Origin: Pelomonas sp. Root405
GTDB taxonomy: Bacteria; Pseudomonadota; Gammaproteobacteria; Burkholderiales; Burkholderiaceae_C
Direction of reading: 5' to 3'
Assembly (NCBI RefSeq): GCF_001425165.1
Contig: NZ_LMDU01000014.1
Location: forward strand, 706,827 to 770,826
Length of the DNA: 64,000 nucleotides
Part shown: piece after piece, positions 1-64,000 of the stretch
How positions within the stretch are numbered: the first letter of the stretch is position 1
How the letters are laid out: every line of letters begins with the position of its first letter
Program-made: the position numbers and the translations under genes
The notes under the pieces: model-generated
What the model was told of the DNA's origin: nothing
What the model saw: the letters and a program-made list of their open reading frames with translations, nothing else
Databases searched by the model: none

Positions 1-2459
1 GGCGACTTCTACGAGGTCTTCTACGACGATGCGCGCAAGTGCAATGCGCTGCTGGACATCACGCTGACCCAACGCGGCCAGAGCGCCGGCCAGCCCGTCG
101 TCATGGCCGGTGTGCCGGTCCATGCGCTGGAGAGTTATCTTGCCAAGCTCATCAAGCTCGGCGAGGCCGTGGCGATTGCCGAGCAGGTCGGCGAGGTGGG
201 CGCCAGCAAGGGGCCGGTGGAGCGCAAGGTCGTGCGCGTCGTCACTCCGGGCACCATCACGGATACCGAACTGCTGGCCGACAAGCAAGACGCCGTGCTG
301 TTGGCCGTCTGCGGCAGCGGCCGCCGCCATGGCCTGGCCTGGCTGTCGCTGACGCAGGGCGAGATCGGCCTGGCCGAATGCAGCGACAGCGAACTGCCGG
401 CCTGGCTGGCACGCCTGTCGCCGGCTGAGGTTCTCGTCGATCGCGAGCAGCAGCCGGCCGGCGTGATGCGCGCGCGCTTCCCCGTCACCAACCGGCCCGG
501 CTGGCAGTTCGACGCGGCGCTGGGCCAGCGCAAGCTCTGCGAACAGTTGGCCGTGGCCAGCCTGCAGGGCTTCAACGCGCATGAACTTGGCAACGCCCAT
601 GCCGCGGCGAGTGCCCTGCTTGCGTTTGCCGAGCACACCCAGGGCCGCGCCCTCGCCCACGTGCGCTCCTTGCGCGTGCAGCGCAGCAGCGACCTGCTGG
701 ACCTGCCGCCCGTCACCCAGCGCAACCTTGAGCTGACGCAGACGCTGCGCGGGGAGCCGAGCCCGACGCTCTTTTCGCTGCTGGACAGTTGCAAGAGCGG
801 CATGGGCAGCCGCACGCTGCGGCAGTGGCTGCTGCATCCCAAGCGAGACCGGGCCGAAGCAACCGCACGCCACAACGCCATCGCCGCCCTGCATGCGGAA
901 GGCTTCGAACCGTTGCGCGAGGCGCTCAAGTCGGTCAGCGATGTCGAGCGCATCTCGGCCCGCATCGCGTTGCGCCAGGTGCGGCCGCGAGAGCTGACCG
1001 GCCTGCGGGCAACGCTGCAGGTGCTGCCGCAGTTGCGCGCCGTGACGCCGGCCGCGTTGCGCGACCCCAGCCTGACGCCGCCGGCCGACATCCAGGAGCT
1101 CCTGGAACGCGCCATTGCGCTGGAGCCGGCCCTGTTGACGCGCGACGGCGGCGTCATTGCCGACGGCTTCGATGCTGAACTCGACGAGCTGCGCGGCATT
1201 CAGCAGAACTGCGACGGCTTCCTGCTTGACCTTGAAACGCGCGAGCGCGCCCGCACCGGCATCAGCAACCTGCGCGTGCAGTTCAACCGCGTGCACGGCT
1301 TCTACATCGAAGTGACCCAGGGCCAGATCGACAAGGTGCCGATGGACTACCAGCGCCGCCAGACGCTGAAGAACGCCGAGCGCTACATCACGCCGGAGCT
1401 GAAGGCCTTCGAGGACAAGGCGCTGTCTGCCAATGAGCGGGCGCTGGCGCGCGAAAAGCTGCTCTACGAGCAGGTGATCGACGCGCTGGTCAGCCGCCTG
1501 CAACCGCTGACCGCACTGGGCCGCACGCTCGCGGCGCTGGACGCCCTCGCGGCGCTGGCCGAGCGAGCGGTCACGCTCAATTGGTGCCGACCGGAGTTCG
1601 TCTCCCAGCCCTGCCTGGAGATCGAAGCCGGCCGCCACCCCGTCGTGCAGGCCCGCCTGGCCGAAACTGGCGGCGCGGAGTTCATGCCCAACGACTGCAG
1701 GCTCGACGCGCGAACCCGCATGCTGGTCATCACCGGCCCCAACATGGGCGGCAAGAGCACCTTCATGCGGCAAGTGGCGCTGATCGCGCTGCTGGGGTCC
1801 ATCGGCAGCTATGTGCCGGCGACGCGCTGCCGGCTGGGGCCGATGGATGCCATCCATACCCGCATCGGCGCGGCTGACGACCTGGCCAATGCGCAGTCCA
1901 CCTTCATGCTGGAGATGACCGAGGGCGCGGCCATCCTGCATTCCGCGACCGACCAGTCCCTGGTGCTGATGGACGAGATCGGCCGAGGCACGTCGACCTT
2001 CGACGGCCTCGCGCTCGCCTCGGCCATCGCCAGCCACCTTCACGACAAGACGCGCGCCTTCACGCTGTTCGCGACGCACTACTTCGAGCTGACCGAGTTC
2101 CCCGCCAAGCACGCCATGGCGCAGAACTGGCACGTGTCGGCGGTCGAGAGCGGCGAGGACATCGTCTTCCTGCACGAGCTGCAACCTGGCCCCGCCAGCC
2201 GCAGCTACGGCGTGCAGGTCGCGCGACTCGCCGGCATGCCCGCCAGCCTGGTGCGCCAGGCGCGCGCGACGCTGGAAGCGCTGGAGACCCGCGCCAACGC
2301 GGGCGACGACCAATTCGACCTGTTCGCAGCGCCGCCAGCACCGCCTGCAGCACCGGAGCCGAGCGCGTTGCTTGCCGCGCTTGAACGCATTGACCCCGAC
2401 ACCCTGTCCCCGCGCGAGGCGCTGGAGGCGATCTACCAATTGAAGAAGCTGGCCAAGGC

Positions 2460-2463
<4 letters not shown>
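1..2463 (+). CDS. mutS: DNA mismatch repair protein MutS, 5'-truncated by window
   Basis: MutS recognises mismatches and small loops and recruits MutL in methyl-independent or methyl-directed repair. The frame is open from base 1 and the first visible residues are [10 protein letters not shown], which contain the Phe-X-Glu mismatch-reading motif. By comparison with E. coli MutS about 33 N-terminal residues lie outside the window. The connector, lever and clamp regions follow. The C-terminal ATPase has Walker [10 protein letters not shown] at about residue 579 of the fragment, a Walker B-like [16 protein letters not shown], and the switch His in FATHYFEL. The stop codon overlaps the start of the next gene by 4 bases (ATGA), so the two are probably co-transcribed. 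The only oddity is the window-edge truncation. Confidence 0.97.
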
Positions 2464-4951
<2,488 letters not shown>

Positions 4952-4953
4952 CC

Positions 4954-5811
4954 ATGAAGCTCTGCGGATTCGACGTCGGCATCGACCAACCCTTCTTTCT
5001 GATCGCCGGAACCTGCTCGATCGAAGGCCTGCAGATGTCGCTCGACGTGGCCGGGCTGTTGAAGGAAGCCTGCACGTCGCTCGGCATCCCGCTCATCTAC
5101 AAGGGCTCGTTCGACAAGGCCAACCGCTCGTCCGGCACCACCCAGCGTGGCGTCGGCATGGAAGCCGGCTTGAAGATCCTCGACGAGGTGCGCCGCCAGA
5201 CCGGCCTGCCGGTGCTGACCGACGTGCACGACGCCACCCAGGTGGCCGAGGTCGCCAGCGTCGTCGACGTGCTGCAGACCCCGGCCTTCCTGTGCCGCCA
5301 GACGGATTTCATCCGCGCGGTCGCGCAAAGCGGCAAGCCGGTCAACATCAAGAAGGGCCAGTTCCTCGCGCCGTGGGACATGAAGAACGTCATCGACAAG
5401 GCCCGCGCTGCAGCGCGCGAGGTGGGCCTGTCCGAAGACCTCTTCCTGGCCTGTGAGCGCGGCGTCAGCTTCGGCTACAACAACTTGGTCGCCGACATGA
5501 CCAGCCTGGCCGAGATGCGCAACACCGGCGCCCCGGTCGTGTTCGACGTCACCCACTCGGTGCAGAAGCCCGGTGGCCTGGGCGGCTCCAGCGGCGGTGC
5601 CCGCGAGATGGTGCCCGTGCTGGCGCGGGCCGGCGTCGGCGTGGGCGTGGCGGGCCTGTTCATGGAGACCCACCCGAACCCGGCCGAGGCCTTCAGCGAT
5701 GGCCCCAACGCCGTGCCGCTCAAGCACATGAAGACGCTGCTGGCGCAGTTGGTGGCGCTGGATCGCGTCGTCAAGCAGCAGCCCCTGCTGGAGAACGATT
5801 TCTCCTGCTGA
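4954..5811 (+). CDS. kdsA: 3-deoxy-8-phosphooctulonate synthase (KDO-8-P synthase)
   Basis: KdsA condenses phosphoenolpyruvate with arabinose 5-phosphate to give KDO 8-phosphate for the lipopolysaccharide inner core. The 285-residue length fits the family. Visible hallmarks are [11 protein letters not shown] near the N terminus, [12 protein letters not shown], the [11 protein letters not shown] segment, [31 protein letters not shown] and the [11 protein letters not shown] motif. The gene starts 2 bases after the pyrG stop, a common pairing in Proteobacteria (often pyrG-kdsA-eno). The presence of kdsA shows a Gram-negative envelope. Confidence 0.97.
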
Positions 5812-5857
5812 GGTCCCGAGCCGCAGCGCCTTCAAGAACTCGACCGCATCCAACGCC

Positions 5858-6148
5858 ATGCCCAGCGCCTACATCCTCGCCAACGTCAAGGTCACCAATC
5901 CCGAGCAATACGAGCACTACCGGCGCCTGTCGTCGCTGGCGATGAAGCAGCACGGCGCCGAGGTGCTGGTGCGCGGCGGCAAGACCACCGTGCTCGAAGG
6001 CGACTGGACGCCCGAACGCGTCGTGCTGTTGAAGTTCCCGTCGCCCGAGGCTGCGCAGGCCTTCTACGACTCGCCCGAGTACGGCGCCGCGCGCGAAGCC
6101 CGCGAGGGCATTGCCGTCATGCGCATGGTTTTGATCGAAGGCGTCTGA
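5858..6148 (+). CDS. DUF1330 family protein
   Basis: This is a 96-residue small alpha/beta protein of the DUF1330 type (dimeric ferredoxin-like barrel). Typical features are the N-terminal MPSAYILANVKVTNPEQYEHYR, then GAEVLVRGGK, VLLKFPSPEAAQAFYDSPEY and the C-terminal IAVMRMVLIEGV. No catalytic role is established for the family; monooxygenase-like or binding roles have been suggested. It lies 46 bases after kdsA and before eno on the same strand, so it is probably part of the pyrG-kdsA-eno transcript. Confidence 0.88.
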   Translation: MPSAYILANVKVTNPEQYEHYRRLSSLAMKQHGAEVLVRGGKTTVLEGDWTPERVVLLKFPSPEAAQAFYDSPEYGAAREAREGIAVMRMVLIEGV

Positions 6149-6165
6149 CGCCCGCATTGTTGTGA

Positions 6166-7515
<1,350 letters not shown>

Positions 7516-7518
7516 CCG

Positions 7519-7812
7519 TTGAAGGTCTTAGCTCTGGTCCTGGCGCTCTTTCTGATCGCCATCCAAGCCCAGCTCTGGGTGGGCCGGGGCAGCATTCCCT
7601 ATGTGGCCCAGCTCCGGGAGGAGGTGGCCCAGGCGCGCATCGAGAACGACGAAGCCCGCGCCCGCAATGCGCAGTTGCAGGCCGAGTTGCGTGACCTGAA
7701 GGAAGGCCTGGAGATGGTCGAGGAGAAGGCCCGCTACGAGCTGGGCATGATCAAGGCCGACGAGGTCTTCGTGCCGCTGGCACCCGCGGCGGCCTCGAGC
7801 GCCAGGCGCTGA
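7519..7812 (+). CDS. ftsB: cell division protein FtsB
   Basis: FtsB is a small bitopic inner-membrane protein that bridges FtsL and FtsQ in the divisome. The product is 97 residues, with a transmembrane helix at about residues 1-17 (VLALVLALFLIAIQAQLW), then the conserved WVGRGS-type turn, a charged coiled coil (about 28-70) and EEKARYELGMIKADEVF, the DivIC/FtsB signature. The start appears to be TTG, 3 bases after the eno stop. The stop shares one base with the pnuC start (TGATG), indicating coupling. The eno-ftsB neighbourhood supports the call. Confidence 0.93.
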   Translation: MKVLALVLALFLIAIQAQLWVGRGSIPYVAQLREEVAQARIENDEARARNAQLQAELRDLKEGLEMVEEKARYELGMIKADEVFVPLAPAAASSARR

Positions 7813-8423
7813 TGCTCGCCACCCTCTGGGCGGCGCTGCTCGCGCCGGCCTTCACCGCTTTTGGCAGCCCCGCTTCCTGGCTGGAGCTGATCGCCTTCGC
7901 GCTGGCCGTCTGGATGGTGGTCTGCAACATGCGCGTTCACCTGCTGGCCTGGCCGCTGGCCATCACCAGCTCGCTCATGTACTTTGCGCTCTTCTTGGAC
8001 GGCAAGCTGTACGGCGAGGCGGCGCTGCAGATCGTCTTCGCCGCGCTCGCGGTCTGGGGCTGGTGGCAGTGGCGCTTCGGCCGCATGGCGACGGGCGAGG
8101 TGCTGAAGGTGCGCCGCCTCGGGCTGCGCGGGCTCGCCGGGCCCGCCCTGCTGACACTGGCCGCCTGGCCGCTGCTCGGGCTGTTCCTGGACCGCGCCAC
8201 CGACAGCCCCCTGCCCTACTGGGACGCCTTCCCCACCGTGGCCAGCCTGCTCGGGCAATGGCTGCTGGCGCGCAAGTACGAGGAAAACTGGCCGACCTGG
8301 ATCGTCGTCAACATCGCCAGCGTCGTGCTGTTCGGCCTCAAAGGCTATTGGCTGACCGTCATCCTTTATACCGGCTTCATCCCGATGAGCGTCATCGGCT
8401 GGCGCGCCTGGCGGAACGCATGA
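7812..8423 (+). CDS. pnuC: nicotinamide riboside transporter PnuC
   Basis: PnuC carries nicotinamide riboside across the inner membrane by facilitated diffusion, driven by phosphorylation inside the cell. The product is 203 residues with about seven hydrophobic helices. PnuC-type features include NMRVHLLAWPLAITSSLMYF, the aromatic WGWWQW stretch, QWLLARKYEENWPTWIVVNIASV, and GYWLTVILYTGFIPMSVIGWRAW at the end. It overlaps ftsB by 1 base and the next kinase gene by 4 bases, so uptake and trapping of the riboside are translationally coupled. Confidence 0.93.
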   Translation: MLATLWAALLAPAFTAFGSPASWLELIAFALAVWMVVCNMRVHLLAWPLAITSSLMYFALFLDGKLYGEAALQIVFAALAVWGWWQWRFGRMATGEVLKVRRLGLRGLAGPALLTLAAWPLLGLFLDRATDSPLPYWDAFPTVASLLGQWLLARKYEENWPTWIVVNIASVVLFGLKGYWLTVILYTGFIPMSVIGWRAWRNA

Positions 8424-8941
8424 ACGCCCGCCTCGTGGCGCTGCTCGGCGCGGAGTGCACTGGCAAGTCCACACTGGCCGAAGCGCTGGCCGAGCACTTC
8501 AATGCCGGCTTGGTGGCCGAACACCTGCGCGAATGGTGCGACACCCGCGGCCGCACGCCTTTGCAGCACGAGCAGGCCGCCATTGCCGCCGAGCAGGCCG
8601 CGCGCATCGAAGCCGCCGCCGTCAGGCACGAACTCGTCTTCTGCGACACGACACCGCTGATCACCGCGGTGTGCAGCCAGCACTACTTCGATGACGACAC
8701 GCTGCTGGAGCAGGCCCTCGCCTTCCAGCGCCGCTGCGACCTGACGCTGCTGTGCGCGCCTGACCTCCCCTGGCAGGCCGACGGCATCCAGCGCGACAGC
8801 CCAGCCGTGCGGCAAGCCATCGACCAGCGACTGCGCGCGGCGTTGACGGCCGGCGGCATTGGCTGGGTCGACATCAGCGGCACGGATGCCGACCGGCGTG
8901 AGGCGGCGATTGCCGCCCTTCAACGCCCCAGCAGCAGATAG
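8420..8941 (+). CDS. NadR-type nicotinamide riboside kinase (P-loop NTPase)
   Basis: This 173-residue P-loop protein has Walker A GAECTGKST at about residues 10-18, and resembles the C-terminal ribosylnicotinamide kinase domain of NadR without the adenylyltransferase or DNA-binding parts. Further NadR-like features are the acidic YVREY-type segment (LVAEHLREW), EQAARIEAAA, and VFCDTTPLITAVCSQHYFDD. The predicted reaction is nicotinamide riboside + ATP to NMN. Position directly downstream of pnuC with a 4-base overlap is strong context. The start at 8420 gives the family N terminus; longer in-frame starts are shadows of pnuC. Its 3' end overlaps the convergent gene by 22 bases. Confidence 0.88.
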   Translation: MNARLVALLGAECTGKSTLAEALAEHFNAGLVAEHLREWCDTRGRTPLQHEQAAIAAEQAARIEAAAVRHELVFCDTTPLITAVCSQHYFDDDTLLEQALAFQRRCDLTLLCAPDLPWQADGIQRDSPAVRQAIDQRLRAALTAGGIGWVDISGTDADRREAAIAALQRPSSR

Positions 8942-11900
8942 TCGAACAGCTGGGTCCCGCCGGCACCGCCCAGCGGCACCAGCAAGGCCTTGAGCAGGGG
9001 CTGGTCAAAGAAGGACGCGAACGCACCGCAGTGCTCGTTCTCCACCGAGGCGATCAGGCGCTTGTAGGGCTCGACCAGCTCCGACAAAGGCTTGCCACTG
9101 CCCGCCAGCCAACGCAGATCGGCCTGCATGGACGCCAGCGCACGCCGCCGCGTTGTCTCGGCGGCGCGCTTGAGCAGCAGGGTCAGGCCGATCAGCACGG
9201 CGACATAGAAACTCACCCCGATGGCGATGGCCGGCGTCAGCGACCAGTTGTCGAACAGCCGGCTGCGCGCCACGACGAGCAGGGCCAGCACGACGAAGGG
9301 GCCGATGACGAGCTTGGCCACCGGCGTGCTGCGCCGCGCCACCACCTGCACGTCGATCCAGTCGTCCAGCAGCGTGTGCACCGCGAAGCCACCGCCGTCC
9401 TTGCTGCGCTCCTCGGGCCGGGCGCTGAAGCGCTGCGACCACAGGGCCTTGTGTTCCTCGCCGAGAGACTTGGCGAACATCTCGATGGTGGCCTCCGGGT
9501 AGAAGCTGCGGCCCGCGTTCATGTGGCGCACGAAGCGCACCAGCAGCACCGTCGAGTCCGCCACGGCGACGATGAGCAAGGGCAGCATCAGCAGGATGGC
9601 GTAGAGCGTGGCGCTGACCATCTGGCGGTGTTCGTCGCCGCGCACCGGCACCGTTGGGATCTGGCCCTCCGACAGGCACAGGAAAAGCAGGCCGACGCAG
9701 CAGATGGTCAGCACATACCAGACCAAAGTGCGCGCCGCGCGTGGCCGCGCCTCGCCGCGCTCGCCGTACTCCTGCCAGAGCTGCGCGAAGTCGCAGCTGT
9801 AGCCCACGCCGGGCCGCCAGAACAGCACGCTGACATGGTCGAACCAGCCGCGCAGCAGCTGGCGCATGTCGCTGCGCACCACCGGCCTGGCGACCGGCCG
9901 GGGCAGTCGCAGCCAGTCTGAGTCGTTGCGGAGCTGGTTCAGGGAATCGGCCCACGCCCAGTCCAACGTCCACAGGATGGTGAACAGCGCCAGCAGGTGG
10001 ATGAGGTGCGATGGCCAGGCGCTGACACCTTCCAGCCAGGCCACCGGTTCGCAGGTATCGCAGACGATCTGGCGGTTCCACCCGCCCGCCGGCCAGGCCA
10101 GCCACACCCAGACCGCCACCACCAGCAGCACGATGACCAGGTGCAGGCGGTCGATGCCCGCGTGCTGGTCGGGCGGCAGTGGCTGGTCCCGACGCGCCTG
10201 CAGCAGGGCTGGCAGCACGGCCAGCAGTGCGCCGAAGGCTGCCAGGCTGGCCAGCAGCAGCGCCTGCACGAAGCGCAGCTGGCTGGGCAGCAGAAACTCA
10301 ATGAGGCTGGCCAGCACATAGGCGAACAAGCCGGCATGCAGGGCCACGAGGACGATGGACGTCATGTCCATCTGCGGCTGGTTGGCCAGCGTCGGCTCGC
10401 GCATGAAGACGCGTCGGGCCTGGCGAATCGATGGCGTCGACGGCCAGGCCAGCAGCACGCAGCTCATGACCACCACCATCAGCACCGCCAGCCCGCTGCG
10501 CCCGGCGCTGGGCGGCGGCGGACGCGCCTCCAGCGCATAGCCGGCCAGCGGCACTGCGCTGGCGCGACCGACTTCGTAGAGCGACGGCTTCCGCAAGGCT
10601 GGCTCCAGCGCCTGCCGCTCATCGCGCTTGCAGCTTTCACTGCGGCAGCCTGCCCGGCGTGCGGCGGCATAGGTGCTGGACTGGTAGATGTCGCGCAGCG
10701 GCGGTGTGCCGGCCTGCAGGTCGGCGGCACCCGCCGGGGCGCTGGCCGACGGCGGATAGAAGGCCAGCGGCAGGCTGCTGGCGACGACGAGGTTGCGCGT
10801 GAAGGCCTGGGTGCGCGGGTGCAGGTAGCGCGCGTCGATGTCCGTCGTGAAGAACATGCGGTCCGAGAAATCCTCGTGCAGGGCCTGCAGCACCAGCAGC
10901 TTGTCGTGCACGTCGTTGGCAAAGATGCCGATGGCGCCGATGGGCAGGCGGCTCGCATCGGCCTCGCTGCGCTTGAGCTCGGCGCCCAGGCGGCGCAGAT
11001 AGTCGAGCTGGTCGCGGCTCTCGGGCCACTCCAGCGTCGCGTTCTTGGACGGCGGCGCCGCTGCGGCAGCACCGGTCGACTCGCGTGTCGTCACACCATC
11101 GATACCGCGGAAGAAATAGATGACCTCGATCTTTAGCGGTTGGTCCCACGGCCGGCCGTCCGGCAACCGGTAGCGCAGCTCACTGACGAGGGACTGCGCA
11201 TAGAGCGAATCGCGCTCGGCGACGATAACCACGCGACGCCCCTGGTGCGGCAGGCGCAGCCCCAGCTCCGCGACGAGGCGCTTGATGAGTTCGGCGTCGG
11301 TGCCGATGGTGCGCACCATCTCCACCGGCCGCACCGGATTCACGCCGGTGATGCGGTTGAACTGATCGCTGACAAAGGACTCGAGCTTCTGGTCGCTGAG
11401 TTCCGCAATCATGCTGTTGGGCGCGGTCGAGGCCGAGTTGTAGAACTCGGCGCGCGACAGCAATTCATAGCCCTCCTGCAGATCCTGCGGCAACCCGCTG
11501 GCCGCACCGGCAACGCCCGAACTGCAGCGCGCCGCCGCCGCCCGGGCGGCCGGGCTCGGCGCGGCGGCGGCGGCGTTTTTGCGGTCGGCCGCGCAGCGCA
11601 GGTCCATCAGCGCGGCGCGCAGGGCGTCGGTCGACGACGGACCGATGACCGCCAGGCTGGGCAGGCGCTGGTCGTCCGCACCGCCGGGCGCCGCAAGCTG
11701 TCGCGCTTGGCGGCCCATCAGTTGCTGCGTCAGCCGCGCCAGCGCATCCAGCTTGCGGTTGGGCAGGGAGTTCTCGTCCACCCACAGCAGCGCAATCTGG
11801 CCATAACGGCGCGGTTTGTCGGGCCTGGCATTGCCCTCGCCTTCGCCGTCGGGCCGGCGGCGATGCTCGGCGCGCGCCGACAACAGCTCATAGGGCACGA

Positions 11901-12537
11901 CGAAGTTGTCCTTGGCGCGGGCGGCGCGCGCCTGCTTGTCGGGGTCGCTGGGCCTGGCGACGGCAGATGAAGCCTCCAGTGGCGCAGCGGCCTCCAGCAG
12001 GCTGAACTCAAGCAGGCTCAGGCGCTCGGCGTTGTCGGGCACATAGTCCTGCGCCAGCAGGCCGGCCAGCGTTGCATAGCGCACGCGCCGCCGCGCCTCT
12101 TCGGCGCCGACGAAGTCCGCCCCTGGCAGCAGGCCCATGATGACGAGCGTGTTGTCCAGGCGCTGGTCGTGGTCGCGGTCCAGCTTGGCCAGCATCCGCT
12201 GCGGGTCGCGCACCTCCGCCACGCGTTCGCGACAGTCGATGTCCAGCGTCTGCGAGGTCTGCTTGCGGATGCGCTCGCAGCGCTCGGCGCGCTCGGTCTC
12301 ATAACGTCGCAGCGCAGTGAACGGGTCTTCCCAGAGGCGGGCGTTGACGTCGAGGTCGGGGTCCAGCGGCGCCTGGGCGCGCGCCTTCTCGGCCGGCCGC
12401 AGGGGCTCGAAGGCCTGCGGCACCAGCTGTGTGCTGGCCACGAAGGCCACCAGCACCGCAGCACTTGCCCACGGGAAGCTGCCAAATCCGCCTTTATCGG
12501 CCACTGTCGCCTCCTGGCCCTTGCGAGAACGGGCCAA
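8920..12537 (-). CDS. large membrane protein of unknown function with a possible substrate-binding-like domain
   Basis: I do not recognise this 1205-residue protein. It has one N-terminal transmembrane helix (about 25-42), then roughly 600 mostly soluble residues containing alternating beta/alpha segments (RRVVIVAERDSLYAQSL, KIEVIYFF, IGAIGIFANDVHDKLLVLQAL, MFFTTDIDARYLHP). These are reminiscent of a type 1 periplasmic-binding fold; that is inference only. About eight transmembrane helices follow from roughly residue 680 to 1130, then a short cytosolic C-terminal tail. Low-complexity Ala/Pro linkers separate the parts. It is monocistronic, convergent with the kinase gene (22-base overlap), and has no obvious partner. 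A sensor or receptor role is possible but unproven. The start is an ATG with no strong Shine-Dalgarno. Confidence 0.75.
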   Translation of the reverse strand: MARSRKGQEATVADKGGFGSFPWASAAVLVAFVASTQLVPQAFEPLRPAEKARAQAPLDPDLDVNARLWEDPFTALRRYETERAERCERIRKQTSQTLDIDCRERVAEVRDPQRMLAKLDRDHDQRLDNTLVIMGLLPGADFVGAEEARRRVRYATLAGLLAQDYVPDNAERLSLLEFSLLEAAAPLEASSAVARPSDPDKQARAARAKDNFVVPYELLSARAEHRRRPDGEGEGNARPDKPRRYGQIALLWVDENSLPNRKLDALARLTQQLMGRQARQLAAPGGADDQRLPSLAVIGPSSTDALRAALMDLRCAADRKNAAAAAPSPAARAAAARCSSGVAGAASGLPQDLQEGYELLSRAEFYNSASTAPNSMIAELSDQKLESFVSDQFNRITGVNPVRPVEMVRTIGTDAELIKRLVAELGLRLPHQGRRVVIVAERDSLYAQSLVSELRYRLPDGRPWDQPLKIEVIYFFRGIDGVTTRESTGAAAAAPPSKNATLEWPESRDQLDYLRRLGAELKRSEADASRLPIGAIGIFANDVHDKLLVLQALHEDFSDRMFFTTDIDARYLHPRTQAFTRNLVVASSLPLAFYPPSASAPAGAADLQAGTPPLRDIYQSSTYAAARRAGCRSESCKRDERQALEPALRKPSLYEVGRASAVPLAGYALEARPPPPSAGRSGLAVLMVVVMSCVLLAWPSTPSIRQARRVFMREPTLANQPQMDMTSIVLVALHAGLFAYVLASLIEFLLPSQLRFVQALLLASLAAFGALLAVLPALLQARRDQPLPPDQHAGIDRLHLVIVLLVVAVWVWLAWPAGGWNRQIVCDTCEPVAWLEGVSAWPSHLIHLLALFTILWTLDWAWADSLNQLRNDSDWLRLPRPVARPVVRSDMRQLLRGWFDHVSVLFWRPGVGYSCDFAQLWQEYGERGEARPRAARTLVWYVLTICCVGLLFLCLSEGQIPTVPVRGDEHRQMVSATLYAILLMLPLLIVAVADSTVLLVRFVRHMNAGRSFYPEATIEMFAKSLGEEHKALWSQRFSARPEERSKDGGGFAVHTLLDDWIDVQVVARRSTPVAKLVIGPFVVLALLVVARSRLFDNWSLTPAIAIGVSFYVAVLIGLTLLLKRAAETTRRRALASMQADLRWLAGSGKPLSELVEPYKRLIASVENEHCGAFASFFDQPLLKALLVPLGGAGGTQLFDYLLLGR

Positions 12538-12650
12538 GGCGCGAAAGTCTCAGCTTGGCGCTGCCCCGTCAATCACTAAGGGCGCCGGCCATCCTCAGAA
12601 GGCATGAGGCGCGTTGCGCAATGGAAACGCTCCCGCCCGCTGGCCGCCGG

Positions 12651-13610
12651 CTACTGCAGCGTGCCGCCGGCGCCTTCGGGTTGGCGGCCTGTGGGCGTGA
12701 AGAGCGCGCCAACGTCGACCGCGTCGAAGCGATAGTGCCGGCCACAGAAGTCGCAACCGATCTCGACATCGCCGCGCTCGGCCAGCACGCTGTCGACTTC
12801 GTCGCGGCCCAGGCCCAGCAGCATCTGCGACACACGCTCGCGCGAGCAGGTGCATGCAAACCGCGGCTGCTGGGGCTCGAAGCGCGTCACCGTCTCTTCC
12901 CAAAAGAGGCGGCGCAGCACGGTGTCGGCGTCCAGCGTCAGCAGTTCCTCGGCGGTCAGGGTGCCCGCCAGGATGCTGATGCGGTTGAAGGCGTCGGACA
13001 GGCCGATATCGTCTTCATTGCGGCGCCCCTCAAGATTGCCCTCGCCCTGGATGGGCAGGCGCTGGATCAGCAGGCCGGCGGCGATGTCGCCATTGGCCGC
13101 CAGCACCAGCTTGGTGTCCAACTGCTCGGACTGCAGCATGTAGTGCTCCAGCACCTCGCTGACCTTCTGCAGCGGCTCGCGCTGGTCGCCATACAGCGGC
13201 ACCACGCCCTGGTAGGGCTGCTGGCCGGGGAACTTGTCCTTGGGGTCCAGCGTGATCGCACAGCGGCCCTGGCCGCGCAGATTGACCATGGCTTCCAGCG
13301 TGGCGCCGGCCTCCACCGTGCCGATGCACTTGGCCGTCGCGCGGAAGGCCAGGTCCGGCTGCACTTCGGCCACGGCCAGCTTGACGGGGCCGTCGCCAAA
13401 GATCTGCAGCACCAGCGCGCCATTGAACTTGATGTTGGCCTGCATCAGCACCGCAGCGGCGCTCATCTGGCCGAGCAGGTCGCGCAGTTCGGGCGGGTAC
13501 TCCGCGCCGGGCTCCCGGCGCGACAGCAGCTCCTGCCAGCCCGTGGTCAGGCGCACCAGCATGCCGCGCACCGGCAGGCCGTCGAACAAAAACTTGTGAA
13601 GCTCGCTCAT
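12651..13610 (-). CDS. hslO: redox-regulated chaperone Hsp33
   Basis: Hsp33 is a cytosolic holdase activated by oxidation plus unfolding stress. The product is 319 residues. The C-terminal zinc switch is intact: Cys253 and Cys255 in CTC and Cys286 and Cys289 in CDFC, the normal C-X-C...C-X-X-C arrangement. N-terminal family features include [13 protein letters not shown] and [26 protein letters not shown]. The start codon overlaps the stop of the upstream carbonic-anhydrase-like gene by 4 bases, so the two form an operon. Confidence 0.96.
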
Positions 13611-14131
13611 CGGATTCTTTTCAGGCCGGCCGCATAGCGGCGGCCGTTGTTGACGTAATGGGCCGCGCTGGCCTTGAGGCCTGAAATCTGGGCCTCGGTC
13701 AGCTCGCGCACGACCTTGGCCGGCGCGCCGACGATCAGCGAGCCGTCGGGGAAGTCCTTGCCTTCGGTCACCAGCGCGCCGGCGCCGACGATGCAGTTGC
13801 GGCCGATACGGGCGCCGTTCAAGACCACAGCCCCGATGCCGATGAGGCTTTCGTCACCGACCGTGCAGCCATGCAGCATGACCTGGTGACCGACGGTCAC
13901 GTTCTGGCCGATGACAAGCGGAAAGCCGTGGTCGGCATGCAGCACCGAGCCGTCCTGAATATTGCTGCCGGCGCCGATGGTCAGCGTGTCGCTGTCGCCG
14001 CGCAGCACGGCGTTGAACCAGATGCTGACATCCTCGCCGAGCGTCACGCGGCCGATGACTTCCGCGCTGTCCGCCACCCAGGCCGTGTCGGCCACGTCGG
14101 GAATGTGCTCGTCGAGCTGGTAGATCGCCAT
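13607..14131 (-). CDS. gamma carbonic anhydrase family protein (left-handed beta-helix)
   Basis: This 174-residue hexapeptide-repeat protein is of the gamma-carbonic anhydrase / YrdA-PaaY type. Repeats such as [79 protein letters not shown] build the helix. The metal-binding histidines are visible in HADHGFP, VTVGHQV and MLHGC. Carbonic anhydrase activity is not proven for most family members. It is the first gene of a two-gene operon with hslO, and is divergent from the DUF455 gene across a 42-base gap. Confidence 0.93.
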
Positions 14132-14173
14132 CGCAGGCCTCCCGTGAAACGCCGAATTTTAGAATCGCGGCCA

Positions 14174-14965
14174 ATGTCTGAACTTCGTCTGGCCACGCTG
14201 GCCCCTTTGCTGATCGCCGATGCACCCGCCAAGGCGGCAGCGGCGCTCGCCCTGGACGCCGCCCTGCCCGTGGACACGACCGCCGTGATCACCGAGCCGC
14301 CCGGCATTCCGGGCCGCCCTGCCCGGCCCCAGCTGGTCGAGCACATCAAGCTGAAGCCGCCGTCGATGCGCACTCCCGCCGGGGTCGCCGCCCTGGTGCA
14401 TGCCATCGCGCACATCGAACTCAATGCCATCGACCTCGCCCTGGACATCTGCTGGCGCTTCGCCGGCATGCCCGAGGCCTTCTATCGCGACTGGCTGCGC
14501 ATCGCCCAGGAAGAGGCCAGGCATTTCACGCTGCTGCGCAACCACCTGCTGACGCTGGGCTTCGACTACGGTGATTTCGATGCCCACAACGCGCTGTGGG
14601 ACATGGCCGAACGCACGAAGCACGACCTGCTGGCCCGCATCGCGCTGGTGCCGCGCACGCTGGAGGCGCGTGGATTGGACGCTTCCCCCGCCGTCCGCGC
14701 CAAGCTCGTCGGTGCGGGCGACAAGAAAGCCGGCGAGATCCTCGACATCATCCTGCGCGACGAAATCGGCCATGTCGCAGCCGGCAACCGCTGGTACCGA
14801 TTCGTCTGCGCGCAGCGCGGGCTGGACCCCATCGCCACCTATGCCGAACTCGCGGCGCGCCACCAGGCGCCCAAGCTGCGTGCGCCCTTCAACATGGCAG
14901 CCCGCCGCGCGGCCGGCTTCGACGAGGCGGAGCTGGCCGCGCTGGCAGATGCAGGCAAGCCCTGA
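14174..14965 (+). CDS. DUF455 ferritin-like protein
   Basis: This 263-residue protein belongs to the DUF455 ferritin-like family. Two carboxylate-His pairs expected for a di-metal four-helix bundle are visible: HAIAHIELNAIDLALD (Glu and His) and AQEEARHFTLL, then later RDEIGHVAAGNRWY. The N-terminal PARPQLVEHIKLKPPSMRTPAGVAALVHAI segment is typical. The reaction is unknown. Homologues of this family in MiaE-like groups act on tRNA, but I do not assert that here. A TAGAAT sequence at 14160-14165, nine bases before the ATG, would be too close for a normal leader, so a leaderless or short-leader transcript is possible. Confidence 0.9.
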   Translation: MSELRLATLAPLLIADAPAKAAAALALDAALPVDTTAVITEPPGIPGRPARPQLVEHIKLKPPSMRTPAGVAALVHAIAHIELNAIDLALDICWRFAGMPEAFYRDWLRIAQEEARHFTLLRNHLLTLGFDYGDFDAHNALWDMAERTKHDLLARIALVPRTLEARGLDASPAVRAKLVGAGDKKAGEILDIILRDEIGHVAAGNRWYRFVCAQRGLDPIATYAELAARHQAPKLRAPFNMAARRAAGFDEAELAALADAGKP

Positions 14966-14973
14966 GCACAAAA

Positions 14974-14991
14974 TCTGACCAACCCGTCAGA
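14974..14991. promoter_or_regulatory. perfect dyad TCTGAC-N6-GTCAGA in aminotransferase leader
   Basis: TCTGAC CAACCC GTCAGA is an 18-bp perfect inverted repeat 32 bases before the aminotransferase ATG and 8 bases after the DUF455 stop. There is no T-tract after it, so an operator is at least as likely as a terminator. Confidence 0.45.
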
Positions 14992-14994
14992 ATC

Positions 14995-15010
14995 GGTGGC
15001 AATCGCCACC
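14995..15010. promoter_or_regulatory. second dyad GGTGGC-AATC-GCCACC in the same leader
   Basis: GGTGGC AATC GCCACC is a perfect 6-bp-arm inverted repeat that ends 12 bases before the ATG and just before the Shine-Dalgarno (GGAG at 15013-15016). As RNA it would form a stable hairpin beside the ribosome-binding site. Confidence 0.4.
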
Positions 15011-15022
15011 CAGGAGCCCCGC

Positions 15023-16339
15023 ATGAGCGCAGACGATCCCAAACTTGACGCCTACTGGATGCCCTTCACGGCCAACCGCCAGTTCAAGCAGGCACCGCGT
15101 CTGCTGACCCAGGCCGACGGCATGTTCTTCCGCGACGACAAGGGCCGCGAGGTGCTCGACGGCATTGCCGGCCTGTGGTGCGTCAACGCCGGCCACAACC
15201 GGCCGCGGATCGTCAAAGCCATCCAGGCGCAGGCGGCGGAGCTGGACTTCGCGCCGCCCTTCCAGATGGCGCACCCCAAGGCCTTCGAGCTGGCCGAGCG
15301 CCTGGCGGCCATCGCGCCCGCCGGCATGAACCGCGTGTTCTTCACCAACTCCGGTTCCGAGTCAGTGGACACGGCCCTGAAGATGGCCATCGCCTACCAC
15401 CGCGTGCGCGGCGAAGGCGCGCGCACCCGCCTCATTGGCCGCGAGCGCGGATATCACGGGGTCAACTTCGGCGGCATCTCGGTGGGCGGCATGGTGGCCA
15501 ACCGCAAGATGTTCGGCAGCCTGCTCGCGGGCGTCGACCACATCCGTCACACGCACGACCCGGCACGCAATGCCTTCTCGGTCGGCATTCCCCAGCACGG
15601 CGCCGAGCTGGCCGACGACCTGGAGCGCCTGGTCGCGCTGCACGATGCGTCGACCATCGCGGCCGTCATCGTCGAGCCGGTCGCCGGCTCAACCGGCGTG
15701 CTGATCCCGCCGGCAGGCTACCTGCAGCGCCTGCGCGACATCTGCGACAAGCACGGCATCCTGCTGATCTTCGACGAGGTCATCACCGGCTTCGGCCGCA
15801 CCGGCAACCCCTTCGGCGCGCAGACCTTCGGCGTCACGCCCGACCTGATGACGGTGGCCAAGGGCATCACCAACGGCTGCGTGCCGATGGGTGCGGTGTT
15901 CGCGCAGCAGAAGATCCACGACGCCTTCATGACCGGGCCCGAGCACCTGATCGAGTTCTTCCACGGCTACACCTACTCGGCCCACCCGCTGGCCTGCGCG
16001 GCCGGCATCGCCACGCTGGACACCTATGCCGACGACGACTTGCTGACGCGCGCCGCGCGCATGCAGGACGAGTTCGCCAAGGCCCTTCACTCCCTGCGCG
16101 ACGAGCCCAATGTCATCGACGTGCGCAACATCGGCCTGGTCGGCGGTGTGGAGCTCAAACCGCTGCCGGGTGAGCCAGCCAAGCGCGCCTTCAACGTCTT
16201 CCTGGACTGCTGGGACAAGGGCCTGCTGATCCGCACGACCGGCGACACCGTTGCGCTGTCGCCGCCGCTCATCATCGAGAGCAGTCACATCGAACGCATC
16301 ATCGACACGCTGCGTGGCGCGCTGCGCCGGGCGGCCTGA
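15023..16339 (+). CDS. class III omega-aminotransferase (beta-alanine--pyruvate type)
   Basis: This 438-residue PLP enzyme is close to beta-alanine:pyruvate aminotransferases. The N terminus LDAYWMPFTANRQFKQAPRLL and the GLWCVNAGHNRPRIV segment are characteristic. Cofactor features are LIFDEVITGFGRTG and the Schiff-base lysine at about residue 280 in TVAKGITNGCVPMGAVF. The expected reaction moves an amino group from beta-alanine or a related omega-amine to pyruvate. The ATG at 15023 is supported by GGAG six bases upstream; an upstream in-frame ATG (14996) falls inside the leader dyads. It is probably monocistronic with its own control. Confidence 0.92.
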   Translation: MSADDPKLDAYWMPFTANRQFKQAPRLLTQADGMFFRDDKGREVLDGIAGLWCVNAGHNRPRIVKAIQAQAAELDFAPPFQMAHPKAFELAERLAAIAPAGMNRVFFTNSGSESVDTALKMAIAYHRVRGEGARTRLIGRERGYHGVNFGGISVGGMVANRKMFGSLLAGVDHIRHTHDPARNAFSVGIPQHGAELADDLERLVALHDASTIAAVIVEPVAGSTGVLIPPAGYLQRLRDICDKHGILLIFDEVITGFGRTGNPFGAQTFGVTPDLMTVAKGITNGCVPMGAVFAQQKIHDAFMTGPEHLIEFFHGYTYSAHPLACAAGIATLDTYADDDLLTRAARMQDEFAKALHSLRDEPNVIDVRNIGLVGGVELKPLPGEPAKRAFNVFLDCWDKGLLIRTTGDTVALSPPLIIESSHIERIIDTLRGALRRAA

Positions 16340-16397
16340 AGGCTTGCACTAGACTGCGCCGCCGCGCTGCGGCCCCCGGCCGCGTCCAAGGATTTTG

Positions 16398-17567
16398 ATG
16401 ACGTTGTTTGCCCGCTGCGCCTTTGCCGCCAGCCTGACCCTGGCAGCCCTGCCTGCCCTCTCACAGACGCTGACCTATCTCGGCCAGCAGATCGTGCCCA
16501 CCAGCGCGAGCTTTCAGGGCCTGCCCGTCGGCGGCTTGTCCAGCCTCGACTACGTGCCGGCAACCGGGCGCTACCTGGCCATCTGCGATGACCGCAGCGA
16601 CCGCGGGCCGGCGCGCTTCTACGAGCTGGCGCTGGACCTGAGCAAGTTCCGCCGCAATGCCAGCCCCGGCTCGGCGGGTGTCGCATGGGTGGGCATGACG
16701 ACGCTGCTCGACCATGATGGCCAGCCCTTCGGCCGCAACCAGGTCGACCCCGAAAGCCTGCGCCTGGACACCAAGCGCAACCTCATCTACTGGGGCAACG
16801 AGGGCCAGCGCATCTCCAGCGCCGTGCAGAACCCGACGGTGCGCCGCATGCACCCCGACGGCAAGCCGGCCGGCGACCTGGCCGCGCCCAACTACTACAA
16901 CCCCTCGGGCAGCGCCGGCGGCCTGGCGGCGGGCGACATCGGCCCTTACAACAACCTCGCCTTCGAGAGCATTGCGCTCACGCCGGACGGCAAGACGCTT
17001 TGGACGATGAGCGAGAACGGCCTCGCCCAGGACAGCCCGCCCGCGGCGGTGGGCCGGGGCAGCCGGGCGCGCATGCTGTCCTTCGACCTGGACAGCGGCA
17101 AGGCCGGCGCCGAGTACATCTACGAAGTCGCACCCGTGCCCTTCGCGCCCGCGCGCCCTGGCGACTTCGCCACCAACGGCGTGCCCGACATGCTGGCCCT
17201 GTCGGCCCACGAGTTCATCGTCATCGAACGCGCCTTCGCCGTCGGCGCGCTCACGCCGGGCACCGCCGCGCACACCAAGCTGCCGACCAGCAACACCATC
17301 AAGCTCTACCTCATCGACACCCGCGGCGCCACCGATGTGGCTGGCTGGCCCAGCATCAAGGGCCGCGACGTAGTGCCGGTCAAGCGCACCATGCTGCTGG
17401 ACCTGTCCTCACTGAAGAACGACGACGGCAGCGTGCTGGCCCTGGACAACATCGAGGGCATCAGCTTCGGCCCCATGCACGAGGGCAAGCGCACGTTGAT
17501 CCTGGTGTCTGACAACAATTTCAATCCGGCGCAGTTCACCCAGTTCATTGCGCTCAGCATCGACTGA
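16398..17567 (+). CDS. secreted esterase-like protein, phytase-like beta-propeller family
   Basis: This 389-residue protein has a clear Sec signal peptide (about residues 1-22, ending ALPALSQ). The mature part resembles the 'esterase-like activity of phytase' family: GGLSSLDYVPATGRYLAICDDRSDRGPARFY, FGRNQVDPESLRLD, NNLAFESIALTPDGKTLW and the C-terminal LDNIEGISFGPMHEGKRTLILVSDNNF. The fold should be a beta-propeller in the periplasm or outside the cell; phosphoesterase substrate is unproven. ATG at 16398 is preferred over the TTG immediately before it. It stands alone between the aminotransferase and the repeat hairpin. Confidence 0.85.
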   Translation: MTLFARCAFAASLTLAALPALSQTLTYLGQQIVPTSASFQGLPVGGLSSLDYVPATGRYLAICDDRSDRGPARFYELALDLSKFRRNASPGSAGVAWVGMTTLLDHDGQPFGRNQVDPESLRLDTKRNLIYWGNEGQRISSAVQNPTVRRMHPDGKPAGDLAAPNYYNPSGSAGGLAAGDIGPYNNLAFESIALTPDGKTLWTMSENGLAQDSPPAAVGRGSRARMLSFDLDSGKAGAEYIYEVAPVPFAPARPGDFATNGVPDMLALSAHEFIVIERAFAVGALTPGTAAHTKLPTSNTIKLYLIDTRGATDVAGWPSIKGRDVVPVKRTMLLDLSSLKNDDGSVLALDNIEGISFGPMHEGKRTLILVSDNNFNPAQFTQFIALSID

Positions 17568-17581
17568 CGTGAAGAGAAAAG

Positions 17582-17660
17582 GCAACCACAGAGACACAGA
17601 GGCACTGAGCAAATGCAGTGAATCCTTCGCTCTCTGTGTCTCTGTGCCTCTGTGGTTGCA
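17582..17660. repeat. long imperfect inverted repeat of CAGAG-rich type
   Basis: Left arm GCAACCACAGAGACACAGAG (from 17582) and right arm, read on the minus strand, GCAACCACAGAGGCACAGAG (from 17660) form a long imperfect hairpin, each arm itself built of repeated ACAGAG/CACAGAG units. It fills the gap between two unrelated genes. Similar CACAGAGACACAGAG elements are scattered in many bacterial genomes as REP-like non-coding repeats; assignment to such a family is inference. Confidence 0.7.
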
Positions 17661-17708
17661 TTTCCGTCCTTTGCGCTGCGCGCGCAGCGAATCCTGAAGC
17701 CCTAGCGC

Positions 17709-18596
17709 ATGCACCCCATCCCCTGGCGCGCCTACGCGCTGTTGGCCGCCAGCACCAGCCTGGTGGGCAGCTACGTCGGCCTGTCCAAACTGCTGGTCCT
17801 CGCCTTCCCCGTCTTCCTGCTCGCCGGCCTGCGCTTCGGCTTTGCGGCCGTGCTGATGCTGTCGTGGCTGAAGAAGCCGGCTCATGAGGCGCCCCTGGAC
17901 GCACGCTCGCGCTGGCTGCTCTTCCTTGAATCGTTTCTCGGCAACTTCCTGTTCTCGATCTGCATGCTGTTCGGGCTGCGGCAAAGCTCGGCCGTCGTCG
18001 CCGGCGTCATCCTGGCCGGCATCCCGGCCGCTGTGGCGCTGCTGAGCTGGGTCTTCCTGCGCGAGCGCCTGAGCGGCCGCGTGCTGGCGGGCATCGCCTG
18101 CGCCGTCGGCGGCATCGCGCTGGTGGCCGGCGGCAAACAGGGCGGTGCCGAAACGACGCCTCTGGGCGCGCTGCTGTTGGTCGCGGCGGTCTTCTGCGAG
18201 GGCTGCTATGTCGTCATCGGCAAGAAGCTCACGGCCGGTCTGGGACCCAAGCGCATCAGCGCGTTGATCAACCTCTGGGGCCTGGTGCTCGTCGCGCCGC
18301 TGGCCATCTGGCAGGCGCTGAGCTTTGATTTCGGCGCGCCGCGGATGCTGGACTGGGCGCTGCTCGGCTACTACTCGGCCACGGCCAGCGTCATCACGGT
18401 CTGGCTGTGGATGGCCGGGCTCAAGGGCCTGCCGGCGGCAAAGGCCGGGGTCTTCATGGTCTTCCTGCCCATCAGCACCGCGTTGGTGGGGTTGCTGCTG
18501 GGCGAGACGCTGTCGGTCCAGCAGGCGCTCGCCTATGGCCTGGCCTTATTGGGCGTGCTGCTGGCGACATGGCCTGCGCGGCCATCGGCTCGGTAG
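17709..18596 (+). CDS. EamA/DMT-superfamily transporter
   Basis: This 295-residue protein has ten predicted transmembrane helices in two EamA repeats. The first repeat is about residues 8-135 ([37 protein letters not shown]). The second is 150-285, ending AKAGVFMVFLPISTALVGLLLGETLSVQQALAYGLALLGVLLAT, the usual repeat-2 signature. Such proteins export metabolites or amino acids; the substrate here is unknown. The next gene (PIG-L deacetylase) starts 10 bases after its stop, so the transporter may export or import the substrate of the downstream hydrolases. Confidence 0.9.
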   Translation: MHPIPWRAYALLAASTSLVGSYVGLSKLLVLAFPVFLLAGLRFGFAAVLMLSWLKKPAHEAPLDARSRWLLFLESFLGNFLFSICMLFGLRQSSAVVAGVILAGIPAAVALLSWVFLRERLSGRVLAGIACAVGGIALVAGGKQGGAETTPLGALLLVAAVFCEGCYVVIGKKLTAGLGPKRISALINLWGLVLVAPLAIWQALSFDFGAPRMLDWALLGYYSATASVITVWLWMAGLKGLPAAKAGVFMVFLPISTALVGLLLGETLSVQQALAYGLALLGVLLATWPARPSAR

Positions 18597-18605
18597 GATG
18601 CCGGG

Positions 18606-19457
18606 ATGTCCCAGGAAGCCGACCTCGCCCGCTGGCGCGAGCACCTCAACCGCTTTGCTGCCCTGCTGGGCGACCCACCCGACCGCCAGGCCGGGCCGGG
18701 CCGTGAGCCTCAACCGGGCCACTGCCTGATCTTTGCGCCCCACCCCGACGATGAATGCATCGTCGGCGCGCTGCCGCTGCGATTGAAGCAAGAGGCCGGT
18801 TGGCGCGTCAGCAATGTCGCCGTCACGCTGGGCAGCAACGTCGAGCGCCGCGAGTCGCGCTGGGCCGAGCTGCAGGATGCCTGTGGCGTGCTCGGCTTCG
18901 GCTGCATCCGCGCCGGTGCGGACGGGCTGTCCGATGTGCGCGCCGACACGTCCGAGCGCCAGCCACGCCTGTGGCAGGTCCATGTCGAGACCCTGGCGGC
19001 GCTGCTGGCCGCGCACCGCCCAGACCTCGTGCTGGCGCCGCATGCGCTGGACGACAACCCGAGCCATCGCGGTGTGTGCCGCCTTGTGACCGAGGCCCTG
19101 GCCGCGGCGCGGCTGGACACGGTGCTGGCCCATACCGAGTTCTGGTCCACCCAATCGGCGCCCAACGCCCTCGTGCAGACCAGCATCGCCGACACCGCCC
19201 GCCTCATCGCCGCGCTGGAGCGCCATGCCGGCGAGATCGAGCGCAACCCCTACCACCTGCGCCTGCCGGCTTTCCTGGCCGACGCGGTGCGCCGCGGCGG
19301 CGAGCTGCTGCTCGGTGCCGGCGAAGCCGCGCCCGATTTCGCCTTCGCCACTCTCTACCGCCTCGTCAGCTACCGCGCCGGCCAGCCCATGGCCGAACTG
19401 CCTCGCCGCGTCTTTCCTGCCGACCAGGCCCTGTCTTCCGCCCTGCTCAAGCCATGA
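18606..19457 (+). CDS. PIG-L family deacetylase
   Basis: This 283-residue LmbE/PIG-L-type zinc hydrolase carries the hallmark PHPDDE (FAPHPDDECIVGALPLRL) and a later metal-ligand His in HALDDNPSHRGV. Family members remove N-acetyl groups from GlcNAc-linked lipids, mycothiol or bacillithiol precursors and antibiotics. The exact substrate is unknown. Its stop codon overlaps the next gene's start by 4 bases (ATGA), which ties it to the aspartoacylase-like hydrolase. Confidence 0.9.
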   Translation: MSQEADLARWREHLNRFAALLGDPPDRQAGPGREPQPGHCLIFAPHPDDECIVGALPLRLKQEAGWRVSNVAVTLGSNVERRESRWAELQDACGVLGFGCIRAGADGLSDVRADTSERQPRLWQVHVETLAALLAAHRPDLVLAPHALDDNPSHRGVCRLVTEALAAARLDTVLAHTEFWSTQSAPNALVQTSIADTARLIAALERHAGEIERNPYHLRLPAFLADAVRRGGELLLGAGEAAPDFAFATLYRLVSYRAGQPMAELPRRVFPADQALSSALLKP

Positions 19458-20431
19458 CTCAACCGACCCACATCCGCGTCCATCAGTTCGCCGGCCTGCA
19501 GGCTGGCCCCCGTTTCCTCGTGACCGGCGCGGTACATGGCAATGAGATCCACGGCACCCAGGCCATGGCCGAGATCATTCGCCAACTCGACGCCGGCGAG
19601 CTGACGCTGCTGCGCGGCACGCTCACCCTGGTGCCCATCGTCAACCCACTGGCCCACCAGCTGAACCGCCGCGAGGGCGACCGCAACCTCAACCGCAATC
19701 TGCGCCCACCGGTCATCGCGCATGACTTCGAGGACCGCATCGCGCGTGTGCTGTGCCCGTTGATCGCCCAGCACGACGGCATCCTGGACCTGCACAGCTT
19801 TCAGGGCAACGGTCCGGCTTTCGCGATGATCGGCCCGCGCAACAACACGGGCGAGCTGGAGCCCTTCTCGCAGGAGGCGACTGAATCGGCACTTGCCGCG
19901 CGCCTGGGCGTCGGCCGCATCGTCGAGGGCTGGCTGTCGACCTATGCGCTGGGCCTGCAGCGCCGCCAGCAGCGCGAGCACGATGGCTCGCGCCGCGCGT
20001 CCTTGATCAGCGACCCTCACTACGGCGTCGGCACCACCGAATACATGCGCTCCACCGGCGGCTGGGCCATCACGCTGGAATGCGGCCAGCACCTGGACCC
20101 GAACGGCCCGGAGGTCGCGCGCCTGGCGATCCTGCGCTCGCTGGTCCACCTCGGCATGCTGGACGAAAGCGCCGTTGAACCCCATCGCCCCGCGCAGCCG
20201 CCGGAGCTGCTGCAGCTCTACGACGTCATCGACCGCGAGGCCGAGGGCGATCAGTTCGAGCAGAGCTGGGCCAGCTTCGACGCCATCGACAAGGGCCAGC
20301 GCATCGGCACCCGCGCCAGCGGCGAGCCGGTGCTCGCGCCGAGCGAGGGCCGCATCGTGTTCCCGAACACCAAGTCTCAGCCCGGCACGGAATGGTTCTA
20401 CCTGGCCAGGCCGAGCGACCGTCGGCTGTGA
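19454..20431 (+). CDS. succinylglutamate desuccinylase/aspartoacylase family hydrolase
   Basis: This 325-residue M14-like zinc hydrolase has the metal and active-site features GAVHGNEIHGTQA (His and Glu ligands), NRREGDRNLNRNL, DLHSFQ and a later TLECGQH. The C-terminal part has the lipoyl-like beta-barrel segment common to aspartoacylase/AstE-like proteins. It probably removes an acyl group from an N-acylated amino acid or sugar. The ATG at 19454 overlaps the PIG-L stop; the frame is open far upstream only as a shadow of the PIG-L gene. Together the pair suggests sequential deacylation of one compound. Confidence 0.88.
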   Translation: MTQPTHIRVHQFAGLQAGPRFLVTGAVHGNEIHGTQAMAEIIRQLDAGELTLLRGTLTLVPIVNPLAHQLNRREGDRNLNRNLRPPVIAHDFEDRIARVLCPLIAQHDGILDLHSFQGNGPAFAMIGPRNNTGELEPFSQEATESALAARLGVGRIVEGWLSTYALGLQRRQQREHDGSRRASLISDPHYGVGTTEYMRSTGGWAITLECGQHLDPNGPEVARLAILRSLVHLGMLDESAVEPHRPAQPPELLQLYDVIDREAEGDQFEQSWASFDAIDKGQRIGTRASGEPVLAPSEGRIVFPNTKSQPGTEWFYLARPSDRRL

Positions 20432-20457
20432 GCTGACCGGCGCGATTGGGACCGCGC

Positions 20458-21351
20458 ATGAAGCTGTTGTCGGCCCTGCTGCTGTGGCTGAGCCTGCCGG
20501 CAACCGCTGCGGACGTCGGCATGCCGCTCGTCGTCACCATCCCCTACATGGAGCGCGAGGCCGCGCACCGCATCTACGCGGACAAGCTGCTCGCCCTCGC
20601 GCTGGCGCTGTCTCGCGACAAATACGGCGCGTACCGCGTCGTCCAGCAGCAGCAGGAAAGCGTCATCCGCCGCCAGTTGCTGGAGCTGGAGAAAGGCAGC
20701 AGCCTGTCCGTTGCCGTCGCGATGCCGACGCAGGAATGGCTGGAGGGCGCGCTGCCGGTGCGCATTCCCATCATGCGGGGGCTGGCCAGCTTTCGGCTCT
20801 TTCTTGGGCAGCAGGGCCAGCGGCCGGCCTATGACGCGGTCCACACGCTGGACGACCTGAGAGCCCTGAGCATCGGCCAGGGGCCGGGCTGGTCGACCGC
20901 CAAGATCCTGGAAGACAACGGCTTTAAGGTCATCTACGGCGGCGCCCACTCGACGCTGATCCCGATGCTGCACACCGGCCGCTTCCAGTTGCTGATGCGC
21001 AGCGTCTTCGAGGTTGGGCCGGAGTGGCGGGCCCAGCGCGAGGCGCACCCCGGCCTGCTGATCGTCGACCGCTTCGCCGTCTACACCTACATGCCCATGT
21101 ACTTCTTCGTCGCCAGGAACCAGCCCGAGCTGGCCGAGCGGCTGGAATACGGGTTGAAGAAGGCCTATGCAAGCGGCGAGCTGGACCGGCTCCTGCAGCG
21201 CTACTTCGGCGACAGCCTGGCGCTGTTGAAGAACAAGCAGCTGAAGATCTTCCACCTGCCCAACACCAACATCGACAGGAGCTTCTTCGAGCGCGACCGG
21301 CCTTACCTGCTGGATGCCGTGGTCGCGCTGGAGAAGGAGGCTCGGCGATGA
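20458..21351 (+). CDS. periplasmic solute-binding-like protein
   Basis: This 297-residue protein has a signal peptide (MKLLSALLLWLSLPATAA) and a family-3 substrate-binding-like fold: VTIPYMEREAAHRIYADKLLALAL, TLDDLRALSIGQGPGWSTAKILEDNGFKVIYG, RFQLLMRSVFEVGPEW, YFFVARNQPELAERLEYGLKKAYASGELDRLLQRYFGD. No ABC permease or ATPase gene lies beside it, so it may serve as a sensor input or an orphan binding protein. It starts 26 bases after the aspartoacylase-like gene and is probably in the same transcript. Confidence 0.82.
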   Translation: MKLLSALLLWLSLPATAADVGMPLVVTIPYMEREAAHRIYADKLLALALALSRDKYGAYRVVQQQQESVIRRQLLELEKGSSLSVAVAMPTQEWLEGALPVRIPIMRGLASFRLFLGQQGQRPAYDAVHTLDDLRALSIGQGPGWSTAKILEDNGFKVIYGGAHSTLIPMLHTGRFQLLMRSVFEVGPEWRAQREAHPGLLIVDRFAVYTYMPMYFFVARNQPELAERLEYGLKKAYASGELDRLLQRYFGDSLALLKNKQLKIFHLPNTNIDRSFFERDRPYLLDAVVALEKEARR

Positions 21352-21403
21352 GCGCCCTTGTCGTCGGCAGGGAGCGTCAAAGCCGGCCGCGCTCCTGCTA
21401 CTC

Positions 21404-22342
21404 CTAGTCGAGCGCAACGCCGGGCCGCCACCCACTCCGGGCCAGGAATTCCTTCGGGTTCGTCATCTCGAAAACGTCGCGAAGGGCCTGGCGTTTGTCG
21501 TCGGCATGCTGGTAGTAGGACTTGACGATGCGATAGCCGACCCAATAGCCGAGGTCGGCAGGTTTTTCGGGCGTGCTGTTGTAGAGCCAGTCCGAAAGGT
21601 CGGTCTTGTCCACATCAGCGGCAAATGCCGTCTCGATCTCCATTTCCCGCCCCGCGGTCAGCTTGCTCAGATAGGCATAGGCAACAGAGCCGGTCGTCAG
21701 TTCCGCGACGAACTCCGCCGCACCTTCCTCCAGCGAGGCCGCCAGGACGGTGACATGCTCGATTTCGGAGAAGGCCACGGCTTGCTGGACATGAGCGTAC
21801 TCATGCGCGATGACGCCCACGAAACGATTTTCGACATCTGGATTGATCCAGCGGGTCGCGCAAAGCGCCTCAAGACCGATCTGCACGCCGGTATCGCGCC
21901 CGCCGACGCCGACGGGCTTGCTCCGGCCCACCGCGATCGTGATCGGCGGAAAGCGCGCCTGGGGATAGAGGGCTCCGAGCTTGCCCAGCACGACCACCAG
22001 TCTGTCGCGCACGCGTGGCAGCACGGCGACGCAGTCGCGCGCTTCGGAATAAATCTTCGGCCGCTTGGCAATGGCCGCAGCGATCGACTCCCCGGTGACT
22101 TTGCGCAACCGTGCCAGTTCATGCAGCCCAGGCGAACCCGGATCGATGTAGTCACGTTGCAGCGCCCGGGCCGTCGGGCGCCCGCCCGCCGCGTCAAAGA
22201 CTTTGTAGAACCGGTGAACGTCGCCCGTCTCGATGACGGGCCCAGCGGCGTTCTCGATGGGCGACGGCGCCGCGCCGCGCGCGCTCGAGGTCGTCGCCAA
22301 AACCAGGGCGATGACCACGACCCAGCTATTGATCTGCTCCAC
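21404..22342 (-). CDS. predicted Zn-dependent protease, DUF2268-like
   Basis: This 312-residue protein has an N-terminal hydrophobic segment (VVVIALVLATTSSARGA), probably a signal peptide, and a zincin-like motif FVGVIAHEYAHVQQ with a downstream LEEGAAEFVAEL that could supply the third ligand. This pattern fits the DUF2268 group of predicted Zn proteases. I start it at GTG 22342 because GGGAGGAAAG is just upstream; an open frame reaching further into the GST gene is a shadow. Its DNA is somewhat less GC-biased at third positions than its neighbours. Substrate is unknown. Confidence 0.75.
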   Translation of the reverse strand: MEQINSWVVVIALVLATTSSARGAAPSPIENAAGPVIETGDVHRFYKVFDAAGGRPTARALQRDYIDPGSPGLHELARLRKVTGESIAAAIAKRPKIYSEARDCVAVLPRVRDRLVVVLGKLGALYPQARFPPITIAVGRSKPVGVGGRDTGVQIGLEALCATRWINPDVENRFVGVIAHEYAHVQQAVAFSEIEHVTVLAASLEEGAAEFVAELTTGSVAYAYLSKLTAGREMEIETAFAADVDKTDLSDWLYNSTPEKPADLGYWVGYRIVKSYYQHADDKRQALRDVFEMTNPKEFLARSGWRPGVALD

Positions 22343-22368
22343 GCTTTCCTCCCAACAAATGCAGGCAA

Positions 22369-22998
22369 CTACCCCATCGTCCCGCGCGCCTGCATCGCCT
22401 CTCGCCAGCGGCGCAGATGCGGATGCTCGTCGCCTGGCTTGACCTTGACGACGCGCGCGAAATCCACCGCGACGACGGCCGTGATGTCGGCGATGCTGAA
22501 CTGCCCGGCGGCGATGAAATCGCGTCCGGCCAGATGCATGTCCAACGTCGCGAAGAAGGCTTGTACACGCGCCAGGCCACGCTGTGCCAGCTTGGGGATC
22601 TGCGCGTAGTCGACCGGCCCCGTCAGCGCGCGGTTGGCCATGGCCGGGCTGCTGTTGCGAAAGGCCTCGGCAATCGCCAGCAAGCCGTCGAACTCGATGC
22701 GCGACTGCCAGCTCGCGATGTCGGCTTTGTCCAGCGGCATGCGGCCCAGCAGCGGCGGCTCGGGGAAGCGGGCCTCGATGTAGGCCTCGATCGCCGCGTT
22801 GTCCGTCAGCACCGGACCTTCGTCCGTCACCAGCGCCGGCACCGTGCACTGCGGGTTGATGCGGCGGAAGGCTTCGCCCAGTTGCTCGCCGCTGCGCAGG
22901 TCCACCTGCACCGTCTCATGCGGCACGCCCTTCTCGGCCAGCAGGATGCGCGCGCGGCGCGGGCTCGGTGCGGTGGCGCAGTCGTAGAGCGTGATCAC
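22369..22998 (-). CDS. glutathione S-transferase
   Basis: This 209-residue protein has a thioredoxin-like N-terminal domain (ITLYDCATAPSPRRARILLAEKGVPHETVQVDL, then NPQCTVPALVTDEGPVLTDNAAIEAYIE with the cis-Pro and glutathione-binding Asp/Asn) and a helical C-terminal domain with FIAAGQFSIADI. It should conjugate glutathione to electrophiles or act as a reductase. Its start overlaps the stop of the upstream YghU-like gene by 4 bases, forming a two-gene GST operon. Confidence 0.92.
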   Translation of the reverse strand: MITLYDCATAPSPRRARILLAEKGVPHETVQVDLRSGEQLGEAFRRINPQCTVPALVTDEGPVLTDNAAIEAYIEARFPEPPLLGRMPLDKADIASWQSRIEFDGLLAIAEAFRNSSPAMANRALTGPVDYAQIPKLAQRGLARVQAFFATLDMHLAGRDFIAAGQFSIADITAVVAVDFARVVKVKPGDEHPHLRRWREAMQARGTMG

Positions 22999-23867
22999 GG
23001 CGCCACCTTGTCCTGCGTCCGCAACTCGAAATCGCTGGCGTCGTGACGCTCATGCAGCTGGCTGCTGGGCTCGCCCCACGTGCGGTTGACCTTGCGGCCA
23101 CGCTGCACGGCCGGGCGCTGAGCGATCTCGTCGGCCCAGCGGATGACGTGGGTGTACTCGTGCACCGACAGGAATTCGCCCGCGCCATAAAGCTGGCCTT
23201 TCGCCAAAGCCCCGTACCAGGGCCAGGTCGCCATGTCGGCAATGCTGTACTGGTCTCCCGCCAGATAGCGCCGCTCGGCCAGCAGGCGGTTCAGCACATC
23301 CAGCTGCCGCTTGACTTCCATCGCATAGCGGTCGATGGGGTATTGCTGCTTGGTCGGCGCGTAGGCGTAGAAGTGGCCGAAGCCGCCGCCTAGGAAGGGT
23401 GCACTGCCCATCTGCCAGAACAGCCAGCTCAGCGCTTCGGCGCGCTCGGAACCGCCAGCGGGCATGAAGGCGCCACCGAACTTCCCGGACAGGTACATCA
23501 GGATGGCGCCCGACTCGAACACCCTAACCGGCGCCAGCTCAGGCCCGGCGCTGCGGTCGACCAGCGCCGGGATCTTGGAGTTGGGATTGGCCTCGACGAA
23601 GCCGCTGCCGAACTGCTCGCCCTCGTTGATGCGGATCAGCCAGGCGTCGTACTCGGCGCCGGCGTGCCCCAGTGCCAGCAGTTCCTCCAGCATCACCGTC
23701 ACCTTGATGCCATTGGGCGTGCCCAGCGAGTAGAGCTGCAGCGGGTGGCGCCCGACCGGCAGCGCCTTGTCGTGCGTGGGCCCGGCCACCGGGCGGTTGA
23801 TGTTGGCGAACTGGCCGCCGTTGTCCTTGTTCCAGGTCCAGACCTGGGGCGGTTGGTAGTCGGTCAT
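22995..23867 (-). CDS. yghU: glutathione-dependent disulfide-bond oxidoreductase (YghU-type GST)
   Basis: This 290-residue protein matches the Nu-class GST YghU/YfcG pattern: an extended N terminus (PPQVWTWNKDNGGQFANINRPVAGPTHDKALPVG), LYSLGTPNGIKVTVMLEEL, NPNSKIPALVDR, VFESGAILMYL, and LFWQMGSAPFLGGGFGHFYAYAP. These enzymes have disulfide reductase and organic-peroxide activity and bind two glutathiones. It overlaps the downstream GST by 4 bases and lies 18 bases from the end of the diguanylate cyclase gene on the same strand. Confidence 0.92.
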   Translation of the reverse strand: MTDYQPPQVWTWNKDNGGQFANINRPVAGPTHDKALPVGRHPLQLYSLGTPNGIKVTVMLEELLALGHAGAEYDAWLIRINEGEQFGSGFVEANPNSKIPALVDRSAGPELAPVRVFESGAILMYLSGKFGGAFMPAGGSERAEALSWLFWQMGSAPFLGGGFGHFYAYAPTKQQYPIDRYAMEVKRQLDVLNRLLAERRYLAGDQYSIADMATWPWYGALAKGQLYGAGEFLSVHEYTHVIRWADEIAQRPAVQRGRKVNRTWGEPSSQLHERHDASDFELRTQDKVAP

Positions 23868-23885
23868 TGCGAGCGAGGTCGGGTT

Positions 23886-25508
23886 TCAACCCGGCAACGC
23901 TAGCGCATAAGCCAATTTCCCGTTCCGCTTGACGTGATAAAGCGCCTCGTCGGCCGCGCGCACGAGCTGCAGCGGGTCGCTGCCATGCAGCGGCAAACAT
24001 GCCACGCCGATGCTGACGCCGACGCTGACGATCTCGCCGGTGGACAGCGTGATCGGTCGGGACAGGCCGCCGATGAGGTCGCGCATGACCTGGCTCAGCA
24101 CGGCGTCCTGCGGCCCCACGTCGCGCAGCGCGACGAGAAACTCGTCGCCACCCAGTCGCGCGATGAGATCCGACGAGCGCCGCACCGCCGTGCGCATGCG
24201 CTCGGCGCAGGCGACCAGCACCTCGTCGCCCGACTGGTGGCCATGACTGTCGTTGATCTGCTTGAAGCCGTCGAGGTCGATGCAGGCCACCGACAAGGCC
24301 GCATCGCGCGCCTGCGTCTCGGCAACCAAGCGCTCCAGCGTCGCCTGGCCCGCCGCGCGGTTCTTCAGCTGGGTCAGCGCGTCGTGCTCGGCGCGGTGGC
24401 GCACCGCGTTCTCGTCGCTCTTGCGGTCGGTGATGTCGTAGATGACGCCCTCGACCGTCTGGCCGTCCACCGCCACCTGCTGCACGGAGATCAAGCAGTG
24501 AACCCAGCGCCGCTCGTCACCCACCTGCACCAGTTCCAGGTCGGCCGACATGGTCTCGCCGCGCGCCGTGGCCGCGTCGATCATCTGGCGCACCTGCTCG
24601 GGCCGGTTGAAGACGCGGGCAATGAAGTCGTCTTCACTGAGCGTGCGCAGCTCGTCCATCGACAGGCCGACAACGCGTGACACCGTCGGGTTGCCGTTGA
24701 TGAGTCGGCCGCCCTCGTTGAGCACGAAGATGCCGGCGCTGCTGGAATCGAAGATCTGGCGGTACTGGGCCTCCATGGCCTCGACCTCGGCGCGCAGCTC
24801 GCGTTCAACCGTCAACTGGCGCTCGTTGCTGTCGAGCAATTCATTGGCGCCTGCGATCAGCACACCGATCTCGTCGCGCGCATGGCCGGGCGGCGTCTGC
24901 AACCGCTCGCCGGAGCCCGGCGTCATGCGCCGCAGCGCGCTGGCCAGGCGCACGATGGGGCGCGACACCATGCGTGCAGCCAGCAGGTACAGGATCAGCG
25001 CCAGCAGCGCCGCCTGGCCGGCCATGGCCGCCGCCAGCGTGTAGGCCTCGCGGTCGGCGTCGGCCTGCACCTTGGCGTCGTTCAGGCGGATGCGCAGCTG
25101 ACCGAGATGCTCCCTGTCGTCGAAGGGTGACACGACGGGCCGGGTCAGCAGCGTGCCGCCGGAGGTATCGGCAGCCCCCGGGCGCGGCATCCTGGCCAGC
25201 GCCCGGCCGTCGGTCGCGACGACTTCGACCAGATCGACCAGCTCGTTGCGCGCCAGGCCGCCGGCCACCTCCTTCAGCAGCACGGCATCATTGGCGAAGG
25301 CACCGATGGCCAGCGTCTTCTCGACCGCCGTGGCCAGCGCCTCGACGCTGCTGCGGCTGCTGGCCAGCGCGCGCGCCTGGGCCAGCTGGTAGGCGATGGT
25401 GGCCGCGATGACGGCCAGCAGCGCGGCGCTGGCGAACACCAGCAGCATGAAGCGCAGCTGCAGGCTGTCCGCACCGCGCACGCGGGGCGTGACGCCGGGT
25501 TGGTTCAT
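23886..25508 (-). CDS. membrane-bound diguanylate cyclase with HAMP and PAS domains
   Basis: This 540-residue protein makes cyclic di-GMP. It has transmembrane helices near residues 20-42 and about 150-172 bracketing a periplasmic sensor region, a HAMP-like linker (SRPIVRLASALRRMTPGSGE), a PAS domain (YRQIFDSSSAGIFVLNEGGRLINGNPTVSRVVG), and a GGDEF domain with intact RLGGDEFLVAL. An RxxD inhibitory site (RSSD) five residues before GGDEF implies product feedback. The start at 25508 overlaps the stop of the upstream binding-protein gene by 4 bases. The periplasmic domain probably responds to that protein. Confidence 0.92.
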   Translation of the reverse strand: MNQPGVTPRVRGADSLQLRFMLLVFASAALLAVIAATIAYQLAQARALASSRSSVEALATAVEKTLAIGAFANDAVLLKEVAGGLARNELVDLVEVVATDGRALARMPRPGAADTSGGTLLTRPVVSPFDDREHLGQLRIRLNDAKVQADADREAYTLAAAMAGQAALLALILYLLAARMVSRPIVRLASALRRMTPGSGERLQTPPGHARDEIGVLIAGANELLDSNERQLTVERELRAEVEAMEAQYRQIFDSSSAGIFVLNEGGRLINGNPTVSRVVGLSMDELRTLSEDDFIARVFNRPEQVRQMIDAATARGETMSADLELVQVGDERRWVHCLISVQQVAVDGQTVEGVIYDITDRKSDENAVRHRAEHDALTQLKNRAAGQATLERLVAETQARDAALSVACIDLDGFKQINDSHGHQSGDEVLVACAERMRTAVRRSSDLIARLGGDEFLVALRDVGPQDAVLSQVMRDLIGGLSRPITLSTGEIVSVGVSIGVACLPLHGSDPLQLVRAADEALYHVKRNGKLAYALALPG

Positions 25509-25945
25509 CTGGCGGGCGCTTCCTTCAGGACCAGCACGGTACGCAGCCCGGCCTCGCTCGGCTCCTTGCTGAGCCAGCCCAGGGCGCTGGGGTTGCGGCG
25601 CAGGATGCCGGCCATGGCGGTCTCGTCGGGCAGCGCCTGCGGCGGCGCGCTCTGGCCCGAGAACATCAGCCGCGACCAATAGCTGTTGACCTGTGCCACG
25701 CTCATGCCGGTCAGCGACTGGTAGAAGGCCGCGCGGCGCGGGTTGTCGCGCGGCAGGTCGAAGATCAGCGCGAAGTCGCCATTGGCAAAGGCGCGACTGC
25801 GGCCCATGAAGAGGTCGACGGCTTCCTTCTGAGTCAGCGCGCGCTGCGGGTTGCTGGCGTGCACGACGATGTAGAAGTCGGCCCGCGCCGGCAGCGCGAG
25901 CGCCAGGCCCAGCAGCGCAACCAGGAGGGAGGAACAGGCTTTCAT
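25505..25945 (-). CDS. small periplasmic phosphate-binding-protein-like domain
   Basis: This 146-residue secreted protein has a signal peptide (ACSSLLVALLGLALALPARA). The mature part FYIVVHASNPQRALTQKEAVDLFMGRSRAFANGDFALIFDLPRDNPRRAAFYQSLTGMS is the short PstS-like form often called 'phosphate ABC transporter substrate-binding protein', though only half a full binding protein. ATG 25945 is preferred because it gives the signal peptide; an open extension to 25984 is unlikely. It sits between an outer-membrane protein and a diguanylate cyclase, so it is a good candidate for the cyclase's periplasmic input. Confidence 0.82.
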   Translation of the reverse strand: MKACSSLLVALLGLALALPARADFYIVVHASNPQRALTQKEAVDLFMGRSRAFANGDFALIFDLPRDNPRRAAFYQSLTGMSVAQVNSYWSRLMFSGQSAPPQALPDETAMAGILRRNPSALGWLSKEPSEAGLRTVLVLKEAPAR

Positions 25946-25949
25946 GGCT

Positions 25950-27248
25950 TCAGAAAATGAAGTCCACAACGGCCGTCGCGACATGCGCTTTGGCCGCAGC
26001 GCCGTCGGCGCCGGTCCACAGCCCGGGCCCGCCGGCGTCGACGCGGATGCGGTCCCACTGCAGCTTCAGCGCCGCCTGCGGATGGAAGTCCCAGCGGGTG
26101 CCGACGGACCAGCCCGACTGCTGCACGCGTGCGCGGTTGACGGCATCGGTGATCAACGCGCCCAGCATCTGCGATTGGCCCGCCCCGGCCGGCCCGAGCA
26201 CCGGCGCCAGCACGGCTTGCCAGGCCGGCGTGGGCGTCACGGGCATGGCGTCGCGCGTGCGGCCGTAGCCGACAAAGGGCGTCCAGTCGCCAAGCCGATG
26301 GCCGACGGTGGCATAGGCCGACAGCTGGCGCACCAGCGGCGCGGCCGAGATGCGCACGACCTCGGCGCTCCATTGCCAGTCGCCCAGCTCGTAACGCAGG
26401 CCCAGCTCCAGGAAGGTGGCCCAGATATCAGACCCGCCCAGGCGCTCGCGCAACTGCAGCGCCTGGTCGGCCACCGCCGGGATGGGCAGGCTGCCAAGCT
26501 GGCCAAGGGCGTCCACGGCATCCTGGACGCCGCCGAGGTCGAGCTCGATGCGCGTGCGCGATGCACTGCCGCGCATCAGCAGGCCGCTCTCCTCACGCGA
26601 CAGCATGAAGCCGACGATGTCATGCACCCGGCCCGGCGTGGCGGTGTGGAAGTCGCCGATCTGCGCCGTGCCGAGCATCAGCTTGGCGCGCCACTGCGCG
26701 TCGCCCTGGAACCAACTGCGCGCGACATCGGCGCCGTCCAGCGCCGTGGGCAACATGGCGTAAAGCTCGACTGGCGGACGGGCGGCCGTGAAGCCATAGC
26801 CGACGTTGCGGTAGTCGGCCATCAAGAAGGCGTCCAGGTTGACGCGACCGACGCGCACGGTCCAGTCGGCATTGGGCCGGTAGGCCGCGTAGGCCCACTC
26901 CAGCGCATCGCTGTCGCGGGTGTAGCTGCCGCGCTTCCTGGCGATCGCCTGGGCGACGAGTTCGAACTGAGTGCCCAGGCTGTAGTTGAGCTGCACGCCG
27001 AGCCGGGTGTCGACGTCGTGGCGCCAACTTGAGTCGCTGCCACCCTGGGTCAACTCACGCCGGTAGCCCCAGCCCGCCGGCGCATCGACATGCGAAAGGC
27101 CGAGGCTGCCGAAACCGCTGATCCTGAGGCCGGTTGCGCCGCTCGGCCTGTCGGTCTCAGGCTGGCCGTGCGCGGCCATGGCGACACAGGCTAACGTTGC
27201 AAACAGGCGGTACGCCCAGGGACGGGAACTTGAGGTCTTGAAAAGCAT
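25950..27248 (-). CDS. outer-membrane porin-like protein
   Basis: This 432-residue protein has a signal peptide (about residues 1-28, ending VAMAAHG). The mature region shows alternating aromatic/polar beta-strand patterns (RISGFGSLGLSHVDA, TRLGVQLNYSLGTQFELVAQAIA, YAAYRPNADWTVRVGRVNLDAFLMADYRNVGYGF) and ends in Phe (ATAVVDFIF), as beta-barrels do. It is the first gene of the unit with the binding-protein and cyclase genes, 4 bases upstream of the former. Channel specificity is unknown. Confidence 0.82.
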   Translation of the reverse strand: MLFKTSSSRPWAYRLFATLACVAMAAHGQPETDRPSGATGLRISGFGSLGLSHVDAPAGWGYRRELTQGGSDSSWRHDVDTRLGVQLNYSLGTQFELVAQAIARKRGSYTRDSDALEWAYAAYRPNADWTVRVGRVNLDAFLMADYRNVGYGFTAARPPVELYAMLPTALDGADVARSWFQGDAQWRAKLMLGTAQIGDFHTATPGRVHDIVGFMLSREESGLLMRGSASRTRIELDLGGVQDAVDALGQLGSLPIPAVADQALQLRERLGGSDIWATFLELGLRYELGDWQWSAEVVRISAAPLVRQLSAYATVGHRLGDWTPFVGYGRTRDAMPVTPTPAWQAVLAPVLGPAGAGQSQMLGALITDAVNRARVQQSGWSVGTRWDFHPQAALKLQWDRIRVDAGGPGLWTGADGAAAKAHVATAVVDFIF

Positions 27249-27379
27249 GTTTCTCGGGTACTGCCCGGGGATTATTGGGTGCCCGCGCCCCATGGCTTCG
27301 GGCGCCATGGCTCTCAACGGCAACCCCTTCACACTTGCCCGAGCCCTTACAAATTCGCGGGCGTTGCCGGCCCGTGAAA

Positions 27380-28033
27380 ATGCCACACATGCGTATCGAC
27401 TTCATCTCCGACATCGTCTGCCCCTGGTGCGCCATCGGCCTGTATTCGCTCGAAGCAGCCGCGGCCCGCATTCCGGGGCTGACGCTGGACCTGCACTTCC
27501 ACCCCTTCGAACTGAACCCGGCGATGGGACCCGAAGGCCAGGACATCGAGGAGCACTTGGCCGAGAAGTACGGCGCCAGCCCGGCCCAGCTCGCGGGCAC
27601 GCGCCAGGCGATCCGCGAACGCGGCGAGGCCTTGGGCTTCGAGTTCCGCCCCGGCGCACGCAGCCGCATCTACAACACCCGCGATGCGCACCGCCTGCTG
27701 CATTGGGCCGGCGAAAGCTTTGACAGTGCGGTGCAGCGCACGCTGAAAGTGGCGATGCTGAAGGCCTACTTCACCGACGGCCGTGATGTCTCCAACCCCG
27801 ACGTGCTGCTGGAGCTTGCGAGCACGGCCGGCCTGCCCGAAGCGGAGGCCCGCGAGCTGCTGGCCGGTGACCGCTACGCCGCCGACGTGGCCGCCGCCGA
27901 GGCGCAGGTCCATGCCCAGAACATCCACGCCGTGCCGGCCATCGTCGTCAACCAGCGCCACCTGATCCAGGGTGGGCAGTCGGTCGAGGTGTTCGAGCAG
28001 TTGCTCCGCCAGGTGATGGCCGAGGCGGCTTGA
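27380..28033 (+). CDS. DsbA-family FrnE-type oxidoreductase
   Basis: This 217-residue cytosolic thioredoxin-fold protein has the CPWC active site at about residues 15-18 in FISDIVCPWCAIG. The helical insertion and the FELNPAMGPEGQDIEEHLAEKYG and GVSGVPAIVVN-like (IHAVPAIVVNQRHLIQGGQ) segments mark the FrnE/2-hydroxychromene isomerase-like subgroup of DsbA proteins. Polyketide isomerase roles are known for FrnE; most relatives have no known substrate. ATG 27380 or 27389 could be the start. It is divergent from the porin-like gene. Confidence 0.9.
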   Translation: MPHMRIDFISDIVCPWCAIGLYSLEAAAARIPGLTLDLHFHPFELNPAMGPEGQDIEEHLAEKYGASPAQLAGTRQAIRERGEALGFEFRPGARSRIYNTRDAHRLLHWAGESFDSAVQRTLKVAMLKAYFTDGRDVSNPDVLLELASTAGLPEAEARELLAGDRYAADVAAAEAQVHAQNIHAVPAIVVNQRHLIQGGQSVEVFEQLLRQVMAEAA

Positions 28034-28038
28034 ACGCG

Positions 28039-28068
28039 GCCGGCATCCTCAGTGATGGGGATGCCGGC
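28039..28068 (+). terminator. hairpin after the FrnE-type gene
   Basis: GCCGGCATCC and GGATGCCGGC form a perfect 10-bp stem with a 10-base loop, six bases after the stop at 28033. There is no T-tract, so termination would be weak or factor-assisted. Confidence 0.45.
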
Positions 28069-28115
28069 GCAGGGTCATCTGCCTAGGCTGGGCCTCCTTG
28101 TTCAGGAGCCCCGCG

Positions 28116-29444
28116 ATGAAGACCTGCATCCTCCTGCCGGGCCTGCTGGCCGCCGCTTCCGCCTTCGCCGCGCCGCCCACGGCGCAGAGCCCATTCCATA
28201 TCCGCCAGGCCAACAGCGCCAACAGCGGCAACCACGCGACGGGCGACGTGCTGGTGTGGGGCATCCAGAACGTGCTGCCACCGGCCGCCAGCCCGGGCGC
28301 GTACGTCTACGGCACCTCGGGCGTCTGCCCGGTGGGCCTGGTGTGCGACTCCTTCGCGACCGACCCGGACTGGCGCAAGGCGCGGCTGTTTGAACGGGAC
28401 TGGACGCTGGCGCCGCATCAGTACTTCGCTTCGACGCCCTACGACGCGGCGCTGACGGGCTCGCGGCGCCTGCTGCTGTCGACGGCACCGACTTACTCGG
28501 CCGGCAACACGCTGGTGGTGCAGACGCCGAGCGTGGACACGGCCGGCGCCATGCCTTTCGTCGCGTCGATGACCATCAGCGGCGCGGGCCTGACGCCCAT
28601 GATCAGCTGGACATTGCCCGGCAGCACGCCCGACAGCATCGACACGATGCGCATCCGCGTGCAGGACAACACCCACCCGGTCACCGTCGAGTCCCGCCAC
28701 GGTGCGCCGCACAGTTTCCAGCAGTCCGACCTGATCTGGCAGAGCGCCCTGCTCTCCAGCACGCAACTCTCTCTGCCCGCCGGCGTGCTGAGCTATGGCA
28801 CGAGCTATTCCATCAGCATCGACCTCGCCCACACCCGCGCCGATGGCTCGGTGGCGTCGCGCTCCAGCTCCTACTTCGATTTCACGCCCATCAATCCGGC
28901 GACGCTGCCTGCCGGCGTCAGCAACATCGAGCTGCCGACGCTCAAGCCGGTGACGACGACCGACGGGCAACTGGGCGGCCCGCTCTATGGCTTCAACGTC
29001 GGCAACGTCGGCCCCAACCAGATCACTTTCATTGACCCCGTCGTCGCCACCGGTTTCAGCTACGCCACCGGCGCGGGCGACCCCAACTTCAAACTGGTGC
29101 AGGTGGCCAGCAATGTGGGTGACGGGCTGTATGAAGTCTGGACTTGGGACGGCACCGTCTGGCAGCAAACCGCCATCGATGTGGCGGCTGGCACCAGTTT
29201 CGATTTCACGGCCAATGGCTTCGCGGCCGGTGTCGACCGCTTCCAGATCCGCGGCATCGAGCCTGAAGCCGGCGTCAATGCCTTCGACGTCACCGGCTTC
29301 GTCACCGGCCTGAGCTTCGTTTCGGACGGCAGCTTCACCGGCACCATGCAGGCCATCACGACCGCCGTGCCCGAGCCCGCCACCTGGGCGCTGTGGCTGG
29401 CCGGTGCCGGCGCGCTGCTGACATGGCGCCGGCGCCGAAACTGA
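28116..29444 (+). CDS. PEP-CTERM sorting domain protein
   Basis: This 442-residue secreted protein has a signal peptide (MKTCILLPGLLAAASAFA) and a C-terminal PEP-CTERM tripartite signal: VPEPATW, a hydrophobic helix (ALWLAGAGALLTW) and RRRRN. Such proteins are cleaved and anchored or released by exosortase, usually into an exopolysaccharide matrix. The middle region is beta-rich with no domain I recognise. ATG 28116 is preceded by CAGGAG. A strong terminator follows at 29465, so it is monocistronic. No exosortase gene is in the window. Confidence 0.85.
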   Translation: MKTCILLPGLLAAASAFAAPPTAQSPFHIRQANSANSGNHATGDVLVWGIQNVLPPAASPGAYVYGTSGVCPVGLVCDSFATDPDWRKARLFERDWTLAPHQYFASTPYDAALTGSRRLLLSTAPTYSAGNTLVVQTPSVDTAGAMPFVASMTISGAGLTPMISWTLPGSTPDSIDTMRIRVQDNTHPVTVESRHGAPHSFQQSDLIWQSALLSSTQLSLPAGVLSYGTSYSISIDLAHTRADGSVASRSSSYFDFTPINPATLPAGVSNIELPTLKPVTTTDGQLGGPLYGFNVGNVGPNQITFIDPVVATGFSYATGAGDPNFKLVQVASNVGDGLYEVWTWDGTVWQQTAIDVAAGTSFDFTANGFAAGVDRFQIRGIEPEAGVNAFDVTGFVTGLSFVSDGSFTGTMQAITTAVPEPATWALWLAGAGALLTWRRRRN

Positions 29445-29464
29445 GACAATGCAGGCCTGATTCC

Positions 29465-29487
29465 GAAGCCCGCCGCTGGCGGGCTTC
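29465..29487 (+). terminator. intrinsic terminator after PEP-CTERM gene
   Basis: GAAGCCCGCC GCT GGCGGGCTTC is a perfect 10-bp stem with a 3-base loop followed by TTGTTTG. It ends 17 bases before rdgC, separating the two transcripts or letting limited read-through. Confidence 0.85.
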
Positions 29488-29504
29488 TTGTTTGTACAGA
29501 GCCC

Positions 29505-30479
29505 ATGTTCAAGAACCTGATCACCTACCGCATCGGCGAAGGCTGGACCACCGATGCCAAGCTGCTCGCCGAGCAGCTCGCCAAGGAAACCTTCCTGCCC
29601 TGCGCCCCCACTCAGCCGCTGGCCGTCGGCTGGGCGCCGCCGCGCGGCATCGAGCACGCACCGCTGGTCGAGGTGGTCGACGGCCACTGGCTCGTCAAGC
29701 TCAAGCGCGAGCAGCGCCTGCTGCCCTCCTCCGTCGTGCAGGAGCGCGTCGACGAGCTGGCCGAACACATCGAAGAGACCACCGGCCGCAAGCCCGGCAA
29801 GAAGGCCAAGAAGGACTTGAAGGAGCAGGCCCAGCATGAACTGCTGCCGCGCGCCTTCACCAAGACCTCGGCCACGCAGGTGTGGATCGCGCCCGCGCAG
29901 CAACTGCTGTTCGTCGACGCCGGCTCTACCAGCCGCGCCGATGAAGTCATCACGCTGCTGATCCAGGCCAGCCCGGGCCTGAGCCTGCAACTGGTGCAGA
30001 CCGCCGAGAGCCCCGCCGCCTGCATGGCCGCCTGGCTGCTGGACGGCGTGACGCCCGAGGGCTTCCAGATCGAGCGCGAGTGCGAGCTCAAGGGCAGCGA
30101 TGACGAGAAGCCCGTCGTGCGCTACGCCCGCCACCCGCTGGACATCGACGAGGTGCGCGCCCATCTGACCAGCGGCAAGATGCCCACCCGCCTGGCGCTG
30201 AGCTGGAAGGACCGCGTCGCCTTCACGCTGACCGAGGGCTTCGCGATCAAGAAGATCAGCTTCCTGGACCTAGCCTTCGAAGGCAAGCCCGAGGCCAGCG
30301 GCGACGAAGCGTTTGACGCCGACATGGCCCTGGCCACCGGCGAGCTGGGTGGCTTGATCCCGGCGCTGATCGAAGGCCTTGGCGGCGAACATGACTTCGC
30401 CGCCGGCAGCGCGCCCGCGCCGGCCGCCCTGCCCGCCAACGTGCCCGAGGAAGCGCTCAGCGAGTCGCCGCCCTGGTGA
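29505..30479 (+). CDS. rdgC: recombination-associated protein RdgC
   Basis: RdgC is a ring-shaped DNA-binding dimer that limits RecA filament function. The product is 324 residues, close to the family norm. Hallmarks are the N-terminal MFKNLITYRIGEGW, PLAVGWAPPRGIEHAPLVEVVDGHWLVKLKREQRLLPSSVV, the basic GRKPGKKAKKDLKEQAQHELLPRAF, and VWIAPAQQLLFVDAGSTSRADEVITLL. The ATG start has no good Shine-Dalgarno but matches the family start. It is convergent with the asparaginase gene. Confidence 0.95.
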   Translation: MFKNLITYRIGEGWTTDAKLLAEQLAKETFLPCAPTQPLAVGWAPPRGIEHAPLVEVVDGHWLVKLKREQRLLPSSVVQERVDELAEHIEETTGRKPGKKAKKDLKEQAQHELLPRAFTKTSATQVWIAPAQQLLFVDAGSTSRADEVITLLIQASPGLSLQLVQTAESPAACMAAWLLDGVTPEGFQIERECELKGSDDEKPVVRYARHPLDIDEVRAHLTSGKMPTRLALSWKDRVAFTLTEGFAIKKISFLDLAFEGKPEASGDEAFDADMALATGELGGLIPALIEGLGGEHDFAAGSAPAPAALPANVPEEALSESPPW

Positions 30480-30490
30480 CAGCCCAGCAC

Positions 30491-30514
30491 GCCCAACGCA
30501 GGGATGCGCTGGGC
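30491..30514. terminator. hairpin between convergent rdgC and asparaginase genes
   Basis: GCCCAACGC and GCGCTGGGC pair with one G-T wobble around a 6-base loop. No T-tract follows on either strand, so this is only a possible shared terminator. Confidence 0.38.
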
Positions 30515-30543
30515 GCGAGGGGCTTGTTCAGCGTCGTCGTAGA

Positions 30544-33815
<3,272 letters not shown>

Positions 33816-33951
33816 CTGAATGCCTGAGGGAAGGGGGACCGGCGGGCATGCGCAGGCGCCACCTGTCCAGCCGGAGCAGGCGGAAGCCGGGGCAGCATTG
33901 GGCGGGCGCAGCGAAGCACCCTGGCGCGGGCTGGAGCGCCCGCGCACGCAG

Positions 33952-34455
33952 TCAACCGCGCGGTGGCATCAGCGGTGGCGCGACGAAGCGGTCGTGCCAG
34001 CCCAGCGCTGCGGTGGCGGCGTGCGTACCAGCTGCCGCGGCCGGCACGGTCAGGCTGGCAGGCAGCCAGGCCTGGAAGACCGTCGCACCGCCCTGCGGCG
34101 AGCTGTCGGCCTGATCCGTCAGGTCCAGCACGTCGTCGGTGTCGTGCGAGTGTTGGTGATAGACGCCGCCGTGTTCATGCAAGCCGGCTGCCGGCCCGCT
34201 GCTGGGCAGCCAGGCGTGCTGCTGCAGCTTGAGCCGAGGGTCCTGGGCGGCGTGAAGCTGGTCGAGCACGGCTCGCAACGCACTGCGCAGGCCGGCCAGC
34301 GGCGTGTCCTGATGCGCCGCGCCAGTGTGCAAATGGCGCGGGCCGTGGATACCGGCGACCAGTTGACCCACGCTCTGCAGCGGCAACACGACGAGCAACA
34401 TCGCCAGGACGGCGGTGCGCGTTCGGTGCAGCAGCGAGGGCAGAAAGGTGTGCAA
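33952..34455 (-). CDS. His-rich exported protein of unknown function
   Basis: I do not recognise this 167-residue protein. The N-terminal hydrophobic segment (TAVLAMLLVVLPLQSVGQLVAG) looks like a signal peptide. The mature part has clustered histidines (IHGPRHLHTGAAHQD, GLHEHGGVYHQHSHDTDDVLD), a pattern seen in metal-binding periplasmic proteins. It is upstream of the TonB receptor on the same strand with a 136-base gap. The start appears to be TTG at 34455; an internal ATG about 18 codons later is an alternative. A metal-buffering partner for the receptor is inference. Confidence 0.6.
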   Translation of the reverse strand: MHTFLPSLLHRTRTAVLAMLLVVLPLQSVGQLVAGIHGPRHLHTGAAHQDTPLAGLRSALRAVLDQLHAAQDPRLKLQQHAWLPSSGPAAGLHEHGGVYHQHSHDTDDVLDLTDQADSSPQGGATVFQAWLPASLTVPAAAAGTHAATAALGWHDRFVAPPLMPPRG

Positions 34456-34576
34456 GGTGGCAGACGAGGCGGGGCAGGCGCCAAACGCAGCATCCTCGCT
34501 CGTGCGGGTTGCTTGCGTATGACAGTCGTTCAGCGCTTACGCGCCCGACCGCCCGCCGGATTCCGTCGGCCGCCCC

Positions 34577-35056
34577 CTAGCTTCTCGCAGCGCCCCAGTG
34601 CGTGAACGGGTTCACCGCCAGGTTGGCGTTGACATAGCGGCCATCACCGGTCACCTCGGCACCCAGCCAGCCCGGCCGTGCAAAGACCTGACCCTCGGCC
34701 ACCAGCTCAATCTCGGCGACGACGAGGCCGGCATTGGCGCCGAGGAACTCGTCGACCTCCCAGGTCATGCCCTCATGTGTGCAGAGGTGGCGGATCTTCT
34801 CGACCACGGGGCCATCGCACAGTGCCAGAAGTTGCCGGGCGTCGGCGAGGGGGATTTCGTATTCGAACTCGGCCCGCGTCGCGCCTTGCGTGGCGCCCTT
34901 GATGGTGAGGAACGCGGTGTCGCCCGCAATGCGCACGCGCACCGTGCGCGCCGGCTCGCGGCTGAGGTAGCCCTGGCTGAAACGCGTCTGCGCCGTCGCG
35001 GCCTGGCGCCAGCCGTCGCCGGTGACGAGGAACTTGCGTTCGATCTCGATGCCCAT
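34577..35056 (-). CDS. CYTH domain protein (triphosphate tunnel metalloenzyme)
   Basis: This 159-residue protein begins MGIEIERKFLVTGDGW, containing the EIERK (ExExK) signature of CYTH proteins. Conserved charged strands follow (RVRIAGDTAFLTIKG, RAEFEYEIPLADARQLL, WEVDEFLGANAGLVVAEIEL). Small bacterial CYTH proteins of this size usually hydrolyse inorganic triphosphate; class IV adenylate cyclase activity is the alternative. It starts 3 bases after the helicase stop on the same strand, so it is the distal gene of a tight operon. Confidence 0.92.
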   Translation of the reverse strand: MGIEIERKFLVTGDGWRQAATAQTRFSQGYLSREPARTVRVRIAGDTAFLTIKGATQGATRAEFEYEIPLADARQLLALCDGPVVEKIRHLCTHEGMTWEVDEFLGANAGLVVAEIELVAEGQVFARPGWLGAEVTGDGRYVNANLAVNPFTHWGAARS

Positions 35057-35059
35057 CGC

Positions 35060-36304
35060 TCAGCCCCCTTCGGTTGCAGCACGGGCCGCGGCTTCGCGCA
35101 GCTTGTCTTTCTTGCTCTTGCGCGTCGTGCTCTTGATGCCGCCAGCGGCCTGCGCCTCGCTGGCCACCGCCTCCGGCTCGAAGCCTGTCAGCCGCTCACG
35201 CACGATGCGCTGGCCCTGGCGTTTCTCGATGACGCGGAAATGGCTCTCGGCGTTCTCGGCGCTGTCCGCGCAGATGAAGCTGACCGCCACGCCGGTGGCG
35301 CCAGCGCGGCCGGTGCGGCCGATGCGGTGGGTGTAGTCGGCCGGCGAGCGCGGCAGCTCGTAGTTGATGACGGCGTCGAGCGCGTCGACGTGCAGGCCAC
35401 GCGCGGCCACGTCGGTGGCGACCAGCACCTTGACGCTGCCGTCTTTCAGCGCCGCCAGCACATCGCTTCGCGCGCCCTGGCTCAGCTCGCCGTGCAGCGC
35501 GCCGGCCTTGAAGCCGTGGGCGAAGAGCTTGTCGGACACCAGCTCGGCCGTGTAGCGGCTGGCGACAAAGACCAGCGTCCGCTCCCAACCCTCGTCCTTG
35601 AGCAACTGCCGCAGCGCGGGCAGGCGCTGGGCGCGGTCGAGCTGGATGGCGCGCTGCGTGATCTGCGGCGGCGCCTCCTGGATGTCGATGCGCACGGGTT
35701 CGCGCAACAACTGCTCGGCCAGGCCCTGCACGGCCGGCGGGCAGGTGGCGGAGAACAGCAGCGTCTGGCGCCGCGCCGGCAGCAGCGCCAGCACGCGCTG
35801 CAACTCCTCGGCAAAGCCCTGGCTGAGCAGGCGGTCTGCCTCGTCCAGCACCAGGCAGTCGATGCCCGCCAGCGTCAGGCCGTTGTGGTCGATGAGGTCG
35901 AGCAAGCGGCCCGGCGTGGCCACCATCACGTCGCAGCCGCCGCGCAGCGCCATCAGCTGCGGGTTGATGGACACGCCACCGAAGGCCAGCGCGATCTTGG
36001 GGCGGTGCAGCAGCAGGGCCGCCACGTCGCGCAGCAGCTGGGCCGTCTGCGCGGCCAGCTCGCGCGTGGGCGCCAGGACGAGCACGCGCGGACCAGGGCG
36101 CGGTGGCGAGGTGACGAGGCGCTGCAGCAGCGGCAGCACGAAGGCAGCGGTCTTGCCCGAGCCGGTCTGGGCCAGGGCCAGCACGTCGGCGCCGGCCAGG
36201 ATGGGCGGCAGTGCGGCCGCCTGGACGGCGGTGGGGGCGTGATAGCCCTGTTCGCGCACGGCGCGCAGCAGGGCGGGCGACAGGCCCAGGGAAGAAAAAG
36301 ACAT
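35060..36304 (-). CDS. DEAD-box RNA helicase (RhlE-like)
   Basis: This 414-residue ATP-dependent RNA helicase has, in order, the Q motif (FSSLGLSPALLRAVREQGYHAPTAVQ), motif I AQTGSGKT, Ia PTRELAAQ, GG, TPGR, motif II DEAD, motif III SAT, and in the second domain TDVAARGLHVDALDAVINYELP and HRIGRTGR. A short basic tail follows (KSTTRKSKKDKLREAAARA). RhlE-like proteins help remodel ribosomes and degrade mRNA. It starts 6 bases after ogt and precedes the CYTH gene. Confidence 0.94.
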   Translation of the reverse strand: MSFSSLGLSPALLRAVREQGYHAPTAVQAAALPPILAGADVLALAQTGSGKTAAFVLPLLQRLVTSPPRPGPRVLVLAPTRELAAQTAQLLRDVAALLLHRPKIALAFGGVSINPQLMALRGGCDVMVATPGRLLDLIDHNGLTLAGIDCLVLDEADRLLSQGFAEELQRVLALLPARRQTLLFSATCPPAVQGLAEQLLREPVRIDIQEAPPQITQRAIQLDRAQRLPALRQLLKDEGWERTLVFVASRYTAELVSDKLFAHGFKAGALHGELSQGARSDVLAALKDGSVKVLVATDVAARGLHVDALDAVINYELPRSPADYTHRIGRTGRAGATGVAVSFICADSAENAESHFRVIEKRQGQRIVRERLTGFEPEAVASEAQAAGGIKSTTRKSKKDKLREAAARAATEGG

Positions 36305-36310
36305 GCGGAA

Positions 36311-36895
36311 TTAGAACAGCGGCTGCTGGTCGCCTGCGAGCTGGCCCACGGCGCGCGCTTCGATCAGCAGCATGCGCCGCTTGGTCTCCACGCCGCCGGG
36401 CGCCGAGAAGCCGGTCGGCTCGCCGCCCGCGCCCATCACGCGGTGGCAGGGCACGATGGGCGGAAACGGGTTGTCCCCCTCGGCGCGGCCGACCGCGCGT
36501 GCCGCGCCCGGCTGGCCCAGCGCGGCGGCGATCTCGCCATAGGTGCGCGTCTGGCCGGGCGGAATGGCGCGGGTCAGCGCATGCACCTGGCGGCGGAACT
36601 CGGGAATGCCGCGTTCATCGAGCGGGATGTCGCCGAGGTACCGCACCTCGCCGGCCAGCAGTGCCCGGATGCCGTCCACGGCGTGGGCGATGGCGGCCGG
36701 CAGGTCATCCGTCAGCTGGGCGCCCGGGTGACGCCGCCTGAGCCGCGCGGGGCTGGCATCGGGCAGCAGCGAGGCGACGACGCCCTGGTCGCTCCACACG
36801 ATGCCGCAGCGGCCCAGCGCCGTGTCGAAGCTGTGGCACCACAGCGGCTCGCCAGCGGGCAGGCGGGGTTCAGGGGCTTGCGCAGAATCGTTCAC
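36311..36895 (-). CDS. ogt: methylated-DNA--[protein]-cysteine S-methyltransferase
   Basis: This enzyme removes methyl groups from O6-methylguanine in a suicide reaction. The product is 194 residues if it starts at GTG 36895. The active site is PIVPCHRVMG with the acceptor Cys; IPPGQTRTYGEIAAALGQPGAARAVGRA is the DNA-binding helix-turn-helix with the arginine finger. There is no Ada regulatory domain, so this is the constitutive Ogt form. The start region overlaps the upstream MBL-fold gene by 26 bases. Operon: beta-lactamase-like, MBL-fold, ogt, helicase, CYTH. Confidence 0.9.
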   Translation of the reverse strand: MNDSAQAPEPRLPAGEPLWCHSFDTALGRCGIVWSDQGVVASLLPDASPARLRRRHPGAQLTDDLPAAIAHAVDGIRALLAGEVRYLGDIPLDERGIPEFRRQVHALTRAIPPGQTRTYGEIAAALGQPGAARAVGRAEGDNPFPPIVPCHRVMGAGGEPTGFSAPGGVETKRRMLLIEARAVGQLAGDQQPLF

Positions 36896-37823
36896 GTTGC
36901 TCGGGCGCGGCTTGCAGCAGGGTCTTGAAGTAGTAGCCCAGCATGCCATTGACGCGGGCACGGCCCGCGTCGTCCAGCCAGGTGTCGACTCGCGAGCGCC
37001 AGACGGCGGCGCAGGCGGCCGGATGCAAGCATTGGTCGGCACAGTCCAGCAGCGCCTCGAAGCCGCCGCGCCAGCGCTCAAACTCGGCACGGCTCATCAC
37101 CGGGCCGTGACCCGGCACGAGGCGCTTGAACGGCTGCGCGGCGATGCGCGCCAGCGCCTCGCGCCAGGCCGGCGGGCAGGCGGTGTCCATGAAGGGCACC
37201 GGCAGCGTGACCAGGTCGCCGGCGGCCAGCGTGCCGCTCTCCAGGTCCATCACCCACAGGTCGCCACCGCTGACGGCCGTCTCGACGCCGACCTGCAAGC
37301 GGCGGCCGGCGATGCTCAGCGTCGCTGCGGTCTCGATTTCATGGTCTGGCCGCAGTGCTGCTGCTTGGTTCAACAGGTCGAGGTCGATGCGCATGACCGC
37401 GGCCTGCCCGGCAGCGGCAGTCGGCAGGGCCGCCTGCAGCTGGCGGCGGTAGCGGTCCAACCAGCCGTCGCCTGCCAGCGCCTTGGCCACAGCCGGCGAC
37501 GCCCAGACTTCGAGCCCCGGGCTTTGCGAGCGCAGCCAGGCGTTGCCGCCCAGGTGGTCCAGATGCCAGTGCGTGTTCAGCAACGCCCTCACCTGTCCGC
37601 CCGCTGCGGCCCGCACCGCTTCGGCGTGGGCGCGGTGGCGGCCGCTGTCGATCAGCAGCCAGCCTTCGCTTCCTTGAAGGAGCAGGCTGTTGCCGTCCGG
37701 CTGGCGGCCGGCCTCGAAACCGCCTGGTACCAGGACGACACCGGGCGCAAGCGGCTGCGCCGCCGCCGTCGCTGCCGCGGCTAGGCACACCGTGGCAACC
37801 CAGGCACGCCGCAGTACCGTCAT
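36870..37823 (-). CDS. exported MBL-fold metallohydrolase
   Basis: This 317-residue protein has a signal peptide (about 1-22, ending ATAAAQ) and the metallo-beta-lactamase motif NTHWHLDHLGGNAW (HxHxDH). A second ligand region is LVPGHGPVMS. A Cys-rich stretch (LLDCADQCLHPAACAAVW) near the C terminus may form disulfides. Substrate is unknown; quinoprotein-relay-type MBL proteins are one comparison. It overlaps the upstream serine hydrolase gene by 4 bases, so two exported hydrolases are co-expressed. Confidence 0.88.
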   Translation of the reverse strand: MTVLRRAWVATVCLAAAATAAAQPLAPGVVLVPGGFEAGRQPDGNSLLLQGSEGWLLIDSGRHRAHAEAVRAAAGGQVRALLNTHWHLDHLGGNAWLRSQSPGLEVWASPAVAKALAGDGWLDRYRRQLQAALPTAAAGQAAVMRIDLDLLNQAAALRPDHEIETAATLSIAGRRLQVGVETAVSGGDLWVMDLESGTLAAGDLVTLPVPFMDTACPPAWREALARIAAQPFKRLVPGHGPVMSRAEFERWRGGFEALLDCADQCLHPAACAAVWRSRVDTWLDDAGRARVNGMLGYYFKTLLQAAPEQRERFCASP

Positions 37824-39286
37824 GGCGAGTTCTCGCGGACGCCCTGATTGCCGTACAGATGCATCGTCACCGCGCCTGCTTCACCGCGCCGGAAGCCGAC
37901 ACGCACACCGGTGGGATGGATGAACTGCAGCGCCACGCCGTCGGCAGTGATGGGCGTCAACGCAAGGCGGTCGCCGTTGGGGAACACCAGCGTCAGCTGC
38001 GCCTGCGTCTGCTCCACCTGCACGCGCACCCCCGTGTTGGCGAACCGATAGCGCCCGGCGAGCCCGTGGAGGGCCGCCTCGTCCCGCTCGGCCCGGCGCA
38101 CACGCGTCTCGCGGAACTGTGTCCATCCATAGGCATGCGACACCGCAGCCAGCAGTTCGACGCTCAGTTCGCGGCCCGCCTCCGCATTGGCCAGGTAGAC
38201 CACACCGTCACCCGTCTGCAGGTTGACAGCCATGCCGGCGTTGTAGCCCGTGGTGCCACCGTAGTGGACAAGGAATTGCTCCTTGCCATCGCCGACGAGC
38301 CTGAAGCCGTAAAGGTGCCGTTCGACAGGGGTGCCCAGCAGCGCGCGCACGCTGGACTGCTGGAACACCTGGCTGCGCCCCTGCCAACCCTTGCGCAGCT
38401 CGGCCAGCAGCGCGGCCAGGTCGCCGGCGTTGGACCACAGGCCGGCTGCCGCGCTTTCGGGCAGGTGCAGCCAGCCGCCCGGGACGGCTGTAGCACCGTT
38501 CCCGTGGCCGGCCGCCACGTCACCACCAGCGTCCTGGCGCTGCAACGCGAACGTGGCCCGGCTCAGCCCCAGCGGCTGGAACAGCCAGCGCTGCATCAGC
38601 GGCTCGAACGCCAACTTCTGGCTGTCCTGCAGGGCGAGCTGCGCCAGCGTGTAGCCGCCGCCGGAATAGCGCAGTTGCTCGCCGGGCCGCAGCACGACCT
38701 CGGGCCTCGGCGTGTTCGTGCCCGGCGCTGCGGTCGCCACGTCCACCGCCGTCGGTACCGGGCCGGCCTGGGCATAGCCGGGGTAGCCGCCCGGCGTGAT
38801 GCCTGCGGTGTGCACCAGCAGCCCACGCAGCGTGACCGGGTGCTCGGGCGTCTGCCGGCCCGCAGGCAGGCGCAACGACGTGAGCAGGCCGTTGACGTCG
38901 CAGTCCCAGTCCAACCGGCCGGCGTCCTGCAGGCGCAACGCGGCGAGCACCGTGACGGGCTTGGCCAGCGAACCGGCCTGGAACAGCGTGGCGCAGCCAA
39001 CCGCCGGCGCCTGTGATGCACGGCGGCCATGAACGGCCACCCAATCCACCTCGCCGCCACGCAGCACCGCGATGGCCAACCCCGGCACGCCGTGCTCAAG
39101 CATGCGGGCGGCCAGCGTTTGCGGCTGCACCTCGTCGTCGAACACCACCGCAGGCAGCAGGCCCCGCTCGACGGCCTGCCGGCGCTCGGCGGCGCCCGGC
39201 TGCTCCTTGCAAGGCACGGCATGGACATTGCCCACCACGGCGAGGCACAGCGCCAGGGCGGCGGTTCGGGTCATCGAAGAATTCAT
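37820..39286 (-). CDS. exported serine hydrolase of the beta-lactamase/DD-peptidase family
   Basis: This 488-residue class-C-like penicillin-binding-fold protein has a signal peptide (MNSSMTRTAALALCLAVVGNVHA) and the SxxK motif SLAK in LFQAGSLAKPVTVLAALRLQDAG. A YSGGGY motif stands in for YxN, and HYGGTTGYNAG for the third box. A C-terminal lipocalin-like beta domain follows. Such proteins are often esterases or D-aminopeptidases rather than antibiotic-resistance enzymes. ATG 39286 gives the signal peptide; the frame is open upstream as a shadow. Confidence 0.88.
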   Translation of the reverse strand: MNSSMTRTAALALCLAVVGNVHAVPCKEQPGAAERRQAVERGLLPAVVFDDEVQPQTLAARMLEHGVPGLAIAVLRGGEVDWVAVHGRRASQAPAVGCATLFQAGSLAKPVTVLAALRLQDAGRLDWDCDVNGLLTSLRLPAGRQTPEHPVTLRGLLVHTAGITPGGYPGYAQAGPVPTAVDVATAAPGTNTPRPEVVLRPGEQLRYSGGGYTLAQLALQDSQKLAFEPLMQRWLFQPLGLSRATFALQRQDAGGDVAAGHGNGATAVPGGWLHLPESAAAGLWSNAGDLAALLAELRKGWQGRSQVFQQSSVRALLGTPVERHLYGFRLVGDGKEQFLVHYGGTTGYNAGMAVNLQTGDGVVYLANAEAGRELSVELLAAVSHAYGWTQFRETRVRRAERDEAALHGLAGRYRFANTGVRVQVEQTQAQLTLVFPNGDRLALTPITADGVALQFIHPTGVRVGFRRGEAGAVTMHLYGNQGVRENSP

Positions 39287-39324
39287 ACGCGCATGCTCGC
39301 CGAGCACCAGGCCGCGGCCGGTCG

Positions 39325-40317
39325 TCATGCCGCGATGGACGCACCTTGCACTCGCGCCGCCGTGGCCCGCTCGGCCACCTCGCGCGGCGGCAGGGTCTTC
39401 AGGCGGTGATCGCTCCAGACCTGGCGCCAGCGGCGCGCGCCCGGTGTGCCATTCCACAGGCCCAGCGCATGGCGCATCGCGTGCGACCAGGAGCGGCCGG
39501 CGGCGTGCACGCGGTCGAGATAGTCCAGCCAGGCGTCCTCGACCTGCTCGCGCGACGTCGCCGCGTCGGCGGCACCGAAGAAGCGCGAGTCCCACTGCGC
39601 CATGCTCCAGGGCTCGTGATAGGCCTCGCGGCCGACCATGACGCCGTCCAGCACGGCCAGCTGCTCGGCGATCTGGTCCGGCGTCTTGAGGCCGCCGTTG
39701 ATGGCGATGGTCAGCTGCGGGAACTCGCGCTTCAACTGCTCGACCAGCTCATAGCGCAGCGGCGGGATCTCGCGGTTCTCCTTGGGCGACAGGCCCTGCA
39801 GCCAGGCATTGCGGGCATGCACGATGAAGACCTCGCAGCCCGCGGCGGCGACGGTGCCGACGAAGTCGCGCACGAAGCCGTAGCTTTCGTTCCTGTCGAT
39901 GCCGATGCGGTGCTTGACGGTGACGGGCAGCGCCGTCGCGTCGCGCATGGCCTTGACGCAGTCCGCCACCAGCTGCGGCTCGGCCATCAGGCAGGCGCCG
40001 AAAGCGCCCTTCTGCACGCGCTCGCTCGGACAGCCGCAGTTCAGGTTGACCTCGTCGTAGCCCCAGCGCTCGGCGAGCCTGGCGCAGGCGGCCAGGTCGG
40101 CCGGTTCGCTGCCACCGAGTTGCAGCGCCACCGGATGCTCCTCGGCGTTGAAGTCCAGGTGCCGCGGCTGGTCGCCGTGCAGCAAGGCGCCGGTCGTCAC
40201 CATCTCGGTGTAGAGCAGCGTGTGGCGGGTGATGAGCCGGTGCAGGTAGCGGCAGTGCCGGTCGGTCCAGTCCATCATGGGCGCGACCGACAAGCGCCAG
40301 GGGGATAAAGCAATCAC
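39325..40317 (-). CDS. dusA: tRNA-dihydrouridine(20/20a) synthase DusA
   Basis: DusA reduces uridine to dihydrouridine at positions 20/20a of tRNA using FMN and NADPH. The 330-residue product (GTG start at 40317) has LSVAPMMDWTDRHCR, LNCGCPSERVQKGAFGACLM with the catalytic Cys, VKHRIGID, IHARNAWLQGLSPKENREIPPL and INGGL, all DusA-type. A TTG at 40341 is an alternative start. A small palindrome CGGGATTATCCCG (40321-40333) lies just upstream of the GTG and could affect translation. Confidence 0.93.
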   Translation of the reverse strand: MIALSPWRLSVAPMMDWTDRHCRYLHRLITRHTLLYTEMVTTGALLHGDQPRHLDFNAEEHPVALQLGGSEPADLAACARLAERWGYDEVNLNCGCPSERVQKGAFGACLMAEPQLVADCVKAMRDATALPVTVKHRIGIDRNESYGFVRDFVGTVAAAGCEVFIVHARNAWLQGLSPKENREIPPLRYELVEQLKREFPQLTIAINGGLKTPDQIAEQLAVLDGVMVGREAYHEPWSMAQWDSRFFGAADAATSREQVEDAWLDYLDRVHAAGRSWSHAMRHALGLWNGTPGARRWRQVWSDHRLKTLPPREVAERATAARVQGASIAA

Positions 40318-40348
40318 GTGCGGGATTATCCCGGCCCGCAAAAGCCAA

Positions 40349-40372
40349 CGCCCGCCTGAACCTGTGCGGGCG
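40349..40372 (-). terminator. terminator after PEP-CTERM lectin gene
   Basis: CGCCCGC and GCGGGCG form a 7-bp stem with a 10-base loop 36 bases past the stop at 40408. On the minus strand it is followed by TTGGCTTTTG. Confidence 0.5.
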
Positions 40373-40407
40373 GTGGCGGGTGTTGAGGATTGCTACGCAG
40401 CCGAGCT

Positions 40408-40977
40408 TCAGCGGCGGCGACGCAGGCTGGCCAGCAGCGCCGCCCCGGCCAGCATCAACGCGACGGACGCCGGCTCGGGCACCGCAGCGGCGTACTCGAT
40501 GACATAGCCGTTGAGCTGGCCCGGATTACCCGGGCCGCCATGGTCGTTCCATTGGCCGGTGGCGAGCCAGTTCAGGTGCACGAAGTTTTCACCGTCGCAG
40601 CAGTTGTTGGGCTCGCCAGACGCCCAGTTGGTGTAGCCCAGCGCCTGCCCGGCCTCGGGGCCGGCGCGCCAAGTCCAGTTGTTCTCGTCGCCGTCATCGG
40701 AAGCGGCGATCCAGGCCAGGTTGGCGCTGGCCACGGTGGCACCGACGAAGCTGTCCTCGGCCGCGCTCGTGATCGTCGCGAGGTAACCCGCCTGGCCCTG
40801 CCAGCTGCTGGCCGCCGCCGTGGCGAGCGCGTCCTGCCAGCTCACGGCGTCCGGCACATAGAGGTAGTAGTGCCCGTTGCCACCGGCCGCGGTCTGCCAC
40901 TGCACCGGATCGGCGTGGACCGTGGTGACCGAGACGGCGGCGAGTGCAAGGGCAAGTGCGGAGCGAAGAGCAGGCAT
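40408..40977 (-). CDS. PEP-CTERM protein with C-type lectin-like domain
   Basis: This 189-residue secreted protein has a signal peptide (MPALRSALALALAAVSVTTVHA). The middle is lectin-like: GHYYLYVPDAVSWQDALATAAASSWQGQAGYLATITSAAEDSFV, then WIAASDDGDENNWTWRAGPEAG and YTNWASGEPNNCCDGENFVHLNW. WASGEPNN is a C-type-lectin hallmark. The C terminus is the sorting signal VPEPASVALMLAGAALLASLRRRR. It should bind carbohydrate at the surface or in the matrix after exosortase processing. It is monocistronic. Confidence 0.9.
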   Translation of the reverse strand: MPALRSALALALAAVSVTTVHADPVQWQTAAGGNGHYYLYVPDAVSWQDALATAAASSWQGQAGYLATITSAAEDSFVGATVASANLAWIAASDDGDENNWTWRAGPEAGQALGYTNWASGEPNNCCDGENFVHLNWLATGQWNDHGGPGNPGQLNGYVIEYAAAVPEPASVALMLAGAALLASLRRRR

Positions 40978-41075
40978 GGCGCGATCCTTGTGGCGTTGTG
41001 ACCCTGGGCCGCGCGAGTGTCTGCAGCCGGCAGGGGCGGGCCAATCCCGCAGATCGCTGCAAACGCAGGACGCGT

Positions 41076-42191
41076 TCAGCTCAGGTCGCGCAACGGATGA
41101 TCATTGGCCGGCCAAGGGCTGACAAAGAACGCAGCAACCTCGGCGGAGTCCACGTCGGCAACGGTGGCGGGCTGCCAGCGTGGTGCATGGTCCTTGTCCA
41201 CGGCCAGCGCGCGGATGCCTTCGACGGTCTCGCTGCGGCTCGGCCCACGAAGGTGGAAGGCATGGTGCACGAGGTCGCGCTCCAGGCGCAGGTCATCGGC
41301 CAGGCTGAGCTTGCGGCCGCGGCGCACAAGTTCCAGCGTGACGGCCATCATGGTCGGCGAGCGTTGCAGCAAGGTCTCGCGGGTTTGGCGTGCCCAGTCG
41401 TCGTCAGCGGCAGCCAGCGAATCGAGGATGCCGGCCAGCGCCGGCTCGCCGAAGTGGCGGTCTATGCGTTCAGCCGCGGCCTTGGGGTCGGCGGCGGGAG
41501 CGAGGTCGGCGCGCTCCATGACGGTCGCAACGACATGCTCGGCGCTGGCTTGGGGGCTGGCCCTCAAGGCGGCGACGAGGTCAGTCCACTGCGAGGCCGG
41601 CACGTAGACGTCGCCTAGGCCCCACTCGATGGCGTCGCCCGCCGCGATGGCTTGGCCGGTCAGCGCCAGCCACTCGCCCACATGGCCGGGACACTGGGCG
41701 AGGAAGTAGCCGCCGCCGACATCGGGGAACAAGCCGATGCCGGTCTCGGGCATCGCAAGCTTGGAGCGGTCGCTGAGGACGCGCAGCTTGGCCCCCTGGC
41801 TGATGCCCATGCCGCCGCCCATGACGATGCCATCCATCAGCGCGATATAGGGCTTGGGGAAGTTGTGGATGAGGTGGTTGAGGCGGTATTCCTCGGTGAA
41901 GAAGTCCCCCAGCGCGGGGTCACCGACATGGGCGGCCTGATGGAAGAAGCGGATGTCGCCACCGGCGCAGAACGCAGGCGCCTTGCCTTCGCGCGCGGCA
42001 CCGAGCACGGCAACGGCCTGGATCTCGGGCCGCGCCGCCCAGTGCCGCAGCAGTGCCGTCATGTCGCGGATCATGGCCAGCGACAGCGCGTTCAGCGCCT
42101 GCGGGCGGTTCAGCGTGATGAGGCCAAGGCAGCCGTTGACCTCGGCCAGGATCTGGCCGTCGGCACCGAGGGGCGGAATCAGGTCGTTCAT
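41076..42191 (-). CDS. enoyl-CoA hydratase/isomerase family protein (3-hydroxyisobutyryl-CoA hydrolase-like)
   Basis: This 371-residue crotonase-fold protein resembles 3-hydroxyisobutyryl-CoA hydrolases of valine catabolism: LITLNRPQALNALSLAMIRDM, APAFCAGGDIRFF (oxyanion hole), PYIALMDGIVMGGGMGISQGAKLRVLSDRSKLAMPETGIGLFPDVGGGYFLA with the catalytic Glu. The longer C-terminal half matches that subgroup rather than the short hydratases. Other valine-pathway genes are not in the window. Its stop is 98 bases from the lectin gene and its start overlaps the upstream DMT transporter stop. Confidence 0.9.
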   Translation of the reverse strand: MNDLIPPLGADGQILAEVNGCLGLITLNRPQALNALSLAMIRDMTALLRHWAARPEIQAVAVLGAAREGKAPAFCAGGDIRFFHQAAHVGDPALGDFFTEEYRLNHLIHNFPKPYIALMDGIVMGGGMGISQGAKLRVLSDRSKLAMPETGIGLFPDVGGGYFLAQCPGHVGEWLALTGQAIAAGDAIEWGLGDVYVPASQWTDLVAALRASPQASAEHVVATVMERADLAPAADPKAAAERIDRHFGEPALAGILDSLAAADDDWARQTRETLLQRSPTMMAVTLELVRRGRKLSLADDLRLERDLVHHAFHLRGPSRSETVEGIRALAVDKDHAPRWQPATVADVDSAEVAAFFVSPWPANDHPLRDLS

Positions 42192-43069
42192 GCGTTCTTC
42201 AGGACGGATTTGACGGAGGGAGGGGCGAGGGCTTCGTTGGCGACGAGCGCCGCAAGCACGAGGCTACCGCCGATCAGCGCCGCGCTGCCTGGGTGTTCGC
42301 CCGCAAACAACCAGGCCCACAGCACACCGAGCAGGGTTTCCATCTGACCGAGCAAGGCCAACTCATGGCCCGGCAGCTCGCGCGCCAGCCGCACCGCCAG
42401 CAGACAGGGCACCGCCAGTTGGAAGACGCCCAGGCCGGCCAGCAGGGTCAGGTCATGCGGGCCAGCCTGCAGGGGCCAGGCCAGCGGCAGCATCAGCGCC
42501 ATGGAGAGCAGCGCGCCGATCAGGACGGCGGGGAGCATGTCGGGCGCACCCGGCCGGTCGCCCTCCCCCACTTTCTGCAGAAGGCACCAGTTCGTTGCAG
42601 CCGCCAATGGCACGCCGAGCGCAACGAACACGCCGAGCAGCGGCCCGCCAAGCTGCCCGCCGAACATCCAGGCGATGCCGGCGCCCGCCACGCCGATGGC
42701 CCACCAGGTACGTGCCGGGACGGGCTGATGCAGGAAGACGCGCGCGAACAGCGCCGTGAACAGCGGCGACAGCGACATCGTCACCAGCACATTGGCCACC
42801 GTCGTCAGCGACAGCGCCACCATGAAGGCCGTGAACATGACGGCCCAGCACAGCCCCGAGGCCCAGACCGCGCGGCCTTTCAGGCTGGGCAGCAGCGCCC
42901 TGCCCCGCATGAAGCCCAGGATCACGACCAACGCCAGCGCATTGAAGGCGCTGCGCCAGAACGTGATCTCGAAGCCTCGCGCCGCATCCAGATGCCGCGT
43001 GACCACGCCCGCCGAACTCCACAGCAGCGTGACCAGCAGCATCAGCAACACAGCGGATCGGTGCGTCAT
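42188..43069 (-). CDS. EamA/DMT-superfamily transporter
   Basis: This 293-residue protein has ten hydrophobic helices in two EamA repeats (AVLLMLLVTLLWSSAGVVTRHL at the start, LAVPCLLAVRLARELPGHELALLGQMETLLGVLWAWLFAGEHPGSAALIGGSLVLAAL near the end). The second-repeat glutamate-rich motif GQMETLLGVLWAWLF is typical of drug/metabolite exporters. The substrate is unknown. ATG 43069 is preferred over a TTG one codon earlier. It overlaps the downstream hydratase-family gene by 4 bases. A terminator for typA sits right at its upstream edge. Confidence 0.9.
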   Translation of the reverse strand: MTHRSAVLLMLLVTLLWSSAGVVTRHLDAARGFEITFWRSAFNALALVVILGFMRGRALLPSLKGRAVWASGLCWAVMFTAFMVALSLTTVANVLVTMSLSPLFTALFARVFLHQPVPARTWWAIGVAGAGIAWMFGGQLGGPLLGVFVALGVPLAAATNWCLLQKVGEGDRPGAPDMLPAVLIGALLSMALMLPLAWPLQAGPHDLTLLAGLGVFQLAVPCLLAVRLARELPGHELALLGQMETLLGVLWAWLFAGEHPGSAALIGGSLVLAALVANEALAPPSVKSVLKNA

Positions 43070-43079
43070 CAAACGAAGA

Positions 43080-43100
43080 GCGCCCCGTAAAACGGGGCGC
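43080..43100 (-). terminator. terminator downstream of typA
   Basis: GCGCCCCGT AAA ACGGGGCGC is a perfect 9-bp stem with a 3-base loop. On the minus strand it is followed by TCTTCGTTT. It ends the translation operon only 11 bases before the next gene's ATG. Confidence 0.75.
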
Positions 43101-43178
43101 GGGCAATCAACTGACTAGAACCCCCTCCCGGAGGCGGCAGGGGGAGCGCAAGGCGCCGCGCCAGCGTGTGTCGTGCGC

Positions 43179-45002
43179 TTAAGCGCGCGACGCACGCTTG
43201 CGTTCGTTTTCCGACAGGTGGCGTTTGCGGACCCGCACGCTCTTGGGCGTGATCTCGACCAGCTCGTCGTCGTCGATGAAGTCGACGCCGTACTCCAGCG
43301 TCAGCTCGATGGGCGGCGTGACCTTGATTGCGTCTTCCTTGCCGGAAACACGGAAGTTGGTCAGCTGCTTGGTGCGCGTCGCGTTGACGACCAGGTCGTT
43401 GTCGCGGTTGTGGATGCCGACGATCATGCCTTCGTACACCGGGTCGTTCGGCTTGACGAACATGCGGCCGCGGTCGTCCAGCTTGCCCAACGCGTAGGTG
43501 AAGATTTCGCCGTCGTCCATGGAGATCAGCACGCCGTTCTTGCGACCGCCGATCTCGCCCTTGTGCGCCTCGTAGCCGTCGAAGATCGACGAGATCAGGC
43601 CCGAGCCGCGCGTCAGGTTCATGAACTCGTTGCTGAAGCCGATCAGGCCACGGGCAGGGATGCGGTACTCCAGGCGCACACGGCCATGGCCGTCCGGCTC
43701 CATGTTGAGCATCTCGCCCTTGCGCAGGCCTAGCGCCTGCATGACGCCGCCCTGGTGGATTTCTTCCACGTCGGCTGTCACCAGCTCCATCGGCTCGTGC
43801 TTCTCGCCATCGACGTCCTTGAACATCACGCGCGGCTTGGACACGGCCAGCTCGTAGCCTTCGCGGCGCATGTTTTCCAGCAGGATGGTCAGGTGCAGTT
43901 CACCGCGGCCGCAGACCTCGAAGATACCGTCTTCGTCGGTCTCCTTCACGCGCAGGGCGACGTTGTGCTGCAGTTCCTTCTGCAGGCGGTCCCAGATCTG
44001 GCGGCTGGTAACGAACTTGCCTTCGCGGCCGGCCAGCGGGCTGGTGTTGACGCAGAAGTTCATCGTCAGCGTCGGCTCGTCGACCTTCAGCATCGGCAGC
44101 GGCGCCGGGTTGGCCGGGTCGGTCACGGTCACGCCGATGCCGATGTCCTCGATGCCGTTGATCAGCACGATCTCGCCGGGTCCGGCATCGGTGACCTGCA
44201 CGCGGTCCAGACCGTGGAAAGTCAGCACCTGGTTGATGCGGCCATTGACGCTCTTGCCGTCCGGGCCTTCCATGACGGCGACCTGCATGCCGGGCTTGAT
44301 GGTGCCCTGGCTGATGCGGCCCACGCCGATGCGGCCGACGAAGGTGGAAAAGTCGAGTGCCGAGATCTGCAGTTGCAACGGCGCAGTCGGGTCGCCGGAT
44401 TGCGGCGGCACATGCTTGAGGATGGTGTCGAACAGGGCCGACATGTCGGGGCCCCACTGCTCGCCAGGCGCGCCTTCGGTCAGCGACGTCCAGCCGTTGA
44501 TGCCCGAGGCGTAGACGACCGGGAAGTCAAGCTGCTCGTCGGTGGCGCCGAGCTTGTCGAACAGGTCGAAGGCGGCGTTGACGACGGCATCGGGCTTGGC
44601 GCCCGGCTTGTCGACCTTGTTGACCACGACGATGGGCTTGAGGCCCAGGGCCAGCGCCTTCTTGGTCACGAAGCGCGTCTGCGGCATCGGGCCTTCCTGG
44701 GCGTCGATCAGCAGCACGACGCCGTCGACCATCGACAGCGCGCGTTCGACTTCGCCGCCGAAGTCCGCGTGGCCGGGCGTGTCGACGATGTTGATGTGCG
44801 TGCCACCCCAGGACACGGCGCAGTTCTTGGCCAGGATGGTGATGCCGCGCTCGCGTTCGATGGCATTGCTGTCCATCACGGTGTCGACGACCTTTTCATG
44901 GTCGGCGAAGGTGCCGCTTTGACGCAGCAGCTGGTCCACCATGGTGGTTTTGCCATGGTCGACGTGGGCAATGATGGCAATGTTGCGGATCGGGGTGGTC
45001 AT
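43179..45002 (-). CDS. typA: translational GTPase TypA/BipA
   Basis: TypA/BipA is a ribosome-binding GTPase involved in 50S assembly and stress adaptation. The product is 607 residues. G1 is AHVDHGKTT (about 11-19), followed by [31 protein letters not shown], and the translation-factor domains 2, 3 and V. The C-terminal domain has [31 protein letters not shown] and [15 protein letters not shown]. It is 26 bases downstream of truB on the same strand, the end of the rimP-nusA-infB-rbfA-truB operon. Confidence 0.96.
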
Positions 45003-45028
45003 GGGACTTGCTTCTAAAAAAAACCGGT

Positions 45029-45988
45029 TCAGGCGGAGATCAAAGCCTGGACCTCCGGCGGGGTCAACAGGCGGTCGGCGATCAGCTCGCCAGAGGTGAT
45101 GTGGGCGCTGCCGAGGAAGGCGCGTGATTCGGGACCGTAGACACGCACGCGCTCGGCATCGGGCGCGTCGACGCGGCGGCGCAACCCGGAGAGGAAACGG
45201 GCCGCTTCGGGCGCGGGCAGGCGCAGCTCGGGCGCGTCAGCCAGCAAGCGGTCGGGTGAAGTGAGCAGCGCGGCGCGCTGGTCTTCGGGCAGGGCTTCGA
45301 GGGCGGCCAGCGTGATGCTGCCGTCCAGCGTCAGGCCACCCGATCCGGTGCGGCGCAGGGCTGCCAACGACGCACCGCAGCCGAGCGCTGAGCCAATGTC
45401 TTCCGCCAGCGTGCGGATATAGGTGCCTTTGGTGCAACGGACGTCGAGGGTCACGGTGCCAGCCTGCACGCCCACGATGTCGATGGCATGAATCGTCACG
45501 CGGCGGCTCTTGCGCTCGATCTCGATGCCGGCGCGCGCGTATTCGTACAGCGCCTTGCCTTCGTGCTTGAGCGCCGAATACATCGGCGGCATCTGGTCGA
45601 TCTCGCCGGTGAAGGCGGCGCAGGCGGCGCCGATCTGATCGGCGGTGATGCCGTCAACCTCGCGGCGCTCCAGCACCTCGCCCTCGGCATCGCCGGTAGT
45701 CGTGCGGATGCCCAGGGCCAGGGTGGCGAGATAACGCTTGTCGGCGTCCAGGCTGAGCTGGCTGAACTTGGTCGCCGCGCCGAAGCACAGCGGCAGCAGG
45801 CCGGTGGCCAGCGGGTCCAGCGTGCCGGTGTGGCCGGCCTTCTCGGCGCGCAGCAGCCACTTGGCTTTCTGCAACGCGTCGTTGCTCGACAAGCCCAGCG
45901 GCTTGTCGAGCAACAACACGCCGTGCAGCGGGCGGCGTTGGATACGGGGACGCGGCGGACGGGCCGCCACGGCGACGTCCTCAGTCAT
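45029..45988 (-). CDS. truB: tRNA pseudouridine(55) synthase TruB
   Basis: TruB makes pseudouridine 55 in the T-loop of tRNA. The 319-residue product has [25 protein letters not shown], the motif [20 protein letters not shown] with the catalytic Asp, and [16 protein letters not shown]. It starts at ATG 45988, 8 bases inside the end of rbfA. The C-terminal PUA-like part follows. Confidence 0.96.
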
Positions 45989-46361
45989 TCGGTTCCTCGT
46001 CCTCCAACGCGCGCGTCGCGTTGGCACGGTTGATCAGCGCGCTCATCTCAGCCGCGCGCTCGGTGGTGCGGTCGAACTGGAAATGCAGCGTCGGCACGGT
46101 GTGGATCTGCAGGCGCTTGAAAAGGCCGTTGCGCAGGAAACCGGCCGCCTCGTTCAACGCTTCCTGCGTCTCGACCGGGTCGCCGACCAGCACCGAGAAG
46201 AACACCTTGGCATGGACGTAGTCCGGCGTGACCTCGATCGCATTGATCGTGGCCATGCCGATGCGCGGATCCTTGAGCTCGCGGATCAGCTCCGCCAGAT
46301 CACGCTGGATCTGGTCGGCGACGCGAAAGCTGCGGTTGGGGATGGCGCGTTTGTGTCTCAT
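45981..46361 (-). CDS. rbfA: ribosome-binding factor A
   Basis: RbfA is a 30S maturation factor with a KH-like fold. The 126-residue product starts [35 protein letters not shown] and has [13 protein letters not shown] and [22 protein letters not shown], all typical. ATG 46361 gives the family N terminus. It overlaps truB by 8 bases. A strong hairpin (46422-46444) separates it from infB upstream. Confidence 0.95.
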
Positions 46362-46421
46362 GGTCGGTTTCCTGATCAGGCTGTCTGCGCGGTTCACGCG
46401 CGGCCAGCCAACAAAGGACAA

Positions 46422-46444
46422 ACCCCGCCCCATTCGGGCGGGGT
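46422..46444 (-). terminator. terminator-like hairpin between infB and rbfA
   Basis: ACCCCGCCC CATTC GGGCGGGGT is a perfect 9-bp stem with a 5-base loop. On the minus strand it is followed by TTGTCCTTTGTTGG. It lies inside what is normally one operon, so it may attenuate rbfA-truB-typA expression. Confidence 0.72.
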
Positions 46445-46472
46445 CTGCGGGGTAACCCGAAGGGGCTGGCGT

Positions 46473-49400
46473 TCAGAGCGTGCGGGCCACTTCCTTGATC
46501 TCGAAGAATTCGAGCTGATCACCTTCCTTGATGTCGCTGTAGTTCTTGAGCTTGATACCGCACTCGAAGCCTTCCTTGACTTCCTTGACGTCGTCCTTCT
46601 CGCGTCGCACCGAGTCCACCTCGCCCGTGTAGACGACGGTGTTCTCGCGCAGCAAGCGGAACTTGGCACCACGGCGGACGAGGCCGCTGGTGACCATGGA
46701 GCCGGCCACCGTGCCGATCTTGGAAGCAACGAAGACCACGCGGATCTCCGCCGTGCCGAGCGCTTCTTCGCGCTGCTCGGGCGCCAGCATGCCGGACATC
46801 GCCTTGGTCACGTCATCCACAGCGTCGTAAATGATGCTGTAGTAACGCAGATCGACGGCGTTACCTTCGGCCAGCTTGCGCGCACCGGCATCGGCACGCA
46901 CGTTGAAGCCGATGATGACGGCCTTGGACGCGATGGCGAGGTTGATGTCGCTCTCGCTGATGCCGCCGACCGCCGCGTGGACGATCTGCACCTTGACCTC
47001 GGCGTTGCTGAGCTTGAGCAGCGATGCGGCCAGCGCTTCCTGCGAACCTTGTACGTCGGACTTGATGATCAGCGGCAGCGTCTGCACGTCGCCGGCGCCC
47101 ATCTCGCTGAACATGTTCTCCAGCTTGGCGGCCTGCTGCTTGGCCAGCTTCACGTCGCGGTACTTGCCCGAACGGAAGGTGGCCACTTCGCGGGCACGGC
47201 GCTCGTCGCCCAGCACCATGAACTCGTCACCGGCTTGCGGCACTTCGGTCAGACCTTGAATCTCGACCGGGATGGACGGGCCAGCCTCGGTACAAGCCTT
47301 GCCGTCCTCGTCCAGCATGGCGCGCACGCGGCCGAAGGTGGAACCCGCCAGCACGACATCGCCGCGCTTGAGCGTGCCGCTCTGCACCAGCACCGTCGCG
47401 ACCGGGCCGCGGCCCTTGTCGAGCTTGGCTTCGATGACCAGGCCCTTGGCCATGGAGGCCACCGGCGCCTTCAGTTCCAGCACTTCAGCCTGCAGCAGCA
47501 CCTGCTCAAGCAGGTCGTCGATGCCCTGGCCGGTCTTGGAGGAGACACCGATGAAGGGTGCATCGCCACCGAATTCTTCAGGCACGACCTGCTCGGCCAC
47601 GAGCTCGCTCTTCACGCGCTCGACATTGGCATCGGGCTTGTCGATCTTGGTCATCGCGACCACGATCGGCACACCGGCAGCCTTGGCATGGTGGATGGCT
47701 TCCCGGGTCTGGGGCATCACGCCGTCGTCGGCTGCGCAAACGAGGATGACGATGTCCGTCGCCTTGGCGCCGCGAGCCCGCATGGCCGTGAAGGCCGCGT
47801 GACCCGGGGTGTCCAGGAAGGTGATCATGCCGCGCGGCGTGTCGACGTGATAAGCGCCGATGTGCTGCGTGATGCCGCCGGCTTCACCGGCAGCCACACG
47901 GGCACGACGGATGTAGTCCAGCAGCGAGGTCTTGCCGTGGTCGACGTGACCCATGACGGTGACGACCGGGGCGCGCGACAGCGACTCGTGCGATTGCTCG
48001 GTCGTGCCCTCTTCTTCGAGGAAGGCGTCCGGGTCATCGAGCTTGGCCGGGAAGGCTTTGTGGCCCATTTCCTCGACGAGGATCATGGCCGTTTCCTGGT
48101 CCAGCTGCTGATTGATGGTGACCATCTGGCCCAGCTTCATCATCTGCTTGATGACCTCGGCAGCCTTGACCGACATCTTGTGCGCGAGATCGGACACCGA
48201 GATGGTCTCCGGCACATGCACTTCCTGGATCTGCATCTCTACAGGCGCCTGGAAGTTGCCCTGGCCATTGCCACCACGGTCGTTGCCGCCACGGCGGCCG
48301 CCGGCCCCCCCGCGCGCCGGAGCACGCCAGTTGCCGCCGCCACCCGGGCGGTTCGCGCCGGCCGGGCCGGCACCGATGGTCTTGAGGCCACGCTTCTTGG
48401 CGGCGTCATCGGCCCAGCTGGACGACAGCTTTTCGGACTTGACTGACTTCTTGTCGCCCGGCTTGGCCGCCGTGCTGCCCGGGGCAGCTGGTGCGCCAGG
48501 GGCGCCGACCTTCTTGTGGATGGTGCCCTTGATGCCCGCAGCCGGTTCAGCCGGCTTGGGCTCTTCCTTCTTGGGCGCAACCATCACCTTCTTGGGCGCG
48601 TTCATCATCGCGCGGATGGCAGCGGCTTCCGACTCGGCGGCCTTGCGGCGGCGAGACAGGTCGTCCTGCTTCTGCTTCTCTTCGGCAGCAGCATCAACGG
48701 CCTTGACCACTCGCAGCGCTGGCTTGGGCGGCTCGACCGGCGCGACGGCAACCGCAGGCGCCGGCGCTTCCACCGGCGCAGCGGCGACCGGCTCGGGTGC
48801 GGGCGGCTCGACCGGTGCCGACTTGGCACGGCGGCTGGCTGCAGCCTTGTTGATTGCCGCGGCCTCGGCCGACGCGGCAGCCGAGCTGCGCTGACGGGCT
48901 TCGGCAACTTGCCCCGGCTTGGCAGCCTCGGCTTCGGCGGCGGCCTGCGCGGCAGCGGCTTGCGCAGCGGCCGCAGCAGCTTCCGCAGCGGCCTGCTCTT
49001 CGGCTCGGCGCGCCTCGGCGGCTTCGCGCGCGGCGCGCTCGCCGTCCTCGCGGGCTTTCACCTTGGCGGCCAGTTCCTCTTCCTGCAGACGCAGGGCCGC
49101 GGCCTGGGCTTGCGCCTCTTCCTCGCGGCGTGCCAGGTCGGCGTCATCCTGGCCATTGCTGGCCTCATCCGCGCCCGTCGCATCGTCACGCTTGATGAAG
49201 GTGCGCTTCTTGCGCACTTCGACCTGGATGGTGCGGGCCTTGCCGCTCGCATCGGCCTGCTTGATCTCGGTGGTCGACTTCTTGACGAGGGTGATCTTCT
49301 TGCGATCAGTGGCAGCAGTGCCATGCGAGGAGCGCAGGTGGTCGAGCAGGCGTTCCTTGTCGTTCTCGCTCAGCGAGTCATCAACGGAAGACTTCTTGAC

Positions 49401-49484
49401 GCCCGCGGCATGCAGCTGCTCCAGCAGCGTGCCCGCCGGCTTGCTCAGCTCAGCGGCGAATTGGGCGACGGTAGTCACGGCCAT
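46473..49484 (-). CDS. infB: translation initiation factor IF-2
   Basis: IF-2 brings initiator tRNA to the 30S subunit and promotes subunit joining. The product is 1003 residues, long for the family because of an extended Ala/Glu/Lys-rich N-terminal region (about 60-420) with low complexity. The IF2-N motif [16 protein letters not shown] is at the start. The G domain has G1 GHVDHGKTS at about residue 512, DTPGHAAF and TKIDKPDA; domains II-IV follow. ATG 49484 has AAGGA upstream; a TTG five codons earlier is not needed. Confidence 0.96.
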
Positions 49485-49530
49485 GTGGGGATCCTTCAAA
49501 TTACTTTTCGGTGCGGCGCGGCGTGGGTGA

Positions 49531-51009
49531 TCAGGCGTTGAACCAATGTTCGCGGGCCTTCATGATCAGCGCGCGCGCAGCGGCCTCGTCTTGTGCAGTC
49601 AGCTCGACCAGTTCGTCGACAGCGAGGTCGGCCAAGTCGTCACGGGTGTTGATGCCGCCTTCGGCCAGCTTGCTCAACAGCTCGGGTGTGACGCCTTCGA
49701 GATCGCGCAGGTCCTGCGAGACCTCCTCGACCTTCTCTTCGCGGGCGATCTCCATCGTCAGCAGCGCATCCTTGGCGCGGGTGCGCAACTCGTTGACGGT
49801 GTCCTCATCGAAGGCTTCAATCTCGAGCATTTCCTGCATCGGGACGTAGGCAACTTCTTCCAGGCTGGTGAAGCCCTCGGCGATCAGGATGTCGGCGACT
49901 TCGGCATCGACGTCGAGCTTCTCGACGAAGAGCTTGCGGACGCTCTCGGCCTCGACTTCATGCTTGGCGGCCGATTCCTCGGCCGACATGATGTTGATGC
50001 GCCAGCCGGTCAGCTCGGACGCCAGGCGCACGTTCTGCCCGCCGCGGCCGATGGCGATGGCGAGGTTTTCCTCGTCCACGACAACGTCCATGGCGTGGCG
50101 CTCTTCATCCACGACGATGGACTGTACGTTGGCCGGGGCCAGCGCGCCGATGACGAACTGGGCCGGATCCTCGCTCCACAACACGATGTCCACGCGCTCG
50201 CCGGCCAGCTCGGTGGTCACGCCGTTGACGCGCGAACCACGCACGCCGACGCAGGTGCCGATGGGGTCGACACGTCGGTCATGGCTGATGACGGCGATCT
50301 TGGCGCGGCTGCCGCTGTCGCGGGCGCAGCTCTTGATCTCCAGCAAACCTTGCTCGATTTCCGGCACCTCCTGCGCGAAGAGTTCCTTCATGAACTCGGG
50401 CGAGGAGCGCGACAGCATGATCTGCGGGCCGCGCTGGGTCGGGTCGACGCCGAGGATGACAGCACGGACGCGGTCGCCGGTGCGCAGGTTCTCTTTCGAG
50501 ATCATCTCGCTGCGCTTCAGGCGACCTTCGACGCGACCGCTTTCGACAATGATGTCGCCCTTGTCCAGGCGCTTGACGGTACCGACGAAGATCTTCTCGC
50601 CGCGCGACATGAAGTCGTTCAGCAACTGCTCGCGCTCGGCGTCTCGGATCTTTTGCAGGATGACTTGCTTGGCCGCCTGGGCACCGATGCGGCCGATAGT
50701 CAGGGACTCGACCGGCTCTTCAATGTGGTCGTCGACTTCGATGTCGGCAATCTGCTCTTGGGCCTCGAACAGCAGGATCTCGGCATCCGCGTTCTGCAGG
50801 CCAGCCTCATTGGGGACGACATGCCAGCGACGAAAGGTCTCGTACTCACCGGAGTCGCGATCCACGCTGACTCGGATGTCGGCCTCGGCGCCGTAAATCT
50901 TCTTGGTGGCCGAGGCCAGGGCGGCTTCGACCGCACCGAACACGACATCGCGCTCCACGCTCTTCTCGCGCGAGATCGCATCCACCAGCATCAACATTTC
51001 GCGGTTCAT
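49531..51009 (-). CDS. nusA: transcription termination/antitermination protein NusA
   Basis: NusA binds RNA polymerase and controls pausing, termination and antitermination. The 492-residue product has the N-terminal domain ([24 protein letters not shown]), an S1 domain ([26 protein letters not shown]), two KH domains ([14 protein letters not shown] and [19 protein letters not shown]) and a C-terminal acidic repeat region ([30 protein letters not shown]). It overlaps rimP by 4 bases and is 46 bases from infB. Confidence 0.96.
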
Positions 51010-51629
51010 TGCTTGAGACCTCCGTCAACCTTGTCTTGGCCGGGCGCCACCTCGGTGGGTTCGCCCGCTTGTTTGTTCGCTGCCGCTTTTTTCGGCTTGA
51101 TGACACCGCGCTGGCCGGGTTTGCGGTCGGGCGCGGGCGCCCCGCCGCGTCCCTGAAAACTGAAGGTCGGAACGAGGCGCGCCTCACGCACCTCGTCGAG
51201 CGTGAAATCGAGCGCCTGATCCGCCTGGCCGTCGTCGAACACCAGGCGCCAGGCCTGATCGCTCGCCGCCTGCGGCTGCGCACTGACGACGCCGCGGTAC
51301 TTCTTGCGGCCCTGGAAGGGTAATTTCAGCGTGATGTCGATTTCCTGACCCGCAAAACGCGCGTAATGCGCAGCGTTCTTCAGCGGCCGATCCAACCCGG
51401 GCGAGGACACTTCCAGCCGGCCATACTCCAGGCCCTCGACTTCCAGCACATACTGCAGCTGTCGCGTGACCTTCTCGCAATCGTCAACGTCAATCAATTC
51501 ACCGGCTTCGGCCTGCGCGGGCAGCTTGTCAATCGTCACGCGCAGCGTTCCGCCGGCACTGCGTTCGCAGTCCACGAGTTCGTAACCCAGACCGGTCACG
51601 GTTGTCTCTACAGCGGTTTGCCAACTCAT
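51006..51629 (-). CDS. rimP: ribosome maturation factor RimP
   Basis: RimP is a 30S maturation protein. The 207-residue product has the N-terminal domain ([29 protein letters not shown]), [49 protein letters not shown], which is the RimP signature, and a family-atypical basic tail ([21 protein letters not shown]). ATG 51629 gives the normal start; the frame remains open upstream without similarity. It is the first gene of the translation operon. Confidence 0.94.
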
Positions 51630-51893
51630 GCGGGAAAAGCGTTCCTGATCCGGGAAAAAGCAACGATTAGAAAAATCGAAAAAGCAAAAAAAATGGGCTG
51701 GATGAATCCGCCCACCTCGTTCATCAGAATCCGGCGCCAGGGGATATCGTCCAGCGCTCGCGAGGCCCGCTTTGCAGCCGACCCTCATTTCTAGTGAAGC
51801 TCGGATTGTACTGTGCAAGTCCCATGCCGGCAAGCCGGCGCCCTCGTCGCATGACAGAATCCAAGGCTGTTTGTGACCCCAAAGGAGACAAGA
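51630..51893. other. divergent intergenic region rimP/fabI with an A-rich tract
   Basis: 264 bases separate the two genes. The stretch 51651-51693 is strikingly A-rich for this genome (for example AAAAAATCGAAAAAGC-like runs) and would carry the promoter of the rimP operon on the minus strand, including a TCTAAT -10-like hexamer. A good -35 was not obvious. fabI has AAAGGAG at 51881-51887. Confidence 0.5.
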
Positions 51894-52676
51894 ATGGGCT
51901 TTCTCGCCGGCAAGCGGCTGCTGATCACGGGCGTGCTGTCCAACCGTTCCATCGCCTATGGCATTGCCCGTGCCTGCCACCGCGAAGGCGCCGAGCTGGC
52001 CTTCAGCTATCAGGGTGAACGCTTCAAGGAGCGCATCAGCGAGTTTGCTGCCGAGTTCGGTTCAAGCCTGATCTACGACTGCGACGTCACCAGCGACGAG
52101 CAGATGGAAGCTCTCTTCAATCAGCTCGGGGAGGTCTGGCCCGAGTTCGACGGCTTCGTTCATTCCATTGGCTTTGCACCGCGCGAGGCCATAGCGGGCG
52201 ATTTTCTCGAAGGCATGACGCGCGAGAACTTCCGCATCGCGCACGATATTTCGGCCTACAGCTTTCCCGCCATGGCCAAACTGGCTGCACCGCGGCTGCG
52301 CGCCGGCGCGGCACTGCTGACGTTGAGTTATCTGGGATCGCTGCGCATCGTGCCCAACTACAACACCATGGGACTGGCCAAGGCCAGCCTGGAGGCCAGC
52401 GTGCGCTATCTGGCACAAGCTCTCGGCCCCAAGGGCGTTCGTGTCAACGGCATCTCGGCGGGGCCGATCAAGACGCTGGCAGCCTCCGGCATCAAGGATT
52501 TCGGCAAGCTGCTGGGGCAATTTGCGGCTCAGGCCCCGATCCGTCGCAACGTCACCATTGACGACGTTGGCAATACCGCCGCCTTCCTGCTGTCAGATCT
52601 GGCCGCCGGCATCAGCGCCGAGATCACTTACGTGGACGGCGGCTTCAGCCACACGGCGATGGCAGCGGAGGCCTGA
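51894..52676 (+). CDS. fabI: enoyl-[acyl-carrier-protein] reductase (NADH)
   Basis: FabI catalyses the last step of each fatty-acid elongation cycle. The 260-residue product begins [40 protein letters not shown], a FabI-type dinucleotide-binding start. The catalytic YNTMGLAK (Tyr-X6-Lys) and [12 protein letters not shown] motifs are visible; the Tyr-X6-Lys spacing separates FabI from FabG. ATG 51894 is supported by AAAGGAG. It is convergent with the decarboxylase gene. Confidence 0.95.
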
Positions 52677-52732
52677 AGGCGACAGGCGCGCGTCCGACCG
52701 CTCGGCAAGGAAACGGAGGCGACCGGGCCAAG

Positions 52733-52759
52733 CCGACGGCCACTGCAGTGGCGCGTCGG
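52733..52759. terminator. hairpin between convergent fabI and decarboxylase genes
   Basis: CCGACG-GCCACT...AGTGGC-CGTCGG gives a 12-bp stem interrupted by one bulged G (52753), centred on the palindrome GCCACTGCAGTGGC. No T-tract is present. It probably insulates the two converging transcripts. Confidence 0.5.
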
Positions 52760-52767
52760 GTGGCGCC

Positions 52768-55035
52768 TCAGGCTTTCACGCAGTCCACGTAGTAGTAGCC
52801 GCGACCGGTCTCTTCGTTGATCTCGTGCACGAGGCCGTGCACGTCCGTCGCGAAGCCAGGGAACTTGGCGTTGAAGTTGCGGGTGAACTTCAGGTAGTCC
52901 ACGATCTTCTTGTTGAAGCGCTCCCCCGGGATCAGCAAGGGAATGCCGGGCGGATAGGGCGTCAGCAACGAGGTCGTGATGCGGCCTTCCAGGTCGTCGA
53001 TGCCGACCCGCTCGGTCTTGCGCTGCGCGATGTGCGCATAGGCGTCCGTCGGTGTCATGGCTGGCTGCAGATTGGACAGGTACATGTCCGTCGTCAGCCG
53101 CGCAATATCGCCTTCGGCGTACGCCTGGTGGATGGCCAGGCACAGGTCGCGCAGGCCCATGCGCTCGTACTTCGGGAACTTGGCGCAGAACTCCGGCAGG
53201 ATGCGCCACAGCGGCGCATTCTTGTCGTAGTCATCCTTGAACTGCTGCAGTGCCGTCAGCAAAGTGTTCCAGCGACCCTTGGTGATGCCGATGGTGAACA
53301 TGATGAAGAAGGAGTAAAGCCCCGTCTTCTCGACAACGACACCATGTTCGACCAGGAATTTGGTGACAACCGACGCCGGAATGCCGTCCGCGGCGAAACG
53401 GCCCTCCATGTCAAGCCCCGGCGTGATGATCGTGGACTTGATCGGGTCCAGCATGTTGAAGCCTTCAGCCAGACCGCCGAAGCCGTGCCAGTCTTCATCG
53501 GCATGCAGCATCCAGTCGGCCGACACCGGCGTGTTGCCCTCCTCGACGCGAAGGAAGTCCGGCCCCCAGACCTTGAACCACCAGTCGTCGCCGTAGTCGC
53601 CCTCCACCTTGCGCATCGCGCGGCGGAAGTCCAGCGACTCGCGGATGCTTTCCTCGACCAGCGCCGTGCCGCCGGGCGGCTCCATCATGGCTGCGGCCAC
53701 GTCACAGCTCGCGATGATCGAGTACTGCGGCGATGTTGACGTGTGCATCAGATACGCCTCGTTGAAGAGGTGTTTGTCGAGCTTGACGCTTTGCGAGTCC
53801 TGCACGAGCACCTGCGAGGCCTGCGAAATCCCGGCCAGCAGCTTGTGCGTGGACTGGGTCGCATAGACCATGGCTTCCTTGGGACGCAAACGGTTCTTGC
53901 CCATGGCATGGAACTGGCCGTAGAAGTCGTGGAAGGCTGCATGCGGCAACCAGGCCTCGTCGAAGTGCAGCGTTGGGATGTAGCCGTCGAGCTTCTTCTT
54001 GATGGTCTCGGTGTTGTAGAGCACGCCGTCGTAGGTGCTTTGCGTCAGCGTCACGATGGCCGGCCGGACGGTTGCCGGGTCCACGTGCGCCAGCAGCGGA
54101 TTGGCCGCGATCTTGGCGCGGATGGCCTCCGGGCTGAACTCGCTCTCGGGGATGGGGCCGATGATGCCGTAGTGGTTGCGCGTCGGCGTCATGAAGACGG
54201 GGATGGCACCACACATGATGATGGCGTGCAGGTTGCTCTTGTGGCAGTTGCGGTCGATGACGACCACATCGCCCGGCGCCACGGTGTGGTGCCACACCAT
54301 CTTGTTGGATGTGGAGGTGCCGTTGGTGACGAAGAAGCAATGGTCGGCGTTGAAGATGCGCGCCGCGTTCTTCTCGCTGGCCGCGACCGGACCGGTGTGG
54401 TCCAGCAACTGACCAAGTTCCTCGACGGCGTTGCAGACGTCGGCGCGCAGCATGTTCTCGCCGAAGAACTGGTGGAACATCTGCCCGACCGGGCTCTTCA
54501 GGAACGCGACGCCGCCAGAGTGGCCGGGGCAATGCCAGGAGTAGGAACCGTCCTGCGCATAGTCCATCAGCGCCTTGAAGAAGGGCGGCGCCAGGCCGTC
54601 GAGGTAGCTCTTGGCCTCGCGGATGATGTGGCGCGCCACGAACTCCGGCGTGTCCTCGAACATGTGGATGAAGCCATGCAGTTCACGCAGCACGTCGTTA
54701 GGCAGATGCTGGCTGGTGCGCGTCTCGCCGTAGACGTAGATCGGGATATCCGGGTTCCGGTTGCGGATCTCCTGGATGAACTTGCGTAGGTTCAGCACGA
54801 CCGGGTCCATCTCGGGCCCAGCGGTGAACTCCTCGTCGTCGATGGACAGGATGAAAGCTGACGCTCGGCTTTGCTGCTGCGCGAACTGGGACAAATCGCC
54901 GTAGCTCGTCACCCCCAGGACTTCCATGCCCTCCTTCTGGATGGCCTCTGCCAACGCGCGGATGCCCAAGCCCGAGGTGTTCTCCGAGCGGTAATCCTCG
55001 TCAATGATGACGATGGGGAAGTGAAAACGGATCAT
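52768..55035 (-). CDS. Arg/Lys/Orn decarboxylase (PLP, class-III wing-domain type)
   Basis: This 755-residue enzyme resembles inducible lysine/arginine/ornithine decarboxylases. It has an N-terminal response-regulator-like wing domain (about 1-130: IVIIDEDYRSENTSGLGIRALAEAIQ), then the PLP core with PGHSGGVAFLKSPVGQMFHQFFG, DRNCHKSNLHA, FDEAWLPHAAF, and the Schiff-base lysine in YATQSTHKLLAG, and a C-terminal domain. Decarboxylation consumes protons and makes a polyamine such as cadaverine or agmatine. The substrate among the three cannot be told from sequence alone. No antiporter gene is adjacent. Confidence 0.93.
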   Translation of the reverse strand: MIRFHFPIVIIDEDYRSENTSGLGIRALAEAIQKEGMEVLGVTSYGDLSQFAQQQSRASAFILSIDDEEFTAGPEMDPVVLNLRKFIQEIRNRNPDIPIYVYGETRTSQHLPNDVLRELHGFIHMFEDTPEFVARHIIREAKSYLDGLAPPFFKALMDYAQDGSYSWHCPGHSGGVAFLKSPVGQMFHQFFGENMLRADVCNAVEELGQLLDHTGPVAASEKNAARIFNADHCFFVTNGTSTSNKMVWHHTVAPGDVVVIDRNCHKSNLHAIIMCGAIPVFMTPTRNHYGIIGPIPESEFSPEAIRAKIAANPLLAHVDPATVRPAIVTLTQSTYDGVLYNTETIKKKLDGYIPTLHFDEAWLPHAAFHDFYGQFHAMGKNRLRPKEAMVYATQSTHKLLAGISQASQVLVQDSQSVKLDKHLFNEAYLMHTSTSPQYSIIASCDVAAAMMEPPGGTALVEESIRESLDFRRAMRKVEGDYGDDWWFKVWGPDFLRVEEGNTPVSADWMLHADEDWHGFGGLAEGFNMLDPIKSTIITPGLDMEGRFAADGIPASVVTKFLVEHGVVVEKTGLYSFFIMFTIGITKGRWNTLLTALQQFKDDYDKNAPLWRILPEFCAKFPKYERMGLRDLCLAIHQAYAEGDIARLTTDMYLSNLQPAMTPTDAYAHIAQRKTERVGIDDLEGRITTSLLTPYPPGIPLLIPGERFNKKIVDYLKFTRNFNAKFPGFATDVHGLVHEINEETGRGYYYVDCVKA

Positions 55036-55166
55036 CGCGGACTCCAGCGGGCGAGCATCAAAAAACGAAGCGGCGAAGTGTAGGGCCGCAGCGTGTCCCA
55101 GCCATGTCCCCAGCCCCTTCTATGCCGTCTAAACTGGACTGATACCAAGACCATGGGGAGGCGAGG

Positions 55167-55595
55167 ATGGACTGGAACTGGACCACTGTCTGGTGGATGA
55201 CGGCCGGCGTGTTGATTGCAGCCGAGTTGGCCACCGGCACCTTCTACCTCCTGATGTTGGCCGTCGGCGCCGTGGCAGGCGCCCTGGCGGCCCATCTGGG
55301 GCTTTCGCTAACGGGGCAAATGCTGGTGGCGGCCGTGATGGGCGGCGCCGCAGTTGTCGCCTGGCACAGGCACCGTGGCAAGGCACCCAGGGCGGCCCCC
55401 GCCAATCGCAACTCTGACGTCAATCTGGACATCGGTCAGAGCGTGCAAGTCGACGCCTGGTCGGCCGATGGCAATACCAAGGTTCACTATCGCGGCGCGA
55501 CCTGGCAGGCGCGCTTCATCGGCAGCGCGCCGCCGGCTAGCGGCCAGCACGTGATCCGTGCTGTCGAGGGCAGTTGCCTGCTGCTCGACCGCTGA
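55167..55595 (+). CDS. NfeD family membrane protein
   Basis: This 142-residue protein has two or three transmembrane helices (about 8-70: TTVWWMTAGVLIAAELATGTFYLLMLAVGAVAGALAAHLG) and a C-terminal OB-fold domain (VQVDAWSADGNTKVHYRGATWQARFIG), the short NfeD form lacking the protease domain. NfeD proteins pair with SPFH (stomatin-like) proteins in the membrane. It is 27 bases upstream of exactly such a gene. A GGGGAGGCGAGG ribosome-binding stretch precedes the ATG. Confidence 0.92.
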   Translation: MDWNWTTVWWMTAGVLIAAELATGTFYLLMLAVGAVAGALAAHLGLSLTGQMLVAAVMGGAAVVAWHRHRGKAPRAAPANRNSDVNLDIGQSVQVDAWSADGNTKVHYRGATWQARFIGSAPPASGQHVIRAVEGSCLLLDR

Positions 55596-55622
55596 ACCTC
55601 AACGAAGCCCCGGAGACCTACC

Positions 55623-56540
55623 ATGGGATTTGAAATCGCCCTCGTCATTCTTGTCATCGCCGCGATCTTCATCGTCCGCGCTGTCAAGGTCGTTCCCCAG
55701 CAGAACGCCTGGGTCGTCGAGCGCCTCGGCAAGTACCACGCGACACTCACGCCAGGCTTGAATTTCCTTGTGCCATTCGTCGACCGCCTCGCATACAAGC
55801 ACTCGCTGAAAGAGATCCCGCTGGACGTGCCGAGCCAAGTCTGCATCACCAAGGACAACACCCAACTGACTGTCGACGGCATCCTCTATTTTCAGGTCAC
55901 GGATGCCATGCGGGCCAGCTACGGTTCGAGCAATTACATCGTGGCAATCACCCAACTCGCCCAGACGACGCTGCGCTCGGTCATCGGGCGTATGGAACTG
56001 GACCGAACGTTTGAAGAGCGCGCCGTGATCAACACCTCGGTGGTGGAAGCCTTGGACGAGGCCGCGCTGAACTGGGGCGTCAAGGTGCTGCGCTACGAGA
56101 TCAAGGATCTGACGCCGCCGCCTGCGATCCTGCACTCCATGCAGGCTCAAATCACGGCAGAGCGGGAGAAGCGCGCATTGATCGCGGCATCGGAAGGCCG
56201 GCGCCAGGAGCAGATCAATATTGCGACCGGCGAACGGGAGGCCGCCATCGCGCGCTCAGAAGGCGAGAAGCAGGCTGAAATCAACCAGGCGCAAGGTGAA
56301 GCTGCCGCCATCACCGCAGTGGCCGACGCCACTTCAGACGCCATCCGCAAGATTGCGGCCGCCATTCAGCAGCCCGGCGGCGACCAGGCCGTCCAGCTCA
56401 AGGTGGCGGAGAAGGCCGTTGACGCCTACGCGCAGCTCGCTCAAAAGAACAACACGATGATCGTGCCAGGCAATATGAGCGAAGTGGCTGGCCTGATTGG
56501 CACGGCTATGGCGCTGCTCAAGGCCGGCGGAAGGCCGTAA
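55623..56540 (+). CDS. SPFH/Band 7 (paraslipin/QmcA-like) membrane protein
   Basis: This 305-residue protein has one N-terminal transmembrane helix (FEIALVILVIAAIFIVRAV), then the SPFH domain (VPQQNAWVVERLGKYHATLTPGLNFLVPFVDRLAYKHSLKEIPLDVPSQVCITKDNTQLTVDGILYFQVTD), and a coiled coil (AQITAEREKRALIAASEGRRQEQINIATGEREAAIARSEGEKQAEINQAQGEAAAI). These form membrane microdomain scaffolds and cooperate with NfeD and with quality-control proteases. It is in an operon with nfeD. Confidence 0.94.
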   Translation: MGFEIALVILVIAAIFIVRAVKVVPQQNAWVVERLGKYHATLTPGLNFLVPFVDRLAYKHSLKEIPLDVPSQVCITKDNTQLTVDGILYFQVTDAMRASYGSSNYIVAITQLAQTTLRSVIGRMELDRTFEERAVINTSVVEALDEAALNWGVKVLRYEIKDLTPPPAILHSMQAQITAEREKRALIAASEGRRQEQINIATGEREAAIARSEGEKQAEINQAQGEAAAITAVADATSDAIRKIAAAIQQPGGDQAVQLKVAEKAVDAYAQLAQKNNTMIVPGNMSEVAGLIGTAMALLKAGGRP

Positions 56541-56564
56541 GAGCGAAGGCCTTAAGCAAAAAAA

Positions 56565-56595
56565 CCCGCGAGGACCCTGAAAGGGCGGTCGCGGG
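56565..56595 (-). terminator. strong terminator on the minus strand
   Basis: CCCGCGA...TCGCGGG hairpin (with an inner CCCT/AGGG) lies next to seven consecutive A's on the plus strand (56558-56564), so on the minus strand it is a classic hairpin followed by TTTTTTT. It is 77 bases past the stop of the small open frame at 56672 and would end that transcript. Confidence 0.82.
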
Positions 56596-56603
56596 CGCAA
56601 AGA

Positions 56604-56645
56604 CGTTCGGGGGGCGCCGAACGAAAGCGATGGAGGTGTCGCTTT
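56604..56645. other. two tandem hairpins next to the terminator
   Basis: CGTTCGG-N6-CCGAACG (56604-56623) and AAAGCGA-N8-TCGCTTT (56624-56645) are perfect 7-bp-arm hairpins directly abutting each other. With the terminator they give a three-hairpin 3' end, as in structured small RNAs. On the plus strand the second is followed by TTCC, so it could also weakly terminate the SPFH transcript. Confidence 0.5.
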
Positions 56646-56671
56646 TCCTAGGGTCTCGTCAATGACCGGGA

Positions 56672-56737
56672 TCAATTACCGGTGATGGGAAAGCCGAACA
56701 GCTCAGCAAAGACTTCCCAGAAAGAAACTTGTTCCAT
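56672..56737 (-). CDS. candidate 21-residue peptide gene downstream of the LuxR-type regulator
   Basis: An open frame of 22 codons including TGA begins MEQVSFWEVF and ends PITGN. It is rich in Phe and amphipathic (four Phe, one Trp, three Glu). It has no signal peptide. The ribosome site is weak (GCGGATGG nine bases upstream at best). A TTGACC -35-like hexamer (56784-56789) and the 18-bp dyad at 56799 lie upstream, and a three-hairpin terminator follows. Context rather than codon statistics supports it; a non-coding RNA is the main alternative. Confidence 0.5.
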   Translation of the reverse strand: MEQVSFWEVFAELFGFPITGN

Positions 56738-56783
56738 TTGCGCCATCCGCTGGTTGCGTTGAGATGGCTCAGTGTGTCGGACT

Positions 56784-56789
56784 GGTCAA
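56784..56789 (-). promoter_or_regulatory. -35-like hexamer TTGACC before the mini-gene
   Basis: On the minus strand TTGACC lies 46 bases before the small frame's ATG. No convincing -10 is present at 16-18 bases (CATCTC at 17), which would suit a promoter needing an activator. Confidence 0.4.
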
Positions 56790-56798
56790 CGGCGGAGA

Positions 56799-56816
56799 AC
56801 TACCAACCCTGGTAGT
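56799..56816. promoter_or_regulatory. lux-box-like dyad, copy 1
   Basis: ACTACCA ACCC TGGTAGT is a perfect 18-bp inverted repeat, the length and form of LuxR-type operators. Its centre is about 21 bases upstream of the TTGACC hexamer, and it ends 9 bases from the LuxR stop codon. A near-identical copy lies before the LuxR start (57546). Confidence 0.65.
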
Positions 56817-56825
56817 GGCGAAGCC

Positions 56826-57542
56826 TCAGAGGACGCCCAACTCCATGGCCTTCAGGACAGCCTGATGCTTGGTCGACACGTCTAGCAGCTTGAACAGTTG
56901 CTTCATGTGGTAGTTCACGGTGTTCTCGCTGATGCCCAACAGGCTGCCTACCACCCACGCGCTCTTGCCTTCCATCGTCAACTTCAGGATCTCAAGCTGG
57001 CGCGGAGGAAGCTTTAGCTCCCATTGCGACGGCCTTTTGGACATCAGCAGCCGCCCAGCGGCGTCTTGCGCATGAACCGCAAGCAGTTGCAGGTCCGCAA
57101 TCATCCGATTCAACTTGATCGGATCCTTGGGCAGAGGCGCCTCCCGATCAACGCCAAGCAGCAATCGGCGGTAGCCGGGCATCTGGACACCGACGGCGAC
57201 ACCGGTTCGATAGCCGAACGGCGCGTACATCTCCCACAACTCGCCCGCCCCAGCGTTGACGTAAAAGGCCTGGTCGTAAATGAGCGGCTTGGTGAGATGG
57301 GTCAAAGCCCGATGCACCGGATCTCGCTGCGCATGGCTGTTGTCCCGGGATGTCTCCAAGAACGCCTCAGGGGTGTTTCCTACTGCGACGTATTCGGTCT
57401 TCGCCCCTGGTCCCCGATGCTCGATAGCAAGCACACCAACGACGAGGCCGAAATCCAAGTCGTTCGCAAACTCGATCAGCCCGCGTCGGAAGGACGTGAG
57501 GTTCTCGGCTTGACTGACTTGTTCGTACCGCTGGAGGTTCAT
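56826..57542 (-). CDS. LuxR-family regulator with autoinducer-binding-like domain
   Basis: This 238-residue transcription factor has an N-terminal autoinducer-binding-like domain (about 10-160: LTSFRRGLIEFANDLDFGLVVGVLAIE, LIYDQAFYVNAGAGELWEMYAPFGYRTGVAVGVQMPG), where the Trp/Tyr/Asp pattern of acyl-homoserine-lactone receptors is partly recognisable. The C-terminal LuxR helix-turn-helix (about 172-235) reads LPPRQLEILKLTMEGKSAWVVGSLLGISENTVNYHMKQLFKLLDVSTKHQAVLKAMELGVL. No luxI is in the window, so this is a LuxR solo or serves a distant signal. No Shine-Dalgarno is evident; an operator-like site touches the start, suggesting autoregulation. Confidence 0.92.
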   Translation of the reverse strand: MNLQRYEQVSQAENLTSFRRGLIEFANDLDFGLVVGVLAIEHRGPGAKTEYVAVGNTPEAFLETSRDNSHAQRDPVHRALTHLTKPLIYDQAFYVNAGAGELWEMYAPFGYRTGVAVGVQMPGYRRLLLGVDREAPLPKDPIKLNRMIADLQLLAVHAQDAAGRLLMSKRPSQWELKLPPRQLEILKLTMEGKSAWVVGSLLGISENTVNYHMKQLFKLLDVSTKHQAVLKAMELGVL

Positions 57543-57545
57543 GCG

Positions 57546-57561
57546 CTACTAAGGTTGGTAG
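57546..57561. promoter_or_regulatory. lux-box-like dyad, copy 2, next to the LuxR start
   Basis: CTACTAAGGTTGGTAG matches the minus-strand reading of copy 1 (CTACCAGGGTTGGTAG) at 14 of 16 positions. It starts 4 bases upstream of the LuxR ATG, covering where a ribosome-binding site would be, and lies 58 bases before the divergent 131-codon gene. Confidence 0.62.
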
Positions 57562-57619
57562 GAGCAGCGCAGCGTTGGGGAACGCAAACTGCAATCCATC
57601 CAAATGACGGGAGTTCCGA

Positions 57620-58015
57620 ATGCAGATGGCAGCGTGGCAACTGATGGCCTGCGAAACGGTCGTCAAGACTGTAAACGAGTTCGAAATCGTGACCCATGAA
57701 CTGCGGCAAGTCGGGAGCAGCGTTCGCGTGCACGATGCAAGTTCCGGCCTGCGGTCAGGTCAGGAGGTCTGGGCAACGTCGGCAGGCGATGAGCCAATCC
57801 AGATCGCATGGGAGTGGACCGAAATTCAGTCAGACATCGTTGCCCTGTTCGACCCGATGAACATCCTCTGCAACGTTTCCCTGATCGACGGCCAAGGGCA
57901 CGCGTTGGCGCGTTCGCGGCGCATGCTGCATCTGAACAATCTGGTCCATAGACTTGATTGGCAGGGCGCTTTGGAAATGCGAGCGGCCAAGTGCGACACA
58001 AGGTCCGGCGCCTGA
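57620..58015 (+). CDS. 131-residue protein, possibly RsaM-like (DUF4902)
   Basis: This protein is divergent from the LuxR gene. The segment WEWTEIQSDIVALFDPMNILCNVSLIDGQGHALARSRRMLHLNNLVHRLDWQ recalls RsaM/DUF4902 proteins, which sit beside luxR/luxI genes in Burkholderia and modulate quorum sensing. That resemblance is from memory of the family pattern and needs an HMM check. GGGAG six bases before ATG 57620 supports the start. It contains no signal peptide or membrane segment. Confidence 0.65.
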   Translation: MQMAAWQLMACETVVKTVNEFEIVTHELRQVGSSVRVHDASSGLRSGQEVWATSAGDEPIQIAWEWTEIQSDIVALFDPMNILCNVSLIDGQGHALARSRRMLHLNNLVHRLDWQGALEMRAAKCDTRSGA

Positions 58016-58044
58016 CTGTCTTGGGTTATCATGTCGGGCTTGCA

Positions 58045-58135
<91 letters not shown>

Positions 58136-58143
58136 AGCATGAT

Positions 58144-58165
58144 CGGGCCTTCTGGGGCCCGTTTT
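58144..58165 (+). terminator. terminator after tRNA-Ser
   Basis: CGGGCC-N6-GGCCCG hairpin followed by TTTTG, 10 bases past the tRNA 3' end. Confidence 0.65.
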
Positions 58166-58311
58166 GCTTTGCGCGCCACGCGAGCGCTGCATGCCGCGCA
58201 ACTGCAACTCATCCCCGGTAAAGCGCAATTCGTCGCCTGTGCCTCGCTCCTTAGCGCGACTTGCTGAACACTGCGGCGTATGCCTTACCGTCTGTGAGGC
58301 TGGAGTCGGAG

Positions 58312-58560
58312 ATGTCGCGAACGCTGAATGGGTTGATGAGCTGCTGCTTGGCACTGGGTCTGGTTGCCGGCGGCCTGCCAGCCGAGGCTAGCGAAGTGGT
58401 CAAGTTGGCCCGCTTGGTCGTTAGCGGCAAACGCAGCCCAAGCGAAGCATCCCGCGCAGCGCCTGCGGAACCTCGCGCCGCTGGAACGCCACAGGCCCAA
58501 GGCAGTGGTGGAAGCGATCAAGCCGGCACAGCTCCAGCGCCTTCGCGCGGCGTGTCCTGA
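58312..58560 (+). CDS. small exported hypothetical protein
   Basis: I do not recognise this 82-residue product. It starts MSRTLNGLMSCCLALGLVAGGLPAEASEV, which has signal-peptide character with a likely cleavage after AEA. The rest is Ala/Pro/Gly/Ser-rich and probably disordered. GGAG lies upstream of ATG 58312, and a strong terminator follows 24 bases after the stop. Both hint at a real small gene; it could also be a spurious frame between tRNA-Ser and the tRNA cluster. Confidence 0.42.
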   Translation: MSRTLNGLMSCCLALGLVAGGLPAEASEVVKLARLVVSGKRSPSEASRAAPAEPRAAGTPQAQGSGGSDQAGTAPAPSRGVS

Positions 58561-58583
58561 AAACCAATCAATCCAAAAGAAAA

Positions 58584-58613
58584 TGCACCGAACCCCGCAA
58601 GGGATTCGGTGCA
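58584..58613. terminator. strong bidirectional terminator
   Basis: TGCACCGAA and TTCGGTGCA pair (9 bp), extended by CCC/GGG after one mismatch, with loop GCAA. The plus strand continues TTTAATTTT; the minus strand continues TTTTCTTTTGG. It can end the small gene and the minus-strand tRNA transcript. Confidence 0.85.
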
Positions 58614-58621
58614 TTTAATTT

Positions 58622-58698
58622 TGGCGGAGTGGACGGGGCTCGAACCCGCGACCCCCGGCGTGACAGGCCGGTATTCTAACCAACTGAACTACCACTCC
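58622..58698 (-). tRNA. tRNA-Asp(GTC), copy 1
   Basis: On the minus strand acceptor GGAGTGG pairs with CCACTCC, D-arm GTTCAGTTGGTTAGAAT, anticodon arm CCGGC-CTGTCAC-GCCGG with GTC, T-arm GCGGGTTCGAGCCCCGT and encoded CCA; 77 bases. Confidence 0.97.
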
Positions 58699-58774
58699 GT
58701 GTTGGGATGAGTTCCGAATATCTGCATACTCGCAAGCCGCATCAAACTTGCCCGTCCTGCGACGGGTACCAAAC

Positions 58775-58850
58775 TGGCGTCCCCTAGGGGATTCGAACCC
58801 CTGTAATCACCGTGAAAGGGTGGTGTCCTAGGCCTCTAGACGAAGGGGAC
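58775..58850 (-). tRNA. tRNA-Glu(TTC), copy 1
   Basis: Minus strand, 76 bases: acceptor GTCCCCT/AGGGGAC, anticodon arm CCACC-CTTTCAC-GGTGG with TTC, T-arm AGGGGTTCGAATCCCCT, encoded CCA. Confidence 0.97.
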
Positions 58851-58871
58851 AAATTCAAAACTCAAAAAACA

Positions 58872-58893
58872 AACGGCCAACGAATTGGCCGTT
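58872..58893 (-). terminator. terminator inside the tRNA cluster
   Basis: AACGGCCAA CGAA TTGGCCGTT is a perfect 9-bp hairpin. On the minus strand it is followed by TGTTTTTTGAG. It lies between the two tRNA-Asp/tRNA-Glu pairs. Confidence 0.7.
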
Positions 58894-58920
58894 CAATATC
58901 GGGATAACCGATGGAAACCT

Positions 58921-58997
58921 TGGCGGAGTGGACGGGGCTCGAACCCGCGACCCCCGGCGTGACAGGCCGGTATTCTAACCAACTGAACTACCACTCC
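58921..58997 (-). tRNA. tRNA-Asp(GTC), copy 2
   Basis: Same sequence as copy 1 over the 77-base tRNA, with anticodon GTC and encoded CCA. Confidence 0.97.
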
Positions 58998-59049
58998 GCG
59001 TGGGATGAATTCGATATCGCCTTGCGACAATACCCAAGCTCATCAAACT

Positions 59050-59125
59050 TGGCGTCCCCTAGGGGATTCGAACCCCTGTAATCACCGTGAAAGGGTGGTG
59101 TCCTAGGCCTCTAGACGAAGGGGAC
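59050..59125 (-). tRNA. tRNA-Glu(TTC), copy 2
   Basis: Same sequence as copy 1 over the 76-base tRNA, with anticodon TTC and encoded CCA. Confidence 0.97.
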
Positions 59126-59175
59126 TAAACCTTCGCGACTTGAACTGCGCGCCACTTAAATTCTTCTAAGGAATT

Positions 59176-59251
<76 letters not shown>

Positions 59252-59355
59252 GTTTTGATTCTCGATTTCATCGCCACCTTAATTGATGACCGACTTGTCG
59301 TTAATCGCTTCGTTTGCAGCGCCGTTCAAGCGAGACCAAGAGTATATGACGAAAA

Positions 59356-60762
59356 TCAGAGTGCTTGCAAGCGCTCGACGACTTTTTTCTGGGAGAAGTG
59401 TTCCAGCACCGCATCCAGGCTGGGCGTTTGCGTACGACCACACACCAGCACTCGGACCGGAACGGCGAGTTGCGGCATCTTCAGGCTATAGGTGGCGAGG
59501 GTTTCCTTCAACGCCTGCTGGATCGTCGACTTGTTCCATTCGACCAATGCAGACAAACGCTCCGCCAGCGAGGCAAGCGTTGGACGGACCGCATCCGTGA
59601 CATGGACGGCCAGATCATCGGTCGACGGTGTCACCGGCACAAAGTACATTGACAGCCAGTCAGCCAATGCGGCGGTAGTGGCGCAGCGATCCTTGAACAG
59701 GCCAAGCTTGGGCTGCACCTGATCAACGTTCACTGCGATGCCTCTGCCCGCCATCTGGGCGACAACCAACTCCGCCAACCGAGCCTCGTCGATGTGTTTG
59801 ATGTAGTGGCTGTTGACCCAGTCCAACTTGGCCGGGTCCCACTGCGCCGGGCTCTTTGACAAATGGCTGCCATCAAACCAGCTCACTATCTGCTGAGCCG
59901 AGAACAGCTCTTCGTCACCGTGGCTCCAGCCCAAGCGGGCGAGGTAGTTCAACATCCCCTCGGGCAAGTACCCGTTCAGCGCATAGTCCATCACGCTGAC
60001 AGCACCGCGGCGCTTCGACAACTTGAGGCCGTCATCCCCAAGGATGATCGGCAAATGGCCAAACGACGGCAGCGGGGCACCCAGTGCATTGAAGATGTTG
60101 ATCTGCCAGGGCGTGTTGTTGACGTGTTCGTCGCCACGAAAGACGTGGCTGATGCGCATGTCCCAATCGTCGACGACGACCGCGAAGTTGTAGGTCGGTA
60201 CGCCGTCGGTACGCGCGATGATGAGGTCATCGATCTCGCGGTTATTGATAGTGATCGGGCCCTTGACGATGTCGTCCCAGGTCACGTCGCCTTCGACGGG
60301 GTTGGCGAAACGAATGACCGGCTTTACGCCTTCGGGCGGCGCGGGCAAGGTCTTGCCGGGCTCGGGGCGCCAGCGACGGTCATAGAGCGTCTTCTCGCCG
60401 CGCGCGCGCTGGGCCTCGCGCATGGCAGCGAGTTCCTCGGGCGTCGCGTAGCAACGATAGGCCTTGCCTTCGGCGATCAGTTGCTCGACAACGGCCTGAT
60501 AGCGGTCCAGGCGCTGCATCTGGTAGATCGGGCCTTCGTCATAGTCCAGCCCGAGCCAGTTCATCGCCGCAATGATTTGCTCGACCGAGTCCTGGGTTGA
60601 GCGCGCCACATCGGTGTCTTCGATGCGCAGCACGAACTCACCGCCATGATGGCGGGCGTAGGCCCACGAGTACAGGGCCGTGCGCGCGGTGCCCAGGTGC
60701 AGGAAGCCGGTCGGCGACGGCGCGATGCGCGTGCGGACCTTGTCGAAAGCAGAGGAGCTCAT
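59356..60762 (-). CDS. gltX: glutamyl-tRNA synthetase
   Basis: GltX charges tRNA-Glu. The 468-residue class I synthetase has the HIGH-like motif APSPTGFLHLGTARTAL at residues 14-30 and the KMSKS-like KLSKRRGAVSV, plus FVLRIEDTDVARS and DDLIIARTDGVPTYNFAVVVDD. ATG 60762 shares one base with the metZ stop (TGATG). The gene for its substrate tRNA (two tRNA-Glu copies) lies just downstream in the same orientation. Confidence 0.96.
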   Translation of the reverse strand: MSSSAFDKVRTRIAPSPTGFLHLGTARTALYSWAYARHHGGEFVLRIEDTDVARSTQDSVEQIIAAMNWLGLDYDEGPIYQMQRLDRYQAVVEQLIAEGKAYRCYATPEELAAMREAQRARGEKTLYDRRWRPEPGKTLPAPPEGVKPVIRFANPVEGDVTWDDIVKGPITINNREIDDLIIARTDGVPTYNFAVVVDDWDMRISHVFRGDEHVNNTPWQINIFNALGAPLPSFGHLPIILGDDGLKLSKRRGAVSVMDYALNGYLPEGMLNYLARLGWSHGDEELFSAQQIVSWFDGSHLSKSPAQWDPAKLDWVNSHYIKHIDEARLAELVVAQMAGRGIAVNVDQVQPKLGLFKDRCATTAALADWLSMYFVPVTPSTDDLAVHVTDAVRPTLASLAERLSALVEWNKSTIQQALKETLATYSLKMPQLAVPVRVLVCGRTQTPSLDAVLEHFSQKKVVERLQAL

Positions 60763-61985
60763 CAGGTAGTCAAAGTGGAAAGGCCGCGATGCAGGTCGTC
60801 GCAGATGTCGTCGACATGCTCCAGGCCCACAGCCAGGCGGATCAACCCCTGGCCGATGCCAGCGGCCCGGCGCTGGTCCTCGGTGAGGCGGCCATGCGAG
60901 GTCGTCGCGGGGTGGGTGATGATGGATTTCGTATCGCCGAGATTGGTGGCGATGGAGACGACACGCGTGCTGTCGATGACGTGGAAGGCCGCCACGCGCG
61001 CCGCCTCGGGCGACTCGGCCTTCAGGTCGAAGGACAACACCGCCCCGCCCTGCCCGCTCTGCTGCCGCATGGCCAGTTCGTGCTGCGGATGAGATGTCAG
61101 GGACGGGTAGTGCACACGCGCAACCTCGGGGCGCGCCTCCAACCAACGTGCAACGGCCAGCGCCTGCTCGCTCTGCGCTTTGATGCGCAGCGACATCGTC
61201 TCCAGCCCCTTCAGCACCACCCAGGCGTTGAACGGTGCGAGCGTCATGCCTACGGTGCGCAGGATGGGGCCGAAGACGTCACGGATCAGCTTGTTCGGTC
61301 CGCAGAGGGCGCCCGCCATCACTCGGCCCTGGCCGTCCATGTATTTGGTGGCCGAGTGCATGACGATGTCGGTGCCCATCTCGATCGGGCGCTGCAGGGC
61401 CGGCGTCGAGTAGGTGTTGTCGACCGCGAGGATGGCTCCAGCGCCATGGGCGATGTCGGCCAGCGCACGGATGTCGCAAACCTCGGTCAGCGGGTTGGTC
61501 GGCGTCTCTGCAAACAGGAGTTTGGTTGTTGGCCGGACGGCCGCACGCCATTCGGCCAAATCGGTCTGCGAAACGAACGTCGTCTCGACACCGAACTTGC
61601 CGAACTCCTTGGCAAACAGGTTGATCGTCGAGCCGAACACGGAACGCGAGCAAACGACATGGTCGCCGGCCTTGAGCACGCCCATGCCCAGCAACAAGAT
61701 GGCGCTCATGCCGGTGGAGGTGGCAATGGCGGCCTCGGTTCCTTCAAGAGCGGCCAGGCGCGCCTCCAGGCTGCGCACGGTCGGGTTGCTGGTGCGTGAA
61801 TAGGTGAAGTCTTCGGAGTTGGAAAACTTGCGCGCCGAAGTTTCCGCATCGGGCTGCACGTAAGCCGTCGTCAGGAACAACGCTTCCGAGTTCTCGCCAT
61901 GCTGGCTGGGCGCCAGCGCAGTGCGCACGGCCAGCGTCTCGGGGCGCAAGCCTGACGGCAGCGGACGGTGTGAGTTGTCGCTCAT
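60762..61985 (-). CDS. metZ: O-succinylhomoserine sulfhydrylase
   Basis: MetZ makes homocysteine from O-succinylhomoserine and sulfide, the direct sulfhydrylation route to methionine. The 407-residue PLP enzyme has TTAYVQPDAETSARKFSNSEDFTYSRTSNPTV, STGMSAILLL, and the Schiff-base lysine in HSATKYMDGQGRVMAG. ATG 61985 gives the family start. purF is 4 bases upstream and gltX overlaps by 1 base, so purF, metZ and gltX are one operon. Confidence 0.94.
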   Translation of the reverse strand: MSDNSHRPLPSGLRPETLAVRTALAPSQHGENSEALFLTTAYVQPDAETSARKFSNSEDFTYSRTSNPTVRSLEARLAALEGTEAAIATSTGMSAILLLGMGVLKAGDHVVCSRSVFGSTINLFAKEFGKFGVETTFVSQTDLAEWRAAVRPTTKLLFAETPTNPLTEVCDIRALADIAHGAGAILAVDNTYSTPALQRPIEMGTDIVMHSATKYMDGQGRVMAGALCGPNKLIRDVFGPILRTVGMTLAPFNAWVVLKGLETMSLRIKAQSEQALAVARWLEARPEVARVHYPSLTSHPQHELAMRQQSGQGGAVLSFDLKAESPEAARVAAFHVIDSTRVVSIATNLGDTKSIITHPATTSHGRLTEDQRRAAGIGQGLIRLAVGLEHVDDICDDLHRGLSTLTT

Positions 61986-61989
61986 GCGC

Positions 61990-63501
<1,512 letters not shown>

Positions 63502-63510
63502 GGCGAGTCC

Positions 63511-64000
63511 TTAATCAGTCGATTCCGCTTCAGATGGGGTCATCGAGCGGGAAACAAAACGGGCAATGGGTTCGGGCAGCAGCGGGGACATGTCGCGCAG
63601 CACGCCACCAAGCACGGGCGCCGCGCGCGAGGCCTGCCAGGTGGCCGACTCGGCCAGCGGTGAGGCGCCGATGATCAGCACCAGCAGCAGCGCGATGAAC
63701 AAGCCGCGCAGCGCGCCAAAGCCCGCGCCTCCCAGGCGGTCCACTACCGACAGCGGCGTTGCATGGATCAGCGCCTTCACCAGTCGCGAGGCTAGGCTCC
63801 AGATGATGAGCACCACAAAGAAGGCAATGGCCAGCGCGGCGACATGCAGCGCAGCTGGGCTCAATGCGCTGGTCATGGCAGTTGGCAACATCTCGGCGAC
63901 GACGGGGGCCAGCGGCGACGCGGCGAAATACGCGACCACCCAGCCCGCCAATGACATGACTTCAAAAATCAGGCCGCGCCACAGACCGATGCCGATGGAA
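63511..64000 (-). CDS. cvpA: CvpA family membrane protein, 5'-truncated by window
   Basis: CvpA-family proteins are small inner-membrane proteins named for a role in colicin V production. The visible part includes SIGIGLWRGLIFEVMSLAGWVVAYFAA, so the frame continues beyond base 64000 and the Met at 63957 is internal. Helices follow (LHVAALAIAFFVVLIIWSLA, GALRGLFIALLLVLIIG). About 20-25 N-terminal residues are outside the window. It lies directly upstream of purF. Confidence 0.92.
   Translation of the reverse strand, partial: SIGIGLWRGLIFEVMSLAGWVVAYFAASPLAPVVAEMLPTAMTSALSPAALHVAALAIAFFVVLIIWSLASRLVKALIHATPLSVVDRLGGAGFGALRGLFIALLLVLIIGASPLAESATWQASRAAPVLGGVLRDMSPLLPEPIARFVSRSMTPSEAESTD

Follow-up and report, generated by a model that had tools for sequence, protein, structure and literature searches.

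On the minus strand of the window, as the whole 64,000-nt stretch of Pelomonas sp. Root405 DNA analyzed here is termed, a gene for a LuxR-type regulator is followed by a 22-codon mini-gene and a run of three hairpins, and an RsaM-like gene is oriented divergently from the regulator gene. The features of the locus, in window coordinates, are as follows.

57620..58015, plus strand: divergent RsaM-like gene (DUF4902, PF16245), 23.5 bits against a cut-off of 25
56826..57542, minus strand: LuxR-type regulator of 238 aa, with profile matches to PF03472 (58.6 bits) and PF00196 (44.3 bits)
56799..56816, minus strand: lux-box-like dyad ACTACCAGGGTTGGTAGT, with perfect 7-bp arms and a 4-bp centre
56789-56784, minus strand: TTGACC
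56771..56776, minus strand: -10-like CACACT, 23 nt past the lux box
56672..56737, minus strand: mini-gene MEQVSFWEVFAELFGFPITGN and its stop, a 22-codon ATG-to-TGA frame
56624..56645, minus strand: hairpin 1, AAAGCGA-CACCTCCA-TCGCTTT, its C-rich loop containing CCUCC
56604..56623, minus strand: hairpin 2, CGTTCGG-CGCCCC-CCGAACG
about 56596-56565, minus strand: third hairpin, resembling an intrinsic terminator with an interrupted stem, and seven T at 56564-56558

The nearest neighbours of the regulator and the mini-gene are the rsaM-like gene, a tRNA-Ser gene and the SPFH and NfeD genes. The tRNA-Ser (GGA) lies at 58045-58134, and a cluster of tRNA genes (Asp, Glu, Asp, Glu, Ala) is also located near the locus, at 58622-59251. 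A PADLOC search returned nothing notable. For Pelomonas, a luxR solo with a divergent rsaM has already been published as type 6a, in a study that equates RsaM with PF16245 and ascribes to it the regulation of AHL systems (PMC10710839); the term "small orf" is absent from the main text of that paper.

All of the minus-strand sequence features listed in the original prediction (the dyad, TTGACC, the 22-codon frame, the three hairpins and the seven-T tail) were confirmed. Its further claim that the mini-gene has promoter-like elements of its own failed in one part, since TTGACC ends just 7 nt before the conserved -10-like CACACT, a spacing that rules it out as a -35 element; a lux box and a -10 pattern were found instead. 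The proposed terminator is present as the seven-T hairpin and resembles an intrinsic terminator, although its stem is interrupted and a consensus scan did not list it. That scan, of positions 56500-57700, returned no sigma-70 promoter and no terminator, and the promoter and terminator of the mini-gene therefore rest on comparison and folding.

The regulator encoded at 56826-57542 consists of an autoinducer-binding domain (PF03472) and a GerE DNA-binding domain (PF00196) and is LasR-like by profile (E 3e-24); with no PF00765 (LuxI) match anywhere in the window genome, it is a LuxR solo. Only two PF03472 LuxR proteins are encoded in that genome, the second 222 kb away on the same contig, and both are accompanied by a peptide gene. 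Matches to PF00765 do occur in 8 of 20 genomes of the genus, barely over the cut-off (25.3-34.5 bits against 24). The three of these eight that were checked (L032, L033 and L036, of L031-L038) are acyltransferases associated with PEP-CTERM/exosortase systems, as judged by TIGR03694 (239-245 bits against a cut-off of 112), and are not AHL synthases, so that a count of LuxI proteins based on Pfam alone would be misleading.

Conservation of the mini-gene was assessed in a sample of 20 Roseateles/Pelomonas genomes, 15 of which hold an orthologue of the window LuxR (defined as at least 70 % identity). Thirty loci of the genus were fetched, comprising these 15 orthologues (clade A) and 15 paralogues with 42-48 % LuxR identity (clade B). 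LuxR proteins 69-91 % identical to that of the window were found in Pelomonas, Roseateles and unclassified Burkholderiales or Comamonadaceae MAGs. The mini-gene frame is kept in all 15 orthologous loci and a similar ORF follows luxR in all 15 paralogues; in each of the 30 loci the short frame lies ~80-130 nt past the LuxR stop and ends in G-(L/F/V/I)-P-x-x-G or a near variant, the core of the window peptide being GFPITGN. For three clade B loci (L018, L020 and L022), the divergent ORF upstream of luxR looks RsaM-like in translation, by eye only.

Two of the checks proposed with the original prediction, namely conservation of the frame alongside LuxR orthologues and a dN/dS or synonymous-bias test, have now been run. 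The first held at all 15 orthologous loci, as above. In the second, pN/pS across 15 core codons of the 15 orthologues was 0.36 in frame versus 0.95 and 3.15 out of frame; variability at the three codon positions was 0.34, 0.11 and 0.50, with a third-position excess significant by permutation (p 0.0003). The coding signal is weaker in clade B (pN/pS 0.64, p 0.06; 17 paralogue sequences). The mini-gene is thus a real coding frame under selection in the Roseateles/Pelomonas clade, in the absence of any transcript or translation data. Its start codon is uncertain because the Shine-Dalgarno sequence is weak, and a second in-frame ATG lies three codons upstream, at 56746, initiation at which would yield a product beginning MAQMEQ. 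An automatic scan requiring a Shine-Dalgarno sequence labelled the window's own locus "none", and for this reason the window frame rests on conservation and the codon test. No NCBIfam family reached its cut-off for the window peptide.

The intergenic region between luxR and the peptide gene carries a 16-bp lux box at most loci of the wider collection described below. Under a strict test (6 of 8 palindromic positions) it was detected at 45 of 129 loci, compared with 0.9 expected, and under a relaxed definition chosen after the strict result had been seen (CT-N12-AG, at least 5 of 8 palindromic), at 104 of 128, compared with 3.5 expected; both expectations derive from mononucleotide shuffles. 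A box of the type CTACCAGGGTTTGTAG is aligned in all 15 orthologues. The distance from box to start codon has a median of 75 nt and falls between 65 and 83 nt in 90 % of loci. TNNAAT begins exactly 23 nt past the box in 55 of the 59 box-bearing loci whose peptide has a double-glycine leader (leader-type), and at the same place the 45 box-bearing loci with leaderless peptides have NANACT (22 loci) or TNNAAT (12 loci; offset 23 or 24). A box followed at fixed distance by a -10 element fits a promoter that would be activated by LuxR bound at the -35 position. Strict boxes were also found within 250 nt upstream of luxR in 29 of 168 rows (2.3 expected). Conservation, codon bias and a lux box in fixed position hence support the claim that a small peptide is encoded on a discrete transcript linked to LuxR, no transcript data being available.

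A separate observation is that 14 of 17 clade B paralogue loci, for example L022, contain a G-rich tract such as TCTAGGGGGGTGAAAAC between the lux box and the -10 element. Pairing of this tract with the clade A hairpin loop was considered and dropped, as the tract's position between box and -10 places it upstream of the expected transcription start.

Downstream of the peptide frame, two near-invariant hairpins with C-rich loops are present in 14 of the 15 orthologues; the element of the remaining locus (L010) has diverged, and that locus was excluded from the structure alignment. Hairpins 1 and 2, together with their loops, are more conserved than the ORF, and the loop sequence CCUCC is complementary to Shine-Dalgarno sequences. 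In the structure alignment two pairs of the third, intrinsic-terminator-like hairpin covary; for hairpins 1 and 2, covariation provides neither support nor refutation because they hardly vary. One full copy of the element per genome, beside the clade A LuxR, was detected in 14 of 20 genus genomes, and within the genus it was found nowhere else save for a 28-nt match in G010. This match (G010:C20:2051-2078) is perfect and lies on the opposite strand, ~56 bp from another LuxR homologue. Rfam identified only tRNAs in the window at the gathering threshold, and a search of 56400-56900 at E up to 10 yielded two chance-level matches (E 6.2 and 6.8). The alternative raised in the original prediction, that the transcript acts as a structured small RNA, therefore held in part, for the Roseateles/Pelomonas clade, where the 3' hairpins are near-invariant and single-copy.

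On a wider scale, LuxR-profile matches (E up to 1e-45) were found in 103 of 399 genomes sampled from the family, representing 39 of 141 genera. Among 399 genomes drawn from the order, four had matches (E up to 1e-40), two of them outside the family, and a downstream scan of these two out-of-family loci revealed no such peptide. The same luxR-peptide arrangement is found in Rubrivivax, Ideonella, Aquincola and others. The 166 distinct LuxR proteins comprise 64 with a leaderless peptide, 66 with a leader-type peptide and 36 with none detected by the scans. They correspond to 168 rows, two LuxR being entered twice (one from L231, the other present as both L091 and L246), and include five further pairs that are 97-99.6 % identical. 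The rows were labelled leaderless (62, plus 2 inverted), leader-type with HlyD (54) or without (13), none (30) and none with HlyD (7); inspection of the last group identified a GG precursor at five of the seven loci. Among the other LuxR genes without a peptide are remote LuxR, genes located at contig ends and upstream members of tandem arrays. Manual reading, completed before the tree was built, changed the labels of twelve rows: five window-clade loci with weak Shine-Dalgarno sequences became leaderless, L069 and L071 leaderless-inverted, L149, L188 and L234 leader-type, and L072_4001 and L168 none. In the inverted Rubrivivax locus L069 the peptide gene is convergent to luxR and has its own imperfect box-like dyad, and an inverted C-terminal core is seen at L071.

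That the arrangement is not due to chance is indicated by a strict motif, consisting of a Shine-Dalgarno sequence, ATG and a core-bearing ORF within 520 nt downstream of luxR, which was found in 96 of 168 rows as against a mean of 0.05 (maximum 1) over 20 dinucleotide shuffles. Controls gave 3 occurrences on the reverse strand, none over the 520 nt that precede luxR and none at 37 outgroup LuxR hits.

Leader-type precursors are ~45-80 aa in length with a double-glycine leader, as in ...LDPAQLRQVSGG-LPKATW, ...LPPELLRQVSGG-APRPMW and ...LEPHQLAQVAGG-QGSPKGGW, and like the leaderless peptides they have a short core at the end, LPRTGW and PKGTW being examples. If cleavage occurs after GG, some of the inferred mature peptides (LPKATW, APRPMW and APGRRW) would consist of six residues, which would be the size of a pheromone. 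Cores may also be repeated in tandem, three times in L232 (SPKGGWSPKGGWWAPKGGW; itself leaderless), four times in L190 (PSPKGTW) and five times in L200 (GPNGGW). The N-terminus of the Roseateles peptides looks amphipathic, and the original prediction had characterized the product as an amphipathic peptide. This helix is not the conserved part: in relatives it may be missing (MQSRSTSHASFPRTGW, MQHPTNQAPGFPRVGF, MNAFKTSQTTPNIPRVGGW), and the core is kept despite an unrelated N-terminus in L065, L074, L075, L173, L177, L212, L220 and L221. Since relatives swap the helix for polar residues or a double-glycine leader, it is the C-terminal core that constitutes the conserved essence of the peptide. 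No NCBIfam or Pfam family reached its cut-off for the precursors tested (eight and six, respectively); for one precursor a ComC match fell below threshold (14.4 against 20.4 bits).

Several variants of the arrangement were noted in passing. Three to five LuxR paralogues are arrayed in tandem at L216 (genome G084), L228 (G229), L229 (G359), L230 (G214) and L231 (G114), and the last LuxR of the array is the only one followed by the peptide gene and HlyD at L216, L228 and L229. The remote LuxR relatives L244 and L245 have GG-leader-like precursors ending in PPPPPTWPTW or QPGPLPGW, proline-rich ends that could possibly represent a further core type. The leaderless peptides of L132, L133 and L134 carry the core FPTTGGW in mid-sequence, followed by a hydrophobic tail, for example LTFFSWFFG.

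Possession of a leader is matched by the presence of an export system. HlyD is encoded beside 54 of 66 leader-type loci versus 0 of 64 leaderless loci (at the other 12 leader-type loci it is absent within 900 nt), and a C39-peptidase exporter usually comes after it. The order in L256, the only operon read from end to end, is luxR, peptide, HlyD (PF13437) and a C39-peptidase ABC exporter (PF03412, PF00664, PF00005), with about 120 nt from the peptide to HlyD; for the ABC protein, bacteriocin-export families of NCBIfam were listed, all under their cut-offs. Exporter distances were tabulated for 96 LuxR rows from 80 genomes, counting only C39 matches above 100 bits and excluding further tandem-array members, a G001 fragment and remote second copies in G157, G172, G209, G240, G253 and G282. 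A strong same-strand match lies within 9 kb downstream of 54 of these 96 genes, at 1565-2151 bp in 53 cases; the 42 without one include some leader-type loci. PF03412 was found in 71 of the 80 genomes, and the nine without a C39 match all carry leaderless peptides. The window's genome is one of the nine, with no PF03412 match and a peptide that has no leader. Leader and exporter thus occur together across loci. C39 matches were also found on plasmids (1115 records), with no LuxR gene in either of the two contexts inspected, and of 91 plasmid matches to a leader-type LuxR, 12 were compared and were 30-35 % identical.

The distribution of peptide types was examined on a FastTree phylogeny of LuxR (177 rows, SH-like support) that has several long branches and an outgroup that is not a clean clade. 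A leaderless clade of 60 rows (58 leaderless, 2 none; support 97) is sister to a clade of 104 rows (support 96) that holds the leader-type loci. Leaderless peptides recur inside the latter, in L221/L232 (support 100), L173/L177/L192 (94) and L072_2936 (on a very long branch), and the tree leaves unsettled whether the leaderless or the leader-type state is ancestral.

The ligand-binding domain was compared with AHL receptors by mapping the positions of TraR W57, Y61, D70, P71, W85 and G113 by hand through LasR; residue counts use the automatic labels "short" and "GG" assigned before hand relabelling. At the position of W57, the AHL-contact tryptophan, all 61 short rows have Y, F or H, and W is found in 5 of 64 GG rows. 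The Y61 position is variable. At the W85 position, W is present in all 64 GG rows and in 14 short rows, with Y in the other 47. Replacement of W57 may point to a ligand other than a standard AHL, which is a possibility and not proof. Equivalents of D70, P71 and G113 are retained in nearly all LuxR rows, and because these are residues of AHL receptors a small-molecule ligand is not excluded. AlphaFold2 was applied to a natural chain in which LuxR, linker and peptide are in frame (L065). The receptor was modelled with confidence, and the linker and peptide were left undocked with pLDDT 26-36. This prediction gives no support for binding of the peptide to LuxR, although it represents a weak test, having been run with a shallow alignment (32) and the native linker.

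A sensor of the LuxR type next to a gene for a short peptide, in many cases with an export pump, resembles peptide-based bacterial sensing, an inference from gene arrangement. What is established is the position of the peptide gene, after luxR and after a lux box that has a -10-like element at fixed spacing, together with the conserved C-terminal core of its product and, in the window clade, coding selection. We consider it likely (probability about 0.66) that one LuxR clade is accompanied by a family of peptide genes, to which the mini-gene belongs as its leaderless form in Roseateles/Pelomonas, and that these LuxR-peptide pairs form peptide-pheromone circuits with LuxR-type receptors; binding, export, processing and re-import are all inferred. 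The core outlives the other parts of the peptide, and relatives possess a leader, an exporter and repeated cores, so that a signal read by the neighbouring LuxR is the simplest account. The suggestion in the original prediction that the peptide may be the LuxR ligand nevertheless remains an inference, as binding has not been shown.

It is proposed that LuxR would activate the peptide promoter and that the core peptide would be the cognate ligand of the adjacent LuxR, so that the loop would be a positive one. Leader-type species would use the peptide as a quorum signal, cleaving it at GG, exporting it and then taking it up again. In the window species the peptide would probably serve as a self-activating switch within the cell that makes it, or else exit by another route. 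In the window clade the conserved two-hairpin element of the transcript would probably function as a trans-acting small RNA, and with the small RNA and the peptide on one transcript the unit would therefore be a dual-function RNA, the RNA function being inferred.

A bolder reading, towards which we lean only slightly, is that these loci represent a class of quorum sensing of which no account was found, in which LuxR proteins of Burkholderiales would recognize short, ribosomally made peptides whose gene lies directly beside luxR. In one branch these would be made as precursors, often multi-copy, with a double-glycine leader and would leave the cell through a C39 exporter. In a second branch, which includes the window, and in a few lineages nested in the first, the same core occurs with neither leader nor exporter, and the signal would have become, or begun as, an intracellular self-activating peptide, joined in the window clade to a small RNA.

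The strongest rival holds that the peptide is a LuxR-controlled output, such as a leaderless microcin, toxin or membrane-active peptide (double-glycine microcins in relatives), and that LuxR senses something else. HlyD and C39 exporters are typical of microcin export, bacteriocin-export families are listed for the ABC protein (below their cut-offs), and the N-terminus of the Roseateles peptides looks amphipathic. We regard this explanation as unlikely. The inferred mature products of six residues and the tandem identical cores speak against it, as do the dispensability of the helix when the C-terminal core is not dispensable and the clustering of peptide types on the LuxR tree. In addition, the 1565-2151 bp from luxR to C39 at 53 loci leaves little space beyond the peptide and HlyD, and given this and the ~120 nt between peptide and HlyD in L256, no room for an immunity gene is evident.

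A second rival, also judged improbable, is that the product of the window clade is a LuxR-controlled, trans-acting small RNA with C-rich seed loops, the ORF being minor or regulatory. It is favoured by the near-invariance of hairpins 1 and 2 in 14 sequences, beyond the conservation of the ORF, and by the single full copy beside LuxR in 14 of 20 genus genomes. However, the ORF is under coding selection, other clades retain the peptide while the element, within the genus, is confined to clade A LuxR save for the 28-nt match, and RNA and peptide activities are in any case compatible. A third proposal, that the peptide is a negative partner binding LuxR or RsaM and damping the circuit as a feedback micro-inhibitor, draws on the divergent RsaM-like gene flanking the window LuxR and the regulation of AHL systems by RsaM (PMC10710839), but is very unlikely, as it leaves the secretion leader and adjacent exporter of the sister clade unexplained.

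Returning to the preferred reading of a peptide-pheromone circuit, no description of LuxR-peptide pairs was found in the open-access literature searched, preprints and most subscription journals being outside its scope. Already published are the divergent rsaM-luxR solo (PMC10710839) and a LuxR homologue reported to respond to a peptide (PMC4981722). Textbooks divide quorum sensing into AHLs in Gram-negative and peptides in Gram-positive bacteria. If these LuxR proteins do read encoded peptides, they would constitute a clear exception to that division, given their occurrence in 103 of 399 sampled family genomes. Many LuxR solos have unknown ligands; here each locus names its own candidate ligand, sometimes a purchasable hexapeptide, and the ligand question therefore becomes directly testable. 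Loci in which the core comes with leader and exporter, and loci in which the same core has neither, would together also provide a natural experiment on how social and private signals are related.

The unit can be compared with several known systems. With the dual-function RNAs RNAIII/delta-haemolysin and SgrS/SgrT it shares a regulator-controlled transcript, a tiny ORF and conserved hairpins, although here the hairpins have no Rfam match at the gathering threshold and both RNA function and target pairing are inferred. PipR/OryR are LuxR solos responding to a plant compound or peptides, and PipR is reported to respond to the peptide Ser-His-Ser, for which a peptide ABC transporter is required (PMC4981722). 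The likeness lies in a LuxR homologue with a reported peptide response; the inducer there is exogenous and peptidase and transporter genes are neighbours, whereas here the candidate peptide is encoded beside luxR, and peptidase and peptide ABC transporter genes are not among the nearest neighbours of the window LuxR. LuxI/LuxR AHL sensing with rsaM similarly involves a PF03472 LuxR, a lux box and an adjacent RsaM-like gene, but the window genome has no PF00765 match, the W57 position is replaced and it is a peptide gene, not luxI, that accompanies luxR. ComC/CSP and the C39 double-glycine peptides resemble the sister clade in GG leader, C39 ABC exporter and HlyD, and differ in that the peptide here lies beside a LuxR in place of a histidine kinase and that the window form has neither leader nor C39 match. 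There is also a parallel in layout with SHP/Rgg, ComS/ComR and other RRNPP systems, pheromone systems of Gram-positive bacteria with TPR-domain receptors. As in these, a tiny gene lies by its regulator and has in its promoter what is likely a site for that regulator, and, as in RRNPP pheromones, a variable N-terminus precedes a conserved short C-terminal core, the activity of the peptide here being inferred; in contrast to them, the receptor would be a LuxR autoinducer-binding domain in place of a TPR fold, and the hosts are Gram-negative Burkholderiales.
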